From the NCBI GenBank assembly GCA_027484985.1, contig JAIXRW010000005.1, positions 95,378 to 159,377 of the forward strand: DNA of 64,000 bases. The letters are read 5' to 3'. The position numbers and the translations under genes were made by a program. Below the pieces are notes generated by a model. It did not search any database. It was not told where the DNA came from and saw nothing but the letters and a program-made list of their open reading frames with translations. Source of the stretch: Rhodobacter sp. (GTDB lineage: Bacteria; Pseudomonadota; Alphaproteobacteria; Rhodobacterales; Rhodobacteraceae). Shown piece after piece: positions 1-64,000 of the stretch (positions are counted from its first letter, which is position 1; each line of letters starts with the position of its first letter).

Positions 1-651
1 GACAGTCTGGGGCGTGATGTGCTGAGCCGGATCATTTTTGGCGCGCGGATTGCCCTGGCGGTGGCGCTGGTGGCGGGGACGGTGACTTGTGTGATCGGGG
101 CCATGCTGGGGCTGATGGCGGGGTTTTTGCGGGGGTGGGTCGATCTGGTCATCTCGCGCCTGATCGATATCTGGATGGCCTTTCCGCCGGTGCTGTTTTC
201 GATCCTGCTGATTGCCGTGCTGGGGCCGGGGCTCATGTCGATCATCATCGCCATCGTGGTGATCGACTGGACGCGCTTTGCCCGTGTGGTGCGGGCGGAA
301 GCCATGGCGCAGGGGGCGATGGATTATGTCGCCTCGGCCCGCGTGGTGGGGCGCGGGCGGGTGGGGACGATGTGGCGCGAGATATTGCCGAATGTGCTGC
401 CGACCATCGTGGTCTTGCTGACGCTGGAGATGGGGATTGCGGTGATCGTCGAGGCGATTTTGTCTTTCGTGAACCTGTCGATTGCCACGGATGACCCGAC
501 ATGGGGGGGCATGATCGCGGAAGGGCGCACATCGGTGTATCAGGCGTGGTGGGTGCTGGTGTTCCCGCTGGTCACGCTGTTTTTGACGGTGCTGGCCTTT
601 TCCCAGCTTGGCGAAGGGTTGAAGGACCGCTTCGATCCGGTGCTGCGATGA
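1..651 (+). CDS. ABC transporter permease, DppC/OppC family (5' end truncated by the window)
   Basis: The frame is open upstream of ATG 19 (DSLGRDVLSRIIFGARIALAV..., typical of DppC/OppC). Followed by overlapping DppD/DppF-like ATPases. Confidence 0.9.
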   Translation, partial: DSLGRDVLSRIIFGARIALAVALVAGTVTCVIGAMLGLMAGFLRGWVDLVISRLIDIWMAFPPVLFSILLIAVLGPGLMSIIIAIVVIDWTRFARVVRAEAMAQGAMDYVASARVVGRGRVGTMWREILPNVLPTIVVLLTLEMGIAVIVEAILSFVNLSIATDDPTWGGMIAEGRTSVYQAWWVLVFPLVTLFLTVLAFSQLGEGLKDRFDPVLR

Positions 652-1514
652 GCTTTCTGTCTGTGCGGAACCTGTCGGCGCGGGTGAAGGGCGGGCCTGC
701 CCTGTTGCGGCGCGTGTCCTTGGATGTGGCGGCGGGCGAGGTGCGCGGGCTGGTCGGCGAAAGCGGCGCCGGCAAGTCGATGATCGGCAAGGCGGTGCTG
801 GGGATATTGCCCAATGCCGTGCAGGTGACGGGCGGGGAAATCTGGCTGGACGGGGTCGATCTGCTGGCCCTGCCGGTGGCCGAGCGGCGGCGGCGGATCG
901 GGGCGATGGCGGCGCTGATCCCGCAGGACCCGCTGACGGCGCTGAACCCGTCGCGCCGGATCGGGGGGCAGATCACGGACCGGCTGGTGGATATTCTGGG
1001 CTGGGCGCGGGCACGGGCCGAGGCGCGGGCGCTGGAACTGCTGGCCGAGGTGCAGATTGCCGATCCGGCGCGGGTGATGCGGGCCTATCCGCACGAGTTG
1101 TCGGGCGGGATGCGGCAGCGGATCTTGATCGCAAGCGCCTTTGCGGCCGAGCCGAAGCTGATCGTGGCGGATGAACCGACGACCGCGCTGGATGTGACGG
1201 TGCAGAAGCAGATCTTGAAGCTGATCGCGGGGATGCAGGCCAAGCATGGCACGGCGCTGTTGTTCGTGACACATGACCTTGGGGTCGTGTCCAAGGTCTG
1301 CCAGCGGCTGAGCGTGCTTTATGGCGGGATGGTGGTCGAGGATGCGGCGGTGCGCGATTTCTTTGCCGCACCGCGGCACGCCTATTCGGCGGCACTGCTG
1401 GCCGCGACGCCGAAATATACCGACCCGATGGCGAGTTTGACGCCGGTGCCCGAGGCGGTGATTGCCGCCGTGCAGGCGGAAGTGGCAGCCTATGACGGGG
1501 GCGCGCATGGCTGA
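648..1514 (+). CDS. Peptide ABC transporter ATP-binding protein, DppD/OppD-like
   Basis: Walker A GESGAGKS, signature LSGGMRQR, Walker B LIVADEPT. ATGA overlap with the upstream permease. Confidence 0.92.
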   Translation: MSFLSVRNLSARVKGGPALLRRVSLDVAAGEVRGLVGESGAGKSMIGKAVLGILPNAVQVTGGEIWLDGVDLLALPVAERRRRIGAMAALIPQDPLTALNPSRRIGGQITDRLVDILGWARARAEARALELLAEVQIADPARVMRAYPHELSGGMRQRILIASAFAAEPKLIVADEPTTALDVTVQKQILKLIAGMQAKHGTALLFVTHDLGVVSKVCQRLSVLYGGMVVEDAAVRDFFAAPRHAYSAALLAATPKYTDPMASLTPVPEAVIAAVQAEVAAYDGGAHG

Positions 1515-2307
1515 TCTTTATCAGGTTCAGGACCTGCGGCTTTCGCTGGCGGATATGACGCGCAAACCCCTGCTGGGGCCTGCGCCGCGGCTGGAAATAT
1601 TGAAGGGGTTGTCCTTCTCCATCCCCAAGGGGGCGGTGGTGGGCATCGTGGGCGGGTCCGGATCGGGCAAATCGACGCTGGGCCGCGCGCTGGTGCGGCT
1701 GCTTCAGCCTTCGGGCGGGGTGGTGCGGTTCGACGGGGTGGATATCACCCATCTGGACGAGGCTGGCTTGCGCCCGTTGCGGCGGCGGTTCCAGATGATC
1801 TTCCAGGACCCGATGAGCAGCCTGAACCCGCGCCACCGCGTGGGCACGATCATTGCCGAACCGCTGCGCCTGCACGGGTTTAACGATGTGGCCGGGCGCG
1901 TGGCGCGGGCGCTGGACCATGTGGGGCTGCCGCAGGGCTTTGCGGGGCGGTTTCCGCATGAATTGTCGGGCGGGCAGCGGCAAAGGGTGGGGATTGCGCG
2001 GGCCATCGCGCTGGAGCCCGATTTCATTCTGGCCGACGAGATCGTGTCGGGGCTGGATGTGTCGTCACAGGCGCAGGTGCTGAACCTGCTGGAACGGCTG
2101 GTGGCGGAACTGGGGCTGACGCTGGCCTTTATCAGCCATGATCTGAGCGTGATCCGCCGCCTGTGCCAGCGAACCATCGTGCTGTCGCAGGGCGTGATTG
2201 TGGAAGACCGGCCCACGGCAGAGCTGTTCGCCGATCCGCAGGCCGCCTATACCCGCGAATTGCTGGACGCGATCCCCCTGCCCGACCCCGATCAGGTCTG
2301 GGCCTGA
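1507..2307 (+). CDS. Peptide ABC transporter ATP-binding protein, DppF/OppF-like
   Basis: Walker A GGSGSGKST, LSGGQRQR, FILADEIVSGLD. Start ATG 1507 overlaps the upstream gene. Confidence 0.92.
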   Translation: MADLYQVQDLRLSLADMTRKPLLGPAPRLEILKGLSFSIPKGAVVGIVGGSGSGKSTLGRALVRLLQPSGGVVRFDGVDITHLDEAGLRPLRRRFQMIFQDPMSSLNPRHRVGTIIAEPLRLHGFNDVAGRVARALDHVGLPQGFAGRFPHELSGGQRQRVGIARAIALEPDFILADEIVSGLDVSSQAQVLNLLERLVAELGLTLAFISHDLSVIRRLCQRTIVLSQGVIVEDRPTAELFADPQAAYTRELLDAIPLPDPDQVWA

Positions 2308-2738
2308 ACCGGCATCCGGTCTGCCACGGGGGTCAGGAAACTTTCCAGTTTGGCCTTCACATCTTCGGGCCATGGCATCGAGGTGTGCTTGTCCAGCCAG
2401 CTTGCCGCCAGCACCTGTTCGCCCGACCAGCGGTCCTCATCCCCGCAATGCACGGTATGGCGGATGCGGACCGAGGATTTGCCGACCTTGATCACCGTCA
2501 GGCGAAAGGTCAGGCGGTCGCCGAAGAAGGACGGTTTCGAGAAATCGCAGGACAGGTGCACGGTGGGGGTGCCCCAGCGTTCCTTCCAGATGATCTCGTG
2601 CCACGGGTAACCGATATGGGTCCAGAATTCCTCGACCACGCCATTCAGGATATTCAGGTAGGCGGGGTAATAGGCGGTGCCCGAAATATCGCAATCGCCG
2701 AAGTTGAGCATCCGGTCGGTGGTGAAACTGACGGTCAT
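2292..2738 (-). CDS. Acyl-CoA thioesterase, 4-hydroxybenzoyl-CoA thioesterase/hotdog family
   Basis: MTVSFTTDRMLNFGDCDISGTAYYPAYLNILNGVVEEFW matches the hotdog thioesterase pattern. Confidence 0.75.
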   Translation of the reverse strand: MTVSFTTDRMLNFGDCDISGTAYYPAYLNILNGVVEEFWTHIGYPWHEIIWKERWGTPTVHLSCDFSKPSFFGDRLTFRLTVIKVGKSSVRIRHTVHCGDEDRWSGEQVLAASWLDKHTSMPWPEDVKAKLESFLTPVADRMPVQAQT

Positions 2739-2816
2739 GAACGGTCCTCCCGACCTGCATAGGGGGGCAGGCGCGGCGGGGGCGTCAAGAGGGAATGCTT
2801 GGTGCAGCCGTCGCAC

Positions 2817-2972
2817 GGGGGGCTGTCTGCCCCCCGCGGGGCGCGTGCCGCGCCCCTTCCCCCCGAGGATATTTCAAGGCAGAAAATGGCCGGTCCGACT
2901 GTTCATTTTCTGCCCTAAAATATCCTCGGGGGGTGAGCGGCCAAGGGCCGCGAGGGGGGCAGACGGCCCCCC
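2817..2972. repeat. Composite inverted-repeat intergenic element, two copies of the dispersed repeat facing each other
   Basis: Arms CCCCCCGAGGATATTTCAAGGCAGAAAATG (2859-2888) and CATTTTCTGCCCTAAAATATCCTCGGGGGG (2904-2933) pair at 28 of 30 positions. Outer hairpins GGGGGGCTGTCTGCCCCCC (2817-2835) and GGGGGGCAGACGGCCCCCC (2954-2972). Confidence 0.9.
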
Positions 2973-2982
2973 TTTTGCGCGA

Positions 2983-4101
2983 TCAGCCGCGCAAGAGCTG
3001 GTTCAGGGACGTGCAAAGGCGTTCGACGCCTGCATCGGTGGTGACGATGCCGGGCGAAAGGCGCAGGGTCTGGCCACGGGCATCGGTGCTGATGCCCTGA
3101 TCGCGCAAGGCGGCCACGATCTGGGGCGCGGGGGGCGTGATCTTCATCATCACCGAACCGCCGCGTTTGGCTTCGGGGCGCGGGGTGACGAGCGACAGGC
3201 CCATGTCATCGGCGGCCTCGATGATCCGCGCGGTCTGGCGGCGGTTCTGGGCGAGGATCGCGCCGTGGTCGGCCTTTGCGTGCCAGTCGAGCGCGGGAAG
3301 CGAGGCGATGGCCGCCATGCAGCCCGGCGTGCCATTGTCGAAGCGGCGGATGTCGGGCGCGTATTCGAAAGTGTCGAGATTCCAGTTGAACGGGTTTTCC
3401 TGGCTGAACCATCCGCGCAATTCGGGCTGGCAGCGGCTGGTCAGGTTGGCCGCCACATGCAGGATGCCCGCACCGGGGGTGCCGCACATCCATTTCAGGC
3501 TGGTCGAGATGGTGAAATCGACGGCGGGTGCCGTGACATCAAAGGGCAGAAGGCCGGCGCCTTGGGTGATATCGACGCCGATGATGCTGCCCACGCTGCG
3601 GCCGTGGGCGACCATCGCGGGAAGGTCGATGCGGTGCGAGGTGGTGGAGGAGACCCATGTAAGAAGCGCGAGGGCGGTATCGGGCGTCCAGTGGGCGAGG
3701 AAATCCTCGTCCTCGACATGGGCGGCACCCTGGCGGAAGGGCACGGTGGTGAGCGTGAAGCCGATGCGTTCGGCCAGTTTGGTCAGAAGGAAATGGTTCG
3801 ACGGAAAGCAATCGGCCCCGACCAGCACGCGACGCCCGCGCAGGGTTTCGGGCGGCAGGGCGGTGAGCAGCATGTGCAGGCTTTGCGTCACGCTATCGGT
3901 CGTGGTCAGCGTGCCTTCGGGGGCGTGGATGATGCCGCGCCAGCGGTCGATGAAGCGGGCGCGGTGCGAGAGCAGGTAGCCCCATTGCGCGTCATTCGGG
4001 GCGGCCCAGACTTGGGAAAAGGCGGTCATGGCGCTGGTCAGATCCGTGGCCTTGCCGGGGTAAAGACCGATGGAGTGGTAGAGGAAATAGGCGTCTTCCA
4101 T
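2983..4101 (-). CDS. Aminotransferase class V family protein, kynureninase-like PLP enzyme
   Basis: GVDITQGAGLLPFDV and a PLP-Lys region STSLKWMCGTPGAG. Length about 372 aa. Confidence 0.75.
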   Translation of the reverse strand: MEDAYFLYHSIGLYPGKATDLTSAMTAFSQVWAAPNDAQWGYLLSHRARFIDRWRGIIHAPEGTLTTTDSVTQSLHMLLTALPPETLRGRRVLVGADCFPSNHFLLTKLAERIGFTLTTVPFRQGAAHVEDEDFLAHWTPDTALALLTWVSSTTSHRIDLPAMVAHGRSVGSIIGVDITQGAGLLPFDVTAPAVDFTISTSLKWMCGTPGAGILHVAANLTSRCQPELRGWFSQENPFNWNLDTFEYAPDIRRFDNGTPGCMAAIASLPALDWHAKADHGAILAQNRRQTARIIEAADDMGLSLVTPRPEAKRGGSVMMKITPPAPQIVAALRDQGISTDARGQTLRLSPGIVTTDAGVERLCTSLNQLLRG

Positions 4102-4245
4102 GACGGTCCTTCGGGATTCGGGTTTGTCCGGCAGGGTGGCAGAAAAGCGCCGCGCCGCAAGGTGTTTCAAGCTTGAAGATTTCCCTGTCTGTCATCTGCG
4201 CGCAAGCGGGCGGCGGGGGTGCGGGCGGTTGGCGGCGCGCGATGT

Positions 4246-4320
4246 CTGTCATCCCCGCGAAAGCGGGGATCTTTTGGTGACGGAGGGTGGAGGAGATCCC
4301 CGCTTGTGCGGGGATGACAG
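4246..4320. repeat. REP-like element: paired hairpins ATCCCCGC-N4-GCGGGGAT within an outer inverted repeat
   Basis: Hairpins ATCCCCGCGAAAGCGGGGAT (4251-4270) and ATCCCCGCTTGTGCGGGGAT (4296-4315). Outer arms CTGTCATCCCCGC / GCGGGGATGACAG. Confidence 0.85.
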
Positions 4321-4376
4321 GCGGCGCGGGATGACAGGACGGGCGGAATGACGAGGGGGGAGCGGGGGGGGCGGCG

Positions 4377-5636
4377 TTACAGGATCAGGATGGCGCGGAA
4401 GTCGTTCACGTTGGTCAGGGTGGGGCCGGTGATGACCTGTGCGCCGATGGCGGCAAAGAAGCTGTGGGCATCGTTGGCGGCAAGGTGGGCGGCGGGGTCG
4501 GCCCCTGCCCTGCGGGCCTTGGCAAGGGTTTCGGGGGTGACGATGGCGCCTGCCACCTCGGCCGCGCCATCGATGCCGTCGGTATCGCAGGCGATGGCGT
4601 GGATGCCTGCTGCGCCGTTCAGGGCGAGGGCGAGGGCAAGGGAAAATTCGGCGTTGGGCCCGCCGATACCGGTGCCGCGTTTCGTCACGGTCAGTTCGCC
4701 GCCCGAAAGCAAAAGAACGGGCAGATCATCGGGGCTTTTGGCGGATTTGATCGCCATGGCCTGTGCGGCCATGGCAGCGGCGACTTCGCGGGCCTCGCCC
4801 TCGAGCGCGTCGCCAAGGATTTCGACGTGGCAGCCTGCGGTGCGGGCAAGGTCGGCGGCGGCGGCCAGGGATTGCGCGGGGGCGGCGTAGATCACATTCG
4901 TGGTGCGCGACAGGCGCGGATCGTCGGGGCGCAGCACGCCCGAGCGGGCGATGGCCTGCGTGACCGAAGGCGGAACCGGGATGGTCCAGTCGGCCAGCAC
5001 CCCAAGCGCATCAGCGGGGGTAGAGGCATCGCCCACGGTGGGGCCGGAACCGATGAAGGCGGGGTCATCCCCCGGCACATCCGAGATCATCAGCGCGAGC
5101 ATGCGGGCGGGATAGGCGGCGGCGGCAAGCTGGCCGCCCTTTACCCGCGAAAGATGCTTGCGCAGCGTATTCATGCGGTCGATGGGCGCGCCGCTGGCCA
5201 GAAGTGCGGCATTCACCGCCTGTTTTTCAGCCAAGCTCAGCCCATCGGCGGGGGCGACCAGCAGGGCCGAGGCCCCGCCCGAGATGAGGGCAAGGACGAA
5301 ATCGTCCGCGCCCAGCGGTTCGAGCAGGGACAGCATGCGCTGCGTGGCGGCCTGCCCTGCGGCATCGGGCACGGGATGGGCGGCTTCGACGATCTTGATG
5401 CCCTTGCAGGGGCGGGCATAGCCGTAGCGGGTGATGACCAGCCCGTCACAGGGGCCCCACGCAGCCTCGACCGCTTCGGCCATGCGGGCGCTGGCCTTGC
5501 CCGCGCCGACCACGACCACCCTGCCCTGCGGCCGGGGCGGCAACACGCGGTGCAGCGATTGCATGGGATCGGCCACTTCGACCGCGCGGTCAAAGAGGCT
5601 GCGAAGGAAACGGGCGGGGTCGGACAGCGGGGCCAT
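4377..5636 (-). CDS. Glycerate 2-kinase / hydroxypyruvate reductase-like (MOFRL family)
   Basis: MAPLSDPARFLRSLFDRAVEVADP..., VVVGAGKASARMAEAVE, ALISGGASALL, LLLSGGELTVT, GPNAEFSLALAL. Confidence 0.88.
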   Translation of the reverse strand: MAPLSDPARFLRSLFDRAVEVADPMQSLHRVLPPRPQGRVVVVGAGKASARMAEAVEAAWGPCDGLVITRYGYARPCKGIKIVEAAHPVPDAAGQAATQRMLSLLEPLGADDFVLALISGGASALLVAPADGLSLAEKQAVNAALLASGAPIDRMNTLRKHLSRVKGGQLAAAAYPARMLALMISDVPGDDPAFIGSGPTVGDASTPADALGVLADWTIPVPPSVTQAIARSGVLRPDDPRLSRTTNVIYAAPAQSLAAAADLARTAGCHVEILGDALEGEAREVAAAMAAQAMAIKSAKSPDDLPVLLLSGGELTVTKRGTGIGGPNAEFSLALALALNGAAGIHAIACDTDGIDGAAEVAGAIVTPETLAKARRAGADPAAHLAANDAHSFFAAIGAQVITGPTLTNVNDFRAILIL

Positions 5637-5741
5637 GCGGCAAGGAACACATGGTGCGGGCTGATTTGGCAAGGCGAAGATTGCAGGCGGCGGCGCGATG
5701 CCCCCTTTACGAATCTGTTCGGGCCGATAGATAAATGTTCC

Positions 5742-7256
5742 ATGAATGTTCTCATCTGGTTCAAGCGCGACTTGCGGATTGCCGACCATGCGGCGCTGGC
5801 GGAAGCGGCGGGCATGGGTGCGGTGCTGCCGCTTTACATTGTCGAGCCGGACTATTGGCGGTTGCCCGACACCTCGGCCCGGCAATGGGCCTTTACGGCC
5901 GAGGCTTTGACGGATTTGCGCGGCGATCTGGCGGCGCTGGGCGCGCCTTTGGTGGTGCGGGTGGGCGATGCGGTCGAGGTGCTGGACCGGCTGTGCCGCC
6001 AGCACCATATCGCGCGGGTGCTGAGCCATGAGGAGACAGGGAACCTGTGGACCTATGGCCGCGACCGGCGCGTGGCAGCATGGGCAAGGGGCGCGGGTGT
6101 CGAATGGCGCGAGTTGCCGCAGCAGGGGGTGATCCGCCGCCTGCCGCGCCGAGAGGGCTGGGCCGCGGCGCGGGACGCGGTGATGCGCGAGGGGGTGCTG
6201 CCCGCGCCTGCCGGTTTGCAGGCGGTCAAGGGGGTCGAGCCGGGGCCGATTCCGCCGGCGCGGGCGCTGCGGCTGGCCGATGACCCCTGCCCGCACCGGC
6301 AGGCGGGCGGGCGGGCGCAGGGGTTGCGGATGCTTGAAAGCTTCCTGACCTCGCGCGGCGAGACCTATCGGGCGGCGATGTCCTCGCCCGTTACCGGCGA
6401 ACGGGCCTGTTCGCGGCTTTCGGCGCATCTGGCGGTGGGGGCGCTGTCGGGGCGTGAGGTGGTGCAGGCCGCAGCGGCACGGGCGGCCGAGCGGCCGGGC
6501 GGGCGCTGGGGCGGATCGCTTTCATCGTTCCAGTCGCGGATGGCGTGGCGCGACCATTTCATGCAGAAGCTGGAAAGCGAACCGGCGATCGAGACGCGGG
6601 CCTTGCACCGCGCCGCCGATGGTTTGCGGCCAAGGGAGCCTGATGCGCTGCGCCTTGCGGCATGGGAAAAGGGCGAGACGGGGTTGCCTTTTCTTGATGC
6701 CTGCATGCGCTATCTGCGGGCCACGGGATGGCTGAATTTCCGGATGCGGGGGATGGTTACATCGGTGGCGGCCTATCACCTGTGGCTGGACTGGCGGGCC
6801 ACGGGGGCGGTGCTGGCGCGGCGGTTCACCGATTACGAGCCGGGCATCCATTGGCCGCAGGTGCAGATGCAATCAGGGGTGACGGGGATCAATACGCTGC
6901 GGATCTATAACCCCGTGAAACAGGGGCAGGATCAGGACCCGACCGGCGCCTTTACCCGCCGCTGGGTGCCGGAACTGGCCGCCGTGCCCGATGCCTTTCT
7001 GCAAGAGCCGTGGAAATGGAGCGGTGCGGGGTCGCTGCTGGGGCGGGCCTATCCCGAACCGGTGGTGGATGTGGCCGCCAGCGCAAGGGCCGCACGAGAG
7101 GCCTGCTGGGCGCTGCGCCGCGAACCGGGGTTCCGGCGCGAGGTGGTCGAGGTGGTGGAGCGCCATGCCAGCCCCGGCCATGACCGCCGCTTTGTCAATG
7201 ACCGCAGCCCGCGCCGCAGCCCGCGCGATGCGGGACAGATGAGCTTTGCCTTCTGA
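5742..7256 (+). CDS. Cryptochrome/deoxyribodipyrimidine photolyase family protein
   Basis: [20 protein letters not shown]-terminal FAD domain with [30 protein letters not shown] and [15 protein letters not shown]. Confidence 0.93.
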
Positions 7257-7414
7257 TGGCGAAGATGCGGAAAAAGGGCGACCTGCCGGAAAAGCCGTGC
7301 GCCTGCTGCGGGCGGCCCTTTGCGTGGCGCAAGAAATGGGAAAAGGTCTGGGACGAGGTCAGGTTCTGTTCCGACCGCTGCCGCGCCGAGGCCAAGCGCA
7401 AGGCGCGGGATTAG
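7256..7414 (+). CDS. DUF2256-type small Cys-rich protein (52 aa), translationally coupled to the photolyase
   Basis: Read directly: [57 protein letters not shown] overlap with the photolyase stop. CxxC...CxxxC pattern. Confidence 0.88.
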
Positions 7415-7695
7415 ACCCCGTCCACCAGCACGACCATGGCCGTTGCCGCCCCGGCGCGGCGGGCGCGGGCGGTCTGGTATTCGGCGCTGGCATAGCAGGC
7501 GCGGGCGGCGGCAAGGCTGGGAAATTCGATCACCACATGGCGGGCGAAGGATGGCCCTTCGGGCGTGTCGGCGGTGCCGCCACGGGCAAGGAACCTTGCG
7601 CCATGGGCGGCAAAGGCGGCGGGGGCCAGCGCCTGATAGGCGGCATAGGCATCGGGGTCGGTGACGGTGACATGGGCGATCCAGTAGGCGGGCAT
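7411..7695 (-). CDS. DUF1330 domain-containing protein
   Basis: [40 protein letters not shown]... matches the DUF1330 pattern. Confidence 0.85.
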
Positions 7696-8372
7696 CATTC
7701 CCCCGAAAGCAGGCGTTCCGCGATGGCGCGGGCCTCGGTCAGATGGTCGCGCACGGCGGCGGCGGCGGCATCGGCATCGCCCGCAAGGATGGCTTCGGCA
7801 ATACGGGCCATGCGGGCGGGGCCCGAGACGTGGCGGTCGGTAGTGGCAAGGGTCAGTGCGCGCAGGCGGCTGATGCGGCCGTTCAGGCGTTGCACGATTT
7901 CCCATGCGATATGGTGGCCTGCGGCGCGGAAAATCACCTCGTAAAAGCGGGTGGTCGCGTCGAACAACGCGGTTTCGCCGGCCTGAGGTGCCGCCTGCAA
8001 GGCGGAAAGGGCGGCCCGAAGATCGGCCCGCATGGCGGCATCGGCCACCCGCGCGCAGCCTGCCGCCGCACCGGATTCGAGCAAGAGCCGGATGTCATAG
8101 ATCTGGCGCGCCTGATTCAGGTCGAGCCGCGCCACGACCGGCCCCTTGTGGCCCGCGCTTTCGACCAGACCTTCGGCTTCGAGGATGCGGATCACCTCGC
8201 GCACTACGGAACGCGACACGCCGAGTTGGTCGCAGAGCGCCCGTTCCACCAGACGTTCGCCACTTTTGAACCGGCCCGCGATGATGGCCGCGCGCATCCG
8301 GTCAAGCACCATTTCGCGCAGGCGCTGGGGCGGGGCGTGAATGCGAAGGTCGGGCGCGTCATCCATGGGCAA
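7695..8372 (-). CDS. GntR family transcriptional regulator, FadR/FCD subfamily
   Basis: N-terminal wHTH (RMRAAIIAGRFKSGERLVERALCDQLGVSRSVVREVIRILEAEGLVE) and an FCD-like C-terminus. Confidence 0.9.
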   Translation of the reverse strand: MPMDDAPDLRIHAPPQRLREMVLDRMRAAIIAGRFKSGERLVERALCDQLGVSRSVVREVIRILEAEGLVESAGHKGPVVARLDLNQARQIYDIRLLLESGAAAGCARVADAAMRADLRAALSALQAAPQAGETALFDATTRFYEVIFRAAGHHIAWEIVQRLNGRISRLRALTLATTDRHVSGPARMARIAEAILAGDADAAAAAVRDHLTEARAIAERLLSGE

Positions 8373-8407
8373 AGGCTAGCCGTTTTGTCGCGGTGCCGCA
8401 ATCAGGA

Positions 8408-8433
8408 TTGACATATGGTCTTATGGTATACCA
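8408..8433. promoter_or_regulatory. Putative promoter/operator of the divergent 8465 operon: TTGACA box and GntR-type palindrome TGGTATACCA
   Basis: Perfect 10-bp palindrome at 8424-8433 beside a TTGACA hexamer at 8408-8413, between the GntR gene and the operon. Confidence 0.55.
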
Positions 8434-8464
8434 AACTTGACCCAGACATTCCACGAGGTTCCCG

Positions 8465-9067
8465 ATGCCCGCGCTGATCCGCAAGACGCTGCTTCATGTC
8501 GAAACGACGCTGATCGAGGGCGGGCGTGCCGCGCCGCGGCCGCTGAAACTGATCGGGGCGGCGGCGGTGGTCAAGAACCCCTGGGCCGGGCGCGGGTTTG
8601 TCGAGGATCTGAAGCCCGAAATCCATGCCATCGCGCCGGAACTGGGGGCGCTGTTGACGGGCATGATCCTTGAGGCGGCGGGTGGCGGCGCGCAGGTGGA
8701 GGGCTATGGCAAGGCGTCGATCGTGGGGCTGGACGGCGAGGTGGAACATGCCAGCGCCCTGATCCACACGCTGCGCTTCGGCAACCATTACCGGCAGGCG
8801 GTGGGGGCCAAGACCTATCTGGCCTTTACCAATATCCGCGGCGGGGCGAATACGCCGGTGATGATTCCGCTGATGGACAAGAATGACGAAGGGCGCCGCA
8901 GCCATTACCTGACGGTGCATTTCGCCATTCCCGATGCGCCCGCTGCGGATGAGATCGTGGTGGCGCTGGGCGCATCGATCGGGGGGCGGCCGCATCACCG
9001 GATCGGGGACCGCTACCAAGACCTGAAGGATCTGGGCCATGACGCCACTAACCCTGCCGCTGTCTGA
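8465..9067 (+). CDS. Amino acid synthesis family protein (DUF1185-like)
   Basis: MPALIRKTLLHVETTLIEGGRAAPRPLKLIGAAAVVKNPWAGRGFVEDL... recalled family resemblance. Confidence 0.75.
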   Translation: MPALIRKTLLHVETTLIEGGRAAPRPLKLIGAAAVVKNPWAGRGFVEDLKPEIHAIAPELGALLTGMILEAAGGGAQVEGYGKASIVGLDGEVEHASALIHTLRFGNHYRQAVGAKTYLAFTNIRGGANTPVMIPLMDKNDEGRRSHYLTVHFAIPDAPAADEIVVALGASIGGRPHHRIGDRYQDLKDLGHDATNPAAV

Positions 9068-9851
9068 CGGCGGGACCGCCCGCGCCCTTGGGGCGGGGAT
9101 GGGCGAGCCTTTGGTGCTGATCCATGGCGTGGGGATGAATGCGCGGGCATGGGGGCCGCAGATGGCGGCGCTGTCGGCGGGGTATCGCGTGATCGCGGTC
9201 GATATGCCGGGGCATGGCGGGTCGGACCCCCTGCCCCATGGCGCGGGATTGCGGGATTATGTGGCATGGGCCGCGCGGGTGATCGGGGCGCTGGGGCTGG
9301 GGCCGGTCAATGTGGCGGGCCATTCGATGGGGGCGCTGATCGCCACGGGGCTGGCGGTCGAATATCCGCAGATGGTGCGCCGGGTTGCGGTGCTGAACGG
9401 GGTGCATCGCCGCACACCGCAGGCGCGGGCGGCAGTCGAGGCGCGGGCGGACGAGATTGCGCGGGGCGGATATGACATCGAGGCGCCGCTTGCGCGCTGG
9501 TTCGGCGCGGGGGACGGGGCGGTGCGCGACACTGTGGCAGGCTGGCTGCGCGAGGTCAGCCCCGCAGGCTATGCCGCCGCCTATGCTGCCTTTGCGCGGG
9601 GCGATGATGTCTATGCAGGCGACTGGCCCCGCATCACCTGCCCCGCTTTGGTGTTGACGGGCGACGGGGACGCCAATTCCACGCCCGAGATGACGCGCAC
9701 CATGGCCGCATCTGCGCCGCAGGGCCGTGCTGTGGTGATCGGCGGGCACCGGCATATGGTGAACCTGACCGCGCCCGAAGCGGTGACACGGGCCTTGCAG
9801 GATTGGCTGGCCACACCCGTGATGGCCGCACGGGAGGGGATGCGCGCATGA
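9039..9851 (+). CDS. Alpha/beta fold hydrolase
   Basis: PLVLIHGVGMNARAWGPQ; GHSMGALIATGLAVEYP nucleophile elbow; GGHRHMVNLTAP. Confidence 0.88.
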   Translation: MTPLTLPLSDGGTARALGAGMGEPLVLIHGVGMNARAWGPQMAALSAGYRVIAVDMPGHGGSDPLPHGAGLRDYVAWAARVIGALGLGPVNVAGHSMGALIATGLAVEYPQMVRRVAVLNGVHRRTPQARAAVEARADEIARGGYDIEAPLARWFGAGDGAVRDTVAGWLREVSPAGYAAAYAAFARGDDVYAGDWPRITCPALVLTGDGDANSTPEMTRTMAASAPQGRAVVIGGHRHMVNLTAPEAVTRALQDWLATPVMAAREGMRA

Positions 9852-10780
9852 CCGACCGCCCCGATTTCGACCGCCGCGCCCTGCGCGATGCCTTTGGCAG
9901 TTTCATGACCGGCGTGACGGTGGTGACATGCCGCGATGCGGACGGCAGGCCGCTGGGGTTTACGGCCAATTCGTTTTCGTCGGTCTCGCTTGATCCGCCG
10001 CTTTTGCTGGTGTCGATTGCGCGGACATCGGCCAATTATGGGGCCTTTACCTCGGCCAAGGGGTTTGCGGTGAACATCCTGTCGGAAGGGCAGAAGGACA
10101 TTTCCAACACCTTTGCGCGGCCGGTCGAGGACAGGTTCGGTTCGGTTTACTGGAAGGACAGCGCCAACGGGTCGCCCCTGCTGGCGGGGGTCTCGGCCTG
10201 GTTTGACTGCGCGTTGCATCAATGCGTTGCGGCGGGCGACCATGCCATCCTGATCGGCCGCGTGCTGGATTTTGCGGCCACCGATGCGCCGGGGCTGGGC
10301 TATTACCGTGGCAGCTATTTCACACCCGCCCAGACCGCGACCCAGCTTGCCACGGGGCCGCAAGTGGTGGTGTCGGCGGTGATCGAACGCGACCGTCAGG
10401 TGCTGCTGGCCGACGACGGCACCGGCGGGTTGACCCTGCCCACAGCGCAGGTGGGGCGCGAGGGGGTTTCGGCCACGCTGGCCCGTCTGATCGCGCAAAG
10501 CGGGGTGCAGGCGACGCCGGGCTTCATCTATTCGGTCTATGAGGATGTGGCGCGGGGGCATCAGCATATCTCGTTCCTGTGCCCCGCCACGGGGGGGACG
10601 CCCGCCATGGGCAGCTTTGTCGATCTGGCGCCAGCGGCCTTGGGCGATGTGACCGATCCAGCGATGCGGACGCTGCTGGAGCGGTTGGCCGAGGAATCCC
10701 GCGTGGGCAATTACGGCATCTATTTCGGCGACCAGAATTCCGGTCAGGTCGCCCGTGTCGCAAAAGGCAAAACCGAATGA
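9848..10780 (+). CDS. Flavin reductase family protein with a C-terminal Nudix-like extension
   Basis: N-terminal flavin reductase (DAFGSFMTGVTVVTCRDADGRPLGFTANSFSSVSLDPPLLLVSI). C-terminal VVVSAVIERDRQVLLADDGTGGLTLPTAQVGREGVSATLARLIAQSGV resembles a degenerate Nudix fold. Confidence 0.82.
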   Translation: MTDRPDFDRRALRDAFGSFMTGVTVVTCRDADGRPLGFTANSFSSVSLDPPLLLVSIARTSANYGAFTSAKGFAVNILSEGQKDISNTFARPVEDRFGSVYWKDSANGSPLLAGVSAWFDCALHQCVAAGDHAILIGRVLDFAATDAPGLGYYRGSYFTPAQTATQLATGPQVVVSAVIERDRQVLLADDGTGGLTLPTAQVGREGVSATLARLIAQSGVQATPGFIYSVYEDVARGHQHISFLCPATGGTPAMGSFVDLAPAALGDVTDPAMRTLLERLAEESRVGNYGIYFGDQNSGQVARVAKGKTE

Positions 10781-11811
10781 AATTCTCGCTTTTCGTGCAT
10801 ATGGAACGCATCAGCCCCGCCGACCCCGAGCCGCGGCTGTATCAGGAAATGCTGGAACTGTGCCGCATGGCCGACGAGGGGGGGATGCATGCGATCTGGA
10901 CGGGCGAGCATCATGGCATGTCGTTTACCATCGCGCCGAACCCGCTTTTGAACCTTGTCGATCTGGCGCGGCGGACGAAGAACGTGCGCCTTGGCACGGG
11001 AACGGTGATCGCGCCGTTCTGGCACCCGATCAAGCTGGCGGGCGAGGCCGCGATGGCCGATATCATCATGGACGGGCGGCTGGATCTGGGCATTGCGCGG
11101 GGGGCTTACAGTTTTGAATATGAGCGCGTCATGCCGGGGCTGGATGCGTGGAATGCGGGCGGGCGGATGCGCGAGTTGATCCCCGCGATCAAGGGGTTGT
11201 GGGCGGGCGATTACGCGCATGACGGGCAGTACTGGCAGTTTCCGGCCACGACATCCGCCCCGAAGCCGTTGCAGAAGGACTTGCCGATCTGGGTCGCGGC
11301 GCGGGACCCGAACAGCCATGAATTCGCCGTGGCCAATGGTTGCAACGTGCAGGTGACCCCCCTGCACCAGCCCTTTGCCGAGGTGGAAAGCCTGATGCAG
11401 CGTTTCAACGATGCCTGCGCCAAGGCGCCCGAGGTGCCGCGCCCGAAGATCATGATCCTGCAGCATGGCTATGTGGCGGAAAGTGCGGATGATGCCGCGT
11501 TGGCGGCGGACGAGTTGAACACGTTCTACAACTATTTCGGCGCGTGGTTTTTGAACAAGCGGCCGATCCATCAGGGCATGATTGCCGAACTGACGGCGGA
11601 CGAGATGGCCGCCCATCCGTTCTACAGCCCGCAGGCGATGCGCGAGAACCTGTTGATCGGGGAAGCGCCCGAGGTGATCGAACGGCTGCGGAAGATCGAG
11701 GCCTTGGGCTATGACGAGTTTTCGCTGTGGATCGACAGCGGGATGAGCTTTGCGCGCAAGCGTGACAGCCTGCGCCGGTTCATCGAAGATGTGATGCCCG
11801 CCTTTGCCTGA
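10777..11811 (+). CDS. LLM class flavin-dependent oxidoreductase (bacterial luciferase-like monooxygenase)
   Basis: MKFSLFVHMERISPADP...; AIWTGEHHGMSF; RTKNVRLGTGTVIAPFWHPIKLAGEAAMADIIMDGRLDLGIARG. Confidence 0.9.
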   Translation: MKFSLFVHMERISPADPEPRLYQEMLELCRMADEGGMHAIWTGEHHGMSFTIAPNPLLNLVDLARRTKNVRLGTGTVIAPFWHPIKLAGEAAMADIIMDGRLDLGIARGAYSFEYERVMPGLDAWNAGGRMRELIPAIKGLWAGDYAHDGQYWQFPATTSAPKPLQKDLPIWVAARDPNSHEFAVANGCNVQVTPLHQPFAEVESLMQRFNDACAKAPEVPRPKIMILQHGYVAESADDAALAADELNTFYNYFGAWFLNKRPIHQGMIAELTADEMAAHPFYSPQAMRENLLIGEAPEVIERLRKIEALGYDEFSLWIDSGMSFARKRDSLRRFIEDVMPAFA

Positions 11812-11821
11812 CAGGACAGAT

Positions 11822-13288
11822 ATGGACCGCTTCCAGCTTTACATCGACGGGCAGTTCTTGGACGGGGCGGCGTGGTTTCCCAGCCTTGACCCCGCCACGG
11901 GTGCCACATGGGCCGAGATGCCCGAGGCGCGCGAGGCCGAGGTGGATGCCGCCGTGCGGGCGGCGCATCGGGCGTTCCGGTCGGGGCCGTGGCCTGCGAT
12001 GACGGCAACGGCGCGCGGCAAGCTCTTGATGAAGCTGGCCGATCTGGTGCAGGCGGCGGCGCCTCGGCTGGCGGCGCTGGAGACGCGCGATACGGGCAAG
12101 ATCATTCGCGAGACATCGGCGCAGATTGCCTATGTGGCGGATTACTACCGCTATTATGCAGGGCTGGCCGACAAGATCGAAGGCGCGCATCTGCCCATCG
12201 ACAAGCCGGATATGGAAGTGTGGCTGCGGCGCGAACCGGTGGGGGTGGTGGCGGCCATCGTGCCGTGGAACAGCCAGTTGTTCCTGTCGGCGGTCAAGGT
12301 CGGACCTGCCCTTGCGGCGGGGTGCACGGTGGTGCTGAAGGCATCCGAGGATGGCCCCGCGCCGATGCTGGAATTTGCACGGCTGGTGCATGAGGCGGGG
12401 TTTCCGGCGGGTGTGTTCAATGTGGTCACGGGCTTTGGGCCCACCTGCGGGGCGGTGCTGGCGCGGCACCCGCTGGTGGACCATATCGCCTTTACCGGCG
12501 GGCCGGAAACGGCGCGGGCGGTGGTGCGGGGGTCGGCCGAGAACCTTGCCTCGACCTCGCTGGAACTGGGGGGGAAGTCGCCCTTTATCGTCTTTTCCGA
12601 TGCCGATCTGGACAGTGCCGCCAATGCGCAGGTGTCGGGGATTTTCGCCGCGACGGGGCAAAGCTGCGTGGCGGGGTCGCGGCTTCTGGTGCAGGCATCC
12701 GTCAAGGATGCCTTCCTTGCCAAGCTGAAAGCCAAGGCCGAGGCGATCCGCATCGCGGCGCCCGATGACATGGCAACCGAGGTGGGCCCCTTGTGCACGC
12801 GGCGGCAGCGCGACCGGATCGAGGCGCTGGTGGCGGAAAGCGTGGCGGCGGGGGCGCGGCTGGTGACGGGGGGCCACAGGATCGACGGCGCGGGGTTTTA
12901 TTACCCACCCACGATCCTTGATTGCAGCGCCGCCCCCGATGCGCCCTGCATCCGGCAGGAACTGTTCGGGCCTGTTCTGTCGGTGGTGTCGTTCGAGACA
13001 GAGGACGAGGCGCTGACAATTGCCAATGACAGCGCCTATGCCTTTGCGGCGGGGGTGTTCACCGCATCGCTGACGCGGGCGCACCGGATGATAAGGGGGC
13101 TGCGGGCGGGGGTGGTCTGGGTCAACACCTATCGCGCGGTATCGCCCATCGCGCCCTTTGGCGGGTCTGGCCTGTCGGGCCAAGGGCGCGAGGGGGGGCT
13201 GGCCGCGGCGCTGGATTACACCACGGTCAAGGCGGTATGGCTGCGTACTTCGGACGCGCCGATCCCTGACCCGTTCGTGATGCGCTAG
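11822..13288 (+). CDS. Aldehyde dehydrogenase family protein
   Basis: PWNSQLFLSAVKVGPALAAGCTVVLKASE; LELGGKSPFIVFSDADL; GQSCVAGSRLLVQ; PFGGSGLSGQGREGG. Confidence 0.92.
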   Translation: MDRFQLYIDGQFLDGAAWFPSLDPATGATWAEMPEAREAEVDAAVRAAHRAFRSGPWPAMTATARGKLLMKLADLVQAAAPRLAALETRDTGKIIRETSAQIAYVADYYRYYAGLADKIEGAHLPIDKPDMEVWLRREPVGVVAAIVPWNSQLFLSAVKVGPALAAGCTVVLKASEDGPAPMLEFARLVHEAGFPAGVFNVVTGFGPTCGAVLARHPLVDHIAFTGGPETARAVVRGSAENLASTSLELGGKSPFIVFSDADLDSAANAQVSGIFAATGQSCVAGSRLLVQASVKDAFLAKLKAKAEAIRIAAPDDMATEVGPLCTRRQRDRIEALVAESVAAGARLVTGGHRIDGAGFYYPPTILDCSAAPDAPCIRQELFGPVLSVVSFETEDEALTIANDSAYAFAAGVFTASLTRAHRMIRGLRAGVVWVNTYRAVSPIAPFGGSGLSGQGREGGLAAALDYTTVKAVWLRTSDAPIPDPFVMR

Positions 13289-13305
13289 GGGCGGCGGGGC
13301 AGGCG

Positions 13306-13548
13306 TTACAGCGCGTCGCGCATTGCGCGCTGGCTGCGGCGCATGCGGGCGCGCATTTCGCGCATGCGGAAGAACACGCCTGCGACCAGAAAGAACATCG
13401 CCACGAACATGAAGCCGCGCCACATGCCGTTATCGGGCGTTTCGGCGGGCAGCGAGCCGGTTACCTGCCACATCACGAACACCCCCGCGCCAAAGGCCAG
13501 CACGAAGCGGCGGATCATGCGGCAGGTGGCACAGGCGAGGCGGTCCAT
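13306..13548 (-). CDS. Small membrane protein of unknown function
   Basis: 80 aa with two hydrophobic segments (FVLAFGAGVFVMW, GFMFVAMFFLVAGVFF) and a basic C-terminus. Confidence 0.6.
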   Translation of the reverse strand: MDRLACATCRMIRRFVLAFGAGVFVMWQVTGSLPAETPDNGMWRGFMFVAMFFLVAGVFFRMREMRARMRRSQRAMRDAL

Positions 13549-13551
13549 CGC

Positions 13552-14745
13552 TTACTCCTTGTCAAATTCGATCTCGATCTCGATCCGCCGGTTTTTCTGG
13601 CGGCCCTCTTCGGTGGAGTTGTCGGCCACGGGTTCGGTTTCGCCCTTGCTGACGGCCACCAGTTCAGCTGCAGGAACCGTGCCACTTTCGGTGATGGCCC
13701 GCACCACGCTGGCCGCGCGGGCCGAGGCGAGTTCCCAGTTGTCGCGATAGGTCGAACCGGACAGGGGCACGTTATCGGTATGGCCGGTGACGACGATCTT
13801 GGCGGCCTTGCCCGATACCTGTTCCAGCTTGTCGATGATCGCCTGTGCCTGTGCGGTCATGTCGGCCGAGCCCGAGGCGAAGGCGCCGCCCGCGCCGACC
13901 GTCACCACGACCGATCCGTCGCGCTGTTCGACCTTGACATCGCCGCCGGCCATTTCCTCTTCCAGCGCCATGCCAAGCTTTACGGCTGCCATCTTGGCGC
14001 GGATCATCCCCACGCCCGACCCGTTGGCGGGCGCACCGCCGCCCGCATCACCGATGGCGGTGGCGGCATCCGGCGCGGCCGTTTCGGCTGCGGGGGCGGC
14101 GGCGGTCTGGGCGGCGGCCTGATCGGCTGCCGCGCTGCCGGCTGCTTGAAGCGCCTGCGCGATCTTTTCGGCATCGGCTTTGCTTGCGCCCTTGGGCAGG
14201 CGCACCGTGACGGAACCCGCCTCGCTTTCCACGGTCAGGCCCCCCTTGGCCACGGCATCCTGCATCGCCTTGGCCAGCGCCTTGGCGGCCTGATCGGCGG
14301 CATCGGCCCCCTGCCCCGCGCCGCCGCCCGGATTGCCGGTGCCTTCGGCCTTGCCGCTGTCGGGCTTGTCGGGGTCGCCCGATTGCGGCGTGGTTGCGGG
14401 CGGGTCGTTGGTCTGTTCGCCCGATTGCGGGCCGAAATGCAGATCGATGATCGAGGTGCCGCCCTTGTCGGCATCGTTGGGATCAAGCGGCACGCGCCCG
14501 AAGGTCTGGCGCATGACGGCGGCAAAGGCGTTGAACTTGGGCTGGTCGGTCTTGGCCGACATCAGCATGATGACGAAGAACGCCATGAGGAGCGTGGCCA
14601 TATCGGCGAATGTGATGATCCAGGGCGGGGGGCAATGGCCGCCGCCGCCGTGATCGTCATGCCCGCCGCCGCCGCCATGGCCGTGATCGGCGTCATGGTC
14701 GTGGTGGTCGTGATCGTGCCCGCCCTTTGCCGCTGCCTTTGCCAT
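13552..14745 (-). CDS. MotB/PomB-like flagellar motor protein with OmpA peptidoglycan-binding domain and His-rich N-terminus
   Basis: WIITFADMATLLMAFFVIMLMSA (MotB TM with conserved Asp); C-terminal VTGHTDNVPLSGSTYRDNWELASARAASVVRAI. Confidence 0.88.
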   Translation of the reverse strand: MAKAAAKGGHDHDHHDHDADHGHGGGGGHDDHGGGGHCPPPWIITFADMATLLMAFFVIMLMSAKTDQPKFNAFAAVMRQTFGRVPLDPNDADKGGTSIIDLHFGPQSGEQTNDPPATTPQSGDPDKPDSGKAEGTGNPGGGAGQGADAADQAAKALAKAMQDAVAKGGLTVESEAGSVTVRLPKGASKADAEKIAQALQAAGSAAADQAAAQTAAAPAAETAAPDAATAIGDAGGGAPANGSGVGMIRAKMAAVKLGMALEEEMAGGDVKVEQRDGSVVVTVGAGGAFASGSADMTAQAQAIIDKLEQVSGKAAKIVVTGHTDNVPLSGSTYRDNWELASARAASVVRAITESGTVPAAELVAVSKGETEPVADNSTEEGRQKNRRIEIEIEFDKE

Positions 14746-14747
14746 GG

Positions 14748-15512
14748 TCAGGCCGCCGCTGCCAGTTTGGCACGTTCTGCGGGCGGCAGGCGTGCGGCCA
14801 GACCGTCCATGATGACACGGGGCGCCTCGGCGCGGGCGATGCCGCGCAGGCCTTCGATCGCGGCTTCGCAATAGGCGACTTCGCGGGCGGTGTTGTTTTT
14901 CAGCTTGGTCGCCATCGGGCCGAAGAACACGTTGGCGGCAATGGCGCCATACATCGTGCCCACCAGCGCGGTGGCCATGCCCTTGCCCACGCTTGTCGGG
15001 TCGGACATGTTGCCCATCATCTCGACCAGTCCGATCAGGGTGCCGATCATCCCGTAAGCGGGGCCGAGTTCGACCCAGGCCTTGCAAACATCCTGCTTGG
15101 CGGAATGGCGCACCTTCATGGCGGCGATTTCGGCGTTGAGCTGTTTGGTCAGCTTTGCTTCGTCGGCGCCGTCGATCAGCATCTGCATGCCGCGTTCAAG
15201 GAATTTGTGCGGCATTTCCTTGCCTTCCAGCGCCATCAGACCGTCCTTGCGGGCGATGGTGGCAAGGTCGGACATGGTGACCGCAAGGGCAGCGATATCG
15301 GTATTGTGCTTTTTGAAGGCCGTTCCCATCGCCTTGAACGACCCCAGAAACACCTCCATCGGGGCGGTGTACATCACGGCGAAAAAACCGCCGACAAACA
15401 CGATGGTGAAACCGTGCATCGAGATGAAGGGCTCGATATGCCCGCCGGCCAGCATGGTGCCGACCACGGCGCAGATGCCGCCGAAAAACCCGATCGTCGT
15501 TGCCAGATCCAT
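14748..15512 (-). CDS. MotA/PomA-like proton channel protein
   Basis: MDLATTIGFFGGICAVVGTMLAGGHIEPFISMHGFTIVFVGGFFAVMYTAPME... and LGPAYGMIGTLIGLVEMMGNM. Confidence 0.88.
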   Translation of the reverse strand: MDLATTIGFFGGICAVVGTMLAGGHIEPFISMHGFTIVFVGGFFAVMYTAPMEVFLGSFKAMGTAFKKHNTDIAALAVTMSDLATIARKDGLMALEGKEMPHKFLERGMQMLIDGADEAKLTKQLNAEIAAMKVRHSAKQDVCKAWVELGPAYGMIGTLIGLVEMMGNMSDPTSVGKGMATALVGTMYGAIAANVFFGPMATKLKNNTAREVAYCEAAIEGLRGIARAEAPRVIMDGLAARLPPAERAKLAAAA

Positions 15513-15626
15513 GCCCGCGCCCCCAATTCTGTGTCAGGGTCAACGGATGGTTTTGGCCAAGTTATAGGCGGTGGCAGACAGGGGGGCGCGGGCTATCCCC
15601 TGTCCGGCTTGTTGTGGTGTCTGCGG

Positions 15627-16901
15627 TCAGACGATGCCGCCGCCCGATCCGGTGACCTTGGGGCGCACTGCGGCCACACGGGCGCGGTAGCCGCTGGCGC
15701 GGTAGGTGGCGACGGGGTCGATGGCCCCGCCCGCCCGCAGGCGCGCCATGGCGAGGATGGGTTCCACATCGGTGCGGAAGCCCGCCTTCAGCGTGGCCGT
15801 GGCCATCAGGGCATCATGGCCGTCCTGATAACCCGCAAGCGCCGCACGGTCCACCAGCGCGGCCTGGGCATAGGCGCGCTGCACCTCCATCGCCGAGACC
15901 ATCAGGCTTTCGATGGGGTCGGTGACATTGTGGCTTTGGTCGAGCATATGGGCCGGGTTGAAGCCTGCCTTGCCTTCGGCGCCGACAAGTTCGTTGAACA
16001 CCAGAAACAGGCGATAGGGGTCGATGGAACCTGTATCAAGATCGTCATCGCCGTATTTGCTGTCATTGAAATGGAAGCCGCCCAGTTTGCCGAACTGGAT
16101 CAGGCGGGCGACGATCATTTCGATATTCACGTTGGGCGCGTGGTGGCCAAGATCGACCAGACACATCGCCTTGTCGCCCAGTTCCTTGGCGATCAGGTAG
16201 TTGGTGCCCCAGTCCTGCACCACGGTGGAATAGAAGGCGGGTTCGAACATCTTATGTTCGGTGAACACGCGCCAATCATCGGGAAGGGCGGCGTAAACCT
16301 GTTTCATCGCATCAAGATAGCGTTCGAACTGGCGGGTGAAATCGGTCTGGCCCGGAAAGTTCGAGCCATCTCCGATCCAGACGGTCAGTGCCTTTGACCC
16401 CAGCGCCTGCCCGATTTCGATACATTCGATATTGTGATCGACCGCCTGTTGCCGCGTGGCGCGGTCGGCGTGGGACAGCGAGCCGAATTTGTAGCTGTGC
16501 TTCTGGTCGGGCTGGTCCTGAAAGGTGTTCGAGTTCATCGCATCGAAGCGCAGGCCCTGTTTCGCGCCTGCGGCCAGCAGGTCGGCGGCGGGCGCCTTGT
16601 CCCACGGGATATGCAGGCTGACGGTGGGCGTGGCGCGGGTCAGGCTTTGGATGACGCCGCAATCTTCGAGCTTGTCGAAGATGTGGCGCGGTTCGCCCGC
16701 CCCCGGAAAGCGGGCAAAGCGGGTGCCGCCGGTGCCGACACCCCAACTCGGCACGGCCACGCCATAGGCGGCGACCTTGTCGCGGATCGCGTCAATGCGG
16801 ATGCCGCGGCGGTCGAGATGTTCGCCCAATGCGTTATAATCGGCCTCTAGCGCCTTGATGCGCTTGGCGTTTTCCGCCTCGATGGTGCTGTGTTCGATCA
16901 T
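15627..16901 (-). CDS. rhaI: L-rhamnose isomerase, RhaI type
   Basis: TIM-barrel sugar isomerase sequence (FTEHKMFEPAFYSTVVQDWGTNYLIA, DLGHHAPNVNIEMIVARL); adjacent to rhaD and the rhamnose ABC genes. Confidence 0.85.
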   Translation of the reverse strand: MIEHSTIEAENAKRIKALEADYNALGEHLDRRGIRIDAIRDKVAAYGVAVPSWGVGTGGTRFARFPGAGEPRHIFDKLEDCGVIQSLTRATPTVSLHIPWDKAPAADLLAAGAKQGLRFDAMNSNTFQDQPDQKHSYKFGSLSHADRATRQQAVDHNIECIEIGQALGSKALTVWIGDGSNFPGQTDFTRQFERYLDAMKQVYAALPDDWRVFTEHKMFEPAFYSTVVQDWGTNYLIAKELGDKAMCLVDLGHHAPNVNIEMIVARLIQFGKLGGFHFNDSKYGDDDLDTGSIDPYRLFLVFNELVGAEGKAGFNPAHMLDQSHNVTDPIESLMVSAMEVQRAYAQAALVDRAALAGYQDGHDALMATATLKAGFRTDVEPILAMARLRAGGAIDPVATYRASGYRARVAAVRPKVTGSGGGIV

Positions 16902-16907
16902 GTCATC

Positions 16908-19010
16908 CTACCTTGTGAAGGCCTGAACATTGCCTGCATCCACGTTCAGGATATTGCCCGTGGATTTTGCCGACAGGTCCGAGGCAAGGAAATAGGCGGC
17001 TTCCGCGATATCCTCGGGCAGGACCGAGCGTTTGAGCATCGAGCGTTGGCGATACATTTCCTCAAGCCCTTCCTTGTCGGTCTTGTAGGTGCTGGCGCGC
17101 TGGTCCAGCCATTCGCCCGACCAGATTTTCGACCCCTTGAGCACCGCATCGGGGTTGACCACGTTGACGCGGATGCCCGCCTCGGCGCCTTCGAGTGCAA
17201 GGCAGCGGGCAAGGTGAATCTCGGCCGCCTTGGCGGTGCAATAGGCCGAAGCGTTGGGGCTGGCGGCAAGGCCGTTCTTTGATGCCACGAACACCACCGC
17301 GCCGCCGATGGCTTGGGCGCGGAACAGTTTGAACGCTTCGCGGCTGACAAGGAAATAGCCGGTGGACAGGATGTCCATGTTCTTGTTCCACAGGGCGAGG
17401 CTGGTTTCCTCGATGGGTGCCGACGAGGCGATGCCGGCGTTCGACACGAGGATGTCGAGCCCGCCGAATTCAACCGCCGTCTGGGCATAGGCGGCCAGAA
17501 CGGCGGCTTCGTCGGTGACGTTCATCAGCACCGTGCGGACCACATCGCGGCCATGGCGGCTGGACAGGTTGTCGGCGGTGGCTTTCAGCGCGGCCTCGTC
17601 GATATCGGCCAGCATGACGCAGGCGCCTTCGCGCAGGTAGCGTTCGGCGCAGGCCGACCCGATGCCGCCCGCCCCGCCGGTGACAAAGGCCACGCGACCG
17701 GCCAGCGATTTGGGTTTGGGCATGCGTTGCAGCTTTGCCTCTTCCAGCAGCCAGTATTCGATATCGAAGGCTTCCTGTTCGGGCAGGCCGCAATATTCCG
17801 AAACCGTATCGGCCCCGCGCATCACGTTGATGGCGTTGACGTAGAATTCACCCGAGATGCGGGCCGTGGCCTTGTCCTTGGCAAAAGTGATCATGCCGAC
17901 ACCGGGGACGAGGTAAACCACCGCGTTGGGGTCGCGCAGGGGGGGGCTGTCGGGGCGTTTGCAGCGGTCGTAATAGGCGGCGTAGCCTTTGCGGTAATCT
18001 TCCACCTGCCCTGCCAGTGCGGCAAGGGTGGCATCCACATCCGGTTTCGCGGGATTGAAGCCCACCACCAGCGGGCAGATTTTCGTTCGCAGGAAATGGT
18101 CGGGGCAGGATGTGCCAAGTGCTGCGAGGGGTTTGAGTTTGGCCGAATTGACGAATTCCAGCACGGCGGGCTGGTCGTCGAAATGGCCGACCATGCGGTG
18201 ATCGGCGGAAATCATGCCGCGGATGGCGGGCATCAGGCGGGCGGCCACGGCGCGGCGGTCGGCTTGGGGCAGGCTGTGCGCCACGGCGCCGCCGAAGATG
18301 GGTTTGCCCGCGGTTTCGGATGCGAACCAGTCCATCGCCTTTTGGATGATTGCCAGCGTCAGGTCGTAGCAGGCTTTCGCGTCATCATCCCATGTGAACA
18401 GGCCATGGCTTTCCAAGACCACGCCCTTGGCGGCGGGGTTTTCCAGACAGAATTTTTCAAGCCACAGGCCCAGTTCGAAACCGGGCCGCTTCCATGGCAG
18501 CCAGCCGATTTCGCCGCCGAAAATCTGTTGCGTCAGTTCCTTGGAGTTTTTTGACGCGGCGATGGCGATGATCGCGTCAGGATGCATGTGATCGACATGT
18601 TTTTTCGGCACATAGGCGTGCAGCGGGGTGTCGATGGATGCGGCGCGGGCGTTGAGGTTGAAGGTGCAATGGGGCAGCAGACCGACCATGTCATCTTCCA
18701 TATGCACGCCCTTGTAGATGCCTTTCAGGGCGCGCAGCTTGTCCATGTAGAGCGTGGCGAAACCGTCCATCTTGATAGAGCCCACATCGCCGCCCGACCC
18801 CTTGACCCACAGCACCTCGACCGCGGCACCTGTCAGCGGATCGGTTTCCGTTACCTTCGCGGAAGTGTTGCCGCCGCCGTAATTGGTGATGCGCATGTCA
18901 GACCCCAGCAGGTTCGACCGGTACAGCAGCTTTTCCGGCTCGGTCATGCCTTTGGCGCGGGTGTCGTCCCACTGGTTGATCAGCCGGGAACCGGCGGCGG
19001 CGTTGGTCAT
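16908..19010 (-). CDS. rhaD: Bifunctional rhamnulose-1-phosphate aldolase / short-chain dehydrogenase
   Basis: N-terminal class II aldolase (ITNYGGGNTSAKV, HMHPDAIIAIAAS) fused to a C-terminal SDR (VAFVTGGAGGIGSACAERYL, ASPNASAYCTAKAAEIHL). Confidence 0.9.
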   Translation of the reverse strand: MTNAAAGSRLINQWDDTRAKGMTEPEKLLYRSNLLGSDMRITNYGGGNTSAKVTETDPLTGAAVEVLWVKGSGGDVGSIKMDGFATLYMDKLRALKGIYKGVHMEDDMVGLLPHCTFNLNARAASIDTPLHAYVPKKHVDHMHPDAIIAIAASKNSKELTQQIFGGEIGWLPWKRPGFELGLWLEKFCLENPAAKGVVLESHGLFTWDDDAKACYDLTLAIIQKAMDWFASETAGKPIFGGAVAHSLPQADRRAVAARLMPAIRGMISADHRMVGHFDDQPAVLEFVNSAKLKPLAALGTSCPDHFLRTKICPLVVGFNPAKPDVDATLAALAGQVEDYRKGYAAYYDRCKRPDSPPLRDPNAVVYLVPGVGMITFAKDKATARISGEFYVNAINVMRGADTVSEYCGLPEQEAFDIEYWLLEEAKLQRMPKPKSLAGRVAFVTGGAGGIGSACAERYLREGACVMLADIDEAALKATADNLSSRHGRDVVRTVLMNVTDEAAVLAAYAQTAVEFGGLDILVSNAGIASSAPIEETSLALWNKNMDILSTGYFLVSREAFKLFRAQAIGGAVVFVASKNGLAASPNASAYCTAKAAEIHLARCLALEGAEAGIRVNVVNPDAVLKGSKIWSGEWLDQRASTYKTDKEGLEEMYRQRSMLKRSVLPEDIAEAAYFLASDLSAKSTGNILNVDAGNVQAFTR

Positions 19011-19080
19011 GGCATCCCTCCGTTTGCGCGGGGCCCACCCTGCGCTTTGGTCAAGCTTTGTGACCACTGCTTGGCAATGT

Positions 19081-19178
19081 CAATCAAAAACGATCATAAC
19101 CAATCATGCTGCACCTGCATAATGATTGAAGTGATCGAAAATGATTGACAGTGATTGGAAACAACGGCAGCGTGATCG
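19081..19178. promoter_or_regulatory. Divergent rhaD/rhaR control region with a helically phased array of TGATTG/TGATCG hexamers
   Basis: Inverted-strand hexamers at 19081, 19091, 19101; direct hexamers at 19123, 19132, 19142, 19152, 19173. Spacing 9-10 bp, last gap 21 bp. Confidence 0.7.
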
Positions 19179-19192
19179 GTAGGGAGGACAGC

Positions 19193-19999
19193 ATGCACGA
19201 AAGCGAAAGGCACAGAATCATCCTGTCGGCGGTGCAGGAACGCCCCGTGGCCACGGTGGGCGATCTGGTCACGCTGACCGGCGCGTCGGAAGCGACGGTG
19301 CGCCGCGATATCGCCACGCTGCATGTCGCCAAAAAGCTGCGCCGCGTGCGGGGCGGGGCGGAATCGATCGCGCCGCCGAATTTCGTTGGCATCAATGCCC
19401 GCCCCTTCAGCATGGACGAAGGCATCCGCATCGCGGAAAAACGCGCCATCGCGCGGGCGGCGGTCGATCTGTGCGAGGATGGATCGCCCATCATCATCAA
19501 TGGCGGGACCACGACCTTCCAGATGGTGCATCCGCTGACGGCCAAGCGGTTGCAGGTGTTCACCAACAGCTTTCCCATCGCGGAACATCTGCTGAAACAT
19601 TCGAAGAATACGGTGCTGCTGCCTGCGGGTGCGATTTACCGCGAACAGAACATCATCCTGTCGCCGTTCAACGATGACGGGTCATCGCATTTCTGGGCGC
19701 GGCGCATGTTCATGGGGTGCCGTGGCCTTGGCCCGCTTGGGCTGATGGAGGGCGACCCGTTGCTGATACAGGCCGAACAGAAGCTGATCGGTCAGGCGGA
19801 CGAATTGGTGGTGCTGGCCGACAGCACCAAATTTGCCAAGCGGTCGAGCATGGTGCTGTGCGCGCTTTCGCGCATCCATACCGTGATCACCGACGAAGGA
19901 ATTTCCGACCGCGATGCAGCGATGCTGGAAGCGGCGGATGTACGGCTGATCGTGGCGCAGGTCGGCGCCACGGACAGACAGACGGCCGCGCAGGGATAG
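19193..19999 (+). CDS. rhaR: DeoR family transcriptional regulator of the rhamnose locus
   Basis: MHESERHRIILSAVQERPVATVGDLVTLTGASEATVRRDIATLH (DeoR HTH); agggagga RBS upstream of ATG 19193; syntenic with rha genes. Confidence 0.87.
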   Translation: MHESERHRIILSAVQERPVATVGDLVTLTGASEATVRRDIATLHVAKKLRRVRGGAESIAPPNFVGINARPFSMDEGIRIAEKRAIARAAVDLCEDGSPIIINGGTTTFQMVHPLTAKRLQVFTNSFPIAEHLLKHSKNTVLLPAGAIYREQNIILSPFNDDGSSHFWARRMFMGCRGLGPLGLMEGDPLLIQAEQKLIGQADELVVLADSTKFAKRSSMVLCALSRIHTVITDEGISDRDAAMLEAADVRLIVAQVGATDRQTAAQG

Positions 20000-20042
20000 G
20001 CGCGGACGAAAGATAAAGACCGAAACGCTCAGGGAGGAACAC

Positions 20043-21032
20043 ATGAGCATACTTCGCAAGGCACTGACCACGGCGGCACTTGCCACCGCGCTGATCGCCA
20101 CCGGGGCCCATGCCGAAACCAAGCGCATCGCGCTGGTCGTCAAGGCGCTGGGCATCGGCTTCTTCGAAGCGGCCAACAAGGGCGCGGAAGAAGCGGCCAA
20201 GGAACTGGGGGATGTGGAAATCATCTATACCGGCCCGACCGACACCACTGCCGAAGGCCAGATCGAGGTGATCAACAGCCTGATCGCGCAGGGCGTGGAT
20301 GCCATCGCCGTTTCCGCCAACGACCCCGACGCGCTGGTTCCGGCCCTGAAAAAGGCGATGGACCGCGGCATCACCGTAATTTCGTGGGATTCGGGCGTGG
20401 CCAAGGACGGCCGCATGATGCACCTGAACCCGTCGTCTTCGGCGCTGATCGGCAATACCATCATCAAGCTGGCTGCCGACCATATGGACGCGCCCGGCGA
20501 TGTGGCGATCCTGTCGGCCACCTCGACCTCGACCAACCAGAACACCTGGATCGAAGAGGCCAAGAAGGTTCTGCCGAACTATCCGAACGTGAACCTTGTG
20601 GCGACCGTCTATGGTGACGACCTTGCCGACAAATCCTATCGCGAGGCGCAGGGCCTGATCCAGACCTATCCGAACCTGAAGGCGATCATCGCGCCGACGA
20701 CCGTGGGTATTCTGGCGGCAAGCCAAGCCGTGACCGATGCCGGCAAGATCGGGGCGATCAACGTGACGGGCCTTGGCCTGCCGTCGGAAATGGCGGGCGC
20801 GGTGGAATCGGGGGCGACCATTTCCTTCGCCATCTGGAACCCGATTGACCTGGGCTATGCCGCGACCATGCTGGCCTACAACATCGCAAACGGGGCCAAG
20901 GCCGAGCCGGGCGCCGAAATTCCGATGGGCCGGATGGGCAGCGCCAAGCTGGATGACAACAACGAAGCGGCCATGTCGGACCCCTTCACCTATGACAAGT
21001 CGAACATCGAACAGTTCAAGTCGATCTTCTGA
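20043..21032 (+). CDS. rhaS: Rhamnose ABC transporter substrate-binding protein
   Basis: Signal peptide; KRIALVVKALGIGFFEAANKGAEEAAKELGDVEIIYTGPTDTTAEGQIEVINSLIAQGVDAIAVSANDPDAL. Confidence 0.9.
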   Translation: MSILRKALTTAALATALIATGAHAETKRIALVVKALGIGFFEAANKGAEEAAKELGDVEIIYTGPTDTTAEGQIEVINSLIAQGVDAIAVSANDPDALVPALKKAMDRGITVISWDSGVAKDGRMMHLNPSSSALIGNTIIKLAADHMDAPGDVAILSATSTSTNQNTWIEEAKKVLPNYPNVNLVATVYGDDLADKSYREAQGLIQTYPNLKAIIAPTTVGILAASQAVTDAGKIGAINVTGLGLPSEMAGAVESGATISFAIWNPIDLGYAATMLAYNIANGAKAEPGAEIPMGRMGSAKLDDNNEAAMSDPFTYDKSNIEQFKSIF

Positions 21033-21093
21033 CGCACTTGCCTTGGGCCGCCCCCGTGCGGCCCAAGGCCCCCTTGCAAGACGGGACCAGCCC

Positions 21094-22611
21094 ATGACCG
21101 CCGCCCCCCTGCCCCCGCAGCCCGTGCTGCGCCTGTCGGGCATATCGAAATCCTTTCCCGGCGTGCGCGCCCTGTCGGACGTTCAGCTTGACCTTTACGC
21201 AGGGCAGGTGACCGCGCTGATCGGTGAAAATGGCGCGGGCAAATCCACCATCGTCAAGGTGCTGACCGGCATATACCAGCCCGATGCGGGCCGGATCGAG
21301 GTGGATGGGGCACAGGTGCAATTTCCCACCGCCGATGCCGCGGCGCGTGCGGGTGTGACGGCGATCCATCAGGAAACGGTGCTGTTTGACGAATTGACCG
21401 TGGCCGAGAACATCTTTCTGGGCCATGCGCCGCGCACGCGCCTTGGTCTGATCGACTGGGTAGCGATGGAGGCGCAGGCGCGGGCGTTGCTGGACCGGAT
21501 CGGGGCCGATCTTGACCCGAGGCTGACCTTGCGCGAATTGGGCATCGCGTCGAAACACCTTGTCGCCATTGCGCGCGCGCTTTCGATCGATGCGCGGGTT
21601 GTCATCATGGACGAACCGACCGCCGCGCTGAGCCACAAGGAAATTCACGAGCTTTACGAACTGGTCGAACGGTTGAAGGCCGAGGGAAAGGCCATCCTGT
21701 TCATCTCTCACAAGTTTGACGAGATTTTCCGCATCGCGGACCGCTATACCGTGTTCCGCGATGGGGCCTTTATCGGCGCGGGGGCCATGGCCGATGTGAC
21801 CGAGGGGCAGTTGGTGCAGATGATGGTCGGCCGTTCGGTGGACCAGATCTTCCCCAAACGCGCCCATAACATCGGGGCGCCCGTGCTGACCGTGGCCGGA
21901 TACAGCCACCCGACCGAGTTCGAGGACATCAACTTTACCCTGCATCGTGGCGAAATCCTTGGGTTTTACGGCCTTGTCGGGGCCGGACGGTCCGAGGTGA
22001 TGCAGGCGTTGTTCGGCATCACCAAACCGTCAAAGGGCGCCTGCCGCATTGGCGACGGGGTGGCCGTGATCCGGTCAACCGCCGAGGCCATCGCGCAGGG
22101 CATTGTCTATGTGCCCGAGGATCGGGGCAAACAGGGCGCGGTCAAGGGATTGCCGATCTTCCAGAATGTCACCCTGCCCTCGCTTTCGCGCACATCGCGC
22201 GGCGGGTTCTTGCGGATGGCGGAAGAGTTCAAGCTGGCGCGCGATTACACGCGGCGGCTGGATTTGCGGGCGGCGAGCCTTGATCAGGATGTGGGGCTTT
22301 TGTCGGGGGGCAACCAGCAGAAGGTGGTGATCGCCAAATGGCTGGCGACCAAGCCCCGCGTCATCATTCTGGACGAACCGACCAAGGGCATCGACATCGG
22401 ATCGAAGGCGGCGGTGCATGACTTCATGGCCGAACTGGCCGCCGAAGGGTTGGCCGTGATCATGGTTTCCAGCGAAATCCCCGAAATCCTTGGCATGTCG
22501 GACCGCGTGATCGTCATGCGCGAAGGCCGGATTGCCGCCGAACTCACCGGGTCGGACATGACCCCCGAACGACTGGTCCGCGCCGCTGCGGGCATTGCCG
22601 AGGCCGCATGA
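21094..22611 (+). CDS. rhaT: Rhamnose ABC transporter ATP-binding protein (double ATPase)
   Basis: GENGAGKST; VVIMDEPTAALSHKE; LLSGGNQQKVVIAKWL; VIILDEPTKGIDIGSK. Confidence 0.92.
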   Translation: MTAAPLPPQPVLRLSGISKSFPGVRALSDVQLDLYAGQVTALIGENGAGKSTIVKVLTGIYQPDAGRIEVDGAQVQFPTADAAARAGVTAIHQETVLFDELTVAENIFLGHAPRTRLGLIDWVAMEAQARALLDRIGADLDPRLTLRELGIASKHLVAIARALSIDARVVIMDEPTAALSHKEIHELYELVERLKAEGKAILFISHKFDEIFRIADRYTVFRDGAFIGAGAMADVTEGQLVQMMVGRSVDQIFPKRAHNIGAPVLTVAGYSHPTEFEDINFTLHRGEILGFYGLVGAGRSEVMQALFGITKPSKGACRIGDGVAVIRSTAEAIAQGIVYVPEDRGKQGAVKGLPIFQNVTLPSLSRTSRGGFLRMAEEFKLARDYTRRLDLRAASLDQDVGLLSGGNQQKVVIAKWLATKPRVIILDEPTKGIDIGSKAAVHDFMAELAAEGLAVIMVSSEIPEILGMSDRVIVMREGRIAAELTGSDMTPERLVRAAAGIAEAA

Positions 22612-23582
22612 ACCGTTTGCTCAAATCCCGCGAGGTGCTGCTGGCCCTTGCCATCCTTGCGCTGCTGGCGGTGATCGCCACGCGCTTTCCGGCCTTTATC
22701 GCGCCGGGGAACCTGACCAATGTGTTCAACGACACGGCACCGCTGATCATTCTGGCGCTGGGGCAGATGATCGTGATTTTGACGAAATGCATCGATCTGT
22801 CGGTGGCGGCCACGCTGGCCCTGTGCGGGATGGTGGCGGCGATGCTGGATGGCGCGGGGGTTCCGCTGGCGCTGATCCTGCCTGCGGCGCTGGTGCTGGG
22901 CGCGGCCCTTGGGGCGGTGAACGGGCTTTTGGTGTGGAAGGTCGATATTCCGCCCATCGTGGTGACGCTGGGCACGATGACGATCTATCGCGGGATCATC
23001 TTCCTGATTTCCGACGGGAGATGGATCAACGCCCACCAGATGACCGCCGGATTCAAGGATTTGCCGCGGACCGAGGTGCTGGGCCTGCATGTCATGTCGT
23101 GGATCGCGCTGGCGGTGATCGGGGGGGCTTATGTCCTTTTGAACCGCACGGCTTTGGGGCGCAGTTTCTTTGCCGTGGGTGGCAACCCGCATGCCGCCGT
23201 CTATACCGGCATCGATGTGGGGCGCATGCAGGCGGTGGCCTTTGTGCTGTCAGGCGCGCTGGCGGGGCTGACGGGCTATCTGTGGGTTGCGCGCTATGCG
23301 GTGGCCTATGTCGATGTGGCGGGCGGGTTCGAGCTGGATGTGGTGGCCGCCTGCGTGATCGGCGGGGTTGCCATCGCGGGGGGCGCGGGGTCGGTTGCGG
23401 GGGCGGTGCTGGGCGCGCTGTTTCTGGGCGTGATCAAGAACGCGCTTCCCGTCGTGGGCATTTCGCCCTTCTGGCAATTGGCGATTTCGGGCAGCGCCAT
23501 CATCATCGCGGTTGCCTTCAACGCGCGTCAGGGCCGCGCCCGTGGCCGCATCATCCTTAAATCCGCCGAGCACCGCGCATGA
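22608..23582 (+). CDS. rhaP: Rhamnose ABC transporter permease
   Basis: Multi-TM BPD_transp_2 type permease (IVILTKCIDLSVAATLALCGM, VVAACVIGGVAIAGGAGSVAGAVLGALFLGVIKNALPVVGI). Confidence 0.9.
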   Translation: MNRLLKSREVLLALAILALLAVIATRFPAFIAPGNLTNVFNDTAPLIILALGQMIVILTKCIDLSVAATLALCGMVAAMLDGAGVPLALILPAALVLGAALGAVNGLLVWKVDIPPIVVTLGTMTIYRGIIFLISDGRWINAHQMTAGFKDLPRTEVLGLHVMSWIALAVIGGAYVLLNRTALGRSFFAVGGNPHAAVYTGIDVGRMQAVAFVLSGALAGLTGYLWVARYAVAYVDVAGGFELDVVAACVIGGVAIAGGAGSVAGAVLGALFLGVIKNALPVVGISPFWQLAISGSAIIIAVAFNARQGRARGRIILKSAEHRA

Positions 23583-24571
23583 GTGACGCCAGCCATACCC
23601 CCCGCATCATTCCCGACCGGCTGACAAGCCCGCTGACCCGCGCCCTGCGGTCATGGGAGGCGCTGCTGGTCGTGGTTGCCGTGGCGGTGTTCATCGCCAA
23701 TTCCATCGCCTCGCCCTATTTCCTTGATGCGTGGAACCTGTCGGACGCGACCTTTAACTTTACCGAAAAGGCGATGATCGCCTTTGCCATGGCGATGCTG
23801 ATCATCGCGGGCGAGATCGACCTTTCGGTCGCCTCGATCATCGCGCTGGCCTCGACCGCGATGGGGATCGTGATGACGGCGGGTTTCGGCACGCCCGCCA
23901 TTGTGGCGACCGGCATCGGGGTGGGCGTGCTGTGCGGGGCGCTGAACGGGTTTTTCGTGGCGCGGCTTGGCCTGCCGTCAATCGTGGTGACCATCGGCAC
24001 GATGAGCCTGTTTCGCGGCATCAGCTATATCGTGCTGGGGGATCAGGCCTTTACCGGCTATCCCGACAGCTTCGCCTATTTCGGGCAGGGCTATGTCTGG
24101 TGGGTGTTCAGCTTTGAGCTGGTGCTGTTTGCCGCGCTGGCCTTGGGGTTCTATGTGCTGCTGCACCGCACGAATTTTGGCCGGTCGGTCTATGCCATCG
24201 GCAACAACCCCATGGCGGCGCTGTTTTCGGGCATCCGCGTGAACCGGGTGCGGTTCATCCTGTTCTTGCTGACGGGGCTGATGTCGGGGATTGCGGCGGT
24301 GTGCCTGACCTCGCGCCTTGGGTCCACCCGCCCGTCGATTGCGACGGGGATGGAGTTGGAGGTGGTCACGATGGTCGTGCTTGGCGGGGTAAACATCCTG
24401 GGCGGGTCGGGCACCATTCCGGGCGTGGTGCTGGCGGCGGTCATCATGGGGCTTGTCACCTTTGGGTTCGGGCTGCTCAATGTGCCGGGGATCGTGATGT
24501 CGATCTTTCTTGGCCTGCTGCTGATTGGCGTGATTGCCGTGCCCCGCCTGATTGCACGGATGAGGAGATGA
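23579..24571 (+). CDS. rhaQ: Rhamnose ABC transporter permease
   Basis: [69 protein letters not shown]. Confidence 0.9.
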
Positions 24572-24885
24572 TGCAGAAACACGCCTTCAAGATGCACCTG
24601 AACCCCGGTTGCGAGGCCGAGTATCGCAAGCGGCATGACGAGATATGGCCCGAACTGGTGGCGCTGCTGAAGGGCGCGGGGGTAAGCGATTATTCGATCC
24701 ATCTGGATGCCGAAACGAATACCCTGTTCGGCGTGCTGTGGCGCAGCGATGACCATGGCATGGATGATCTGCCGCAAAGCCCGGTGATGCAGCGCTGGTG
24801 GGCGCATATGGCCGATATCATGGCGACGAATGACAGGAACGAACCCCTGGCCACGCCGCTGCAACCCGTGTTCCACATGCCATGA
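24568..24885 (+). CDS. rhaU: L-rhamnose mutarotase
   Basis: [57 protein letters not shown]. Confidence 0.9.
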
Positions 24886-26249
24886 GGCATATCGCCGTCA
24901 TCGACATCGGCAAGACCAATGCCAAGCTGGCGCTGGTCGATCTGGCCTTGCGGGCCGAGATTGCGGTGACCACGCGGCCCAACAGGGTGGTGGCAGCCCC
25001 CCCCTACCCCCATTTTGATACCGAGGGGCATTGGCAATTCCTGCTCGCCGCATTGCGCGATTTCCACGCGCAGCACGGGGTGGATGCGATTTCCGTCACC
25101 ACCCATGGCGCGGCGGCGGCGCTGCTGGCGGCGGACGGGTCGCTGGCGGCACCGGTGCTTGATTATGAACATACCGGTCCCGACGATCTGGCGGCCGAAT
25201 ATGACGCGCTGCGCCCGCCCTTTGCCGAAACCGGATCGCCGCGCCTGCCGATGGGGTTGAACCTTGGCGCGCAGTTGCATTGGCAATTCGCCACCGATCC
25301 CGCTTTGCGCGGGCGCACGGCGCATATCGTCACCTATCCGCAATACTGGGGCTTTCGCCTGACCGGACAGGTGGCGAGTGACGTGACCAGTATCGGCTGC
25401 CACACCGATCTGTGGAACCCGCATGAGGGGCGGTTTTCGGCGCTGGTGGACCGGCTGGGAATTGCGGGCAAGCTGGCGCGCACCCGCGCCTCGGGCGAGG
25501 TGCTGGGCACGGTTCTGCCTGCGGTTGCCGCTGCGACGGGCCTGCCTTTGGGGACGCCGGTTGCCACGGGGATCCATGACAGCAACGCCTCGCTTCTGCC
25601 GCATCTGGTGGACCGGCCGGCGCCGTTTGCGGTTGTCTCGACCGGGACATGGGTGATTTCGATGGCGGTGGGCGGGGCCAAGGTGCCGCTTGATCCGGCG
25701 CGCGATACGCTGGTGAATGTGAATGCCTTTGGCCAGCCGGTGCCATCGGCGCGGTTCATGGGCGGGCGGGAATACGAGATGCTGCGCCAGCCCGCCGCGC
25801 CGGATGACGGCGATCTGGCCGTCGTGCTGGAACAGGGGCTGATGCTGCTGCCCGCAACGCAACAAGGCAGCGGGCCTTTCCCGCAGGCGCGGGCGCGCTG
25901 GCATCCAGGCGAACCCGAAAGCCCCGCCCTGCGCGAGGTGGCCTTGGGCCATTACCTTGCGCTGATGACAGCCGAATGTCTGGCCATGATCGGGGCCGAA
26001 GGGCCGACGCTGGTGGAAGGGCCGTTCGGTCAGAACCGCTGGTTCACCGCGATGCTGGCGGCGGCAACGGGGCGGGCGGTTGCCACCTCGGCCTCGCAGA
26101 CAGGCACGGCGATCGGGGCGGCGCTGCTGTTCGGGGCTTCTGGCAGGGTGGACGCGGCGGCACCCGCAGGCGGAACCGGCGATCCGGTAAGGCAGGCGGC
26201 CTTGGCGCGGTTGGCGGACAGGTGGCGCCGCGCCTGCGCCGCGGGTTGA
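24882..26249 (+). CDS. rhaK: Rhamnulokinase-like FGGY family carbohydrate kinase
   Basis: [65 protein letters not shown]. Confidence 0.88.
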
Positions 26250-26329
26250 GCGGCGCGCAACTTCTGCTTGCCCACCTTTGGAGTAGCGTGCTGTAACCAT
26301 TGTTACCAGGTTGCAACGGCGGAGTGCTT

Positions 26330-28276
26330 ATGCCCACCAGATATGCCCGGATACGCGATGCGGGCAAGCGCAGTTCGCGGCTTGCCGTTGCTGTGTGTCT
26401 GGCCATGGCGGCCACCTTTATCGGCAGCCTGACGGCGCTGGGTGTCGCCCTTTATGACCGCAGCGCATCGGATGCGCGCAGCATGGCGGTGGCGTTGCAG
26501 CAATATGCCTTGCGGACGGTGACAACGGGCGAGCTGGCCGCCGAAACGGTGGCCGAGGCGATCCGCACCCGTGGCGGAATGGCGGGCATGGTCGATGACC
26601 GGGCGCTGCATGATCTGCTGGCCGGTCTGTCGGCGCGCCTGCCCGACGGGGCGGGGCTGCTGGTGGTGGACGCGCAGGGCAAGGTCGTGTCGAGCTATGC
26701 CGAATTTCCAGCCCGCCCCATCGACCTTTCAGACCGCGAATGGTTCATCGCGCAGCGCAAGACGGGCGCCGATTTCCTGCTGAGCGAGGCCCTGCTAGGG
26801 CGGCTGACCCAGCGCAAGATGTTCATCCTGACCAAATCGGTGCGGATCGGTGGCCAGTTGCAGGCGGTGGTCAATCTGGGCCTGCCTTCGGATGCGCTGA
26901 TCGGGGATCAGGCCTTGCCGATCTATGCCGATGGCGTGGTGCTGAGCCTGATGAAACCCGATGGCGCGATCCTTGCGCGCAGCGATTTTCCCGACGGCCT
27001 GCTGGGCACCAAGCTTTCGGTGCGCGACGGGGCCGAGGATGCGCTGCATGTGCTGCGCGCGCGCGATGTGGACCACCGCCCCGCCATCGAGGCGACCGAT
27101 AGCGAACCGCGTTACGGGTTGGTGGCGCGGGCCTCGATTCCGCTGGTGCAGGCGTTCGGGCCGTTGCTGGTGCTGTCGGGGATCGGTCTGCCGCTGGTGA
27201 TTGCCATGATGGTGGCGACGTTCCGGCTGATCCGGTCAGTGGCGGCGCAGAACCGTGCGTTGGGGGAAACCACGGCCCGCCTGCGCGTGGTGCTTGACGC
27301 AGCGCATCTGGGAACGTGGCATCTTGATGTGGCCAGCGGCGCATCGGACATGAACGAACGCTGGGCGCGGATCGTCGGGCATGAACCCGGCGAGGTGCCC
27401 AATTCATCCGAGGAATGGGCCAGCCGGTTGCATCCGGATGAACGCGAAACCGTGCTGGCGGCGCTGGACGACATGCTGGCGGGCCGGACGCCGCTGATGA
27501 ATATCGAACACCGTTTGCGCCACAAGGACGGGCATTGGGTCTGGGTGCTGGATTCGGGCTGTGTGGTCGAACGCGATGGCGCGGGCCATGCCGTCACCGC
27601 CACCGGCACGCTGCTGGACATTTCCGAACGGCGCGAGACCGAGCGGCGGATCGGCATGTTGATGGGCGAGGTGGACCACCGGTCAAAGAACCTGCTGGCG
27701 GTGGTGCAATCGCTGGTCAACCTGATGCCCGCCGAGGATGTGGCGACCTTCAAGACCACGTTGCAGGGCCGGATCAAGGCGCTGGGGCATGTACATTCGC
27801 TGCTGTCCGAGGCGGGCTGGCAGGGCGTGGGGATCGACCGGCTGATCGGGACCGAGACGATGCCCTATCAGTCGGACCAGCCGCCCCGCATCTGGCGGAA
27901 AGGCCCCGAAGTAACGCTGCGGCCTGCGGCGGCGCAGGCGCTGGCGATGGTGGTGCATGAACTGATGACCAATTCGGCCAAATATGGCGCGCTTTCCGCA
28001 GCCACGGGCGAGGTTGGCATTGACTGGCACATGACCGGGGCCGATGCGGAAAAGCCTGCCGCGCTGCATTTGCGCTGGCAGGAAAGCGGCGGACCGGCCG
28101 TGACGCCCCCCCAGCGGCAGGGGTTCGGTGCGCGCCTGCTGGGGGCGCTGGTGCGCGAGCAGATGGAGGGCACGCTGGAACAGGACTGGCCCGCAAGCGG
28201 GGCTGTCATCCGCCTGACATTGCCCTTGGCCGCGATCCTGCCGGTGGGAACGCGCGGGTTCGACCCGCGCCGCTGA
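26330..28276 (+). CDS. Sensor histidine kinase of the HWE/HisKA_2 type with periplasmic Cache-like sensor and PAS domain
   Basis: N-terminal TM plus extracytoplasmic domain; PAS GTWHLDVASGASDMNERWARIVGHEPGEVP; H-box GEVDHRSKNLLAVVQSLVNL; MVVHELMTNSAKYGALS. Confidence 0.88.
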   Translation: MPTRYARIRDAGKRSSRLAVAVCLAMAATFIGSLTALGVALYDRSASDARSMAVALQQYALRTVTTGELAAETVAEAIRTRGGMAGMVDDRALHDLLAGLSARLPDGAGLLVVDAQGKVVSSYAEFPARPIDLSDREWFIAQRKTGADFLLSEALLGRLTQRKMFILTKSVRIGGQLQAVVNLGLPSDALIGDQALPIYADGVVLSLMKPDGAILARSDFPDGLLGTKLSVRDGAEDALHVLRARDVDHRPAIEATDSEPRYGLVARASIPLVQAFGPLLVLSGIGLPLVIAMMVATFRLIRSVAAQNRALGETTARLRVVLDAAHLGTWHLDVASGASDMNERWARIVGHEPGEVPNSSEEWASRLHPDERETVLAALDDMLAGRTPLMNIEHRLRHKDGHWVWVLDSGCVVERDGAGHAVTATGTLLDISERRETERRIGMLMGEVDHRSKNLLAVVQSLVNLMPAEDVATFKTTLQGRIKALGHVHSLLSEAGWQGVGIDRLIGTETMPYQSDQPPRIWRKGPEVTLRPAAAQALAMVVHELMTNSAKYGALSAATGEVGIDWHMTGADAEKPAALHLRWQESGGPAVTPPQRQGFGARLLGALVREQMEGTLEQDWPASGAVIRLTLPLAAILPVGTRGFDPRR

Positions 28277-28437
28277 CCCCGCATCGCCACGGGCCCGGCG
28301 GCGGGGGGGCGGGCGCATCGGGATAGGACAGTCATCCGTTTTTGCATGGCGCTGCTCCTAAAGATGCGGGCGGGCATTAATTTTAGTTAAGCTTTTTTCC
28401 GTGCCAAACCGGACGACCCGCTGTAGCTTGCGCCGCT

Positions 28438-30333
28438 ATGTTGAGCATGCGTGCAAATCCTGTGGTCCCGCAGACCGCGACCGGGCCTGTGGGTCAGGCC
28501 TGCGGGATTTTGCTGGTGCTGCTGGTGCTTTTGGCCCTGCTGTGGTCGCGCCTGATCCATGCCCATGATCATGCAGATTTTGCATTCTTGGTGGATGCCG
28601 ACCGCAGCCTTTCGGCCAATGACATGGCGCGGCAAGATTTTCGGCCGGTCCATTCCACCTTTGGCGGCGGGCTTGAAGATACGGCCATTTGGCTTCGCGT
28701 CACCTTCGGCGCGACCGACCCTGCGCCGGTGTTGCTGCGGTTCCTGCCCGGAACGACCAAGCGGATCATCCTGTATTCCCCGATCGGTGACGGCGGATGG
28801 CGCGTGTCGCAGACCGGCACGACCGCCATTGCCACGGCCGATGTGCATAGCCGCTTTGGCTGGACCGGATTTGTCATCGACCCAAAGGCGGGCGGACGGC
28901 CCTATTATGCGCAGATCGAAAAGAATACGCCGGGCGCGGTTCTGGTCGATGCCCTGCCTGTCGGGGACGAAACCCGATTTCATCTGCGCGACGCGGCAGC
29001 CAGCGCGATGGCGCTGTCTGTCACCGTCTTTGCCATCGTGCTGGTGGCGCATCGCTTCACCCCGCTGACATCTTTGCCGCATTTCAGCTATCTGGCACTT
29101 CTGATCAGCAATGCCCTGTATCTGCTTGGTTTCGAAGGCTATCTTGTGCCCGCGATCGGCATTGACGGGCAGCTGGCCGAGGCGGTGCATTTCAATGTCG
29201 GGCTGGCGTCGATGATCAGCCTGCTTGGCTTTCACCTGCTGTTCCTGCGCGATTACGGGCCACCGCGGTTTCTTGTCCGTATCCTGCAAGGGCTTTTCAT
29301 CGCCAGTATCGCCGCCGCGCTGCTCTATGCTGCCGATGCGAAACGGGTGGCAACCATTGTGGCGGTGGGCAGCCATACCTTGGGTCTTGTCGTGCTTTTT
29401 GCCATGGTGCTGTGCCTGCGTGCCGATGGAGCGATACCGCGGGCGCAGGTGCGGCTGGTCTATCTGGGCTATCTGGGCGGGCTTGCGCTGAACGTCGCCT
29501 TGCGGACCGGTCTGGTCGAGTCTGAATTGCTGTTCCGCAACAGCTTTGAAATCGTGGCGCTGCTCAGCTCGACCTTGATCCTTGCGCTGATGTGGTTGCA
29601 GAACCGCGCTGCGGCCGAAGAAGATTTGGGGCGCGAGGTGGCGCTGGCGGGGCTGTCGGCCGATCTGAAGATCGCGCAAAGCTATAGCGACCTGCGCTTT
29701 GGCCTGATGCGCGAGATCGACACCCTGTCGCAACAACTGGCGCAAGAGACCGAAGCCGCCATCGCCGCCAACAGCTTTGCGCTGGATGGGCCCAAAGCGG
29801 CGCGGTCGGCATCGGCGCTGCGGGCGGTGATCGAACGCTGCCTGTTCGCGCATACGGCCGCAACCGGCGCGTGGAACGTGACGCGGACGGTGTTTTCACC
29901 CGCGCGGCTGTTGCGCGAGATTGCGCTGGGGCTGGCGCCGGCGGCGCGCTGGAAGCTGGACCTTGGGCTGTTCATGGTCGAATCCGATCCGGGCCTGGTG
30001 GATCTGGCGCTGCGCAACGTGCTGGCCAACGCGCTGCGCTATTGTGATGAAGGGCGGGTCGAGGTTCGGCTGCAACAGATGATGCGCGGCGGTGAATCGG
30101 GGGCGCTGGTGACGCTGACGAACCTGTCGGCGCTGGCCGAGCCTTTTGACAGCGACCGTGTCTTTGACAAATTCTATCGCGGTGCGTCATCGGCGGGGCG
30201 GGGCGGCACGGGCCTTGGCCTTTACATCACGCGCGAGGTGGTGACGGCCCTGTCGGGCGAGGTGACGCTGCAAAGCCGACCCGAGGGCGCCGGATCGGTG
30301 GTGATGACGCAGATATGGATCCCCGACCGATGA
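28438..30333 (+). CDS. 7TMR-DISM-type histidine-kinase-like protein with intact HATPase but no recognisable phospho-acceptor His
   Basis: 7TMR-DISM extracellular domain and multiple TMs. N-box VDLALRNVLANALRYCDEG, G2 box GGTGLGLYITREVV. H-box position reads LMREIDTL. Confidence 0.82.
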   Translation: MLSMRANPVVPQTATGPVGQACGILLVLLVLLALLWSRLIHAHDHADFAFLVDADRSLSANDMARQDFRPVHSTFGGGLEDTAIWLRVTFGATDPAPVLLRFLPGTTKRIILYSPIGDGGWRVSQTGTTAIATADVHSRFGWTGFVIDPKAGGRPYYAQIEKNTPGAVLVDALPVGDETRFHLRDAAASAMALSVTVFAIVLVAHRFTPLTSLPHFSYLALLISNALYLLGFEGYLVPAIGIDGQLAEAVHFNVGLASMISLLGFHLLFLRDYGPPRFLVRILQGLFIASIAAALLYAADAKRVATIVAVGSHTLGLVVLFAMVLCLRADGAIPRAQVRLVYLGYLGGLALNVALRTGLVESELLFRNSFEIVALLSSTLILALMWLQNRAAAEEDLGREVALAGLSADLKIAQSYSDLRFGLMREIDTLSQQLAQETEAAIAANSFALDGPKAARSASALRAVIERCLFAHTAATGAWNVTRTVFSPARLLREIALGLAPAARWKLDLGLFMVESDPGLVDLALRNVLANALRYCDEGRVEVRLQQMMRGGESGALVTLTNLSALAEPFDSDRVFDKFYRGASSAGRGGTGLGLYITREVVTALSGEVTLQSRPEGAGSVVMTQIWIPDR

Positions 30334-32219
30334 CGGCGCTGGCCCGCCTTGCGATACGGTTGGGCGCGGGCGCTGCGCTGGCGGCGTTGGTCGGGCTGTA
30401 TATGGCTGCGATCTTTGCGACCGATCCTGACGCGCGCCTGCTGGGCGACATCGGCCACAGGGCCGACCGGGGCGGGGCGATGACGGTCGATGACATAGCG
30501 GCGGGGCCGTTCACGCCATCAGGCCCTGCCTATCGGGGCGGCTATGACCAAGCGGTGCATTGGTTCCGCATCACGATCAACCCGTCGGTGCCGCCCGCGC
30601 CGATTGTGCTGGACGTGACGCCGCCGGTGCTGGAACAGCTGGACCTTTATCTTCCGGCTGCGCTGCCGGGACAGTGGGAGGTGATGCGAACAGGCAGCCT
30701 TGTGCCCTATTCGCAGCGCGACCTGCGTCAGGCCGGGTTGGCCTTTCGCTTGGGCCTGCTGACCGTGCCGAAAACGGTCTATCTGCGGGTGGCGACCGAT
30801 ACGTCAACCGCGCTGACCCTGTCGGCCAGCCCCGAGCGGTTGGCCCAGAACCGGCAAGACCGGCTGGTCGCGCTGCATATGATCTTTTTCGCGCTGCTTT
30901 TCGCGGGGCTGCTGATGGCGCTGCTGCGGCTGGCCGAGCAGCCGGCACGGTTGTCGGTCGCACTGGTCGGGTTCATGGCGGTTTACATCGTCTATTCGGT
31001 CGAGGCGCTGGGATATGGCGCGCTGCTGTTTGACGCGCCGGTTCCTGCCTTTCATCACCGGGTCTATTTCCTGTCCACCTATCTGGTGCTTTTGCTGTCG
31101 ATGCTGTTCCAGCGCCTTTACCTTGCGCCGCATAGCAATGCGGGCTGGGCGCTCTTGTGGTGCGATCTGGCCATCGGGGGGCAGGTCGTGCTGTTCGTGC
31201 CGCTGCTGACGGGGCATATCCAACTGCTGGCGGCGGCAAGTGTTGCCTGTTCGATGGCCTTTCTTTGCGCGTTGGTGCCGCTGGTGATTTCGGCCCATGT
31301 GCCCGTGCGGCGGGTGAAACGGGGGCTGGTGCTGGCCTATGGGGTCTATGTCGTGCTGTCGGCCACATGGCTGATGTCGCGCATCGGGGTGATCCGCGAT
31401 CCCTTTCTGTCGCGCCATCTGGTCGAGGCGTTTGGCCTGACCAACCTGTTTCTTGTACTGCTTTTGACCATGCTGGACCGCGATGAACAGGCCGAGCGGC
31501 AGAAAAGCGTGCGGATCAACTTTGCCACCGCCCGCGCCGCGCGCGAGGCCCATGCCCGCAATGCCGAGATACAGGAAAATTTCTTGCAGATGCTGATGCA
31601 CGAGGTGCGAAACCATTTGTCGGTGCTGAAACTTAGCCTGCCCGATCTGATCGACCGCCGCCGCCGCGCAAGGCTGACGGGCACGATCCATGACCTGACG
31701 GACAGTCTCGACAAGGCGCAGGAAATGGTGTGGCTGGTGCAGGGCACATGGCCGCTGCATCCCGAACCGCTGCCGGTGCTTGACCTGCTTGGCCAGTCGA
31801 TCGACGCGCTTGGGCTGGCGGAACGGGTCGATGCGGCGGGCGATGCGGCCGAAGCGGTGCTGACCGCCGACCGGCGCATGATTCAGGCGCTGTTCACCCG
31901 CCTGCTGCAAGCGGCCGCCAGCCGTGCGGGGCCTGCGGGCAAGATCACCGTCACGCTGACCGAGGCGGGCGCGGGCGGCGCGCTGACCTTGGGCATTGCC
32001 GTCGCCCCCGATGCGGCCGATGCCGCGCCTTTTGCCGATGACGGGCACCCGCCCTGCCCCGAGCTTGACCTTGCCTTGCGTCTGGCGCATGCGGCGGGGG
32101 CTGATGTCCTTCGGCCCGAGGGCGACGCAGGGCGGTTTGACCTGATGCTGGTCTTTCCGCACCCGACCCTGCCCGCACATAACCGCCTTTCGCCCTCTTT
32201 TGCCGGACTTCCCGAATGA
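30330..32219 (+). CDS. 7TMR-DISM-type histidine-kinase-like protein with intact H-box but degenerate HATPase
   Basis: 7TMR-DISM N-terminus and TMs. H-box QENFLQMLMHEVRNHLSVLKLSL. ATP-binding motifs not recognisable in the C-terminus (MIQALFTRLLQAAASRAGPAGKITVTL...). ATGA overlap with the previous gene. Confidence 0.8.
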   Translation: MTALARLAIRLGAGAALAALVGLYMAAIFATDPDARLLGDIGHRADRGGAMTVDDIAAGPFTPSGPAYRGGYDQAVHWFRITINPSVPPAPIVLDVTPPVLEQLDLYLPAALPGQWEVMRTGSLVPYSQRDLRQAGLAFRLGLLTVPKTVYLRVATDTSTALTLSASPERLAQNRQDRLVALHMIFFALLFAGLLMALLRLAEQPARLSVALVGFMAVYIVYSVEALGYGALLFDAPVPAFHHRVYFLSTYLVLLLSMLFQRLYLAPHSNAGWALLWCDLAIGGQVVLFVPLLTGHIQLLAAASVACSMAFLCALVPLVISAHVPVRRVKRGLVLAYGVYVVLSATWLMSRIGVIRDPFLSRHLVEAFGLTNLFLVLLLTMLDRDEQAERQKSVRINFATARAAREAHARNAEIQENFLQMLMHEVRNHLSVLKLSLPDLIDRRRRARLTGTIHDLTDSLDKAQEMVWLVQGTWPLHPEPLPVLDLLGQSIDALGLAERVDAAGDAAEAVLTADRRMIQALFTRLLQAAASRAGPAGKITVTLTEAGAGGALTLGIAVAPDAADAAPFADDGHPPCPELDLALRLAHAAGADVLRPEGDAGRFDLMLVFPHPTLPAHNRLSPSFAGLPE

Positions 32220-32920
32220 CCCAGAACCGCCCCCTGATCGCCGTGATCGAAGACAATGCCGATCTGAACGGTATTCTTGTCCATGCGCTGCGCGCGGCGG
32301 GATATGCGGCCGAGGGTCATCTGACCGTCGAAGACCTGGAAGCCGCCGAAGAACAGCCCGATCTGTATCTTTTGGACCTGAACTTGCCCGGCGAGGATGG
32401 GTTGAGCTTTGCCCGCCGCCTGCGGCTGACGCGGCCGCAAGCCGGGATCGTGATGCTGACCGCCCGCAACGAGATGGACCAGCGCCGCCGTGGCTATGAC
32501 AGCGGGGCGGATATCTATCTGTCAAAGCCAAGTTCGGTTGATGAAATTCTGGGGGCGATCGGCGCGCTGTCGCGGCGGTTGGCGCCTGCGGGGGCGCCGC
32601 AACCCGACGAGGGGCAGCCGGTTCTTGTGCTGTCGCCGCGCAGGCTGGAAATTACCGGACCCGGGGGCAGCGTTTCGGTCACGGCGGGCGAAGCGGCGGT
32701 GCTGGCCCATTGCGCGGCCGACCCGGACGGGCGCATCAGCCTTGACGCCTTTCACGATGCCATGCCCGACGGGCGCGACCTGTCGAAAGTGGCCATAGAA
32801 TTGAAGATCGTCCGCTTGCGCAAGAAACTGGCGGGCATCGGGTTTGACGGGCGCAGCATCGGATCGGTGCGGAATTTCGGCTATCAGCTGCTTGTGCCGG
32901 TGCGGATTGCCCAGACCTGA
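32216..32920 (+). CDS. Response regulator, receiver plus winged-helix (OmpR/PhoB-like)
   Basis: IEDNADL, YLLDLNLPGEDGLSFARRLR, VMLTAR, YLSKPS; C-terminal KIVRLRKKLAGIGFDGRSIGSVRNFGYQL. Confidence 0.9.
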   Translation: MTQNRPLIAVIEDNADLNGILVHALRAAGYAAEGHLTVEDLEAAEEQPDLYLLDLNLPGEDGLSFARRLRLTRPQAGIVMLTARNEMDQRRRGYDSGADIYLSKPSSVDEILGAIGALSRRLAPAGAPQPDEGQPVLVLSPRRLEITGPGGSVSVTAGEAAVLAHCAADPDGRISLDAFHDAMPDGRDLSKVAIELKIVRLRKKLAGIGFDGRSIGSVRNFGYQLLVPVRIAQT

Positions 32921-33192
32921 CGGCATTGACACAATAGGCCAGAAGCGGCGCGGGGCCGAACATACCACGGGTCAACACAACACATGGCCCCGACGCACGA
33001 CATCCGGCCAAACAAAACGGCCGCATCACCACCTAATGCCGCGCGATACACGAGACCGCCCGAGGGCGCGCGAAGGTCACGGAAGGGTTTTGAAGGTTTT
33101 ATCAAGATTTGTAAACAGCTTTGCGCGCGGGAAAGGTGCAAAGATCGTCCCCTGTTGCGCGCCTGCGGCGGCGCCCCCCGCCATAATGAAAA

Positions 33193-33222
33193 CGCCCCTG
33201 CCAGAACGTTCTGGCAGGGGCG
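33193..33222 (-). terminator. Rho-independent terminator downstream of sodB
   Basis: Perfect 30-bp palindrome CGCCCCTGCCAGAACGTTCTGGCAGGGGCG followed on the minus strand by TTTTCATTATGG. Confidence 0.85.
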
Positions 33223-33264
33223 CTGCAATGGGCGGTCGGATGCGGGCCACAGCCCGCCCGCGCC

Positions 33265-33867
33265 TTACATGCGGGCGGCGACGGCTTCCCAGTTGACCAG
33301 TTTTTCAAGGAAATTGGTCAGATAGGCGGGGCGCTTGTTGCGGAAGTCGATGTAGTAGGAATGTTCCCAGACGTCACACCCCAGAAGCGCGGTCTGGCCG
33401 AAGCACAGCGGGTTCACACCGTTTTCGGTCTTGGTGATTTTCAGCGCGCCGTCCTTGTCACGCACCAGCCACGCCCAGCCCGAACCGAACTGGCCCGCAC
33501 CGGCGGCGGCGAAGTCTTCCTTGAACTTGGCGACCGAACCGAAGGATTCGGTGAGCGCCTTTTCCAGCGCGCCGGGCATCGCCTTGTTCTCGCCCGGACC
33601 CATCACTTCCCAGAACAGGTTGTGGTTCCAGTGCTGGCTGGCATTGTTGAAGATGCCGTTCTGCGCCACGGCGCCGGCCTGATAGGTGCCGCGCACGATA
33701 TCGTCGAGCGATTTTCCTTCCCACTCGGTCCCGGCGATCAGCTTGTTGCCGTTGTCGACATAGGCTTTGTGGTGCAGGTCGTGGTGGAATTCGAGCGTTT
33801 CGCGCGACATGCCCAAGGGGGCAAGCGCGTCATGCGAATAGGGCAGATCGGGAAGGGTGAAGGCCAT
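33265..33867 (-). CDS. sodB: Fe/Mn superoxide dismutase
   Basis: MAFTLPDLPYSHDALAPLGMSRETLEFHHDLHHKAYVDNGN; LLGCDVWEHSYYIDFRNKRPAYLTNF. Confidence 0.95.
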   Translation of the reverse strand: MAFTLPDLPYSHDALAPLGMSRETLEFHHDLHHKAYVDNGNKLIAGTEWEGKSLDDIVRGTYQAGAVAQNGIFNNASQHWNHNLFWEVMGPGENKAMPGALEKALTESFGSVAKFKEDFAAAGAGQFGSGWAWLVRDKDGALKITKTENGVNPLCFGQTALLGCDVWEHSYYIDFRNKRPAYLTNFLEKLVNWEAVAARM

Positions 33868-34075
33868 GGCAGATCTCCTGTTGGGCTGGATGCGTTGGAT
33901 TGCAATAAGGGTGCAAGACGGGTGAAGGTCAACCCCGAAGCCCGCTTTTGGCTGCCATGATTTTTTCGCAAAAGATCGCGTGGCATGGGTTCCCGCCCGC
34001 ACCTTCCTGCCAAGGCCGACACCCGTCATCGGGCCGTGGAAAAGGGGGGCCAGCCCCCCTTGGCCTGCGGCCTTA

Positions 34076-34107
34076 CCCCCCGGGATATTTGGACAAGTGT
34101 GAAAGGG
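34076..34107. repeat. Dispersed intergenic repeat copy (reverse orientation)
   Basis: CCCCCCGGGATATTTGGACAAGTGTGAAAGG; nearby hairpin GGGGGGCCAGCCCCCC. Confidence 0.8.
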
Positions 34108-34151
34108 GCGGGTTTCGCCTTTTGGCAAGCGGCGGTCCGTTCCGGGGATGT

Positions 34152-35063
34152 TCAGCCCGTGATGGACAGGGCCTTGCGCAGGAAAGCGGTCAGCGGGGCG
34201 ATTACCACCGATGTGTCGAAATCGCCGCCGCCATGGCCCGCGCCTTTGACCAGCGCGAAATCGACCGCTGCCTTCGGATCGACCCGCGACCATGCGGCGA
34301 CAAGGCGTTCGGACTGGGTATGGGCGATCAGCGGGTCGGCATCGCCGTGGCGCACGAACAGCGGCGGCAGCGGCTGCGGTGCCATCGCATCCAGCCGGCC
34401 CACCGGGCCTGCGGCCTTGGCTGCGGCGGGGGCGCTGCCCACGGCATAGCCCAGAAGCTGGGATTCCGCGCTGTCGGCGGGGTCGGTCTGGCCCATCTGG
34501 GCGGTGCGGCCAAGGGCGGCCATATCGGCATCCATGGTGGAAAAATCCATCGGACCGAAGAAATCGACCACCGCCCGCGGGGCGGGGCCCTGCGCGATCA
34601 GGTCGAGCGCAGTCGAGACGGCCAGAAACCCGCCTGCCGATTGGCCCCAAAGGGCAAAGGCGGCAGGGTCGAGCCGGTAAGACGCCGCGCCGTCCAGCAC
34701 GAAGCGGGCGGCGGCAAGGCAATCTTGCCCCTGCGCGGGCCAGATCGCACTGCTGGAATAGCGATAGTTCGGCCGCACGATGGCGATGCCCGCGGCAAGC
34801 AGCTCTTCCGACGGGGTGCTCATGGTTTTCGAGCCGATCCTGAACGCGCCGCCGTGGATTTCGAGAACGAAGGGAAAGGGGCCGCTTCCTTCGGGCAGGT
34901 AGATGTCGAGCACCTGCCGCGCATCCGTGCCATAGGCGAGGTCGGCAAAATCGGGTTTGCGGGTAAAGGCCCATGTCCAGCCGAAACAACCCCCTGCCCC
35001 CAGTACGCCCAGACCCACCGCCCCCAGAAGGGCGCGCCGACCCATATTCGTTTGACCCGACAT
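34152..35063 (-). CDS. Alpha/beta hydrolase (esterase/lipase-like), possibly exported
   Basis: PFVLEIHGGAFRIGSK; ALWGQSAGGFLAVSTAL; MSGQTNMGRRALLGAVGLGVLGAGG signal-like N-terminus. Confidence 0.85.
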   Translation of the reverse strand: MSGQTNMGRRALLGAVGLGVLGAGGCFGWTWAFTRKPDFADLAYGTDARQVLDIYLPEGSGPFPFVLEIHGGAFRIGSKTMSTPSEELLAAGIAIVRPNYRYSSSAIWPAQGQDCLAAARFVLDGAASYRLDPAAFALWGQSAGGFLAVSTALDLIAQGPAPRAVVDFFGPMDFSTMDADMAALGRTAQMGQTDPADSAESQLLGYAVGSAPAAAKAAGPVGRLDAMAPQPLPPLFVRHGDADPLIAHTQSERLVAAWSRVDPKAAVDFALVKGAGHGGGDFDTSVVIAPLTAFLRKALSITG

Positions 35064-35220
35064 TTCCACCCTCTCGTTACATGCGGGGTCGCTTCCCCTG
35101 CCGACACTTAACGCCAGTGCAGCGGGTTTCCGTCGCTGTCGCAAGGGGGAAGCGTATGGGGCGATGGTTCAGATCGAATGGGCAAAGGCGGCGGTCCCCG
35201 CCCTGCCCTTTTGCTAACGG

Positions 35221-35250
35221 AAAACCCGGCGCCCTGCGGTGCCGGGTTTG
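35221..35250 (-). terminator. Hairpin terminator downstream of soxG
   Basis: AAACCCGGC-N10-GCCGGGTTT at 35222-35249; on the minus strand the second arm ends GGGTTTTCC. Confidence 0.7.
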
Positions 35251-35277
35251 GGGGTATCGGGCCAGGGCCGCGTGCGG

Positions 35278-35826
35278 TCAGGCCAGTTCCGACCCCGGCA
35301 TGGCGCTGGAGGAAAGCAGGTCGAACACATATTTCCCGACCGAGCGGAAGCAGACGACCGTATAGCCATTCCCCTGCTGCCAGAAGGCCGCCGCGACCTG
35401 TGCGGCGCGGGTGCGGCGCAACTCGCCCGGTTGCAGCGCCGCAAAATCGACGGGCGAGAGTTTCGCAAGGGCCTGCGCGGCCTTGTCGCCCTCGACACGG
35501 AAAACGGCGCGGGCATCCGACACATCGGCGGCAAGGAAATGCTGGCCTTTCAGCGCCGCGTTCAGTGTGGCGATGGCGGCCCCCGCCTGTGCATAGGGCA
35601 CCACGAGCAGGTATTCATCGGGGCTCATCCAGGCGCAGGCGCAATCGCCTGCAACCTCGATCCGCCGCGTGGCGGGAAGCGCCGTGCCGGTGACGGCTTT
35701 TACCGCATCGGCAAGGCCTGCCACATCTTTCGCCCGCAGCGTGACCATTCCCAGGGGGCCGATTTCGCGCACATTCGCAAAGCCGGTGAAGGAGGCGCCT
35801 CCAAGGGCGCTGACCGGTTCAGACAT
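35278..35826 (-). CDS. soxG: Sarcosine oxidase gamma subunit
   Basis: MSEPVSALGGASFTGFANVREIGPLGMVTLRAKD; last gene of a soxBDAG arrangement. Confidence 0.88.
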   Translation of the reverse strand: MSEPVSALGGASFTGFANVREIGPLGMVTLRAKDVAGLADAVKAVTGTALPATRRIEVAGDCACAWMSPDEYLLVVPYAQAGAAIATLNAALKGQHFLAADVSDARAVFRVEGDKAAQALAKLSPVDFAALQPGELRRTRAAQVAAAFWQQGNGYTVVCFRSVGKYVFDLLSSSAMPGSELA

Positions 35827-38800
35827 TCTGCTTCTCCCCGTCCTTGTCATAGAAGACCGGATCGACGACCCGCGCCTTGAGCGTGCCCTTGACGCCGTTC
35901 TTTACCGTGCCGAATTCGACCACCTCGCCCATCCGCTTGGGCCCATGTTTGAGCAGGCCCATGGCGATGCCCTTTTTCAGCGTGGGCGAGAAGTAGGTCG
36001 AGGTGATGCGCCCCTGCACGTTGCGCTGGCCATTGGCGTTCAGGCCCGCATCGACCACGTAGGCCCCGTCGGGAATGACCGAACCGTCCAGCGCCTCGAA
36101 GCCCACCAGTTTCCAGCGGTCGGGGCTGGCGAGGTGGTTTCTTTGCTGGCCGCGCTTGCCGAGGAAGTCTTCCTTCTTCTTCGAGATTGCCCAGTCAAGG
36201 TTCAGGTCCTGCGGGATCACCGTGCCATCGGTTTCGTCGCCGATCATGATAAAGCCCTTTTCGGCCCGCATGATGTGCAAGGCTTCGGTGCCGTAGGGCA
36301 TGACGCCCAGATCGGCCCCCGCCTTTTGGCAAGCCTCCCAGAAGGCGAGGCCATGCGAGGCGGGAACGGCGATTTCATAGGACAGCTCGCCCGAGAACGA
36401 GATGCGATAGACACGGACGGGGAAGCCGCCAAGCGTGCCGTCCGCCCATTGCATGAAGGGCAGCGCCTCGCGCGAGACATCCATGCCGCCGAGTTTTTCG
36501 AGCAGTTGCCGCGCCTTGGGGCCGACGATGGCCACTTGGGCATATTGCTCGGTCACGTTGGCGGTATAGACCTTCCAGTCCCACCATTCGCATTGCAGCC
36601 AGTCTTCCATCCACGCATGGATGCGGTCTGCCCCGCCCGATGTGGTGTGGCACAGCCATGTGTCTTCGTCGATCCGCGCGACCACGCCGTCATCGGACAG
36701 GAAGCCCTGTTCGTTGCACATCAGGCCGTAGCGGCATTTGCCCACGGGAAGCGTGCTCATCACGCCGGTGTAGAGCATATCGAGGAAGCGGCCGGCATCG
36801 GGGCCCTTGACGATGATCTTGCCAAGGGTCGAGGCGTCGAGCATCCCGACATTCGTACGGGTGTTCAGCACCTCGCGGTGCACGGCCTGTGCATGGGTTT
36901 CGCCACTGCGCGGGAAGGTATAGGGGCGGCGCCACAGGCCCACGGGTTCGAAATAGGCGGCGTGCTGTTCGTGCCAGCCGTGGATCGGGGTGCGGCGCAG
37001 GGGCTGAAAGATGTCGCCCCGTGCCTCGCCCGCCAAGGCGCCAAGGGTGACGGGCGTGTAGGGCGGGCGGAAGGTGGTGGTGCCGACCTGCGGGATATCT
37101 TCGTTCAATGCCTGAGCAAGCACCGCCAAGCCATTGATGTTGGACAGTTTTCCCTGATCGGTCGCCATGCCAAGCGTGGTGTAGCGCTTGGTATGTTCGA
37201 CCGATTCATACCCTTCGCGCGCGGCAAGCTGGACGTCCGACACCTTTACGTCGTTCTGGTAGTCGAGCCACATCTTGGCTTTCAGCGCGGGGCCAGCGCC
37301 CTGCGGCATGATCCAGACCGCTTCCATCGCGGCCTCGGTCACGATGTCGGCCTGCGGGACGTTGCCGGATTTTGCAGCGATGCCAAGGGCTTGCAACGCG
37401 GCGCGGGCCTGCGTGTCGGCATCGGCCAAGGCAGCGGCGGTGGTCATCGCGCCATTGGCGATGCCTGCGGCATAGACCATCGCGCCGCCATCATGGTTGA
37501 TCGGGGGCTTGGCCGCATCGGGGCGGAAATGGGCGCTGACGGTATCCCAGACCAGCTTGCCGCCGCAATGGCTGTAAAGGTGGACGACAGGCGACCAGCC
37601 GCCCGACATGGCGATGGCGTCGCAAGCGATTTCATCGACCACGGCCCCTTCGCCCGCTTGCAGGCAGATCGAGACGCCGGTGACGCGCTTGCCGCCCAGA
37701 ACCTTGGCGACACCACGGCCAGCCTCGATCCGGATGCCCAGGGCGCGGGCCTTGGCGGGCAATTCGCCCGTCACATTGGCGCGGGCGTCGATGATGGCGG
37801 GAACCGACAGGCCTGCCTCGACCAGCGCGATGGCGGTGCGATAGGCATCGTCGTTATTCGTCACGACAACCGTGCGGTCACCGGGCGAGACGGCATAGTT
37901 CACCACATAGTCGCGGACCGAAGCGGCCAGCATCACACCGGGAATATCGTTGCCCGCAAAGGACAGCGGGCGTTCGATCGCCCCCGTGGCGGTCAGGATC
38001 TTGCCGGCGCGGATGCGCCACAGGCGGTGTTTCGGGCGGCCATCGCCGGGGGTGTGGTCGGCCACCTTTTCGTCGGCAAGAACATAGCCGTGGTCATAGA
38101 CGCCCGCGCCCATGGTGCGGATTTTCAGCGTGACGTTGGGCATGGCGGCAAGTTCGGCGACCGCAGCCTCGACCCAGTCACCGGCAGGCTTGCCGTCGAT
38201 CACCTCGGCATCGACCGGCGCACGGCCACCCCAGATGGCGGTCTGTTCCAGCACGATCACGCGGGCCCCCGAGCGGCCTGCCACGAGGGCGGCGTGCAAA
38301 CCGGCCACGCCGCCGCCCACGACCAGCAGGTCGCAAAAGGCATAGGCCTGTTCGTAGCGGTCGGCGTCGCGGTCCTTGGGCGCCTTGCCAAGGCCGGCCG
38401 ACTGCCGGATCACCGGTTCGAACACATGTTTCCAGAACGGGCGCGGGTGGATGAAGGTCTTGTAATAGAAGCCTGCGGGCAGGAAGCGGGCGACATAGTT
38501 GTTCACCACACCCACATCGTATTCGAGGCTGGGCCAGTGGTTCTGGCTGGTGGCTTCCAGCCCGTCAAACAGCTCGGTCGTGGTGGTGCGCTGGTTCGGT
38601 TCGAACCGGCCGCCACGGCCGAGGTTGACAAGGGCATTGGGTTCTTCCGGCCCTGCGGCGACGATGCCGCGCGGGCGGTGGTATTTGAACGAGCGGCCGA
38701 CCAGCATCTGGTCATTGGCCAGCAGGGCCGCGGCCAGCGTGTCGCCCTTGTAACCCTTCAACCGCTTGCCGTTGAAGGTGAATTCCTGCGAGGCGGAGCG

Positions 38801-38839
38801 GTCGATCAACCGGCCGCCCTTTGCGAGACGGGTGCTCAT
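35819..38839 (-). CDS. soxA: Sarcosine oxidase alpha subunit
   Basis: FTFNGKRLKGYKGDTLAAALLANDQMLVGRSFKYHRPRG; LLVVGGGVAGLHAALVAGRSGARV; C-terminal aminomethyltransferase-like domain. Confidence 0.95.
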   Translation of the reverse strand: MSTRLAKGGRLIDRSASQEFTFNGKRLKGYKGDTLAAALLANDQMLVGRSFKYHRPRGIVAAGPEEPNALVNLGRGGRFEPNQRTTTTELFDGLEATSQNHWPSLEYDVGVVNNYVARFLPAGFYYKTFIHPRPFWKHVFEPVIRQSAGLGKAPKDRDADRYEQAYAFCDLLVVGGGVAGLHAALVAGRSGARVIVLEQTAIWGGRAPVDAEVIDGKPAGDWVEAAVAELAAMPNVTLKIRTMGAGVYDHGYVLADEKVADHTPGDGRPKHRLWRIRAGKILTATGAIERPLSFAGNDIPGVMLAASVRDYVVNYAVSPGDRTVVVTNNDDAYRTAIALVEAGLSVPAIIDARANVTGELPAKARALGIRIEAGRGVAKVLGGKRVTGVSICLQAGEGAVVDEIACDAIAMSGGWSPVVHLYSHCGGKLVWDTVSAHFRPDAAKPPINHDGGAMVYAAGIANGAMTTAAALADADTQARAALQALGIAAKSGNVPQADIVTEAAMEAVWIMPQGAGPALKAKMWLDYQNDVKVSDVQLAAREGYESVEHTKRYTTLGMATDQGKLSNINGLAVLAQALNEDIPQVGTTTFRPPYTPVTLGALAGEARGDIFQPLRRTPIHGWHEQHAAYFEPVGLWRRPYTFPRSGETHAQAVHREVLNTRTNVGMLDASTLGKIIVKGPDAGRFLDMLYTGVMSTLPVGKCRYGLMCNEQGFLSDDGVVARIDEDTWLCHTTSGGADRIHAWMEDWLQCEWWDWKVYTANVTEQYAQVAIVGPKARQLLEKLGGMDVSREALPFMQWADGTLGGFPVRVYRISFSGELSYEIAVPASHGLAFWEACQKAGADLGVMPYGTEALHIMRAEKGFIMIGDETDGTVIPQDLNLDWAISKKKEDFLGKRGQQRNHLASPDRWKLVGFEALDGSVIPDGAYVVDAGLNANGQRNVQGRITSTYFSPTLKKGIAMGLLKHGPKRMGEVVEFGTVKNGVKGTLKARVVDPVFYDKDGEKQNV

Positions 38840-39159
38840 TTGTAACCCTTCCAGTCGGGCCGCTTGGCCTTGATCTTCGCCACCAGATCGGCGGGCGGTT
38901 CGGATGATTGCGCGGGATAAGTGCCGAACACTTCCAGCGTTGCAGTGCAGCGGGCAGCAAGGAACCACTTGCCGCAGCCATAGGCATGGCGCCAGCGTTC
39001 GAAATGCACGCCCTTGGGGTTCTTGCGGGCGAACATGTAGCTTTCGAACTCTTCATCGGTCGAGCCGGGGCCGAAGCGTTTGAGATGCGCTTCGTAGCCG
39101 GGCGAAAGCTCGGTCTCTTCGGCCTTTACGCCGCAATAGGGACATTCAAGAATGAGCAT
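38836..39159 (-). CDS. soxD: Sarcosine oxidase delta subunit
   Basis: MLILECPYCGVKAEETELSPGYEAHLKRFGPGSTDEEFESYMF. Confidence 0.93.
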   Translation of the reverse strand: MLILECPYCGVKAEETELSPGYEAHLKRFGPGSTDEEFESYMFARKNPKGVHFERWRHAYGCGKWFLAARCTATLEVFGTYPAQSSEPPADLVAKIKAKRPDWKGYK

Positions 39160-39187
39160 GGTCGCGCTCCATTTCAGCGGTCACACC

Positions 39188-39233
39188 GCAAAAGTTTTCG
39201 AAAACTTTTGCAAATTCCTTCGAAGGAATTTGC
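39188..39233. repeat. Two perfect 24-bp palindromes sharing a GC dinucleotide, between soxB and soxD
   Basis: GCAAAAGTTTTCGAAAACTTTTGC (39188-39211) and GCAAATTCCTTCGAAGGAATTTGC (39210-39233). Confidence 0.93.
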
Positions 39234-39255
39234 GTCTCCATTCCGTTGGCTTGCA

Positions 39256-40503
39256 TCAATGGGCCACCCCTGCCGCCACCGATTCGTCGATGAACTGGCC
39301 TTCCTTGAAGCGCCACATGCTGAAATCGGCGGCCAGCGGGCCGGGTTCGCCCTTGGCCATCAACTCGGCCATGGCCCAGCCTGAACCGGGGATCGCTTTG
39401 AACCCGCCGGTGCCCCAGCCGCAGTTCATGAAGCAGTTGCCGAGCGGGGTTTTCGAGATGATGGGCGAGCGGTCGCCGGTCATATCGACGATCCCGCCCC
39501 ATTGGCGCAGCATTTTCAGGCGGCTGATCATCGGGAAGGTTTCGATCAGCGCGCGCAGGGTTTCCTCGATATGGTGGAAAGACCCGCGCTGGGTGAAGTT
39601 GTTGAAGCCGTCGGTGCCGCCGCCGATCACCATCTCGCCCTTGTCGGATTGCGACATGTAGCCGTGCACGGTGTTGGCCATGACGACCACATCCATGCAG
39701 GGTTTGATGGGTTCCGAAACGAGGGCCTGAAGCGCCACAGCCTCGACCGGCAGGCGGAAGCCTGCCATGTCGGCCACCTGCCCCGAATGGCCTGCCACCA
39801 CGATGCCGAGTTTCTTGCAGCCGATGAAGCCCTTGGTCGTGTCGATGCCGGTGACATTGCCGTTTTCGGAACGGACGCCCTTCACCTCGCATTGCTGGAT
39901 GATGTCCATGCCCATGTCGGAACAGGCGCGGGCATAGCCCCAAGCGACCGCGTCATGGCGTGCGGTGCCGCCGCGTGCCTGGTAAAGCGCGCCCAGAACC
40001 GGATAGCGCGGCCCGTCGATATTGATGATCGGCACCAGTTCCTTGACGCGGGCGGGTTCGATCCATTCGGTCTCGACCCCTTGCAGCGCGTTGGCGTGCA
40101 CGGTGCGCAGGTAGCCCCGCACTTCGTGATGGGTTTGGGCCAGCATCAGCAGGCCACGGGGGCTGAACATGACGTTGTAGTTCAGGTCCTGTGACAGCGT
40201 CTCATAAAGGCTGCGGGCTTTTTCATAGATCGCGGCCGAGGGGTCTTGCAGATAGTTCGACCGGATGATCGTGGTGTTGCGGCCGGTGTTGCCGCCGCCC
40301 AGCCAGCCCTTTTCGATCACCGCGACATTGGTGATGCCGAAATTCTTGCCAAGGTAATAGGCCGAGGCGAGCCCGTGGCCGCCCGCGCCGATGATGATGG
40401 CATCATAGTGCTTCTTCGGTTCAGGGCTGCGCCAGGCGCGTTCCCAGCCGCTATGGTGGCGCATCGCTTCGCGGGCGATGGCAAAGACGGAATAGCGTTT
40501 CAT
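39256..40503 (-). CDS. soxB: Sarcosine oxidase beta subunit
   Basis: MKRYSVFAIAREAMRHHSGWERAWRSPEPKKHYDAIIIGAGGHGLASAYYLGKNFG. Confidence 0.95.
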   Translation of the reverse strand: MKRYSVFAIAREAMRHHSGWERAWRSPEPKKHYDAIIIGAGGHGLASAYYLGKNFGITNVAVIEKGWLGGGNTGRNTTIIRSNYLQDPSAAIYEKARSLYETLSQDLNYNVMFSPRGLLMLAQTHHEVRGYLRTVHANALQGVETEWIEPARVKELVPIINIDGPRYPVLGALYQARGGTARHDAVAWGYARACSDMGMDIIQQCEVKGVRSENGNVTGIDTTKGFIGCKKLGIVVAGHSGQVADMAGFRLPVEAVALQALVSEPIKPCMDVVVMANTVHGYMSQSDKGEMVIGGGTDGFNNFTQRGSFHHIEETLRALIETFPMISRLKMLRQWGGIVDMTGDRSPIISKTPLGNCFMNCGWGTGGFKAIPGSGWAMAELMAKGEPGPLAADFSMWRFKEGQFIDESVAAGVAH

Positions 40504-40731
40504 GGTCTCTCTCCCGTGGCGCCGTGTTCTTGCGTCGCTTTTGACCCGAGTGACGGTTTGCGGCCAGACGTGCAAGCGGCACAATCGGGAAATTTGCGAC
40601 AGAATGCGCGACAAAGCGCAGCGGGGCGGGGCTTTGCGTCACTTTCGCGTCGGGCGGGCTTTTTCCGCCGTCGCGAAAGGATTAGATGGGCGCCAAGGGC
40701 CCCGGATGCGGGCCGGGGGATCGGATCGCGG

Positions 40732-41946
40732 ATGGACAACTGGCAGTTCTGGCTTGCAGCGGCGGCGATGGGCCTTGCGGTGGTGGCGGCAATGATGCGG
40801 ACCGCGGTGCGGGCGCGGGCCGATCTGGTGCCCGCAGCCGCCTATGACATGCAGGTGTACCGCGACCAGTTGCGCGATGTGGACCGTGATCTTGCCCGCG
40901 GCACGTTGGCCGTGGACGAGGCACAGCGCCTGCGCGCCGAAATCTCGCGCCGGCTGCTTGAGGCGGATCGGGCGGCGCAGGCGGCGGCGGGGCGCGCGCC
41001 CGCGGGCCATGGCCGCTGGATCGCTGCGGCGCTGGTGGTGCCGCTGATCGGGGGGGCCTATCTGCTGTATGACCGGATCGGGGCGCCGGGCTATCCCGAT
41101 CTGCCGCTTTCGGAGCGGCTGGCCATGTCGCAAGAGCTTTATGCCAATCGCCCCAAGCAGGCCGAGATGGAAGCCAAGGCGCCCAAGCCCGAGGCAGGCC
41201 CCGTTGATCCCGCCTTTGCCAAGCTGATGGACGAATTGCGCGCTGCGATGAAAGCCCGCCCCGATGACCAGCGCGGGTTGGAATTGCTGGCGTCGAACGA
41301 GGCGCGTCTGGGCAACCTGACCGCCGCACGCGAGGCGATGGAGCGGCTGATCGCGCTGAAGGGTGCGGCGGCAAAGGCCGAGGACCACGCCGCCCTTGCC
41401 GAACTGATGGTGATGGCGGCGGGGGGGCTGGTATCGCCCGAGGCCGAGGCCGAACTGGACAAGGCGTTGAAGCTGGATGCGGCCAATGCGACGGCGCGCT
41501 ACTATTATGGCCTGATGGCCGCGCAGGTGGGGCGGTTTGACCGCACCTTTGCGTTGTGGCAACCGCTGCTGGACGGGCCTGCCGATGCGCCGTGGATGGC
41601 ACCGGTGCGCGCCCAGATCGAGGATGTGGCGATGCGGGCGGGCATCGACTTTACCCTGCCCGATGCCAAGGGCCCCGATGCGGGCGCCATGGCGGCAGCG
41701 CAGGACATGACGCCCGAGGAACGCCAGCAGATGATAACGGGCATGGTGGCGCAACTGTCCGACCGTCTGGCAACCGAGGGCGGACCGGTCGAGGATTGGG
41801 CGAAACTTGTCACCTCGCTGGGCGTTTTGGGCCGCAAGGACGAGGCGCAGAAGATTTATGCCGAGGCGCTGACGAAATTCGAAGGCCGCGCCAGTGAACA
41901 GAGTTTCCTGAAAGAGGCGGCGGTGAATGCGGGGCTGACCCCGTGA
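40732..41946 (+). CDS. ccmI: c-type cytochrome biogenesis protein CcmI
   Basis: N-terminal [44 protein letters not shown], then a TPR-like region. Confidence 0.9.
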
Positions 41947-42428
41947 TCATCGAGAATATCCCCGATTTCGCCGCCATCCTGCCGCCCAACCGCGCCATTG
42001 CGGGGCTGGATTTCGGGGACAAGACCATTGGCGTGGCGATCAGCGATCTGCGCCGTTCGGTCGCCACCCCGACCGAGGTGATCCGCCGCGTGAAATTCAC
42101 GATCGACGCGGCAGCCTTGCTTGAGATTTGCCGCCAGCGCGACATTCGCGGGCTGGTGCTGGGCCTGCCCTTGAACATGGATGGCAGCGAAGGCCCCCGC
42201 GTGCAGGCGACCCGTGCCTTTGCCCGCAATCTGACGCGGCTGACCGAACTGCCCATCACCTATTGGGATGAGCGTCTGTCCACCGTTGCGGCAGAAAGAT
42301 CACTGATCGAGGCGGATACGTCGCGCAAGCGTCGCAAAGAGGTGATCGATCAGGTCGCGGCGGGCTATATCCTGCAAGGGGCCCTTGACCGGATGGGCCA
42401 TCTTGCCCGCAATGGAGAGCCGTCGTGA
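41943..42428 (+). CDS. ruvX: Putative pre-16S rRNA nuclease / Holliday junction resolvase RuvX (YqgF)
   Basis: [59 protein letters not shown] start. Confidence 0.92.
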
Positions 42429-42652
42429 CAGGGGATGTCTGGCAGAGGGACGAGGTGCAATCGCCCTGCGTCAAGCTGTGCACCATCCATCCGGCCGAAC
42501 GGCTATGCGTGGGCTGTTATCGCACCATCGACGAAATCAGCCAGTGGTCGCGCATGACCCCCGAAGCGCGGGCCGAGATCATGGCCGAGCTTCCCACCCG
42601 CGCCCCGCGCCTGCAAAAGCGCCGTGGCGGGCGTATGGGGCGGCTGGGCTGA
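42425..42652 (+). CDS. DUF1289 domain-containing protein
   Basis: [38 protein letters not shown]. Confidence 0.9.
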
Positions 42653-42690
42653 ACCTTTCGGGCTGAACCGGCGGCGCCCCGCACCGCACA

Positions 42691-42714
42691 GCGCCCCGCA
42701 AGGGAAAGGGGCGC
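42691..42714. terminator. Possible bidirectional terminator hairpin between convergent genes
   Basis: GCGCCCC-N10-GGGGCGC between DUF1289 (+) and the ABC substrate-binding protein (-). Confidence 0.45.
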
Positions 42715-42753
42715 GACCTGCGCCGCGCCCCCGCCCTTATTGCCGCGAAACGC

Positions 42754-43725
42754 TTACTTCAAAGCTTCGTCGGTGATCGCATGCGTCCATGCGCCTTCGG
42801 GTTCCTTGGTGATGACCGGGTCAGAACCGCCCGACATCAGCGCCGCCACGGTGCGCTTGTAATCGGCCTCGTCCAGCGCGCCGTTCGATCCGGCGGTCAG
42901 CTTGGCGATTTCGCCCATCATGCGCTTCTGGTGCTGTTCGGTCTGGGCGCCGGTTTCATCGTTTTCAAGCACGATCATCGCGGCTTCATCCGAATTCGCC
43001 TCGGCGTATTTCCAGCCCTTCATCGAGGCGCGGACGAACTTGACCATCTTTTCCTTGAAGGCAGGATCGGCAAGCTTGTCTTCCATGACATAAAGGCCGT
43101 CTTCCAGCGTGGCGACGCCTTCGTCTTCATACTTGAAGGTGATCAGGTCTTCGGGCTTTACGCCCGCATCGATCACCTGCCAGTATTCGTTATAGGTCAT
43201 GGTCGAGATGCAGGCCGCCTGCTTTTGCAGCAGGGGATCGACGTTGAAGCCCTGCTTGAGCACGGTCACATCGGTGCCATCGGTCTTGAGACCCAGCTTG
43301 TTCATCCAGTTCAGGAAGGGGTATTCGTTGCCGCCGAACCAGACGCCCAGCGTCTTGCCCTTGAAATCGGCAGGGGTGGTTACGCCCGATTCTTTCAGGC
43401 AGGTCAGCATCATGCCCGAGGATTTGAACGGCTGGGCGATGTTGACCAGCGCCAGACCCTTTTCGCGCGCGGCCAAGGCCGAAGGCATCCAGTCCACCAC
43501 CACATCGGCACCGCCACCGGCTATCACCTGCGTGGGGGCAACGTCCGGCCCGCCCGGAAGGATGGTGACATTCAGGCCCTCTTCTTCATAAAAGCCCTTG
43601 TCCTTGGCCACGTAATAGCCCGCGAACTGGGCCTGCGTGACCCATTTCAGTTGCAGCGTCACATCTTCGGCCCACGCGGCCCCGCCAACGAGGGCCATCG
43701 CGGCCCCGAGCAACAATTTCTTCAT
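42754..43725 (-). CDS. ABC transporter substrate-binding protein, NMT1/THI5-like (putative pyrimidine-related uptake)
   Basis: MKKLLLGAAMALVGGAAWAEDVTLQLKWVTQAQFAGYYVAKDKGFYEEEGLNVTILPGGPD. Confidence 0.88.
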   Translation of the reverse strand: MKKLLLGAAMALVGGAAWAEDVTLQLKWVTQAQFAGYYVAKDKGFYEEEGLNVTILPGGPDVAPTQVIAGGGADVVVDWMPSALAAREKGLALVNIAQPFKSSGMMLTCLKESGVTTPADFKGKTLGVWFGGNEYPFLNWMNKLGLKTDGTDVTVLKQGFNVDPLLQKQAACISTMTYNEYWQVIDAGVKPEDLITFKYEDEGVATLEDGLYVMEDKLADPAFKEKMVKFVRASMKGWKYAEANSDEAAMIVLENDETGAQTEQHQKRMMGEIAKLTAGSNGALDEADYKRTVAALMSGGSDPVITKEPEGAWTHAITDEALK

Positions 43726-43775
43726 CCTCAACCTCCGTGTTGATGCGGCCCGGTTCGTCCGGTGCCGTCCTTGCT

Positions 43776-44621
43776 TCAAACCCTTTGTGACGGGTGCCAG
43801 AAGGTCACCCGTTTCTCGATCAGCGCGACCAGCCCATAAAAAGCCGATCCCGCCACTGCCGCAACGGCAATTTCGGCCCAAACCATATCAAGGCCAAGGC
43901 GCCCGACCTCGGCCGTGATGCGAAAACCCATGCCGACGATGGGGCTGCCGAAAAATTCGGCAACGATGGCCCCGATCAGGGCCAAGGTGGTAGCGATTTT
44001 CAGCCCGTTGAAGACAAAGGGCATGGCGGCGGGCAGGCGCAGTTTCAGCAGCGATTGCCAGTAGCTGGCACCCCATGTCGCCATCAGGTCGCGCTGCATG
44101 CGTTCGGATGCGGCCAAGCCCGCCACGGTGTTCACCAGAACGGGGAAGAACACCATCACCACCACGACCGCCGCCTTCGAATGCCAGTCGAAACCGAACC
44201 ACATCACCAGAATCGGCGCGATGCCGACGATGGGCAGGGCGGCGACGAAATTGCCCACCGGCAGCAGGCCGCGTTGCAAAAAGGGCGAGCGGTCGATGGC
44301 GATGGCGGTCAGGAAGGCCGCCGAACAGCCGATGGCATAGCCCGACAAGGCGCCTTTCACGAAGGTCTGGCGGAAATCGGCCCAAAGGGTCGGCCCTTCG
44401 GTCGCGATGCGCGCGGCGATGGCGCTTGGCGGGGGCAGGATTACCCCCGGCACACCAAGGCCGCGCACCACGCCTTCCCACAAAACCAGCAAAGCGATGC
44501 CGAACAAGGCGGGCACCAGCAGCCGCCCCGCCCGATGCGCCATAAGTGGCGAATGCGACAGGCGCACATTCACCGCCCAAGCGGCCAGCCAGAAGGCAAT
44601 TGCGCCAAGAACCCAGATCAT
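43776..44621 (-). CDS. ABC transporter permease
   Basis: LVLWEGVVRGLGVPGVILPPPSAI; LRLPAAMPFVFNGLKIATTLALIGAIVAEFFGS. Confidence 0.9.
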   Translation of the reverse strand: MIWVLGAIAFWLAAWAVNVRLSHSPLMAHRAGRLLVPALFGIALLVLWEGVVRGLGVPGVILPPPSAIAARIATEGPTLWADFRQTFVKGALSGYAIGCSAAFLTAIAIDRSPFLQRGLLPVGNFVAALPIVGIAPILVMWFGFDWHSKAAVVVVMVFFPVLVNTVAGLAASERMQRDLMATWGASYWQSLLKLRLPAAMPFVFNGLKIATTLALIGAIVAEFFGSPIVGMGFRITAEVGRLGLDMVWAEIAVAAVAGSAFYGLVALIEKRVTFWHPSQRV

Positions 44622-45481
44622 CGCGCCATCCCCATCCGCACCAGCACCCGCCGTTCGATCAGCCCGACAATGGCGACCAGCGCCGCCGCCACCAGCGCCG
44701 CGGCAAAGAGTGCTGCCCAAATTTGCACGGTCTGGCCATAATAACTGCCCGACAACAGCCGCGCCCCCAGCCCCGCCACGGCCCCCGTGGGCAATTCGCC
44801 CACGATGGCCCCCACCAATGATGCCGCGATGCCAACCTTCAGGCTGGTGAACAGATAGGGCATCGACGAGGGCAGGCGCAGCTTGCCAAAGGTCTCGGCC
44901 CCCGTGGCGTTATAGGTTTTGAGCAGATCAAGCTGCATCGCATCAGGGCTGCGCAGGCCCTTCACCATGCCCACGACGACCGGAAAGAAGGACAGGTAGG
45001 CCGAGATGATCGCCTTTGGCACCAGTCCCTGCACCCCGACCGAATTCAAGACCACGATGATCATCGGCGCGATGGCAAGGATCGGAATGGTCTGGCTGGC
45101 AATCGCCCAAGGCATGACCGACAGGTCCATGGCGCGGTTGTGAATGATCCCCACCGCCAGTAGGATGCCCGCCCCCGTGCCGATGGCAAAGCCCAGAAGC
45201 GTGGCCGAAAGCGTGACCCAGCCGTGATAGACCAGCGATTTCTTCGAGGTGACCTTCATCCCGAAGGTCGATTTCACCAATTCCGCCACCACCTGATGCG
45301 GCGCGGGCAGGACGGGGCGTTCCAGCGTCATGGTCTGCGGCAGGGCTTGCAGGAACGACACCTCGGCCCCGTCGCGGGCGGCCTGGTCATAGACCCAGGC
45401 GCGGTTCATCCAGACGGCGGCGGCATACCACAGCGCCACGATGGCGGCGATCACGGTCAGCACGGGAAGAATACGGTTCAT
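44618..45481 (-). CDS. ABC transporter permease
   Basis: Overlaps the previous gene by 4 nt; LRLPSSMPYLFTSLKVGIAASLVGAIVGELPTG. Confidence 0.9.
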   Translation of the reverse strand: MNRILPVLTVIAAIVALWYAAAVWMNRAWVYDQAARDGAEVSFLQALPQTMTLERPVLPAPHQVVAELVKSTFGMKVTSKKSLVYHGWVTLSATLLGFAIGTGAGILLAVGIIHNRAMDLSVMPWAIASQTIPILAIAPMIIVVLNSVGVQGLVPKAIISAYLSFFPVVVGMVKGLRSPDAMQLDLLKTYNATGAETFGKLRLPSSMPYLFTSLKVGIAASLVGAIVGELPTGAVAGLGARLLSGSYYGQTVQIWAALFAAALVAAALVAIVGLIERRVLVRMGMAR

Positions 45482-45813
45482 CCCCGCCCCCCCTGCGGCC
45501 ATGCGATCAGCGCGACCGAGACGATGCCCAGTACCACCCCCGCCATCTGCACCGGCGACAGCTTTTCCCCGAACCACAAGACCCCGATCAAGGCCAGCAG
45601 CACCAGTTGCACGACCGAAGATATCGCCACCGCCAGCGCAAGGCCCCCTTCGCGCATCACGCGCACCATGATGAGGTTACCGATCAGGAACAGGCCCAGC
45701 GCGCCCGCCAACGCCATCCACAACCCCGATGCGGAATAGCTGCGCAGCACGGAATTTGCCGCGACAAAGGCCGCCATCGCGGCAGCAAGCCAGATCAATC
45801 CGCCCCCGCTCAT
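45478..45813 (-). CDS. Small four-TM DMT/SMR-like transporter
   Basis: 111 aa, four hydrophobic segments ending GVLWFGEKLSPVQMAGVVLGIVSVALIAWP. Confidence 0.75.
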   Translation of the reverse strand: MSGGGLIWLAAAMAAFVAANSVLRSYSASGLWMALAGALGLFLIGNLIMVRVMREGGLALAVAISSVVQLVLLALIGVLWFGEKLSPVQMAGVVLGIVSVALIAWPQGGRG

Positions 45814-45950
45814 GCGCCCGCCCCCGTTTCATCCTTGCCCAAATACTCGGTCACGCCGCTGGCCCGCGCATGCACGGGCGCAAAACGGGGCGCAGACGCT
45901 TTGCGCGCCACGGAACGGGTCGGCTTTGGCAGGTCGCGACTGCGTGCCAT
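45810..45950 (-). CDS. Candidate 46-aa small ORF containing the dispersed repeat in frame
   Basis: MARSRDLPKPTRSVARKASAPRFAPVHARASGVTEYLGKDETGAGA*. Starts just after the ATPase stop and its stop overlaps the start of the next gene. Confidence 0.4.
   Translation of the reverse strand: MARSRDLPKPTRSVARKASAPRFAPVHARASGVTEYLGKDETGAGA
45827..45850. repeat. Dispersed repeat core copy
   Basis: TTTCATCCTTGCCCAAATACTCGG; no G6/C6 hairpin here. Confidence 0.75.
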
Positions 45951-45951
45951 G

Positions 45952-46752
45952 TCACACCTCATCGCCATGCCCTGCCCGCAGCCCTTCGCGCACGCGATGG
46001 GCGATTTCGATGAATTCGCGGCTGTCGCGGATGTCGAGGGGGCGTTCTTTCGGCAAGGGGCTGTCGATGATGTCGGTGATCCGGCCGGGGCGCGGGGACA
46101 TCACCACGATCTTGGTGGACAGATACACCGCTTCGGGGATGGAATGGGTGACGAAGCCGATGGTCTTTTCCGTCCGCGCCCACAGCTTGAGCAATTCCTC
46201 GTTCAGACGGTCGCGCACGATCTCGTCGAGCGCGCCGAAGGGTTCGTCCATCAGCAATATGTCGGCATCAAAGGCCAAGGCGCGGGCGATGCTGGCGCGT
46301 TGCTGCATGCCGCCCGACAATTGCCACGGAAATTTCTTGCCAAAGCCCGCCAGTTCGACCAGATCGAGCACGCGTTCAACCCGCTCGGCCTGTTCGGCCT
46401 TGGAAAATCCCATGATTTCAAGCGGAAGGCGGATATTGCCCGCAATCGTGCGCCATGGATAAAGCCCCGCCGCCTGAAACACATAGCCGTAGGCCCGCGC
46501 CTGCCGCGCCTGATCGGGGGTCATGCCGTTCACTGTCAGGCTTCCGCCCGTGGGGTGTTCCAGCGCCGCGACACAGCGCAGGAATGTGGTCTTGCCGCAG
46601 CCCGAGGGGCCGATGAAGCTGACGAAATCGCCCTTGTTCACCGTCAGGTTCACATCGCGCAGCGCATGGACCGGGCCGTCGGCCGTCTGGAACACCAGAT
46701 CCAGCCCCTTGGCCTCGATCACCGGTGCGGCCTTTGTCGTCATATCCTTCAT
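45952..46752 (-). CDS. ABC transporter ATP-binding protein (nitrate/taurine/pyrimidine type)
   Basis: GPSGCGKTTFLR; LSGGMQQRASIARAL; ILLMDEPFGALDEIVRDRL. Confidence 0.92.
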   Translation of the reverse strand: MKDMTTKAAPVIEAKGLDLVFQTADGPVHALRDVNLTVNKGDFVSFIGPSGCGKTTFLRCVAALEHPTGGSLTVNGMTPDQARQARAYGYVFQAAGLYPWRTIAGNIRLPLEIMGFSKAEQAERVERVLDLVELAGFGKKFPWQLSGGMQQRASIARALAFDADILLMDEPFGALDEIVRDRLNEELLKLWARTEKTIGFVTHSIPEAVYLSTKIVVMSPRPGRITDIIDSPLPKERPLDIRDSREFIEIAHRVREGLRAGHGDEV

Positions 46753-46874
46753 GCGTCCCCGTCTTTCCCATGGTCTGTGCCATGGCTGCCTGTTCTTGCG
46801 GGCAAGCCCGGCCTTTGCCTGCGGCCCCCGAATCGTGCAACCCTGACGCGACATCCCTGCCGGAAAGTCCCGCC

Positions 46875-47288
46875 ATGACCGACACACCGCCCGTCTGCCG
46901 CAAGCTGACCCCGTCTTCCGACCAAAGCTATGCCGGAAAACAGGGGTTCTCCTATTTCGAAGGCATCGCCCGCGAAAGCACGGGCGCGCAGGGCATCTGC
47001 ATGCATCTGCTGGCCATTCCGCCCGGCGGCCGCGCCAAGGCGCACAAACATGCAACCCACGAAACCGCAATCTACATGCTGGACGGTGTCACGGTGATGT
47101 ATTGGGGCCAGGCGCTTGAACACCGGATGGAGGTGGCGGCGGGCGACATGCTCTATATCCCCGCCGACATGCCGCATCTGCCGTTCAACCCCGGCCCGGG
47201 CCATGCACGCGCCGTCATCGCGCGGACCGATCCGCACGAACAGGAAAGCGTGGTTCTTCTGCCCGAGCTGGAGCATCTGGTGCCCTAG
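46875..47288 (+). CDS. Cupin domain-containing protein
   Basis: IPPGGRAKAHKHATHETAIYMLDGVTVMYWG...AGDMLYIPADMPHLPFNPG. Confidence 0.87.
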   Translation: MTDTPPVCRKLTPSSDQSYAGKQGFSYFEGIARESTGAQGICMHLLAIPPGGRAKAHKHATHETAIYMLDGVTVMYWGQALEHRMEVAAGDMLYIPADMPHLPFNPGPGHARAVIARTDPHEQESVVLLPELEHLVP

Positions 47289-48739
47289 ACCCCCGTCGCC
47301 GGAATGCCCGTGCGGATCACGGGGCGCGGGGCGGTCAGGTCTTTCCATTTGGCCAGCGCGCGGTTCACGCTGGGGCGCGGCTCGCGGGCGACGAATTTGC
47401 CCCAGCCTTCGCGGCCGTCGATCTTGCCTTCGGTCACGGCCACATGGCCGCGTGTGAGGGTAAAGCGCGGCAGGCCCGTCACTTTTTGCCCCTCGAACAC
47501 GTTGTAATCGATGGCCGATTGCTGGGTCTTGGCGGAAATGACCTTTTCGGCCTTGGGGTCCAAAACCACCAGATCGGCATCCGCCCCCACCAGCACCGCG
47601 CCCTTCTTGGGATACATGTTCAGGATTTTGGCGATATTGGTCGAGGTGACGGCCACATATTCCTCGGGCGTCAGGCGGCCCGTGGCCACGCCATGCGTCC
47701 AAAGCATGGGCATGCGGTCCTCAAGCCCCCCCGTCCCGTTCGGGATCTTGGCAAAGTTGCCCACGCCGAACCGCTTCTGTTCGGTGGTAAAGGCGCAATG
47801 GTCGGTCGCCACGCAGGACAGGCTGCCCGATTGCAGGCCCGCCCAAAGGCTGTCCTGATGGTTTTTGTTGCGGAAGGGGGGCGACATGACGCGGCGGGCG
47901 GCATGGTCCCAGTCGGGGTGGAAATATTCGCTTTCGTCCAGCGTCAGGTGCTGGATCAAGGGCTCGCCCCAGACGCGCTTTCCGGCCTGCCGCGCGCGGC
48001 GGATCGCCTCATGCGCTTCCTCGCACGAGGTGTGGACGACATAAAGCGGCACGCCCGCCATATCGGCGATCATGATGGCACGGTTGGTCGCCTCGCCCTC
48101 GACGGCGGGCGGGCGGCTATAGGCATGGCCTTCGGGGCCGGTATTGCCTTCGGCCAGCAGCTTGGCGGTCAGTTCGGCCACCACATCGCCGTTTTCGGCA
48201 TGGACCAGCGCAACCCCGCCCAGATCGCCCACGCGGCGGAAGGAATGGAACATCTCGTCATCATTCACCATCAGGGCGCCCTTATAGGCCATGAAGTGCT
48301 TGAAACTGGTGATGCCGGATTTGACCGCATCCTCCATATCGTCCCAGACCTTCTGGCCCCACCATGTCACCGCCATGTGGTAGCTGTAATCGCAATGGGC
48401 GCGACCCGATTTGTTGTGCCACATCTGGGCTGCATCCATCAGCCCCTGCCCCTGCCCCGGCAGGATGAAATCGACCACCATCGTCGTGCCGCCCGATAGC
48501 GCCGCGCGGGTGCCAGATTCGAAATCATCCGCCGAATAGGTGCCCATGAAGGGCATCTCAAGATGCGTATGCGGGTCGATCCCGCCGGGCATGACATAGC
48601 AGCCCGTGGCATCCAGCACCTCGCCCCCGGTCAGGTTCGGGCCGATTTCGGTAATCACCCCGTCCTCGATCCGCACATCGGCCTTGTAGGACAGGTCGGC
48701 GGTCACGACCGTGCCGTTCTTGATGATCTTCGAAGCCAT
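47285..48739 (-). CDS. hydA: Dihydropyrimidinase
   Basis: CYVMPGGIDPHTHLEMPFMGTYSADDFESGTRAALSGGTTMVVDF; CVATDHCAF; adjacent to carbamoylase, preA and preT. Confidence 0.93.
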   Translation of the reverse strand: MASKIIKNGTVVTADLSYKADVRIEDGVITEIGPNLTGGEVLDATGCYVMPGGIDPHTHLEMPFMGTYSADDFESGTRAALSGGTTMVVDFILPGQGQGLMDAAQMWHNKSGRAHCDYSYHMAVTWWGQKVWDDMEDAVKSGITSFKHFMAYKGALMVNDDEMFHSFRRVGDLGGVALVHAENGDVVAELTAKLLAEGNTGPEGHAYSRPPAVEGEATNRAIMIADMAGVPLYVVHTSCEEAHEAIRRARQAGKRVWGEPLIQHLTLDESEYFHPDWDHAARRVMSPPFRNKNHQDSLWAGLQSGSLSCVATDHCAFTTEQKRFGVGNFAKIPNGTGGLEDRMPMLWTHGVATGRLTPEEYVAVTSTNIAKILNMYPKKGAVLVGADADLVVLDPKAEKVISAKTQQSAIDYNVFEGQKVTGLPRFTLTRGHVAVTEGKIDGREGWGKFVAREPRPSVNRALAKWKDLTAPRPVIRTGIPATGV

Positions 48740-48770
48740 CTCGTCTCTCCCTGCAAGGGCGCGCCGCCCT

Positions 48771-48822
48771 CATTTTCTGCCCAAAAATATCCTCGGGGGG
48801 TGCGGGGGGCAGACGGCCCCCC
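48771..48822. repeat. Dispersed intergenic repeat with hairpin, between hyuC and hydA
   Basis: CATTTTCTGCCCAAAAATATCCTCGGGGGG, one mismatch to 2904-2933; then GGGGGGCAGACGGCCCCCC. Confidence 0.88.
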
Positions 48823-48832
48823 GCCGCCAGCC

Positions 48833-50083
48833 TCAGGAAACCACCTCTGCCACTTCAAGCACCGAATGAAGCAGCACATCGGTGCCCGCAGCCGCCCATT
48901 CAGGGGAAATCTCTTCCGCCTCGTTATGGCTGAGGCCATCCACGCAAGGACACATGACCATGACGGTCGGGGCCACGCGGTTGATCCAGCAGGCGTCATG
49001 CCCCGCGCCGGACACGATATCCATATGGGAATATCCCAGCTTTTCCGCCGATTGGCGAACGATCTTCACAAGGTTCGCATCAAAGGTGACGGGATCGAAA
49101 TGTCCCACATCCTCGATGCTGCATCCCAGCCCCAGTTCGGCGGCCACGGCATGGGCCGCGCGCATCACCTCGGCCTTCATCGCGTCAAGCTTGGCCTGTT
49201 CGGGGCTGCGGATATCGACGGTGAAAACCACCTTGCCCGGAATGACGTTGCGGCTGTTGGGAAACACCTTGACCTGCCCCACCGCGCCCACGGCATTGGG
49301 CAGGTGGCTCATGGCGATCTGGTGGACGCGTTCGGTGATGCGGGCCATGCCGAGGCCTGCATTGACGCGCATATTCATCGGCGTGCTGCCTGTATGCGCA
49401 TCCTTGCCTGTCAGGGTAATCTCCAGCCACCACAGGCCCTGCCCGTGGGTGACGACGCCGATGGTCTTGCCCTCGGCCTCGAGGATCGGGCCCTGTTCGA
49501 TGTGCAACTCCAGCATCGCATGCATCTTGCGCGCGCCGACCGCCTCGTCGCCCACCCAGCCGATGCGGGCGAGTTCGTCGCCGAACCGTTTGCCATCCAT
49601 ATCGGTGCGGCCCTTGGCGTAGTCCTCGGTATGGATGCCCGCAAAGACGCCCGATGCCAGCATGGCGGGGGCGAAGCGGGCGCCCTCTTCATTCGTCCAG
49701 TTCGTCACCACGATGGGGTGCTTGGTCCTGATGCCCAGATCGTTCATCGACCGCACCACTTCCAGCGCGCCCAGCACGCCCAGAACCCCGTCATATTTCC
49801 CGCCCGTGGGCTGGGTATCAAGGTGGCTGCCCATATAAACGGGCAGCGCCGCAGGGTCGGTGCCCGCGCGGGTGAAGAACATGTTGCCCATGGTATCGAC
49901 GCCCATGGTCATGCCCGCGGCCTCGCACCAGCGTTTGAACAGGTGGCGGCCTTCGTTATCGGCATCGGTCAGGGTCTGGCGGTTGCAGCCTCCCGCGATA
50001 CCGGGGCCGACCAGCGCCATCTCCATCAGGCTGTCCCACAGCCGTGCCGAATTGATGCGAAGGTTTTCGCCGGGTGCCGACAT
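48833..50083 (-). CDS. Zn-dependent hydrolase, N-carbamoyl-beta-alanine amidohydrolase/hydantoinase-carbamoylase family
   Basis: YMGSHLDTQPTGGKYDGVLGVLGALEVVRSM; NWTNEEGARFAPAMLASGVFAG; ELHIEQGPILE; SGAGHDACW. Confidence 0.92.
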   Translation of the reverse strand: MSAPGENLRINSARLWDSLMEMALVGPGIAGGCNRQTLTDADNEGRHLFKRWCEAAGMTMGVDTMGNMFFTRAGTDPAALPVYMGSHLDTQPTGGKYDGVLGVLGALEVVRSMNDLGIRTKHPIVVTNWTNEEGARFAPAMLASGVFAGIHTEDYAKGRTDMDGKRFGDELARIGWVGDEAVGARKMHAMLELHIEQGPILEAEGKTIGVVTHGQGLWWLEITLTGKDAHTGSTPMNMRVNAGLGMARITERVHQIAMSHLPNAVGAVGQVKVFPNSRNVIPGKVVFTVDIRSPEQAKLDAMKAEVMRAAHAVAAELGLGCSIEDVGHFDPVTFDANLVKIVRQSAEKLGYSHMDIVSGAGHDACWINRVAPTVMVMCPCVDGLSHNEAEEISPEWAAAGTDVLLHSVLEVAEVVS

Positions 50084-50160
50084 CTGGAACTCTCCCTGTG
50101 GTCGGGTCTCTGCCGGACCTTTACCACGCCGCCAAAGGCTAAGTTGAACGACTCGTTTTC

Positions 50161-50208
50161 TGACCGTATGGTCAAGTCACAGCGCACCACAACCTGACCA
50201 CATGGTCA
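50161..50208. promoter_or_regulatory. Two RutR-type operator boxes in the divergent hyuC/rutR-like intergenic region
   Basis: TGACCGTATGGTCA (50161-50174) and TGACCACATGGTCA (50195-50208), matching the TTGACCANNTGGTCAA form. Confidence 0.8.
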
Positions 50209-50227
50209 ACGAAAATTCCCGGGGTCC

Positions 50228-50875
50228 ATGCCAGCATCTGCCCAAATCCCGCGCAACAAATCGGCCCGCCGCACGGAAATCAGGCGCGAGAATGAACGGC
50301 TGATTCTCGACGCCGCCGAACGTGTCTTTGCCGAGGCGGGCTTTGGCGGGGCGACGATGCAGCTGATCGCCGATCTGGCGGGGCTGCCCAAGGCGAACCT
50401 GCATTACTACTTTCCAACCAAAGAGGCGCTTTATCGCCGCGTGGTGCGAAACATCTTTGAAATCTGGCTGGATGCGGCATCCACCTTTGACGGGGCGGAA
50501 GACCCCGCCACGGGGATCGGCGGCTATATCGACGCCAAGATGGAAATCTCGCGCCGCCATCCGCACGGGTCCAAGGTCTGGGCGGCCGAGGTGATGCAGG
50601 GCGCGCCGGTCATTCAGGATTACCTTGAAACCACGCTGAAAGACTGGACTGACGGGCGTATCCGCGTGATCCAGGGCTGGATCGACCAGGGCCGCATGGC
50701 GCCGGTGAATCCGCGCCACCTGCTTTACATGCTCTGGGCCACGACGCAGCATTACGCCGATTTCGGCCACCAGATCGAAACCCTGAACCACGGCGCCCCG
50801 CTGACGGAACGCCAATGGGCCGAGGCAAAGGCTTCGGTCAAAGCCATCATCCTGCGCGGCATCGGTGCCGCCTGA
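50228..50875 (+). CDS. TetR family regulator, RutR-like
   Basis: ILDAAERVFAEAGFGGATMQLIADLAGLPKANLHYYFPTKEALYRRVV and RutR-type C-terminus (WATTQHYADFGHQI). Confidence 0.88.
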   Translation: MPASAQIPRNKSARRTEIRRENERLILDAAERVFAEAGFGGATMQLIADLAGLPKANLHYYFPTKEALYRRVVRNIFEIWLDAASTFDGAEDPATGIGGYIDAKMEISRRHPHGSKVWAAEVMQGAPVIQDYLETTLKDWTDGRIRVIQGWIDQGRMAPVNPRHLLYMLWATTQHYADFGHQIETLNHGAPLTERQWAEAKASVKAIILRGIGAA

Positions 50876-50889
50876 CCATAGGAACCGCC

Positions 50890-51342
50890 ATGGACCTTTC
50901 CGATTTCGACGCCGAAGCCGCGCGCCTGATCCTGCCCGAATTCACCGAGGAAACCGCCCTGCGGCTGGGGCTTACGGTGGTGAACATGGCCACGCAGGAA
51001 AAGATGCCCATCGTGGTGAACATCCGCACGCCCGACCGCACGCTGTTCCATTGCGCCCTGCCCGGATCGGCGCCGCTGAACGACACCTGGGCGCGGCGCA
51101 AATCGAACACGGCCTTTGCCTTTCGCCTGGCGAGTTTCCACGCCCAAGCCGTGATGAAGGCCAAGGGCGAGGATATCGCCAAGCACGGCCTGAACCCCGC
51201 CGATTACGCGCCGCAGGGCGGGGCCGTTCCCATCGTGGTGCAGGGGGCGGGCATGGTCGCCTGCCTGACCGTTTCAGGCCTGCCGCAGGCCGAAGATCAC
51301 GCGCTGGCGGTGCGGGCGATTGCCACGCTGTTGCCCGACTGA
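50890..51342 (+). CDS. UPF0303 / heme-degrading-domain-like (DUF336) protein
   Basis: MPIVVNIRTPDRTLFHCALPGSAPLNDTWARRKSNTAFAFRLAS. Confidence 0.8.
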   Translation: MDLSDFDAEAARLILPEFTEETALRLGLTVVNMATQEKMPIVVNIRTPDRTLFHCALPGSAPLNDTWARRKSNTAFAFRLASFHAQAVMKAKGEDIAKHGLNPADYAPQGGAVPIVVQGAGMVACLTVSGLPQAEDHALAVRAIATLLPD

Positions 51343-51410
51343 ACCGCACGTTTTCTGCGAATATACCCGCCATGCGCCCAAGCATGCGCCCGTCGCTGCG
51401 GTTGCAAGAT

Positions 51411-51510
51411 GAGTATTTGTACAAGGGTGAAACAGGCATGTTTTCATCCTTGTCCAAATACTCCGGGGGGAATCGGCCAAGGGCCGATGGGGGGCTGCCC
51501 CCCCCCCTTT
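51411..51510. repeat. Dispersed repeat as an inverted pair, followed by a G/C hairpin
   Basis: GAGTATTTGTACAAGGGTGAAA (51411 on) faces TTTTCATCCTTGTCCAAATACTCCGGGGGG (51441-51470); then GGGGGGCTGCCCCCC. Confidence 0.88.
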
Positions 51511-51620
51511 CCTGCGCCATCGGCGGGCACGAACCATGCGGCAAAGCCGACATGGCCTGTCGGTGAACCGTTTGACCCCGTGCCCCCTTCCGCGCCACCC
51601 TGCTGCCAGACAGACGGAGC

Positions 51621-52946
51621 ATGCCCATGACCAACACCTCGCAATCCTTGTTCGACCGCGGCATGAAGGTGCTGGTGGAAGGCGTCTCGTCCGCCTCGCG
51701 CGGGCCGGCCACCTTTGGCGGCGCGCCGCGCTATATGAGCCACGGCAATGGCGCGCGGCTTTATGATGTGGACGGGCGGGAATACATCGACTGGATGATG
51801 GCTTTTGGCGCCCTGCCGCTTGGCCATGCCCATCCGGCCATCGTGGAAACCGTGACGCGCGAGGTTGCGCGCGGCACGCATTTCGCGACCGCGCTCGAGG
51901 TCGAGGTGGAAGTGGCTGAAATGCTGGTGGCGCTGCTGCCCCATGTCGACAAGGTGCGCTTCGCCAATACCGGAACCGAGGCCGCCATGGCCGCCTTTCG
52001 CCTGTGCCGCGGCCATACGGGGCGGCGCAAGATCATCAAGTTCGAGGGGCATTACCACGGCTGGTGGGATGCGGTGCTGGTCAACACCAACCCCTATCCG
52101 CCCACGCTGCTGGGCCACCCCAACGACCCGATCCGCATTCCCGACAGCTCGGGCATCCCCGAAGAGGCGTGGAAGGATACCATCGTCGTCCGATGGAACG
52201 ATTTCGAGGCGCTGGAAGCGGCGATGAAGCTGCACGGGGCCGAGGCTGCCTGCGTGGTGACCGAAGGGGTCATGTCCAACATGGGCGTCATTTCCCCGAA
52301 GCCCGGCTATCTGCTGCGCATGCAGGAGCTGTGCCGCCAATATGGCGCGCTGTTCTATCTGGATGAAACTGTCACCGGCTTCCGCCTTGCCGCAGGCGGC
52401 TGCGCCGAGCTTTACGGGCTGACCCCCGATATCACCACCTATGGCAAGGCCGTGGGCGGCGGGCTGCCCATGGCCTTTATCGGGGGGCGCGCCGATGTGA
52501 TGGCGGGGCTTGAATGGGGCAAGGTGCTGCATTTCGGCACCCACAATGCGGGCCGTCTGGCGCTGCATGTGACCAAGACCATGCTGGAAACCATGCTGGC
52601 CGACGATCAGGCGGGGTTCCGGCGCATCAAGGATCTTGGGCTGAAGATGACGGCCGAATTGCAGCGTGTGGCATCGGGCACCAACCGCCACGGCATGATC
52701 GTGCAGGGCGTCAATTCGATGTTCCAGATCTTCTTCACCGACCAGCCCGAGATCACCGATTTCCGTGATTTCTGCACCCATGTGGACCGCGTGAAATTCC
52801 GCAACTTCGTGCTGCGGCTGTTCGACAAGGGGGTTTACATGAACCCCTCGGCCACGCTGCATTCGCTGTCGTCCATCGTGCATAGCGAAGCCGATATCGC
52901 CGCCACCGCCCGCGCCGTGGCCGAGGTGCTGGACGAAATGCCTTGA
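51621..52946 (+). CDS. Class III (GSA-like) aminotransferase
   Basis: RFANTGTEAAMAAFRLCRGHTGRRKIIKFEGHYHGW; LYLDETVTGFRLAAGG; TTYGKAVGGGLPMAFIGG. Confidence 0.9.
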   Translation: MPMTNTSQSLFDRGMKVLVEGVSSASRGPATFGGAPRYMSHGNGARLYDVDGREYIDWMMAFGALPLGHAHPAIVETVTREVARGTHFATALEVEVEVAEMLVALLPHVDKVRFANTGTEAAMAAFRLCRGHTGRRKIIKFEGHYHGWWDAVLVNTNPYPPTLLGHPNDPIRIPDSSGIPEEAWKDTIVVRWNDFEALEAAMKLHGAEAACVVTEGVMSNMGVISPKPGYLLRMQELCRQYGALFYLDETVTGFRLAAGGCAELYGLTPDITTYGKAVGGGLPMAFIGGRADVMAGLEWGKVLHFGTHNAGRLALHVTKTMLETMLADDQAGFRRIKDLGLKMTAELQRVASGTNRHGMIVQGVNSMFQIFFTDQPEITDFRDFCTHVDRVKFRNFVLRLFDKGVYMNPSATLHSLSSIVHSEADIAATARAVAEVLDEMP

Positions 52947-53698
52947 CCGTTACCATCGGCATCCTTGGCACCGGCCATCTGGCGGGGTTCCTGATCCGGG
53001 GGGCGTCGGGCAAGGGATACCGCTTTCTGGTCGCGCCATCGCGCGGCGCGGCGGGGCTGGCGGGGCCGGATGTGATCCTGACGGACGACAATCAGGCGGT
53101 GGTGGACGGGGCCGACCATATCCTGGTCTGCCTGCCCGCCCGTGACGGCGTGGCGATCCTGCGCGGCTTGCGCTTCCGCGCGGGGCAGTCGGTCCTTTCG
53201 GCAATGGCGGGCACGCGGCACGGCCCGCTTGCCGCCGCCATCGCGCCCGCCACCGGCCATTGCACCATGATGCCCGGCCATGCCAATGCCTATGGCGCGG
53301 GTCCGTCGCTGCTCTATCCCCCCGATCCGTTCTGGCACGGTTTCCTGTCGGTCCTTGGCCCCGTCCACCCCTTTGCGGATGAAGCGGAATTTGTCACCGC
53401 CACCGCCTTTGGCGCGCTGTCGGGGGCAAGTTTCTTTCTGATGGACAGCATGGTGCAATGGTTCGTGCAGAACGGCCTGCCCGAGCCGCAGGCGCGGCGA
53501 CTGGTGGCAGAAACGCTGCTGGGCAATGCCACGGTCGTGCTGAACGAAACCGCCACCTTGGCCCAGATCACCCCCGGTATCGCCACCAAGGGCGGCATCA
53601 CCGAGGCGCTTGTCGGCGTGCTGGCGAAAGAGGGCGCGCTGGAGGCATGGCACAGGGCCCTTGATGTGGTGCTGGCGCGGGTGCGGGGGAATAGCTGA
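52943..53698 (+). CDS. NAD(P)-binding protein, pyrroline-5-carboxylate reductase/6PGDH-like
   Basis: TVTIGILGTGHLAGFLIRGASGKGYRFLVAPSRG; PPDPFWHGFLSVLGPVHPF. TTG start overlapping the upstream gene. Confidence 0.75.
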   Translation: MTVTIGILGTGHLAGFLIRGASGKGYRFLVAPSRGAAGLAGPDVILTDDNQAVVDGADHILVCLPARDGVAILRGLRFRAGQSVLSAMAGTRHGPLAAAIAPATGHCTMMPGHANAYGAGPSLLYPPDPFWHGFLSVLGPVHPFADEAEFVTATAFGALSGASFFLMDSMVQWFVQNGLPEPQARRLVAETLLGNATVVLNETATLAQITPGIATKGGITEALVGVLAKEGALEAWHRALDVVLARVRGNS

Positions 53699-53773
53699 CA
53701 CCGCACCCTTCCATCGTGGCGGATCGCTCCTATCTATGGCCGGAACGAAACCAGACAGACAGGGACAGAAATA

Positions 53774-53860
53774 ATGTTCAAAGGCCTTACCACCGCCATG
53801 ATCCTGATCACCGCCATGCTGACGGCGGTGCCCTTTGGCATGATGCTGCTGATCGAGTGA
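53774..53860 (+). CDS. Candidate 28-aa single-TM microprotein
   Basis: Read directly: MFKGLTTAMILITAMLTAVPFGMMLLIE*, with AGGGA at 53761-53765 upstream. Absent from the ORF track because of length. Confidence 0.5.
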   Translation: MFKGLTTAMILITAMLTAVPFGMMLLIE

Positions 53861-53861
53861 T

Positions 53862-54245
53862 CTAGCCGCCCGCCTGAAGCGCAAGCAGGGCATCCAAAGC
53901 GGCCTCTGCCTGCGCTTCGGGCACGAAGGCATGGTCGTGGTGATAGGCCGCGACCATGTTGCAAGGAATGCCCCGCGCCGCCAAGGCCGTGGAAACTGCC
54001 GCCGTCAGACCCACACCATCAAGGGCGGAATGGACCTGCAAGGTGATGCAGCGCATCACCATCGCATCTGGGGCAAGGTGGGCCGGAACGATCAGCGACA
54101 TCCCCTCGTCTTCCTGAAACATGCCAAGGGCCGCATGCCGCAGGTCGTCGCGCCCCGTGACAAAGGCATAGCGCCCTGTCTGCAATAGCGGCGCCATCCC
54201 CGCGATCATCGCCTGCCCGTCGCGCACCGGATCGGCCATTCCCAT
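53862..54245 (-). CDS. ACT-domain-like small protein (DUF2241-type)
   Basis: YAFVTGRDDL...MFQEDEGMSLIVP...ITLQVHSALDGVGLTAAVSTALAARGIPCNMVAAYHHDHAFVP. Confidence 0.75.
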   Translation of the reverse strand: MGMADPVRDGQAMIAGMAPLLQTGRYAFVTGRDDLRHAALGMFQEDEGMSLIVPAHLAPDAMVMRCITLQVHSALDGVGLTAAVSTALAARGIPCNMVAAYHHDHAFVPEAQAEAALDALLALQAGG

Positions 54246-54317
54246 CCCCAAGACATTTGCATCCCGCGCCAATATGCGACAGATTCGACGCGTTGTCGCC
54301 CCGTTCAAAGGCCCCCC

Positions 54318-54938
54318 ATGACCCCCGGCGCAAAGCCAAAACCGCGCACGCGCATTCAGGCGAAGAATTCGGAAACCATCCTCGAAGCGGCGCTCGAGGT
54401 GTTTTCGCATTACGGATTTCGCGGCGCGACACTGGACCAGATCGCCGAGGTGGCAGGCCTGTCGAAGCCCAATCTGCTGTATTACTTCCCGTCGAAAGAG
54501 GCGATGCATGAGGCCCTGCTGGGCCGGTTGCTGGCAACCTGGCTTGACCCGTTGCGCGAAATGCGCCCCGAAGGCGACCCGCTGGCGGAAATTCTTGGCT
54601 ATGTGCGGCGCAAGGTGGAACTGAGCCGCGACTATCCGCGCGAAAGCCGCCTGTTCGCGAATGAAATCCTGCAAGGCGCGCCCCGCATGCGCGATGCGAT
54701 CGAAGGCGATCTCAAGCAACTGGTCGATGAAAAGGCGGCGATCCTTCAAGGCTGGATGGATCAGGGCCGGATTGCCCGCCTGCCGCCCGTTCATCTGATC
54801 TTTTCGATCTGGGCGCTGACGCAGCATTACGCCGATTTCGACGTTCAGGTGCGTGCCGTGCTGGGCGAAGGCCACGATCCCTTTGCCGAAGCGGGCGACT
54901 ATCTGGAAGTGCTGTTCCGCAAATTGCTTGCACCCTGA
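54318..54938 (+). CDS. TetR family regulator, second RutR-like paralogue
   Basis: ILEAALEVFSHYGFRGATLDQIAEVAGLSKPNLLYYFPSKEAM...SIWALTQHYADFDVQ; clear similarity to the 50228 protein. Confidence 0.88.
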   Translation: MTPGAKPKPRTRIQAKNSETILEAALEVFSHYGFRGATLDQIAEVAGLSKPNLLYYFPSKEAMHEALLGRLLATWLDPLREMRPEGDPLAEILGYVRRKVELSRDYPRESRLFANEILQGAPRMRDAIEGDLKQLVDEKAAILQGWMDQGRIARLPPVHLIFSIWALTQHYADFDVQVRAVLGEGHDPFAEAGDYLEVLFRKLLAP

Positions 54939-54945
54939 CCCGGTC

Positions 54946-54995
54946 TTTTCATCCTTGCGGAAATACTCTTGGGGGTACGGGGGGCTGGCCCCCCG
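54946..54995. repeat. Dispersed intergenic repeat with hairpin
   Basis: TTTTCATCCTTGCGGAAATACTCTTGGGGG then GGGGGGCTGGCCCCCC. Confidence 0.85.
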
Positions 54996-55025
54996 TTTTG
55001 ACCCTTCCACAGCAAGCCTTCCGCT

Positions 55026-56030
55026 TCAGGCTGCCCGTGCCGGTTCCGCGAGGCCCGCCATGATCTCGGCGCCGATGCGGAAAGACCGTAGCCTTGCCGC
55101 ATGGTCGTGGATCATGCCGGTCAGCATCACCTCGTCGGGCTTGAAGGTATCGAGCAGCGCCGCCATCTGCCGCCGTACCGTGGCAGGGCTGCCGACAGCG
55201 GAACAGGACAGGGCATGGCCCACCTCGGCCATGGCCTGCGGCGCGACCTCGGACAGGTCGTCACTCGGGCGTGGCAACTTGCCCGGGCGGCCCGACCGCA
55301 GACGGGCAAAGGCAAGGATCTGCGACGATCGCAGAAATTCCGCCTCGGCATCCGTTTCAGCGGCGCAAAGGCCCACGCCCATCATCGCATGGGGCGCATC
55401 GAGCCAGACCGAGGGGCGGAAAGTCGCGCGATAGGTGGCAAGCGCCTCGGCCAGCAGGGCGGGGGCGAAATGGCTGGCAAAGGCATAGGGAAGGCCAAGA
55501 TAGGCCGCCAGTTGTGCGCCGAACAGCGACGAGCCGAGAATCCAGACTGGCACCTTGGTGCCCGTTCCGGGAAAGGCCCGCACCCGCGCCGCTACGGATT
55601 CGTCCGAAAGATAGCCCAGCAGTTCGACGACATCCTGCGGAAATTCCTCGCCCGCCTCCATATGCCGCCGCAAGGCGCGGGCGGTTGCCATATCGGTGCC
55701 CGGCGCGCGGCCCAGCCCGAGGTCGATGCGGCCGGGAAAAAGCGTGGCCAGCGTGCCGAACTGTTCAGCCACCACCAGCGGCGCATGGTTCGGCAACATG
55801 ATGCCCCCCGCGCCGACGCGGATAGTCTTTGTCGCAGCCGCGACATGGCCGATCACAACCGCCGTGGCGGCGCTGGCGATACCCGGCATGTTGTGATGCT
55901 CGGCCAGCCAATAGCGGCGATAGCCCCAGCCTTCGGCATGGCGGGCGAGATCGGCCGTATTGGCCAAAGCATCTGCAGCCGTCTGGCCTTCGGCCACGGG
56001 ACAAAGATCGAGGATGGAAAAAATTTGCAT
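55026..56030 (-). CDS. LLM class flavin-dependent oxidoreductase
   Basis: [111 protein letters not shown]. Confidence 0.9.
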
Positions 56031-56113
56031 ATTGTCAGTCGAGGGGCGCAGTCTTCTGCGGGCAAGCGATCTGTCTTTACCGAGTGTTAACCCTTTCGCA
56101 TGAAAACGGGCCT

Positions 56114-56359
56114 ATGAACATCTTGGCTCCGCCCCATCACCCCCCCGCCTCGCCCAACGCACCTTGGGTGCGTGCGCTGTTCTCGGCCAAGGCAGTGGCG
56201 CGCGGCGGCATCGTCCGCCGCTCCGTCAGCAGCGTCGAGCGCGAAATCGGCCGCGCCGTGTTTGAAGCCGAAGTGCGCCGCCGCAATTTTCATCTGCTCG
56301 AAATCGGTGACCAAAACATCGTCATCTGCAACACCGGCCACATGCGCCTCGTTTGCTAA
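56114..56359 (+). CDS. Conserved small hypothetical protein (81 aa)
   Basis: MNILAPPHHPPASPNAPWVRALFSAKAVARGGIVRRSVSSVEREIGRAVFEAEVRRRNFHLLEIGDQNIVICNTGHMRLVC. Confidence 0.7.
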   Translation: MNILAPPHHPPASPNAPWVRALFSAKAVARGGIVRRSVSSVEREIGRAVFEAEVRRRNFHLLEIGDQNIVICNTGHMRLVC

Positions 56360-56369
56360 GCCCGCGCCA

Positions 56370-56427
56370 GAAAAATCTTCGTACGAAGATTTTTCGCACC
56401 GAAGATTTTTCGTACGAAAAATCTTCG
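56370..56427. repeat. Double palindrome made of four copies of the 12-mer GAAAAATCTTCG in alternating orientation
   Basis: GAAAAATCTTCGTACGAAGATTTTTC (56370-56395) and CGAAGATTTTTCGTACGAAAAATCTTCG (56400-56427), both perfect palindromes centred on CGTACG. Confidence 0.93.
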
Positions 56428-56460
56428 CGGGTTGTGCGCCCAAAGGACGATGATCCAAGC

Positions 56461-57759
56461 TCATTCGGCCGCGTGGGCCGAAGGGTTATTGGGATGCGTC
56501 GTCCAGTTCGCGTATTCCGTCACCTTGCGGCCGGTGCGCGGATCGACGGCGCCTTGGGGCAGTTCGGTCATGGTGATGCAATTGTCCACCGGGCAGACAT
56601 TGACGCACAGGTTGCAGGCGACGCATTCGTCATCTTTTACCGTGAACACACGATCGGGCGACATGGCGATGGCCTGGTGGCTGGTATCTTCGCAAGCCGC
56701 ATAGCAACGCCCGCAGGAAATGCACAAATCCTGATCGATCACCGCCTTGGTGACATAGTTCAGGTTCAAATCCTGCCATTCCACGAAATTCGGCACGGCG
56801 CGGCCCACCAGTTGGTTCAGGGTCATCGCCTTGTCGTCAAGGTATTGTGACAGGCCCGAGATCATCTCTTCCACGATCTTGAAGCCATAGGTCATGGCCG
56901 CCGTGCAAACCTGCACATTGCCTGCCCCCATGGCAAGGAATTCGGCCGCATCGCGCCAGGTGGTCACGCCGCCGATACCCGAAATCGGCAGGCCTCGGGT
57001 TTCGGCATGGCGGGCTATCTCGCCCACCATGTTCAGCGCGATGGGTTTGACGGCAGGGCCGCAATAGCCGCCATGCGACCCCTGCCCGTCGATCATCGGG
57101 AAGGGCGAGAAATGGTCAAGGTCCACATTGGTTACGGATTTGATCGTGTTGATAAGGCTGACAGCATCAGCGCCGCCGCGTTTGGCTGCCATGGCGGGCG
57201 GCAGGATCGAGGTGACATTGGGCGTCAGCTTCACGATGCAGGGCATCTTGGAATAATGTTTCACCCATGCCGTGACCATTTCGATATATTCCGGCACCTG
57301 CCCCACGGCCGATCCCATGCCGCGTTCGGCCATGCCGTGCGGACAGCCGAAGTTCAGTTCCACCCCGTCGGCACCCGTATCCTCGATCCGGTGCAGGATG
57401 TCTTTCCAGCTTTCCTCGTCGCAGGGGACCATCAGGCTGATGATCATCGCACGGTCGGGATAGTCGCGCTTGACGCGGCGGATTTCGTCAAGGTTCACCT
57501 GCAACGGGCGGTCGGTGATAAGCTCGATGTTGTTCAGCCCCAGCAGGCGGCGGTCGGCGCCCCAGATCGCGCCGTAGCGCGGGCCGGAGACGTTCACGAT
57601 GGGCGGGCCTTCGCTGCCCAACGTTTTCCACACCACACCGCCCCAGCCTGCCTCAAAAGCGCGGCGGACGTTGTATTCCTTGTCGGTCGGCGGGGCCGAG
57701 GCCAGCCAGAATGGGTTGGGCGATTTGATCCCGATGAAATTCGAGGAAAGGTCAGCCAT
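56461..57759 (-). CDS. preA: NAD-dependent dihydropyrimidine dehydrogenase subunit PreA
   Basis: LSSNFIGIKSPNPFWLASAPPTDKEYNVRRAFEAGWGGVVWKTLG; C-terminal 4Fe-4S CISCGRCYAACEDTSHQA and CVACNLCVNVCPVDNCI. Confidence 0.95.
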   Translation of the reverse strand: MADLSSNFIGIKSPNPFWLASAPPTDKEYNVRRAFEAGWGGVVWKTLGSEGPPIVNVSGPRYGAIWGADRRLLGLNNIELITDRPLQVNLDEIRRVKRDYPDRAMIISLMVPCDEESWKDILHRIEDTGADGVELNFGCPHGMAERGMGSAVGQVPEYIEMVTAWVKHYSKMPCIVKLTPNVTSILPPAMAAKRGGADAVSLINTIKSVTNVDLDHFSPFPMIDGQGSHGGYCGPAVKPIALNMVGEIARHAETRGLPISGIGGVTTWRDAAEFLAMGAGNVQVCTAAMTYGFKIVEEMISGLSQYLDDKAMTLNQLVGRAVPNFVEWQDLNLNYVTKAVIDQDLCISCGRCYAACEDTSHQAIAMSPDRVFTVKDDECVACNLCVNVCPVDNCITMTELPQGAVDPRTGRKVTEYANWTTHPNNPSAHAAE

Positions 57760-57831
57760 GAGAGCCTCCATGTTGCAGGGCCGGCGCGGCGCATCCCGCC
57801 CGGTCATTGTTTTGGAATTGCGGCGCGGCGG

Positions 57832-58374
57832 TCAGAACCCGAAGGCCCGCCACAGCCATGCGATGATATCGCCGCCGATCTCGCCCGATTTGGGCACCAG
57901 ATAGGCCCAGAGCAGGCAGCCCGGCAGGTTGACCAGCTGGAACCGCCAGAACCCCACCCGCGTCAGCCCCGCGAACAAAAAGACGATCGCCCGCAGCGGG
58001 CCGAAGAAATGGCCAATGAACACGGCCGGCAGGCCCCAGCGGCGGAAAGCCACGGTGGCGCGGGCCGAAAGGGCGGGGTCGCGGTTCAGCGGCCAAAGGC
58101 CAAGGATCGCCTGCCCGTAATGCCAACCCAGCCACCAGCTTGCCGTCGAGCCGATCATTGCCCCTGCCGCAGCCCCGGCCCAGATCGGCGGAAAGGACAG
58201 CGCCCCCGTGGCGACCGTGGCCCCTACTGCCACCAGAATGGCCGTCGAGGGCACGACGAGCGACAGCAGGGCCAAGGTTTCGGCACAGGCAAAGACCAGC
58301 GCAACCCAGAAAGACCATTCCTGATGCCGTTCGAGAAAGGCAATGACCGCTTCGACCGACATCATACCCCGCAT
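57832..58374 (-). CDS. DedA/SNARE-associated family membrane protein
   Basis: FGPLRAIVFLFAGLTRVGFWRFQLVNLPGCLLWAY; WWLGWHYGQAIL; multi-TM. Confidence 0.82.
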   Translation of the reverse strand: MRGMMSVEAVIAFLERHQEWSFWVALVFACAETLALLSLVVPSTAILVAVGATVATGALSFPPIWAGAAAGAMIGSTASWWLGWHYGQAILGLWPLNRDPALSARATVAFRRWGLPAVFIGHFFGPLRAIVFLFAGLTRVGFWRFQLVNLPGCLLWAYLVPKSGEIGGDIIAWLWRAFGF

Positions 58375-58434
58375 GGCCCGTTCCGCCCCAAGATGGGGAC
58401 GGACCGCGCCGCTGTGAAGGGGGCCGTGCCACGG

Positions 58435-59775
58435 TCAGCCCTTTGCCGCCAAGGCCGCGTGGATGTCTTCGGCCGCGTCGCGCCCCTGCGTCACGGCGGT
58501 CACGGTCAGGTCGTCGCCGCCCGTAGCGCAATCGCCCCCCGCCCAGACGCCCGCCACATTGGTGCGGCCCGCGCCTGTGGTCGCGATCTTGCCGCCCTGC
58601 ACCACCACCCCTTCGGGCGCGCCAAGCAGGGTCTGGCCGATGGCCTTGAACACCTGATCGGCCCTGAGGCGGAAGGTTTCGGGGCGCAAAGTCAGCCCGG
58701 TGGCGGTTTCTTCGGTATAGGCAAATTCGACCTCGGCCACGGCGCCATTGCCATGCACGGCCACGGGGGCGGCGTTGTGGATGATCCGCACGCCTGCGGC
58801 GGTAGCGTGATCCTGTTCATGGCGGCTGGCCGACATCTTGGCCTGTCCGCGGCGATAGACGATGGTGACATTCTCCGCGCCCAGCAGTTTCGACTGCACC
58901 GCCGCATCGACCGCCGTCATACCGCCGCCGATCACCACCACATCGCGCCCGACTGGCACGGCGCCCTTGTCGCCCGCCTGCCGCAGCCCCGCGATGAAAT
59001 CGACCGCGTCCATGACATTGGCCTTATCCTCACCCGCTGCGCGCAGCGCGTTCACGCCCGCAAGGCCAAAGCCAAGAAACACGGCGTCATAATCACGCTG
59101 CAGGTCCGAAAGCTGCATGTCGCGGCCAAGGGTCTTGCCGTTATGGACCGTGATCCCGCCGATCATCAGCAGCCAGTCCACCTCGGCCTGTGCGAAATCG
59201 TTCACGGACTTGTAGCTGGCAATGCCGTATTCGTTCAGCCCGCCCGCCTTGGTACGGGCATCAAAGACATGCACGTCATGACCCTTCATCGCCAGACGGT
59301 GCGCGCAGGACAGGCCCGCAGGCCCCGCCCCCACCACCGCCACGCGGCGCCCAGTGGGGGTGGCGCGGGTAAAGGGATGGATGCCCTTTTCCATCAATGT
59401 GTCGGTGGCAAAGCGTTGCAGGCGCCCGATCTCGACCGGTTTGCCCTCGGCCACCTCGCGCACGCAGACCTCTTCGCACAGCGTTTCAGTCGGGCAGACG
59501 CGGGCGCACATGCCGCCCATGATGTTCTGGGCAAGGATGGTGCGCGCCGCCGCTTCGGGCGTGCCGGTGGCGATCTGGCGGATGAACAGCGGAATGTCGA
59601 TGCTGGTGGGGCAGGCCGTCATGCAGGGCGCGTCATGGCAGAAATAGCAGCGGTCGGCGGCCACCCGCGCCTCGTGCCGGTCAAGCGGCGGGGCTGAATC
59701 GCCGAAATTCTCGGCCAGAACATGGCCGGGCAGACGCGCAGGCACGACGCCGGGGGTCAGCGGGTTGTTCGACAA
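58435..59775 (-). CDS. preT: NAD(P)-dependent oxidoreductase, PreT (dihydropyrimidine dehydrogenase partner)
   Basis: CYFCHDAPCMTACPTSIDIPLFIRQIATG; VAVVGAGPAGLSCAHRLAMKGHDV; VVVIGGGMTAVDAAVQSKLLG. Likely TTG start preceded by GGGAG. Confidence 0.92.
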   Translation of the reverse strand: MSNNPLTPGVVPARLPGHVLAENFGDSAPPLDRHEARVAADRCYFCHDAPCMTACPTSIDIPLFIRQIATGTPEAAARTILAQNIMGGMCARVCPTETLCEEVCVREVAEGKPVEIGRLQRFATDTLMEKGIHPFTRATPTGRRVAVVGAGPAGLSCAHRLAMKGHDVHVFDARTKAGGLNEYGIASYKSVNDFAQAEVDWLLMIGGITVHNGKTLGRDMQLSDLQRDYDAVFLGFGLAGVNALRAAGEDKANVMDAVDFIAGLRQAGDKGAVPVGRDVVVIGGGMTAVDAAVQSKLLGAENVTIVYRRGQAKMSASRHEQDHATAAGVRIIHNAAPVAVHGNGAVAEVEFAYTEETATGLTLRPETFRLRADQVFKAIGQTLLGAPEGVVVQGGKIATTGAGRTNVAGVWAGGDCATGGDDLTVTAVTQGRDAAEDIHAALAAKG

Positions 59776-60037
59776 GGCAAGGCTCCCTGTTTTGCTTTTC
59801 TCGTTTGGGAAAAGCTGGCACAGGCTTTGTTTTTTATCAAACGGTAAAATAACCGGAACGCGGATTTTTCGCGGGTTCTTTCCCCAATACGGTTTGGATG
59901 CCGCAAAAACGGGCAAAGATCGGCGCTTTTCACCCCCGACCGCGTGGCGTATAAGCGCACGAACCCGCGCGGCCCCCGATGGGCGGCCGACAGCACGAGA
60001 CGAGAGATCAATGGCGAAAACGCCAACAGAGGACGGC

Positions 60038-60532
60038 ATGAGCAAACATACCCCCGACGCGGACGTGGCCTTCATCTCGGCATTGGCCGAGCTTTTGAAC
60101 AAGAACGACCTGACCGAGCTTTCGGTGAAGCGCGAATATGGCGAGGATGACAGCCTCGAGGTGCGCGTGGTCAAGCAGGCCAATATCGTGACCACGCAAG
60201 TCGCGGCCCCCGCCCCCGTGGCCTATGCCGCTGCGCCTGCCGCTGCCCACGCCCCAGCCGCCGCTGCGCCCGCCGTGGTGGAAGACCCCGCCCAGCATCC
60301 GGGCGCTGTCACCTCGCCCATGGTGGGCACCTGCTATCTGGCCTCGGAACCCGGGGCCACGCCCTTTGTCACCGTGGGGGCGACCGTGGCCGAAGGGCAG
60401 ACTGTCCTCATCATCGAGGCGATGAAGACCATGAACCAGATCCCCGCCCCCAAGGCAGGCACCGTCAAGCGCATCCTCGTCGAAGACGGCAGCCCCGTCG
60501 AATACGGCGCACCGCTTCTCATCATCGAATAA
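60038..60532 (+). CDS. accB: Acetyl-CoA carboxylase biotin carboxyl carrier protein
   Basis: [27 protein letters not shown]...[42 protein letters not shown]. Start could alternatively be ATG 60011. Confidence 0.93.
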
Positions 60533-60543
60533 GGGGCGGGTGC

Positions 60544-61893
60544 ATGTTCGAGAAGATCCTGATCGCCAACCGCGGCGAGATTGCGCTTCGCGTGATCCGC
60601 GCCGCACGGGAAATGGGGATCAAATCGGTCGCCGTCCATTCCACCGCCGATGCCGATGCGATGCATGTGCGCATGGCGGATGAATCCGTCTGCATCGGGC
60701 CGGCCCCATCGACGCAATCCTATCTCAACAAGGCCGCGATCATCTCGGCCTGCGAGATTACGGGCGCACAGGCGGTGCATCCGGGCTATGGCTTCCTGTC
60801 GGAAAACGCCGCCTTCGCGCAGGCGCTGGAAGATCACGGCATCACCTTTATCGGCCCCTCGGCGGAACATATCCGCATCATGGGCGACAAGATCACCGCC
60901 AAGGAAACCGCGGCCGCCCTCGGCATCCCCGTAGTGCCCGGATCGGCGGGCGGCGTGGCCGACTTTGAAACCGCCATCGGCACCGCGGCCGAGATCGGCT
61001 TTCCCGTCATCATCAAGGCCACCGCAGGCGGTGGCGGACGCGGGATGAAGGTCGCCAACAACCCCGAAGAGCTTGAGATCGCCTTCCGCACCGCGCGGTC
61101 GGAAGCCAAGAACGCCTTCGGCAATGACGAAGTCTATATCGAGAAATACCTGCAAAAGCCCCGCCATATCGAGATTCAGGTCTTTGGCGATGGCAAGGGC
61201 AAGGCGGTTCATCTGGGCGAACGCGACTGTTCGCTTCAGCGCCGCCACCAGAAGGTGTTCGAAGAAGCCCCCGGCCCCGCGATCACCCCCAAGATGCGCG
61301 CCGAAATCGGCAAGATCTGCGCCGAGGCCGTGGCCAAAATCAACTATATCGGCGCGGGCACGATCGAATTCCTGTATGAGGACGGCAAGTTCTACTTCAT
61401 CGAGATGAACACCCGCCTTCAGGTCGAACATCCGGTGACCGAAGCCATTTTCGGCGTCGATCTGGTGCGGGAACAGATCCGCGTTGCGGCGGGGCTGCCG
61501 ATGTCGTTCGAACAGTCCGACCTTGAAATCAACGGCCATGCCATCGAGGTGCGGATCAACGCGGAAAAACTGCCGAACTTCGCCCCCTGCCCCGGCAAGG
61601 TGCGGGTGTTCCACGCCCCGGGCGGGCTGGGGGTGCGGATGGATTCGGCGCTGTATGGCGGCTATTCGATCCCGCCCTATTACGACAGCCTGATCGGCAA
61701 GCTGATCGTCCATGGCCGCGACCGGCCCGAAGCACTGGCCCGCCTGAAACGCGCGCTGGGCGAGCTGATCGTGGACGGCATCGACACCACCGTGCCGCTG
61801 TTCCATGCGCTTCTGACCGAACCCGAGGTGCAATCGGGCGAGTACAACATCCACTGGCTGGAAAAATGGCTCGCCCGCCAGTTCGGCGAATGA
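60544..61893 (+). CDS. accC: Acetyl-CoA carboxylase biotin carboxylase subunit
   Basis: [53 protein letters not shown]. Confidence 0.96.
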
Positions 61894-61921
61894 TCTGAAC
61901 GGGGGCGGCCCCGCCCCTTTT

Positions 61922-61987
61922 CCCTTTCACCTTTGCCCAAATACTCCGGGGGGAATCGGGCAAGGCCCGATGGGGGGCTGGCCCCCC
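61922..61987. repeat. Dispersed intergenic repeat with hairpins, between accC and aat
   Basis: CCCTTTCACCTTTGCCCAAATACTCCGGGGGG then TCGGGCAAGGCCCGA and GGGGGGCTGGCCCCCC. Confidence 0.88.
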
Positions 61988-62041
61988 TCCTCTTTCCTGC
62001 GTTTCGGGCCCTTGCGGCCTGACAGAACCATCCGGCCCGCC

Positions 62042-62674
62042 ATGCCCGATCCTTTCATCACGCCCGAGATGCTGTTGCATGGCTATGCCGCGGGCATCTT
62101 TCCCATGGCCGAACGGCGCGACGATCCCGCGATCCACTGGATCGATCCGCGCCAGCGGGGCATCTTGCCGCTGGGGGGCTTTCACATCTCGCGGTCGCTG
62201 CGGCGCACCATTCTGCGCGGGGCGTGGCGGGTGACGGTGGACACGGCCTTTGCCGAAACCGTTGCCGCCTGCGCCGACCGGCCGGAAACCTGGATCAATG
62301 ACCGGATCTTCGCGCTTTATGCCGCCCTGCATGCCCGTGGCCATGCCCATTCGGTCGAGGTGTGGGCGGGCGATGCACTGGTGGGCGGGGTATATGGTGT
62401 CACGCTGGGCGCGGCCTTCTTTGGCGAGTCGATGTTCTCGCGCCGGACCGATGCGTCGAAACTGGCGCTGGCCTATACGGTCCACCGGCTGCGGGCGGGC
62501 GGATTTACCCTGTTCGACACCCAGTTCCTGACGCCGCATCTGGCCAGCCTTGGCGGGCAGGAAATACCGCGCGCGACCTATCGCAAGCGTCTGGCCGATG
62601 CCTTGGCGCGGCAGGCGGTTTTCGCGCCCGAAGGTTACTGTCCGTCACCCTCGGACGTGGCGGGTGCGGTCTGA
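62042..62674 (+). CDS. aat: Leucyl/phenylalanyl-tRNA--protein transferase
   Basis: ITPEMLLHGYAAGIFPMAERRDDPAIHWIDPRQRGILPL; GGVYGVTLGAAFFGESMFSR. Confidence 0.95.
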   Translation: MPDPFITPEMLLHGYAAGIFPMAERRDDPAIHWIDPRQRGILPLGGFHISRSLRRTILRGAWRVTVDTAFAETVAACADRPETWINDRIFALYAALHARGHAHSVEVWAGDALVGGVYGVTLGAAFFGESMFSRRTDASKLALAYTVHRLRAGGFTLFDTQFLTPHLASLGGQEIPRATYRKRLADALARQAVFAPEGYCPSPSDVAGAV

Positions 62675-63072
62675 CCGGCCGGATCGGTGGCCGCATCAGG
62701 GGCAGGCGCAGGGGGCAGGTCCGGCGTAACGCAGCGCAGCACCCAGACATCATAGCGCGGATGGTCCAGCGCCGACAGCGCGGGCGATGACGCCACCATC
62801 CAGCCGTCAAAGACCGGCATGGCGATATTCTGTTCGGTGATGGTCAGATGGGCCTCGGCATCCGAGGCGGGATTGTCGGCGGGATAGCGGCAGGCATCCA
62901 GCCTGATCCGCAGGCGCCCGCTTTCGGCTGCCTGACCAAGCGCAAGTTCGATATCCGCCGTCTCGCCCGTCAACTTGTCGAGCCAGCGCAAAACGCCCGC
63001 ATCGGCATCGGCAAAATCCTGCGCCATGGCGGGCAGCGGCAGGGCAACCAGCAGGGCCGCCCACCAGTTCAC
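62635..63072 (-). CDS. DUF2155 domain-containing protein
   Basis: ADAGVLRWLDKLTGETADIELALGQAAESGRLRIRLDACRYPADNPASDAEAHLTI...PVFDGWMVASSPALSALDHPRYDVWVLRC. Confidence 0.88.
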   Translation of the reverse strand: MNWWAALLVALPLPAMAQDFADADAGVLRWLDKLTGETADIELALGQAAESGRLRIRLDACRYPADNPASDAEAHLTITEQNIAMPVFDGWMVASSPALSALDHPRYDVWVLRCVTPDLPPAPAPDAATDPAGQTAPATSEGDGQ

Positions 63073-63554
63073 GGCGTGGCCCCGCCTGCGGCTGGCGCGG
63101 CGGGTGCCTTGTCACCGCCGCCCGCAAATTTCATCATCAGCGAAATCACCGATACCGCGCCCTGCGTATCTTCGATCTCGTCGCCCGCGGCGTAATTGTC
63201 GGGCGCACCACCCGGAACGAGTTCGACGAAATTCCCGCCCAGCAGGCCTTCGGACGAGACAAGCGCCGCCGAATCGACGGGCAGTTGCACCTTGTCATCC
63301 ACACTGAGGACCGCATCGGCGAAAAAGGTCTGCGGGTTCAGGTCAAGGGCTGTCACCGTGCCGACCTTGACCCCGGCCAAGCGCACATCGGTGCCGACCG
63401 TCACCCCCTCGACCGACCGGAACGAGGCGCGCAGGTCGTAGCGCCCCGTGTCACGGTCTGACAGGCCCGTCACCTGACCGGCGTAGAACAGGAAGCCCAA
63501 GGCAGCGGCCAGAACCGCAGCGCCCGCCGCCACCTCTGCTGTCGAACCTGCCAT
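63069..63554 (-). CDS. mlaD: MlaD family outer membrane lipid asymmetry protein
   Basis: YDLRASFRSVEGVTVGTDVRLAGVKVGTVTALDLNPQTFFADAVLSVDD. Confidence 0.88.
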   Translation of the reverse strand: MAGSTAEVAAGAAVLAAALGFLFYAGQVTGLSDRDTGRYDLRASFRSVEGVTVGTDVRLAGVKVGTVTALDLNPQTFFADAVLSVDDKVQLPVDSAALVSSEGLLGGNFVELVPGGAPDNYAAGDEIEDTQGAVSVISLMMKFAGGGDKAPAAPAAGGATP

Positions 63555-63562
63555 GGTCGGTT

Positions 63563-63937
63563 TCACTCGGGCTGCCACGCCTCGTAATCGCGCCGCGCCA
63601 CCGGATCGGGGCGACGGATCGATCCGGGCGGGGCATAGGCGGCGATTGTGCCGGTCAGGTTTTCCTGATGCGGCAATTCCCACGCCTTGCGCGGCAAGGG
63701 CGCCTTGGTCGGCGGTTCGTCCCAGGTGTGGTGCAGCCAGCCATGCCATTCGGCCGAAACGCGGCTGGCTTCGGATTCGCCATTGTAGATCACCCAGCGG
63801 CGCTTGGCGTCGCGGGTCTGGTAATAGATGTTGCCCTGGCCATCCTCGCCCACCTTCACGCCACGCCGCGCCGTGAAAAGCTGCGTGCCCAGCGTCTGGC
63901 CGTTCCACCAGGTCACAAGCCGCTTGAGGAAATCCAT
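63563..63937 (-). CDS. NADH:ubiquinone oxidoreductase NDUFA12-family protein
   Basis: [76 protein letters not shown]. Confidence 0.92.
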
Positions 63938-64000
63938 ACTGCCCTCCGAAAACCCTTGCCTCCATATGGCCGAACGGGGCGCAAAGGTCCAGAGCGAAGG

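Follow-up and report, generated by a model that had tools for sequence, protein, structure and literature searches.

Reciprocal motif loss in a tandem pair of 7TMR-DISM receptor kinases suggests a histidine kinase split between two duplicated membrane proteins

The window (the whole stretch of DNA that was analysed, 64,000 nucleotides) carries three consecutive genes, designated A, B and R, that are predicted to encode two receptor-kinase-like membrane proteins and one response regulator:

28438..30333, forward strand: gene A, 631 aa; DISMED2 and 7TMR-DISM receptor, DHp domain without His, intact-looking HATPase_c domain (open reading frame, Pfam, AlphaFold2)
30330..32219, forward strand: gene B, 629 aa; DISMED2 and 7TMR-DISM receptor, His-bearing DHp domain, degenerate ATPase domain (open reading frame, Pfam, AlphaFold2)
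32216..32920, forward strand: gene R, 234 aa; OmpR/PhoB-type response regulator (open reading frame; Pfam Response_reg, 2.4e-18)

The coordinates of the reading frames confirm the three overlapping genes described in an initial annotation of this DNA, with ATGA overlaps at the A/B joint (ATG at 30330) and the B/R joint (32216); an alternative, longer reading frame of B starts at 30315. Judged by Pfam and structural models, A and B share one architecture: an extracellular DISMED2 domain, seven predicted transmembrane helices, a long helix that continues into the DHp hairpin and, at the C terminus, an ATPase-like domain. DISMED2 exceeded the Pfam cut-off in A, B and every orthologue. Promoter and terminator scans at the locus revealed nothing above shuffled sequence.

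We characterized protein A by domain searches, alignment with its orthologues and modelling, which placed the following features:

28576..28929, forward strand: 7TMR-DISMED2 extracellular domain of A, aa 47-164 (Pfam PF07696, 3.2e-8)
28960..29607, forward strand: seven-transmembrane region of A, approximately aa 175-390 (model helices; weak Pfam PF07695 match, E=0.12, 12.7 bits)
29710..29724, forward strand: H-box position of A without His, aa 425-429, REIDT (His in 0/4 orthologues in either register)
30016..30045, forward strand: N-box of A, NVLANALRYC, aa 527-536 (Asn527 and Asn531 invariant in 4/4 A orthologues)
30121..30123, forward strand: D-box position of A, Asn562, with the next glycine, that of the G1 box, lost (alignment)
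30163..30222, forward strand: F-box FDKFYRG, aa 576-582, and G2 box GGTGLGL, aa 589-595, of A (kept in 4/4 A orthologues)

Protein A matched HATPase_c (5e-14) and not HisKA in Pfam. Its AlphaFold2 model (mean pLDDT 85) contains a DHp hairpin (residues 363–476) and the ATPase fold, and comparison of the model with solved structures showed that the ATPase domain resembles MprB (6blk; target TM 0.80). The earlier proposal that A keeps its ATP-binding motifs is borne out by the N-box, F-box and G2 box of all four A orthologues. The same annotation had read an Arg at the H-box; the lack of His stands, but the identity of the replacing residue depends on the register (Arg425 or Thr429), the four orthologues having R/K/R/Q in the Arg425 register and T/R/T/A in the MAFFT column of Thr429. 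No conserved cytoplasmic His was found in the alignment of the four A proteins. The Asn at the D-box is common to 13/13 tabulated single-gene relatives (kinases of this family encoded by one gene) from Gemmobacter and betaproteobacteria and aligns with an Asn of CusS (7zp0), so this change in A is ordinary. The G1-box glycine, which the single-gene relatives keep, is absent from 4/4 A proteins, a loss that the initial annotation missed and that may alter or weaken ATP binding by A.

Protein B has the complementary set of features:

30462..30824, forward strand: 7TMR-DISMED2 extracellular domain of B, aa 45-165 (Pfam PF07696, 1.5e-19)
30834..31484, forward strand: seven-transmembrane region of B, approximately aa 169-385 (Pfam PF07695, 2.9e-6, under the cut-off at 27.8 versus 29 bits; model helices)
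31569..31637, forward strand: H-box of B, aa 414-436, with His424-Glu425-x-x-Asn428 (H, E and N invariant in 4/4 orthologues; 67% mean pairwise identity)
31755..32159, forward strand: ATPase remnant of B, aa 476-610 (N-box Asn replaced, F-box and ATP lid deleted and G2 lost in 4/4 orthologues; 34% mean identity)

The good H-box previously noticed in B is thus shared, as H-E-x-x-N, by all four B orthologues; in other kinases, these residues serve as the general base and in phosphatase activity. The loss of the N-box Asn and glycine boxes, also proposed earlier, holds for 4/4 B proteins. Neither HATPase_c nor HisKA was detected in B at E<=10 (Pfam), a sequence search of solved structures with B returned nothing meaningful and a search of a plasmid collection with B gave no match; the AlphaFold2 model of B had a mean pLDDT of 86.

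All phospho-site residues are present in the regulator, including the acceptor:

32375..32377, forward strand: phospho-acceptor Asp54 of R (invariant in seven aligned regulators)

Residues E12-D13, T82 and K104 are likewise conserved among the seven regulators. The Trans_reg_C match of R was weak (6e-5, slightly under the Pfam cut-off).

The A-B-R triple was found in 4 of 19 Gemmobacter genomes (that of the window, G003, G008 and G013), with the genes overlapping or touching in each. Neither A nor B has the orthodox layout with His and ATPase on one polypeptide. His occupies the H-box column in all B proteins and all single-gene relatives and in none of the four A proteins; the second N-box Asn is present in all A proteins and all single-gene relatives and is replaced in the four B proteins (A/A/G/A); and the G2 glycines (GGG) of all A proteins and single-gene relatives are lost in all B proteins. 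Pfam matches followed the same division, with HATPase_c and no HisKA in A orthologues, and no HATPase_c and a weak HisKA match in two of three B orthologues; the single-gene relatives tested had HATPase_c, together with HisKA matches in 3/4, all below the curated cut-off. The initial annotation had suggested asking whether the His loss in A and the N- and G-box losses in B co-occur across orthologues, and they do so in every triple found. Reciprocal loss in 4/4 triples (all from one genus) whose A and B proteins are only 33–40% identical, against 0/17 single-gene homologues, is more than expected by chance. Considering these data, A and B are probably subfunctionalized duplicates between which a single receptor histidine kinase is divided, working as an obligate A:B pair. 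Counted in favour of a split kinase are the reciprocal loss, co-inheritance, the common descent of A and B, reciprocal constraint, the complete phospho-site of R, the structural match of the A ATPase and the biochemical precedents CheA3/CheA4 and FasB/FasC; the missing G1 glycine in 4/4 A proteins counts against it.

No genome among the 19 of the genus has A without B or B without A, and a search of 396 further genomes sampled from the family returned no B. All 17 single-gene relatives retain both the His and the ATPase motifs, and the regulator adjoins the kinase in 16 of them; such pairs occur in other Gemmobacter genomes, Burkholderiales and Rhodocyclus. Rhodocyclus purpureus has two kinase/regulator pairs of this single type, facing each other within 7 kb (L046:6749-9447 and 13036-15462). 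Whether the triple and the single type exclude each other in the genus was also considered, but at 4 and 6 of 19 genomes the pattern is not significant.

The triple is flanked by three different sets of genes in the four genomes, suggesting that it is kept, or moves, as a unit. The neighbours are rhamnose-type sugar uptake genes and a superoxide dismutase in the window, a luciferase-like monooxygenase in G008, and glucose/sorbosone dehydrogenase-like and LysR genes in G003 and G013; no common target was indicated by neighbouring genes across these three settings. In the window, positions 22608-26249, upstream of the triple, encode sugar ABC permeases (ribose/arabinose/AI-2 type), a small protein, which we take to be a rhamnose mutarotase, and an FGGY kinase. 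Just upstream of A (26300-28276) is a Cache-PAS-HWE family histidine kinase (H-box EVDHRSKNLL) that is not homologous to A or B and has no apparent adjacent regulator of its own. On the other side of the triple, a strong inverted repeat (33191-33224; 15 pairs and, on the minus strand, a short run of T) is likely the terminator of a superoxide dismutase-like frame at 33265, the repeat being downstream of that frame.

The apparent constraint on the two proteins is reciprocal, each being constrained mainly at its surviving half. Among the four A orthologues, the ATPase core has a mean pairwise identity of 53%, compared with 38% in DHp helix 1; in B, the H-box (67%) is the best conserved of the stretches measured, compared with 32% in the part of the ATPase remnant that matches the core of A. 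By a simple counting method, and at high synonymous divergence, dN/dS of the closest pair was 0.32 for the ATPase and 0.54 for the DHp domain of A, and 0.21 for the DHp domain and 0.69 for the remnant of B; the other pair showed a smaller contrast in B (0.35 and 0.48) and none in A (0.38 and 0.37). Both proteins evolve fast relative to R (33–40% versus 64–68% identity across the four triples), as might be expected if the locus were decaying through random loss in redundant duplicates and no longer signalled; given the open reading frames, conserved coupling, reciprocal retention of motifs and dN/dS <1 in four lineages, we regard decay as very improbable. Another explanation is that A is a pseudokinase that tunes B or R allosterically, with B phosphorylated by another kinase or acting mainly as a phosphatase of R. 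The G1 loss in all A proteins fits such a role, structural comparisons of A and of B both returned DivL and RetS, which are examples of allosteric pseudokinases, and a phosphatase would be compatible with H-E-x-x-N in B. However, cytoplasmic constraint in A is strongest at the N-box, F-box and G2 box, which look catalytic, and the invariant His-Glu of B is not obviously needed by a pure phosphatase, which makes this explanation unlikely.

To place the two proteins relative to the single-gene kinases, we used a maximum-likelihood tree, which recovered an A clade (100/100) and a B clade (100/100) as sisters (98/96) outside the single-gene relatives (98/96). The window paired with G008, and G003 with G013, in both A and B, more weakly in B (85/71 for the window and G008). 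Trees in which A alone or B alone was forced to group with the Gemmobacter single-gene kinases were rejected (AU p ~0.02). The simplest reading of the tree and these rejections is that A and B arose by one duplication that predated the split of these species, with the caveat that the long stem branches of A and B could attract each other.

A survey of DISMED2 proteins was used to look for other tandem 7TMR-DISM kinases in Alphaproteobacteria. One pair (G451, L091:5407-9557) has complete motifs in both copies. In two species of one genus (G676, L092:7885-12023; G1104, L095:5040-9076), tandem kinases overlap by 4 bases; the first is intact, and the second keeps His but has the second N-box Asn changed to Thr and has lost the D-box and two G2 glycines. 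Judged by these motifs, the latter pair is a putative independent half-way split resembling FasC. In the tree, both sets derive from duplications separate from that of A and B. Tandem DISMED2 pairs in G1021 and G1027 were rejected as kinases, being diguanylate cyclases, and a further pair in G791 had no matches to the A/B kinase family. Complementary breakage of both partners was found only in the system of the window among the tandem pairs surveyed.

In the split-kinase scheme that we favour, an ancestral single-gene 7TMR-DISM kinase beside its regulator would have been duplicated in tandem, after which the phospho-acceptor His was lost from A and ATP binding from B, with the complete receptor, coiled linker and DHp hairpin kept in both copies. 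In the working form, A would pair with B in the membrane as a heterodimer (or as A2:B2) whose DHp bundle is built from both proteins; A would use its ATPase to phosphorylate His424 of B in trans, and the phosphate would pass to Asp54 of R. B may also dephosphorylate R through H-E-x-x-N. Given that A and B both derive from a homodimeric kinase, a mixed DHp dimer is the simplest geometry; it assumes that the DHp domain of A, which has diverged, pairs with that of B. Alternatively, A and B could form separate homodimers, with A acting in a cluster as a soluble-like trans-kinase for B and no mixed bundle being formed. CheA3 and CheA4 work in this way (PMC3591291), and the full DHp hairpins in both models could homodimerize. 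Yet the membrane-tied ATPase of A would then need to reach the His of another dimer, and a tandem origin from one homodimer would make the mixed dimer the simpler path, so we hold separate homodimers to be improbable. If A and B do heterodimerize, it is conceivable, as a tentative extension, that both 7TMR-DISM sensors must be engaged, so that duplication and reciprocal degeneration of a receptor kinase would have produced an AND gate that reads two ligands or two states.

Nearly all bacterial sensor kinases are homodimers and, to our knowledge, the evolution of obligate heterodimeric kinases has so far been treated mainly in theory. The sequences described here show the probable type of ancestor, the reciprocal outcome in four species and, in other lineages, unrelated tandem pairs (both copies intact, or one intact and one ATPase-dead), so that the steps from duplication through degeneration to complementation become testable for a signalling enzyme. 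We know of no earlier split kinase between two 7TMR-DISM receptors, and none was found in the open-licence literature searched. The single-gene 7TMR-DISM kinases adjacent to OmpR-type regulators (L029-L033 and L039-L048; Gemmobacter and Burkholderiales) share the DISMED2-7TM-DHp-ATPase layout and full-length homology with A and B, but carry the His and ATPase motifs on one protein, whereas in the window these are divided over two duplicates. Rv0600c/Rv0601c/TcrA of Mycobacterium tuberculosis comprises two incomplete kinases and one regulator, and would represent the splitting of one short kinase rather than the duplication of a full receptor.

In Rhodobacter sphaeroides, neither CheA3 nor CheA4 autophosphorylates alone, one supplying the ATPase and the other the phospho-His, and theory predicts that a split kinase that also acts as a phosphatase can yield switch-like or bistable responses (PMC3591291). 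Unlike A and B, which are membrane receptors with DHp domains, CheA3 and CheA4 are cytoplasmic chemotaxis proteins of the HPt type that are missing whole domains. Hik36/Hik43 of Synechocystis, termed a split histidine kinase, acts on Rre6 (PMC7656254); it differs from A/B in being a divided CheA, whose HPt and catalytic portions are encoded by genes that are far apart. The Pseudomonas 7TMR-DISM protein RetS heterodimerizes with the sensor kinase GacS (PMC12189002), but RetS inhibits an otherwise complete kinase with no division of labour, and GacS is not a 7TMR-DISM protein. The novelty claimed in the initial annotation therefore narrows: no 7TMR-DISM pair was found, but RetS/GacS and a hetero-kinase of two membrane sensor-kinase-like proteins, FasB/FasC of group A Streptococcus, were already known (PMC12675982 for the latter). 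Two-hybrid analysis of FasB and FasC gave heteromers and not homomers, and the ATPase of FasC is dispensable whereas its H246 is needed (PMC12675982). By analogy, FasB/FasC/FasA is the closest functional parallel to A/B/R, with a single regulator and, side by side, two membrane proteins that resemble sensor kinases. It differs in having another sensor type, an unrelated origin and one partner with a dispensable half (FasB keeps a candidate His), whereas A and B are both broken, reciprocally, making them an unusually clean reciprocal case among split and hetero histidine kinases.
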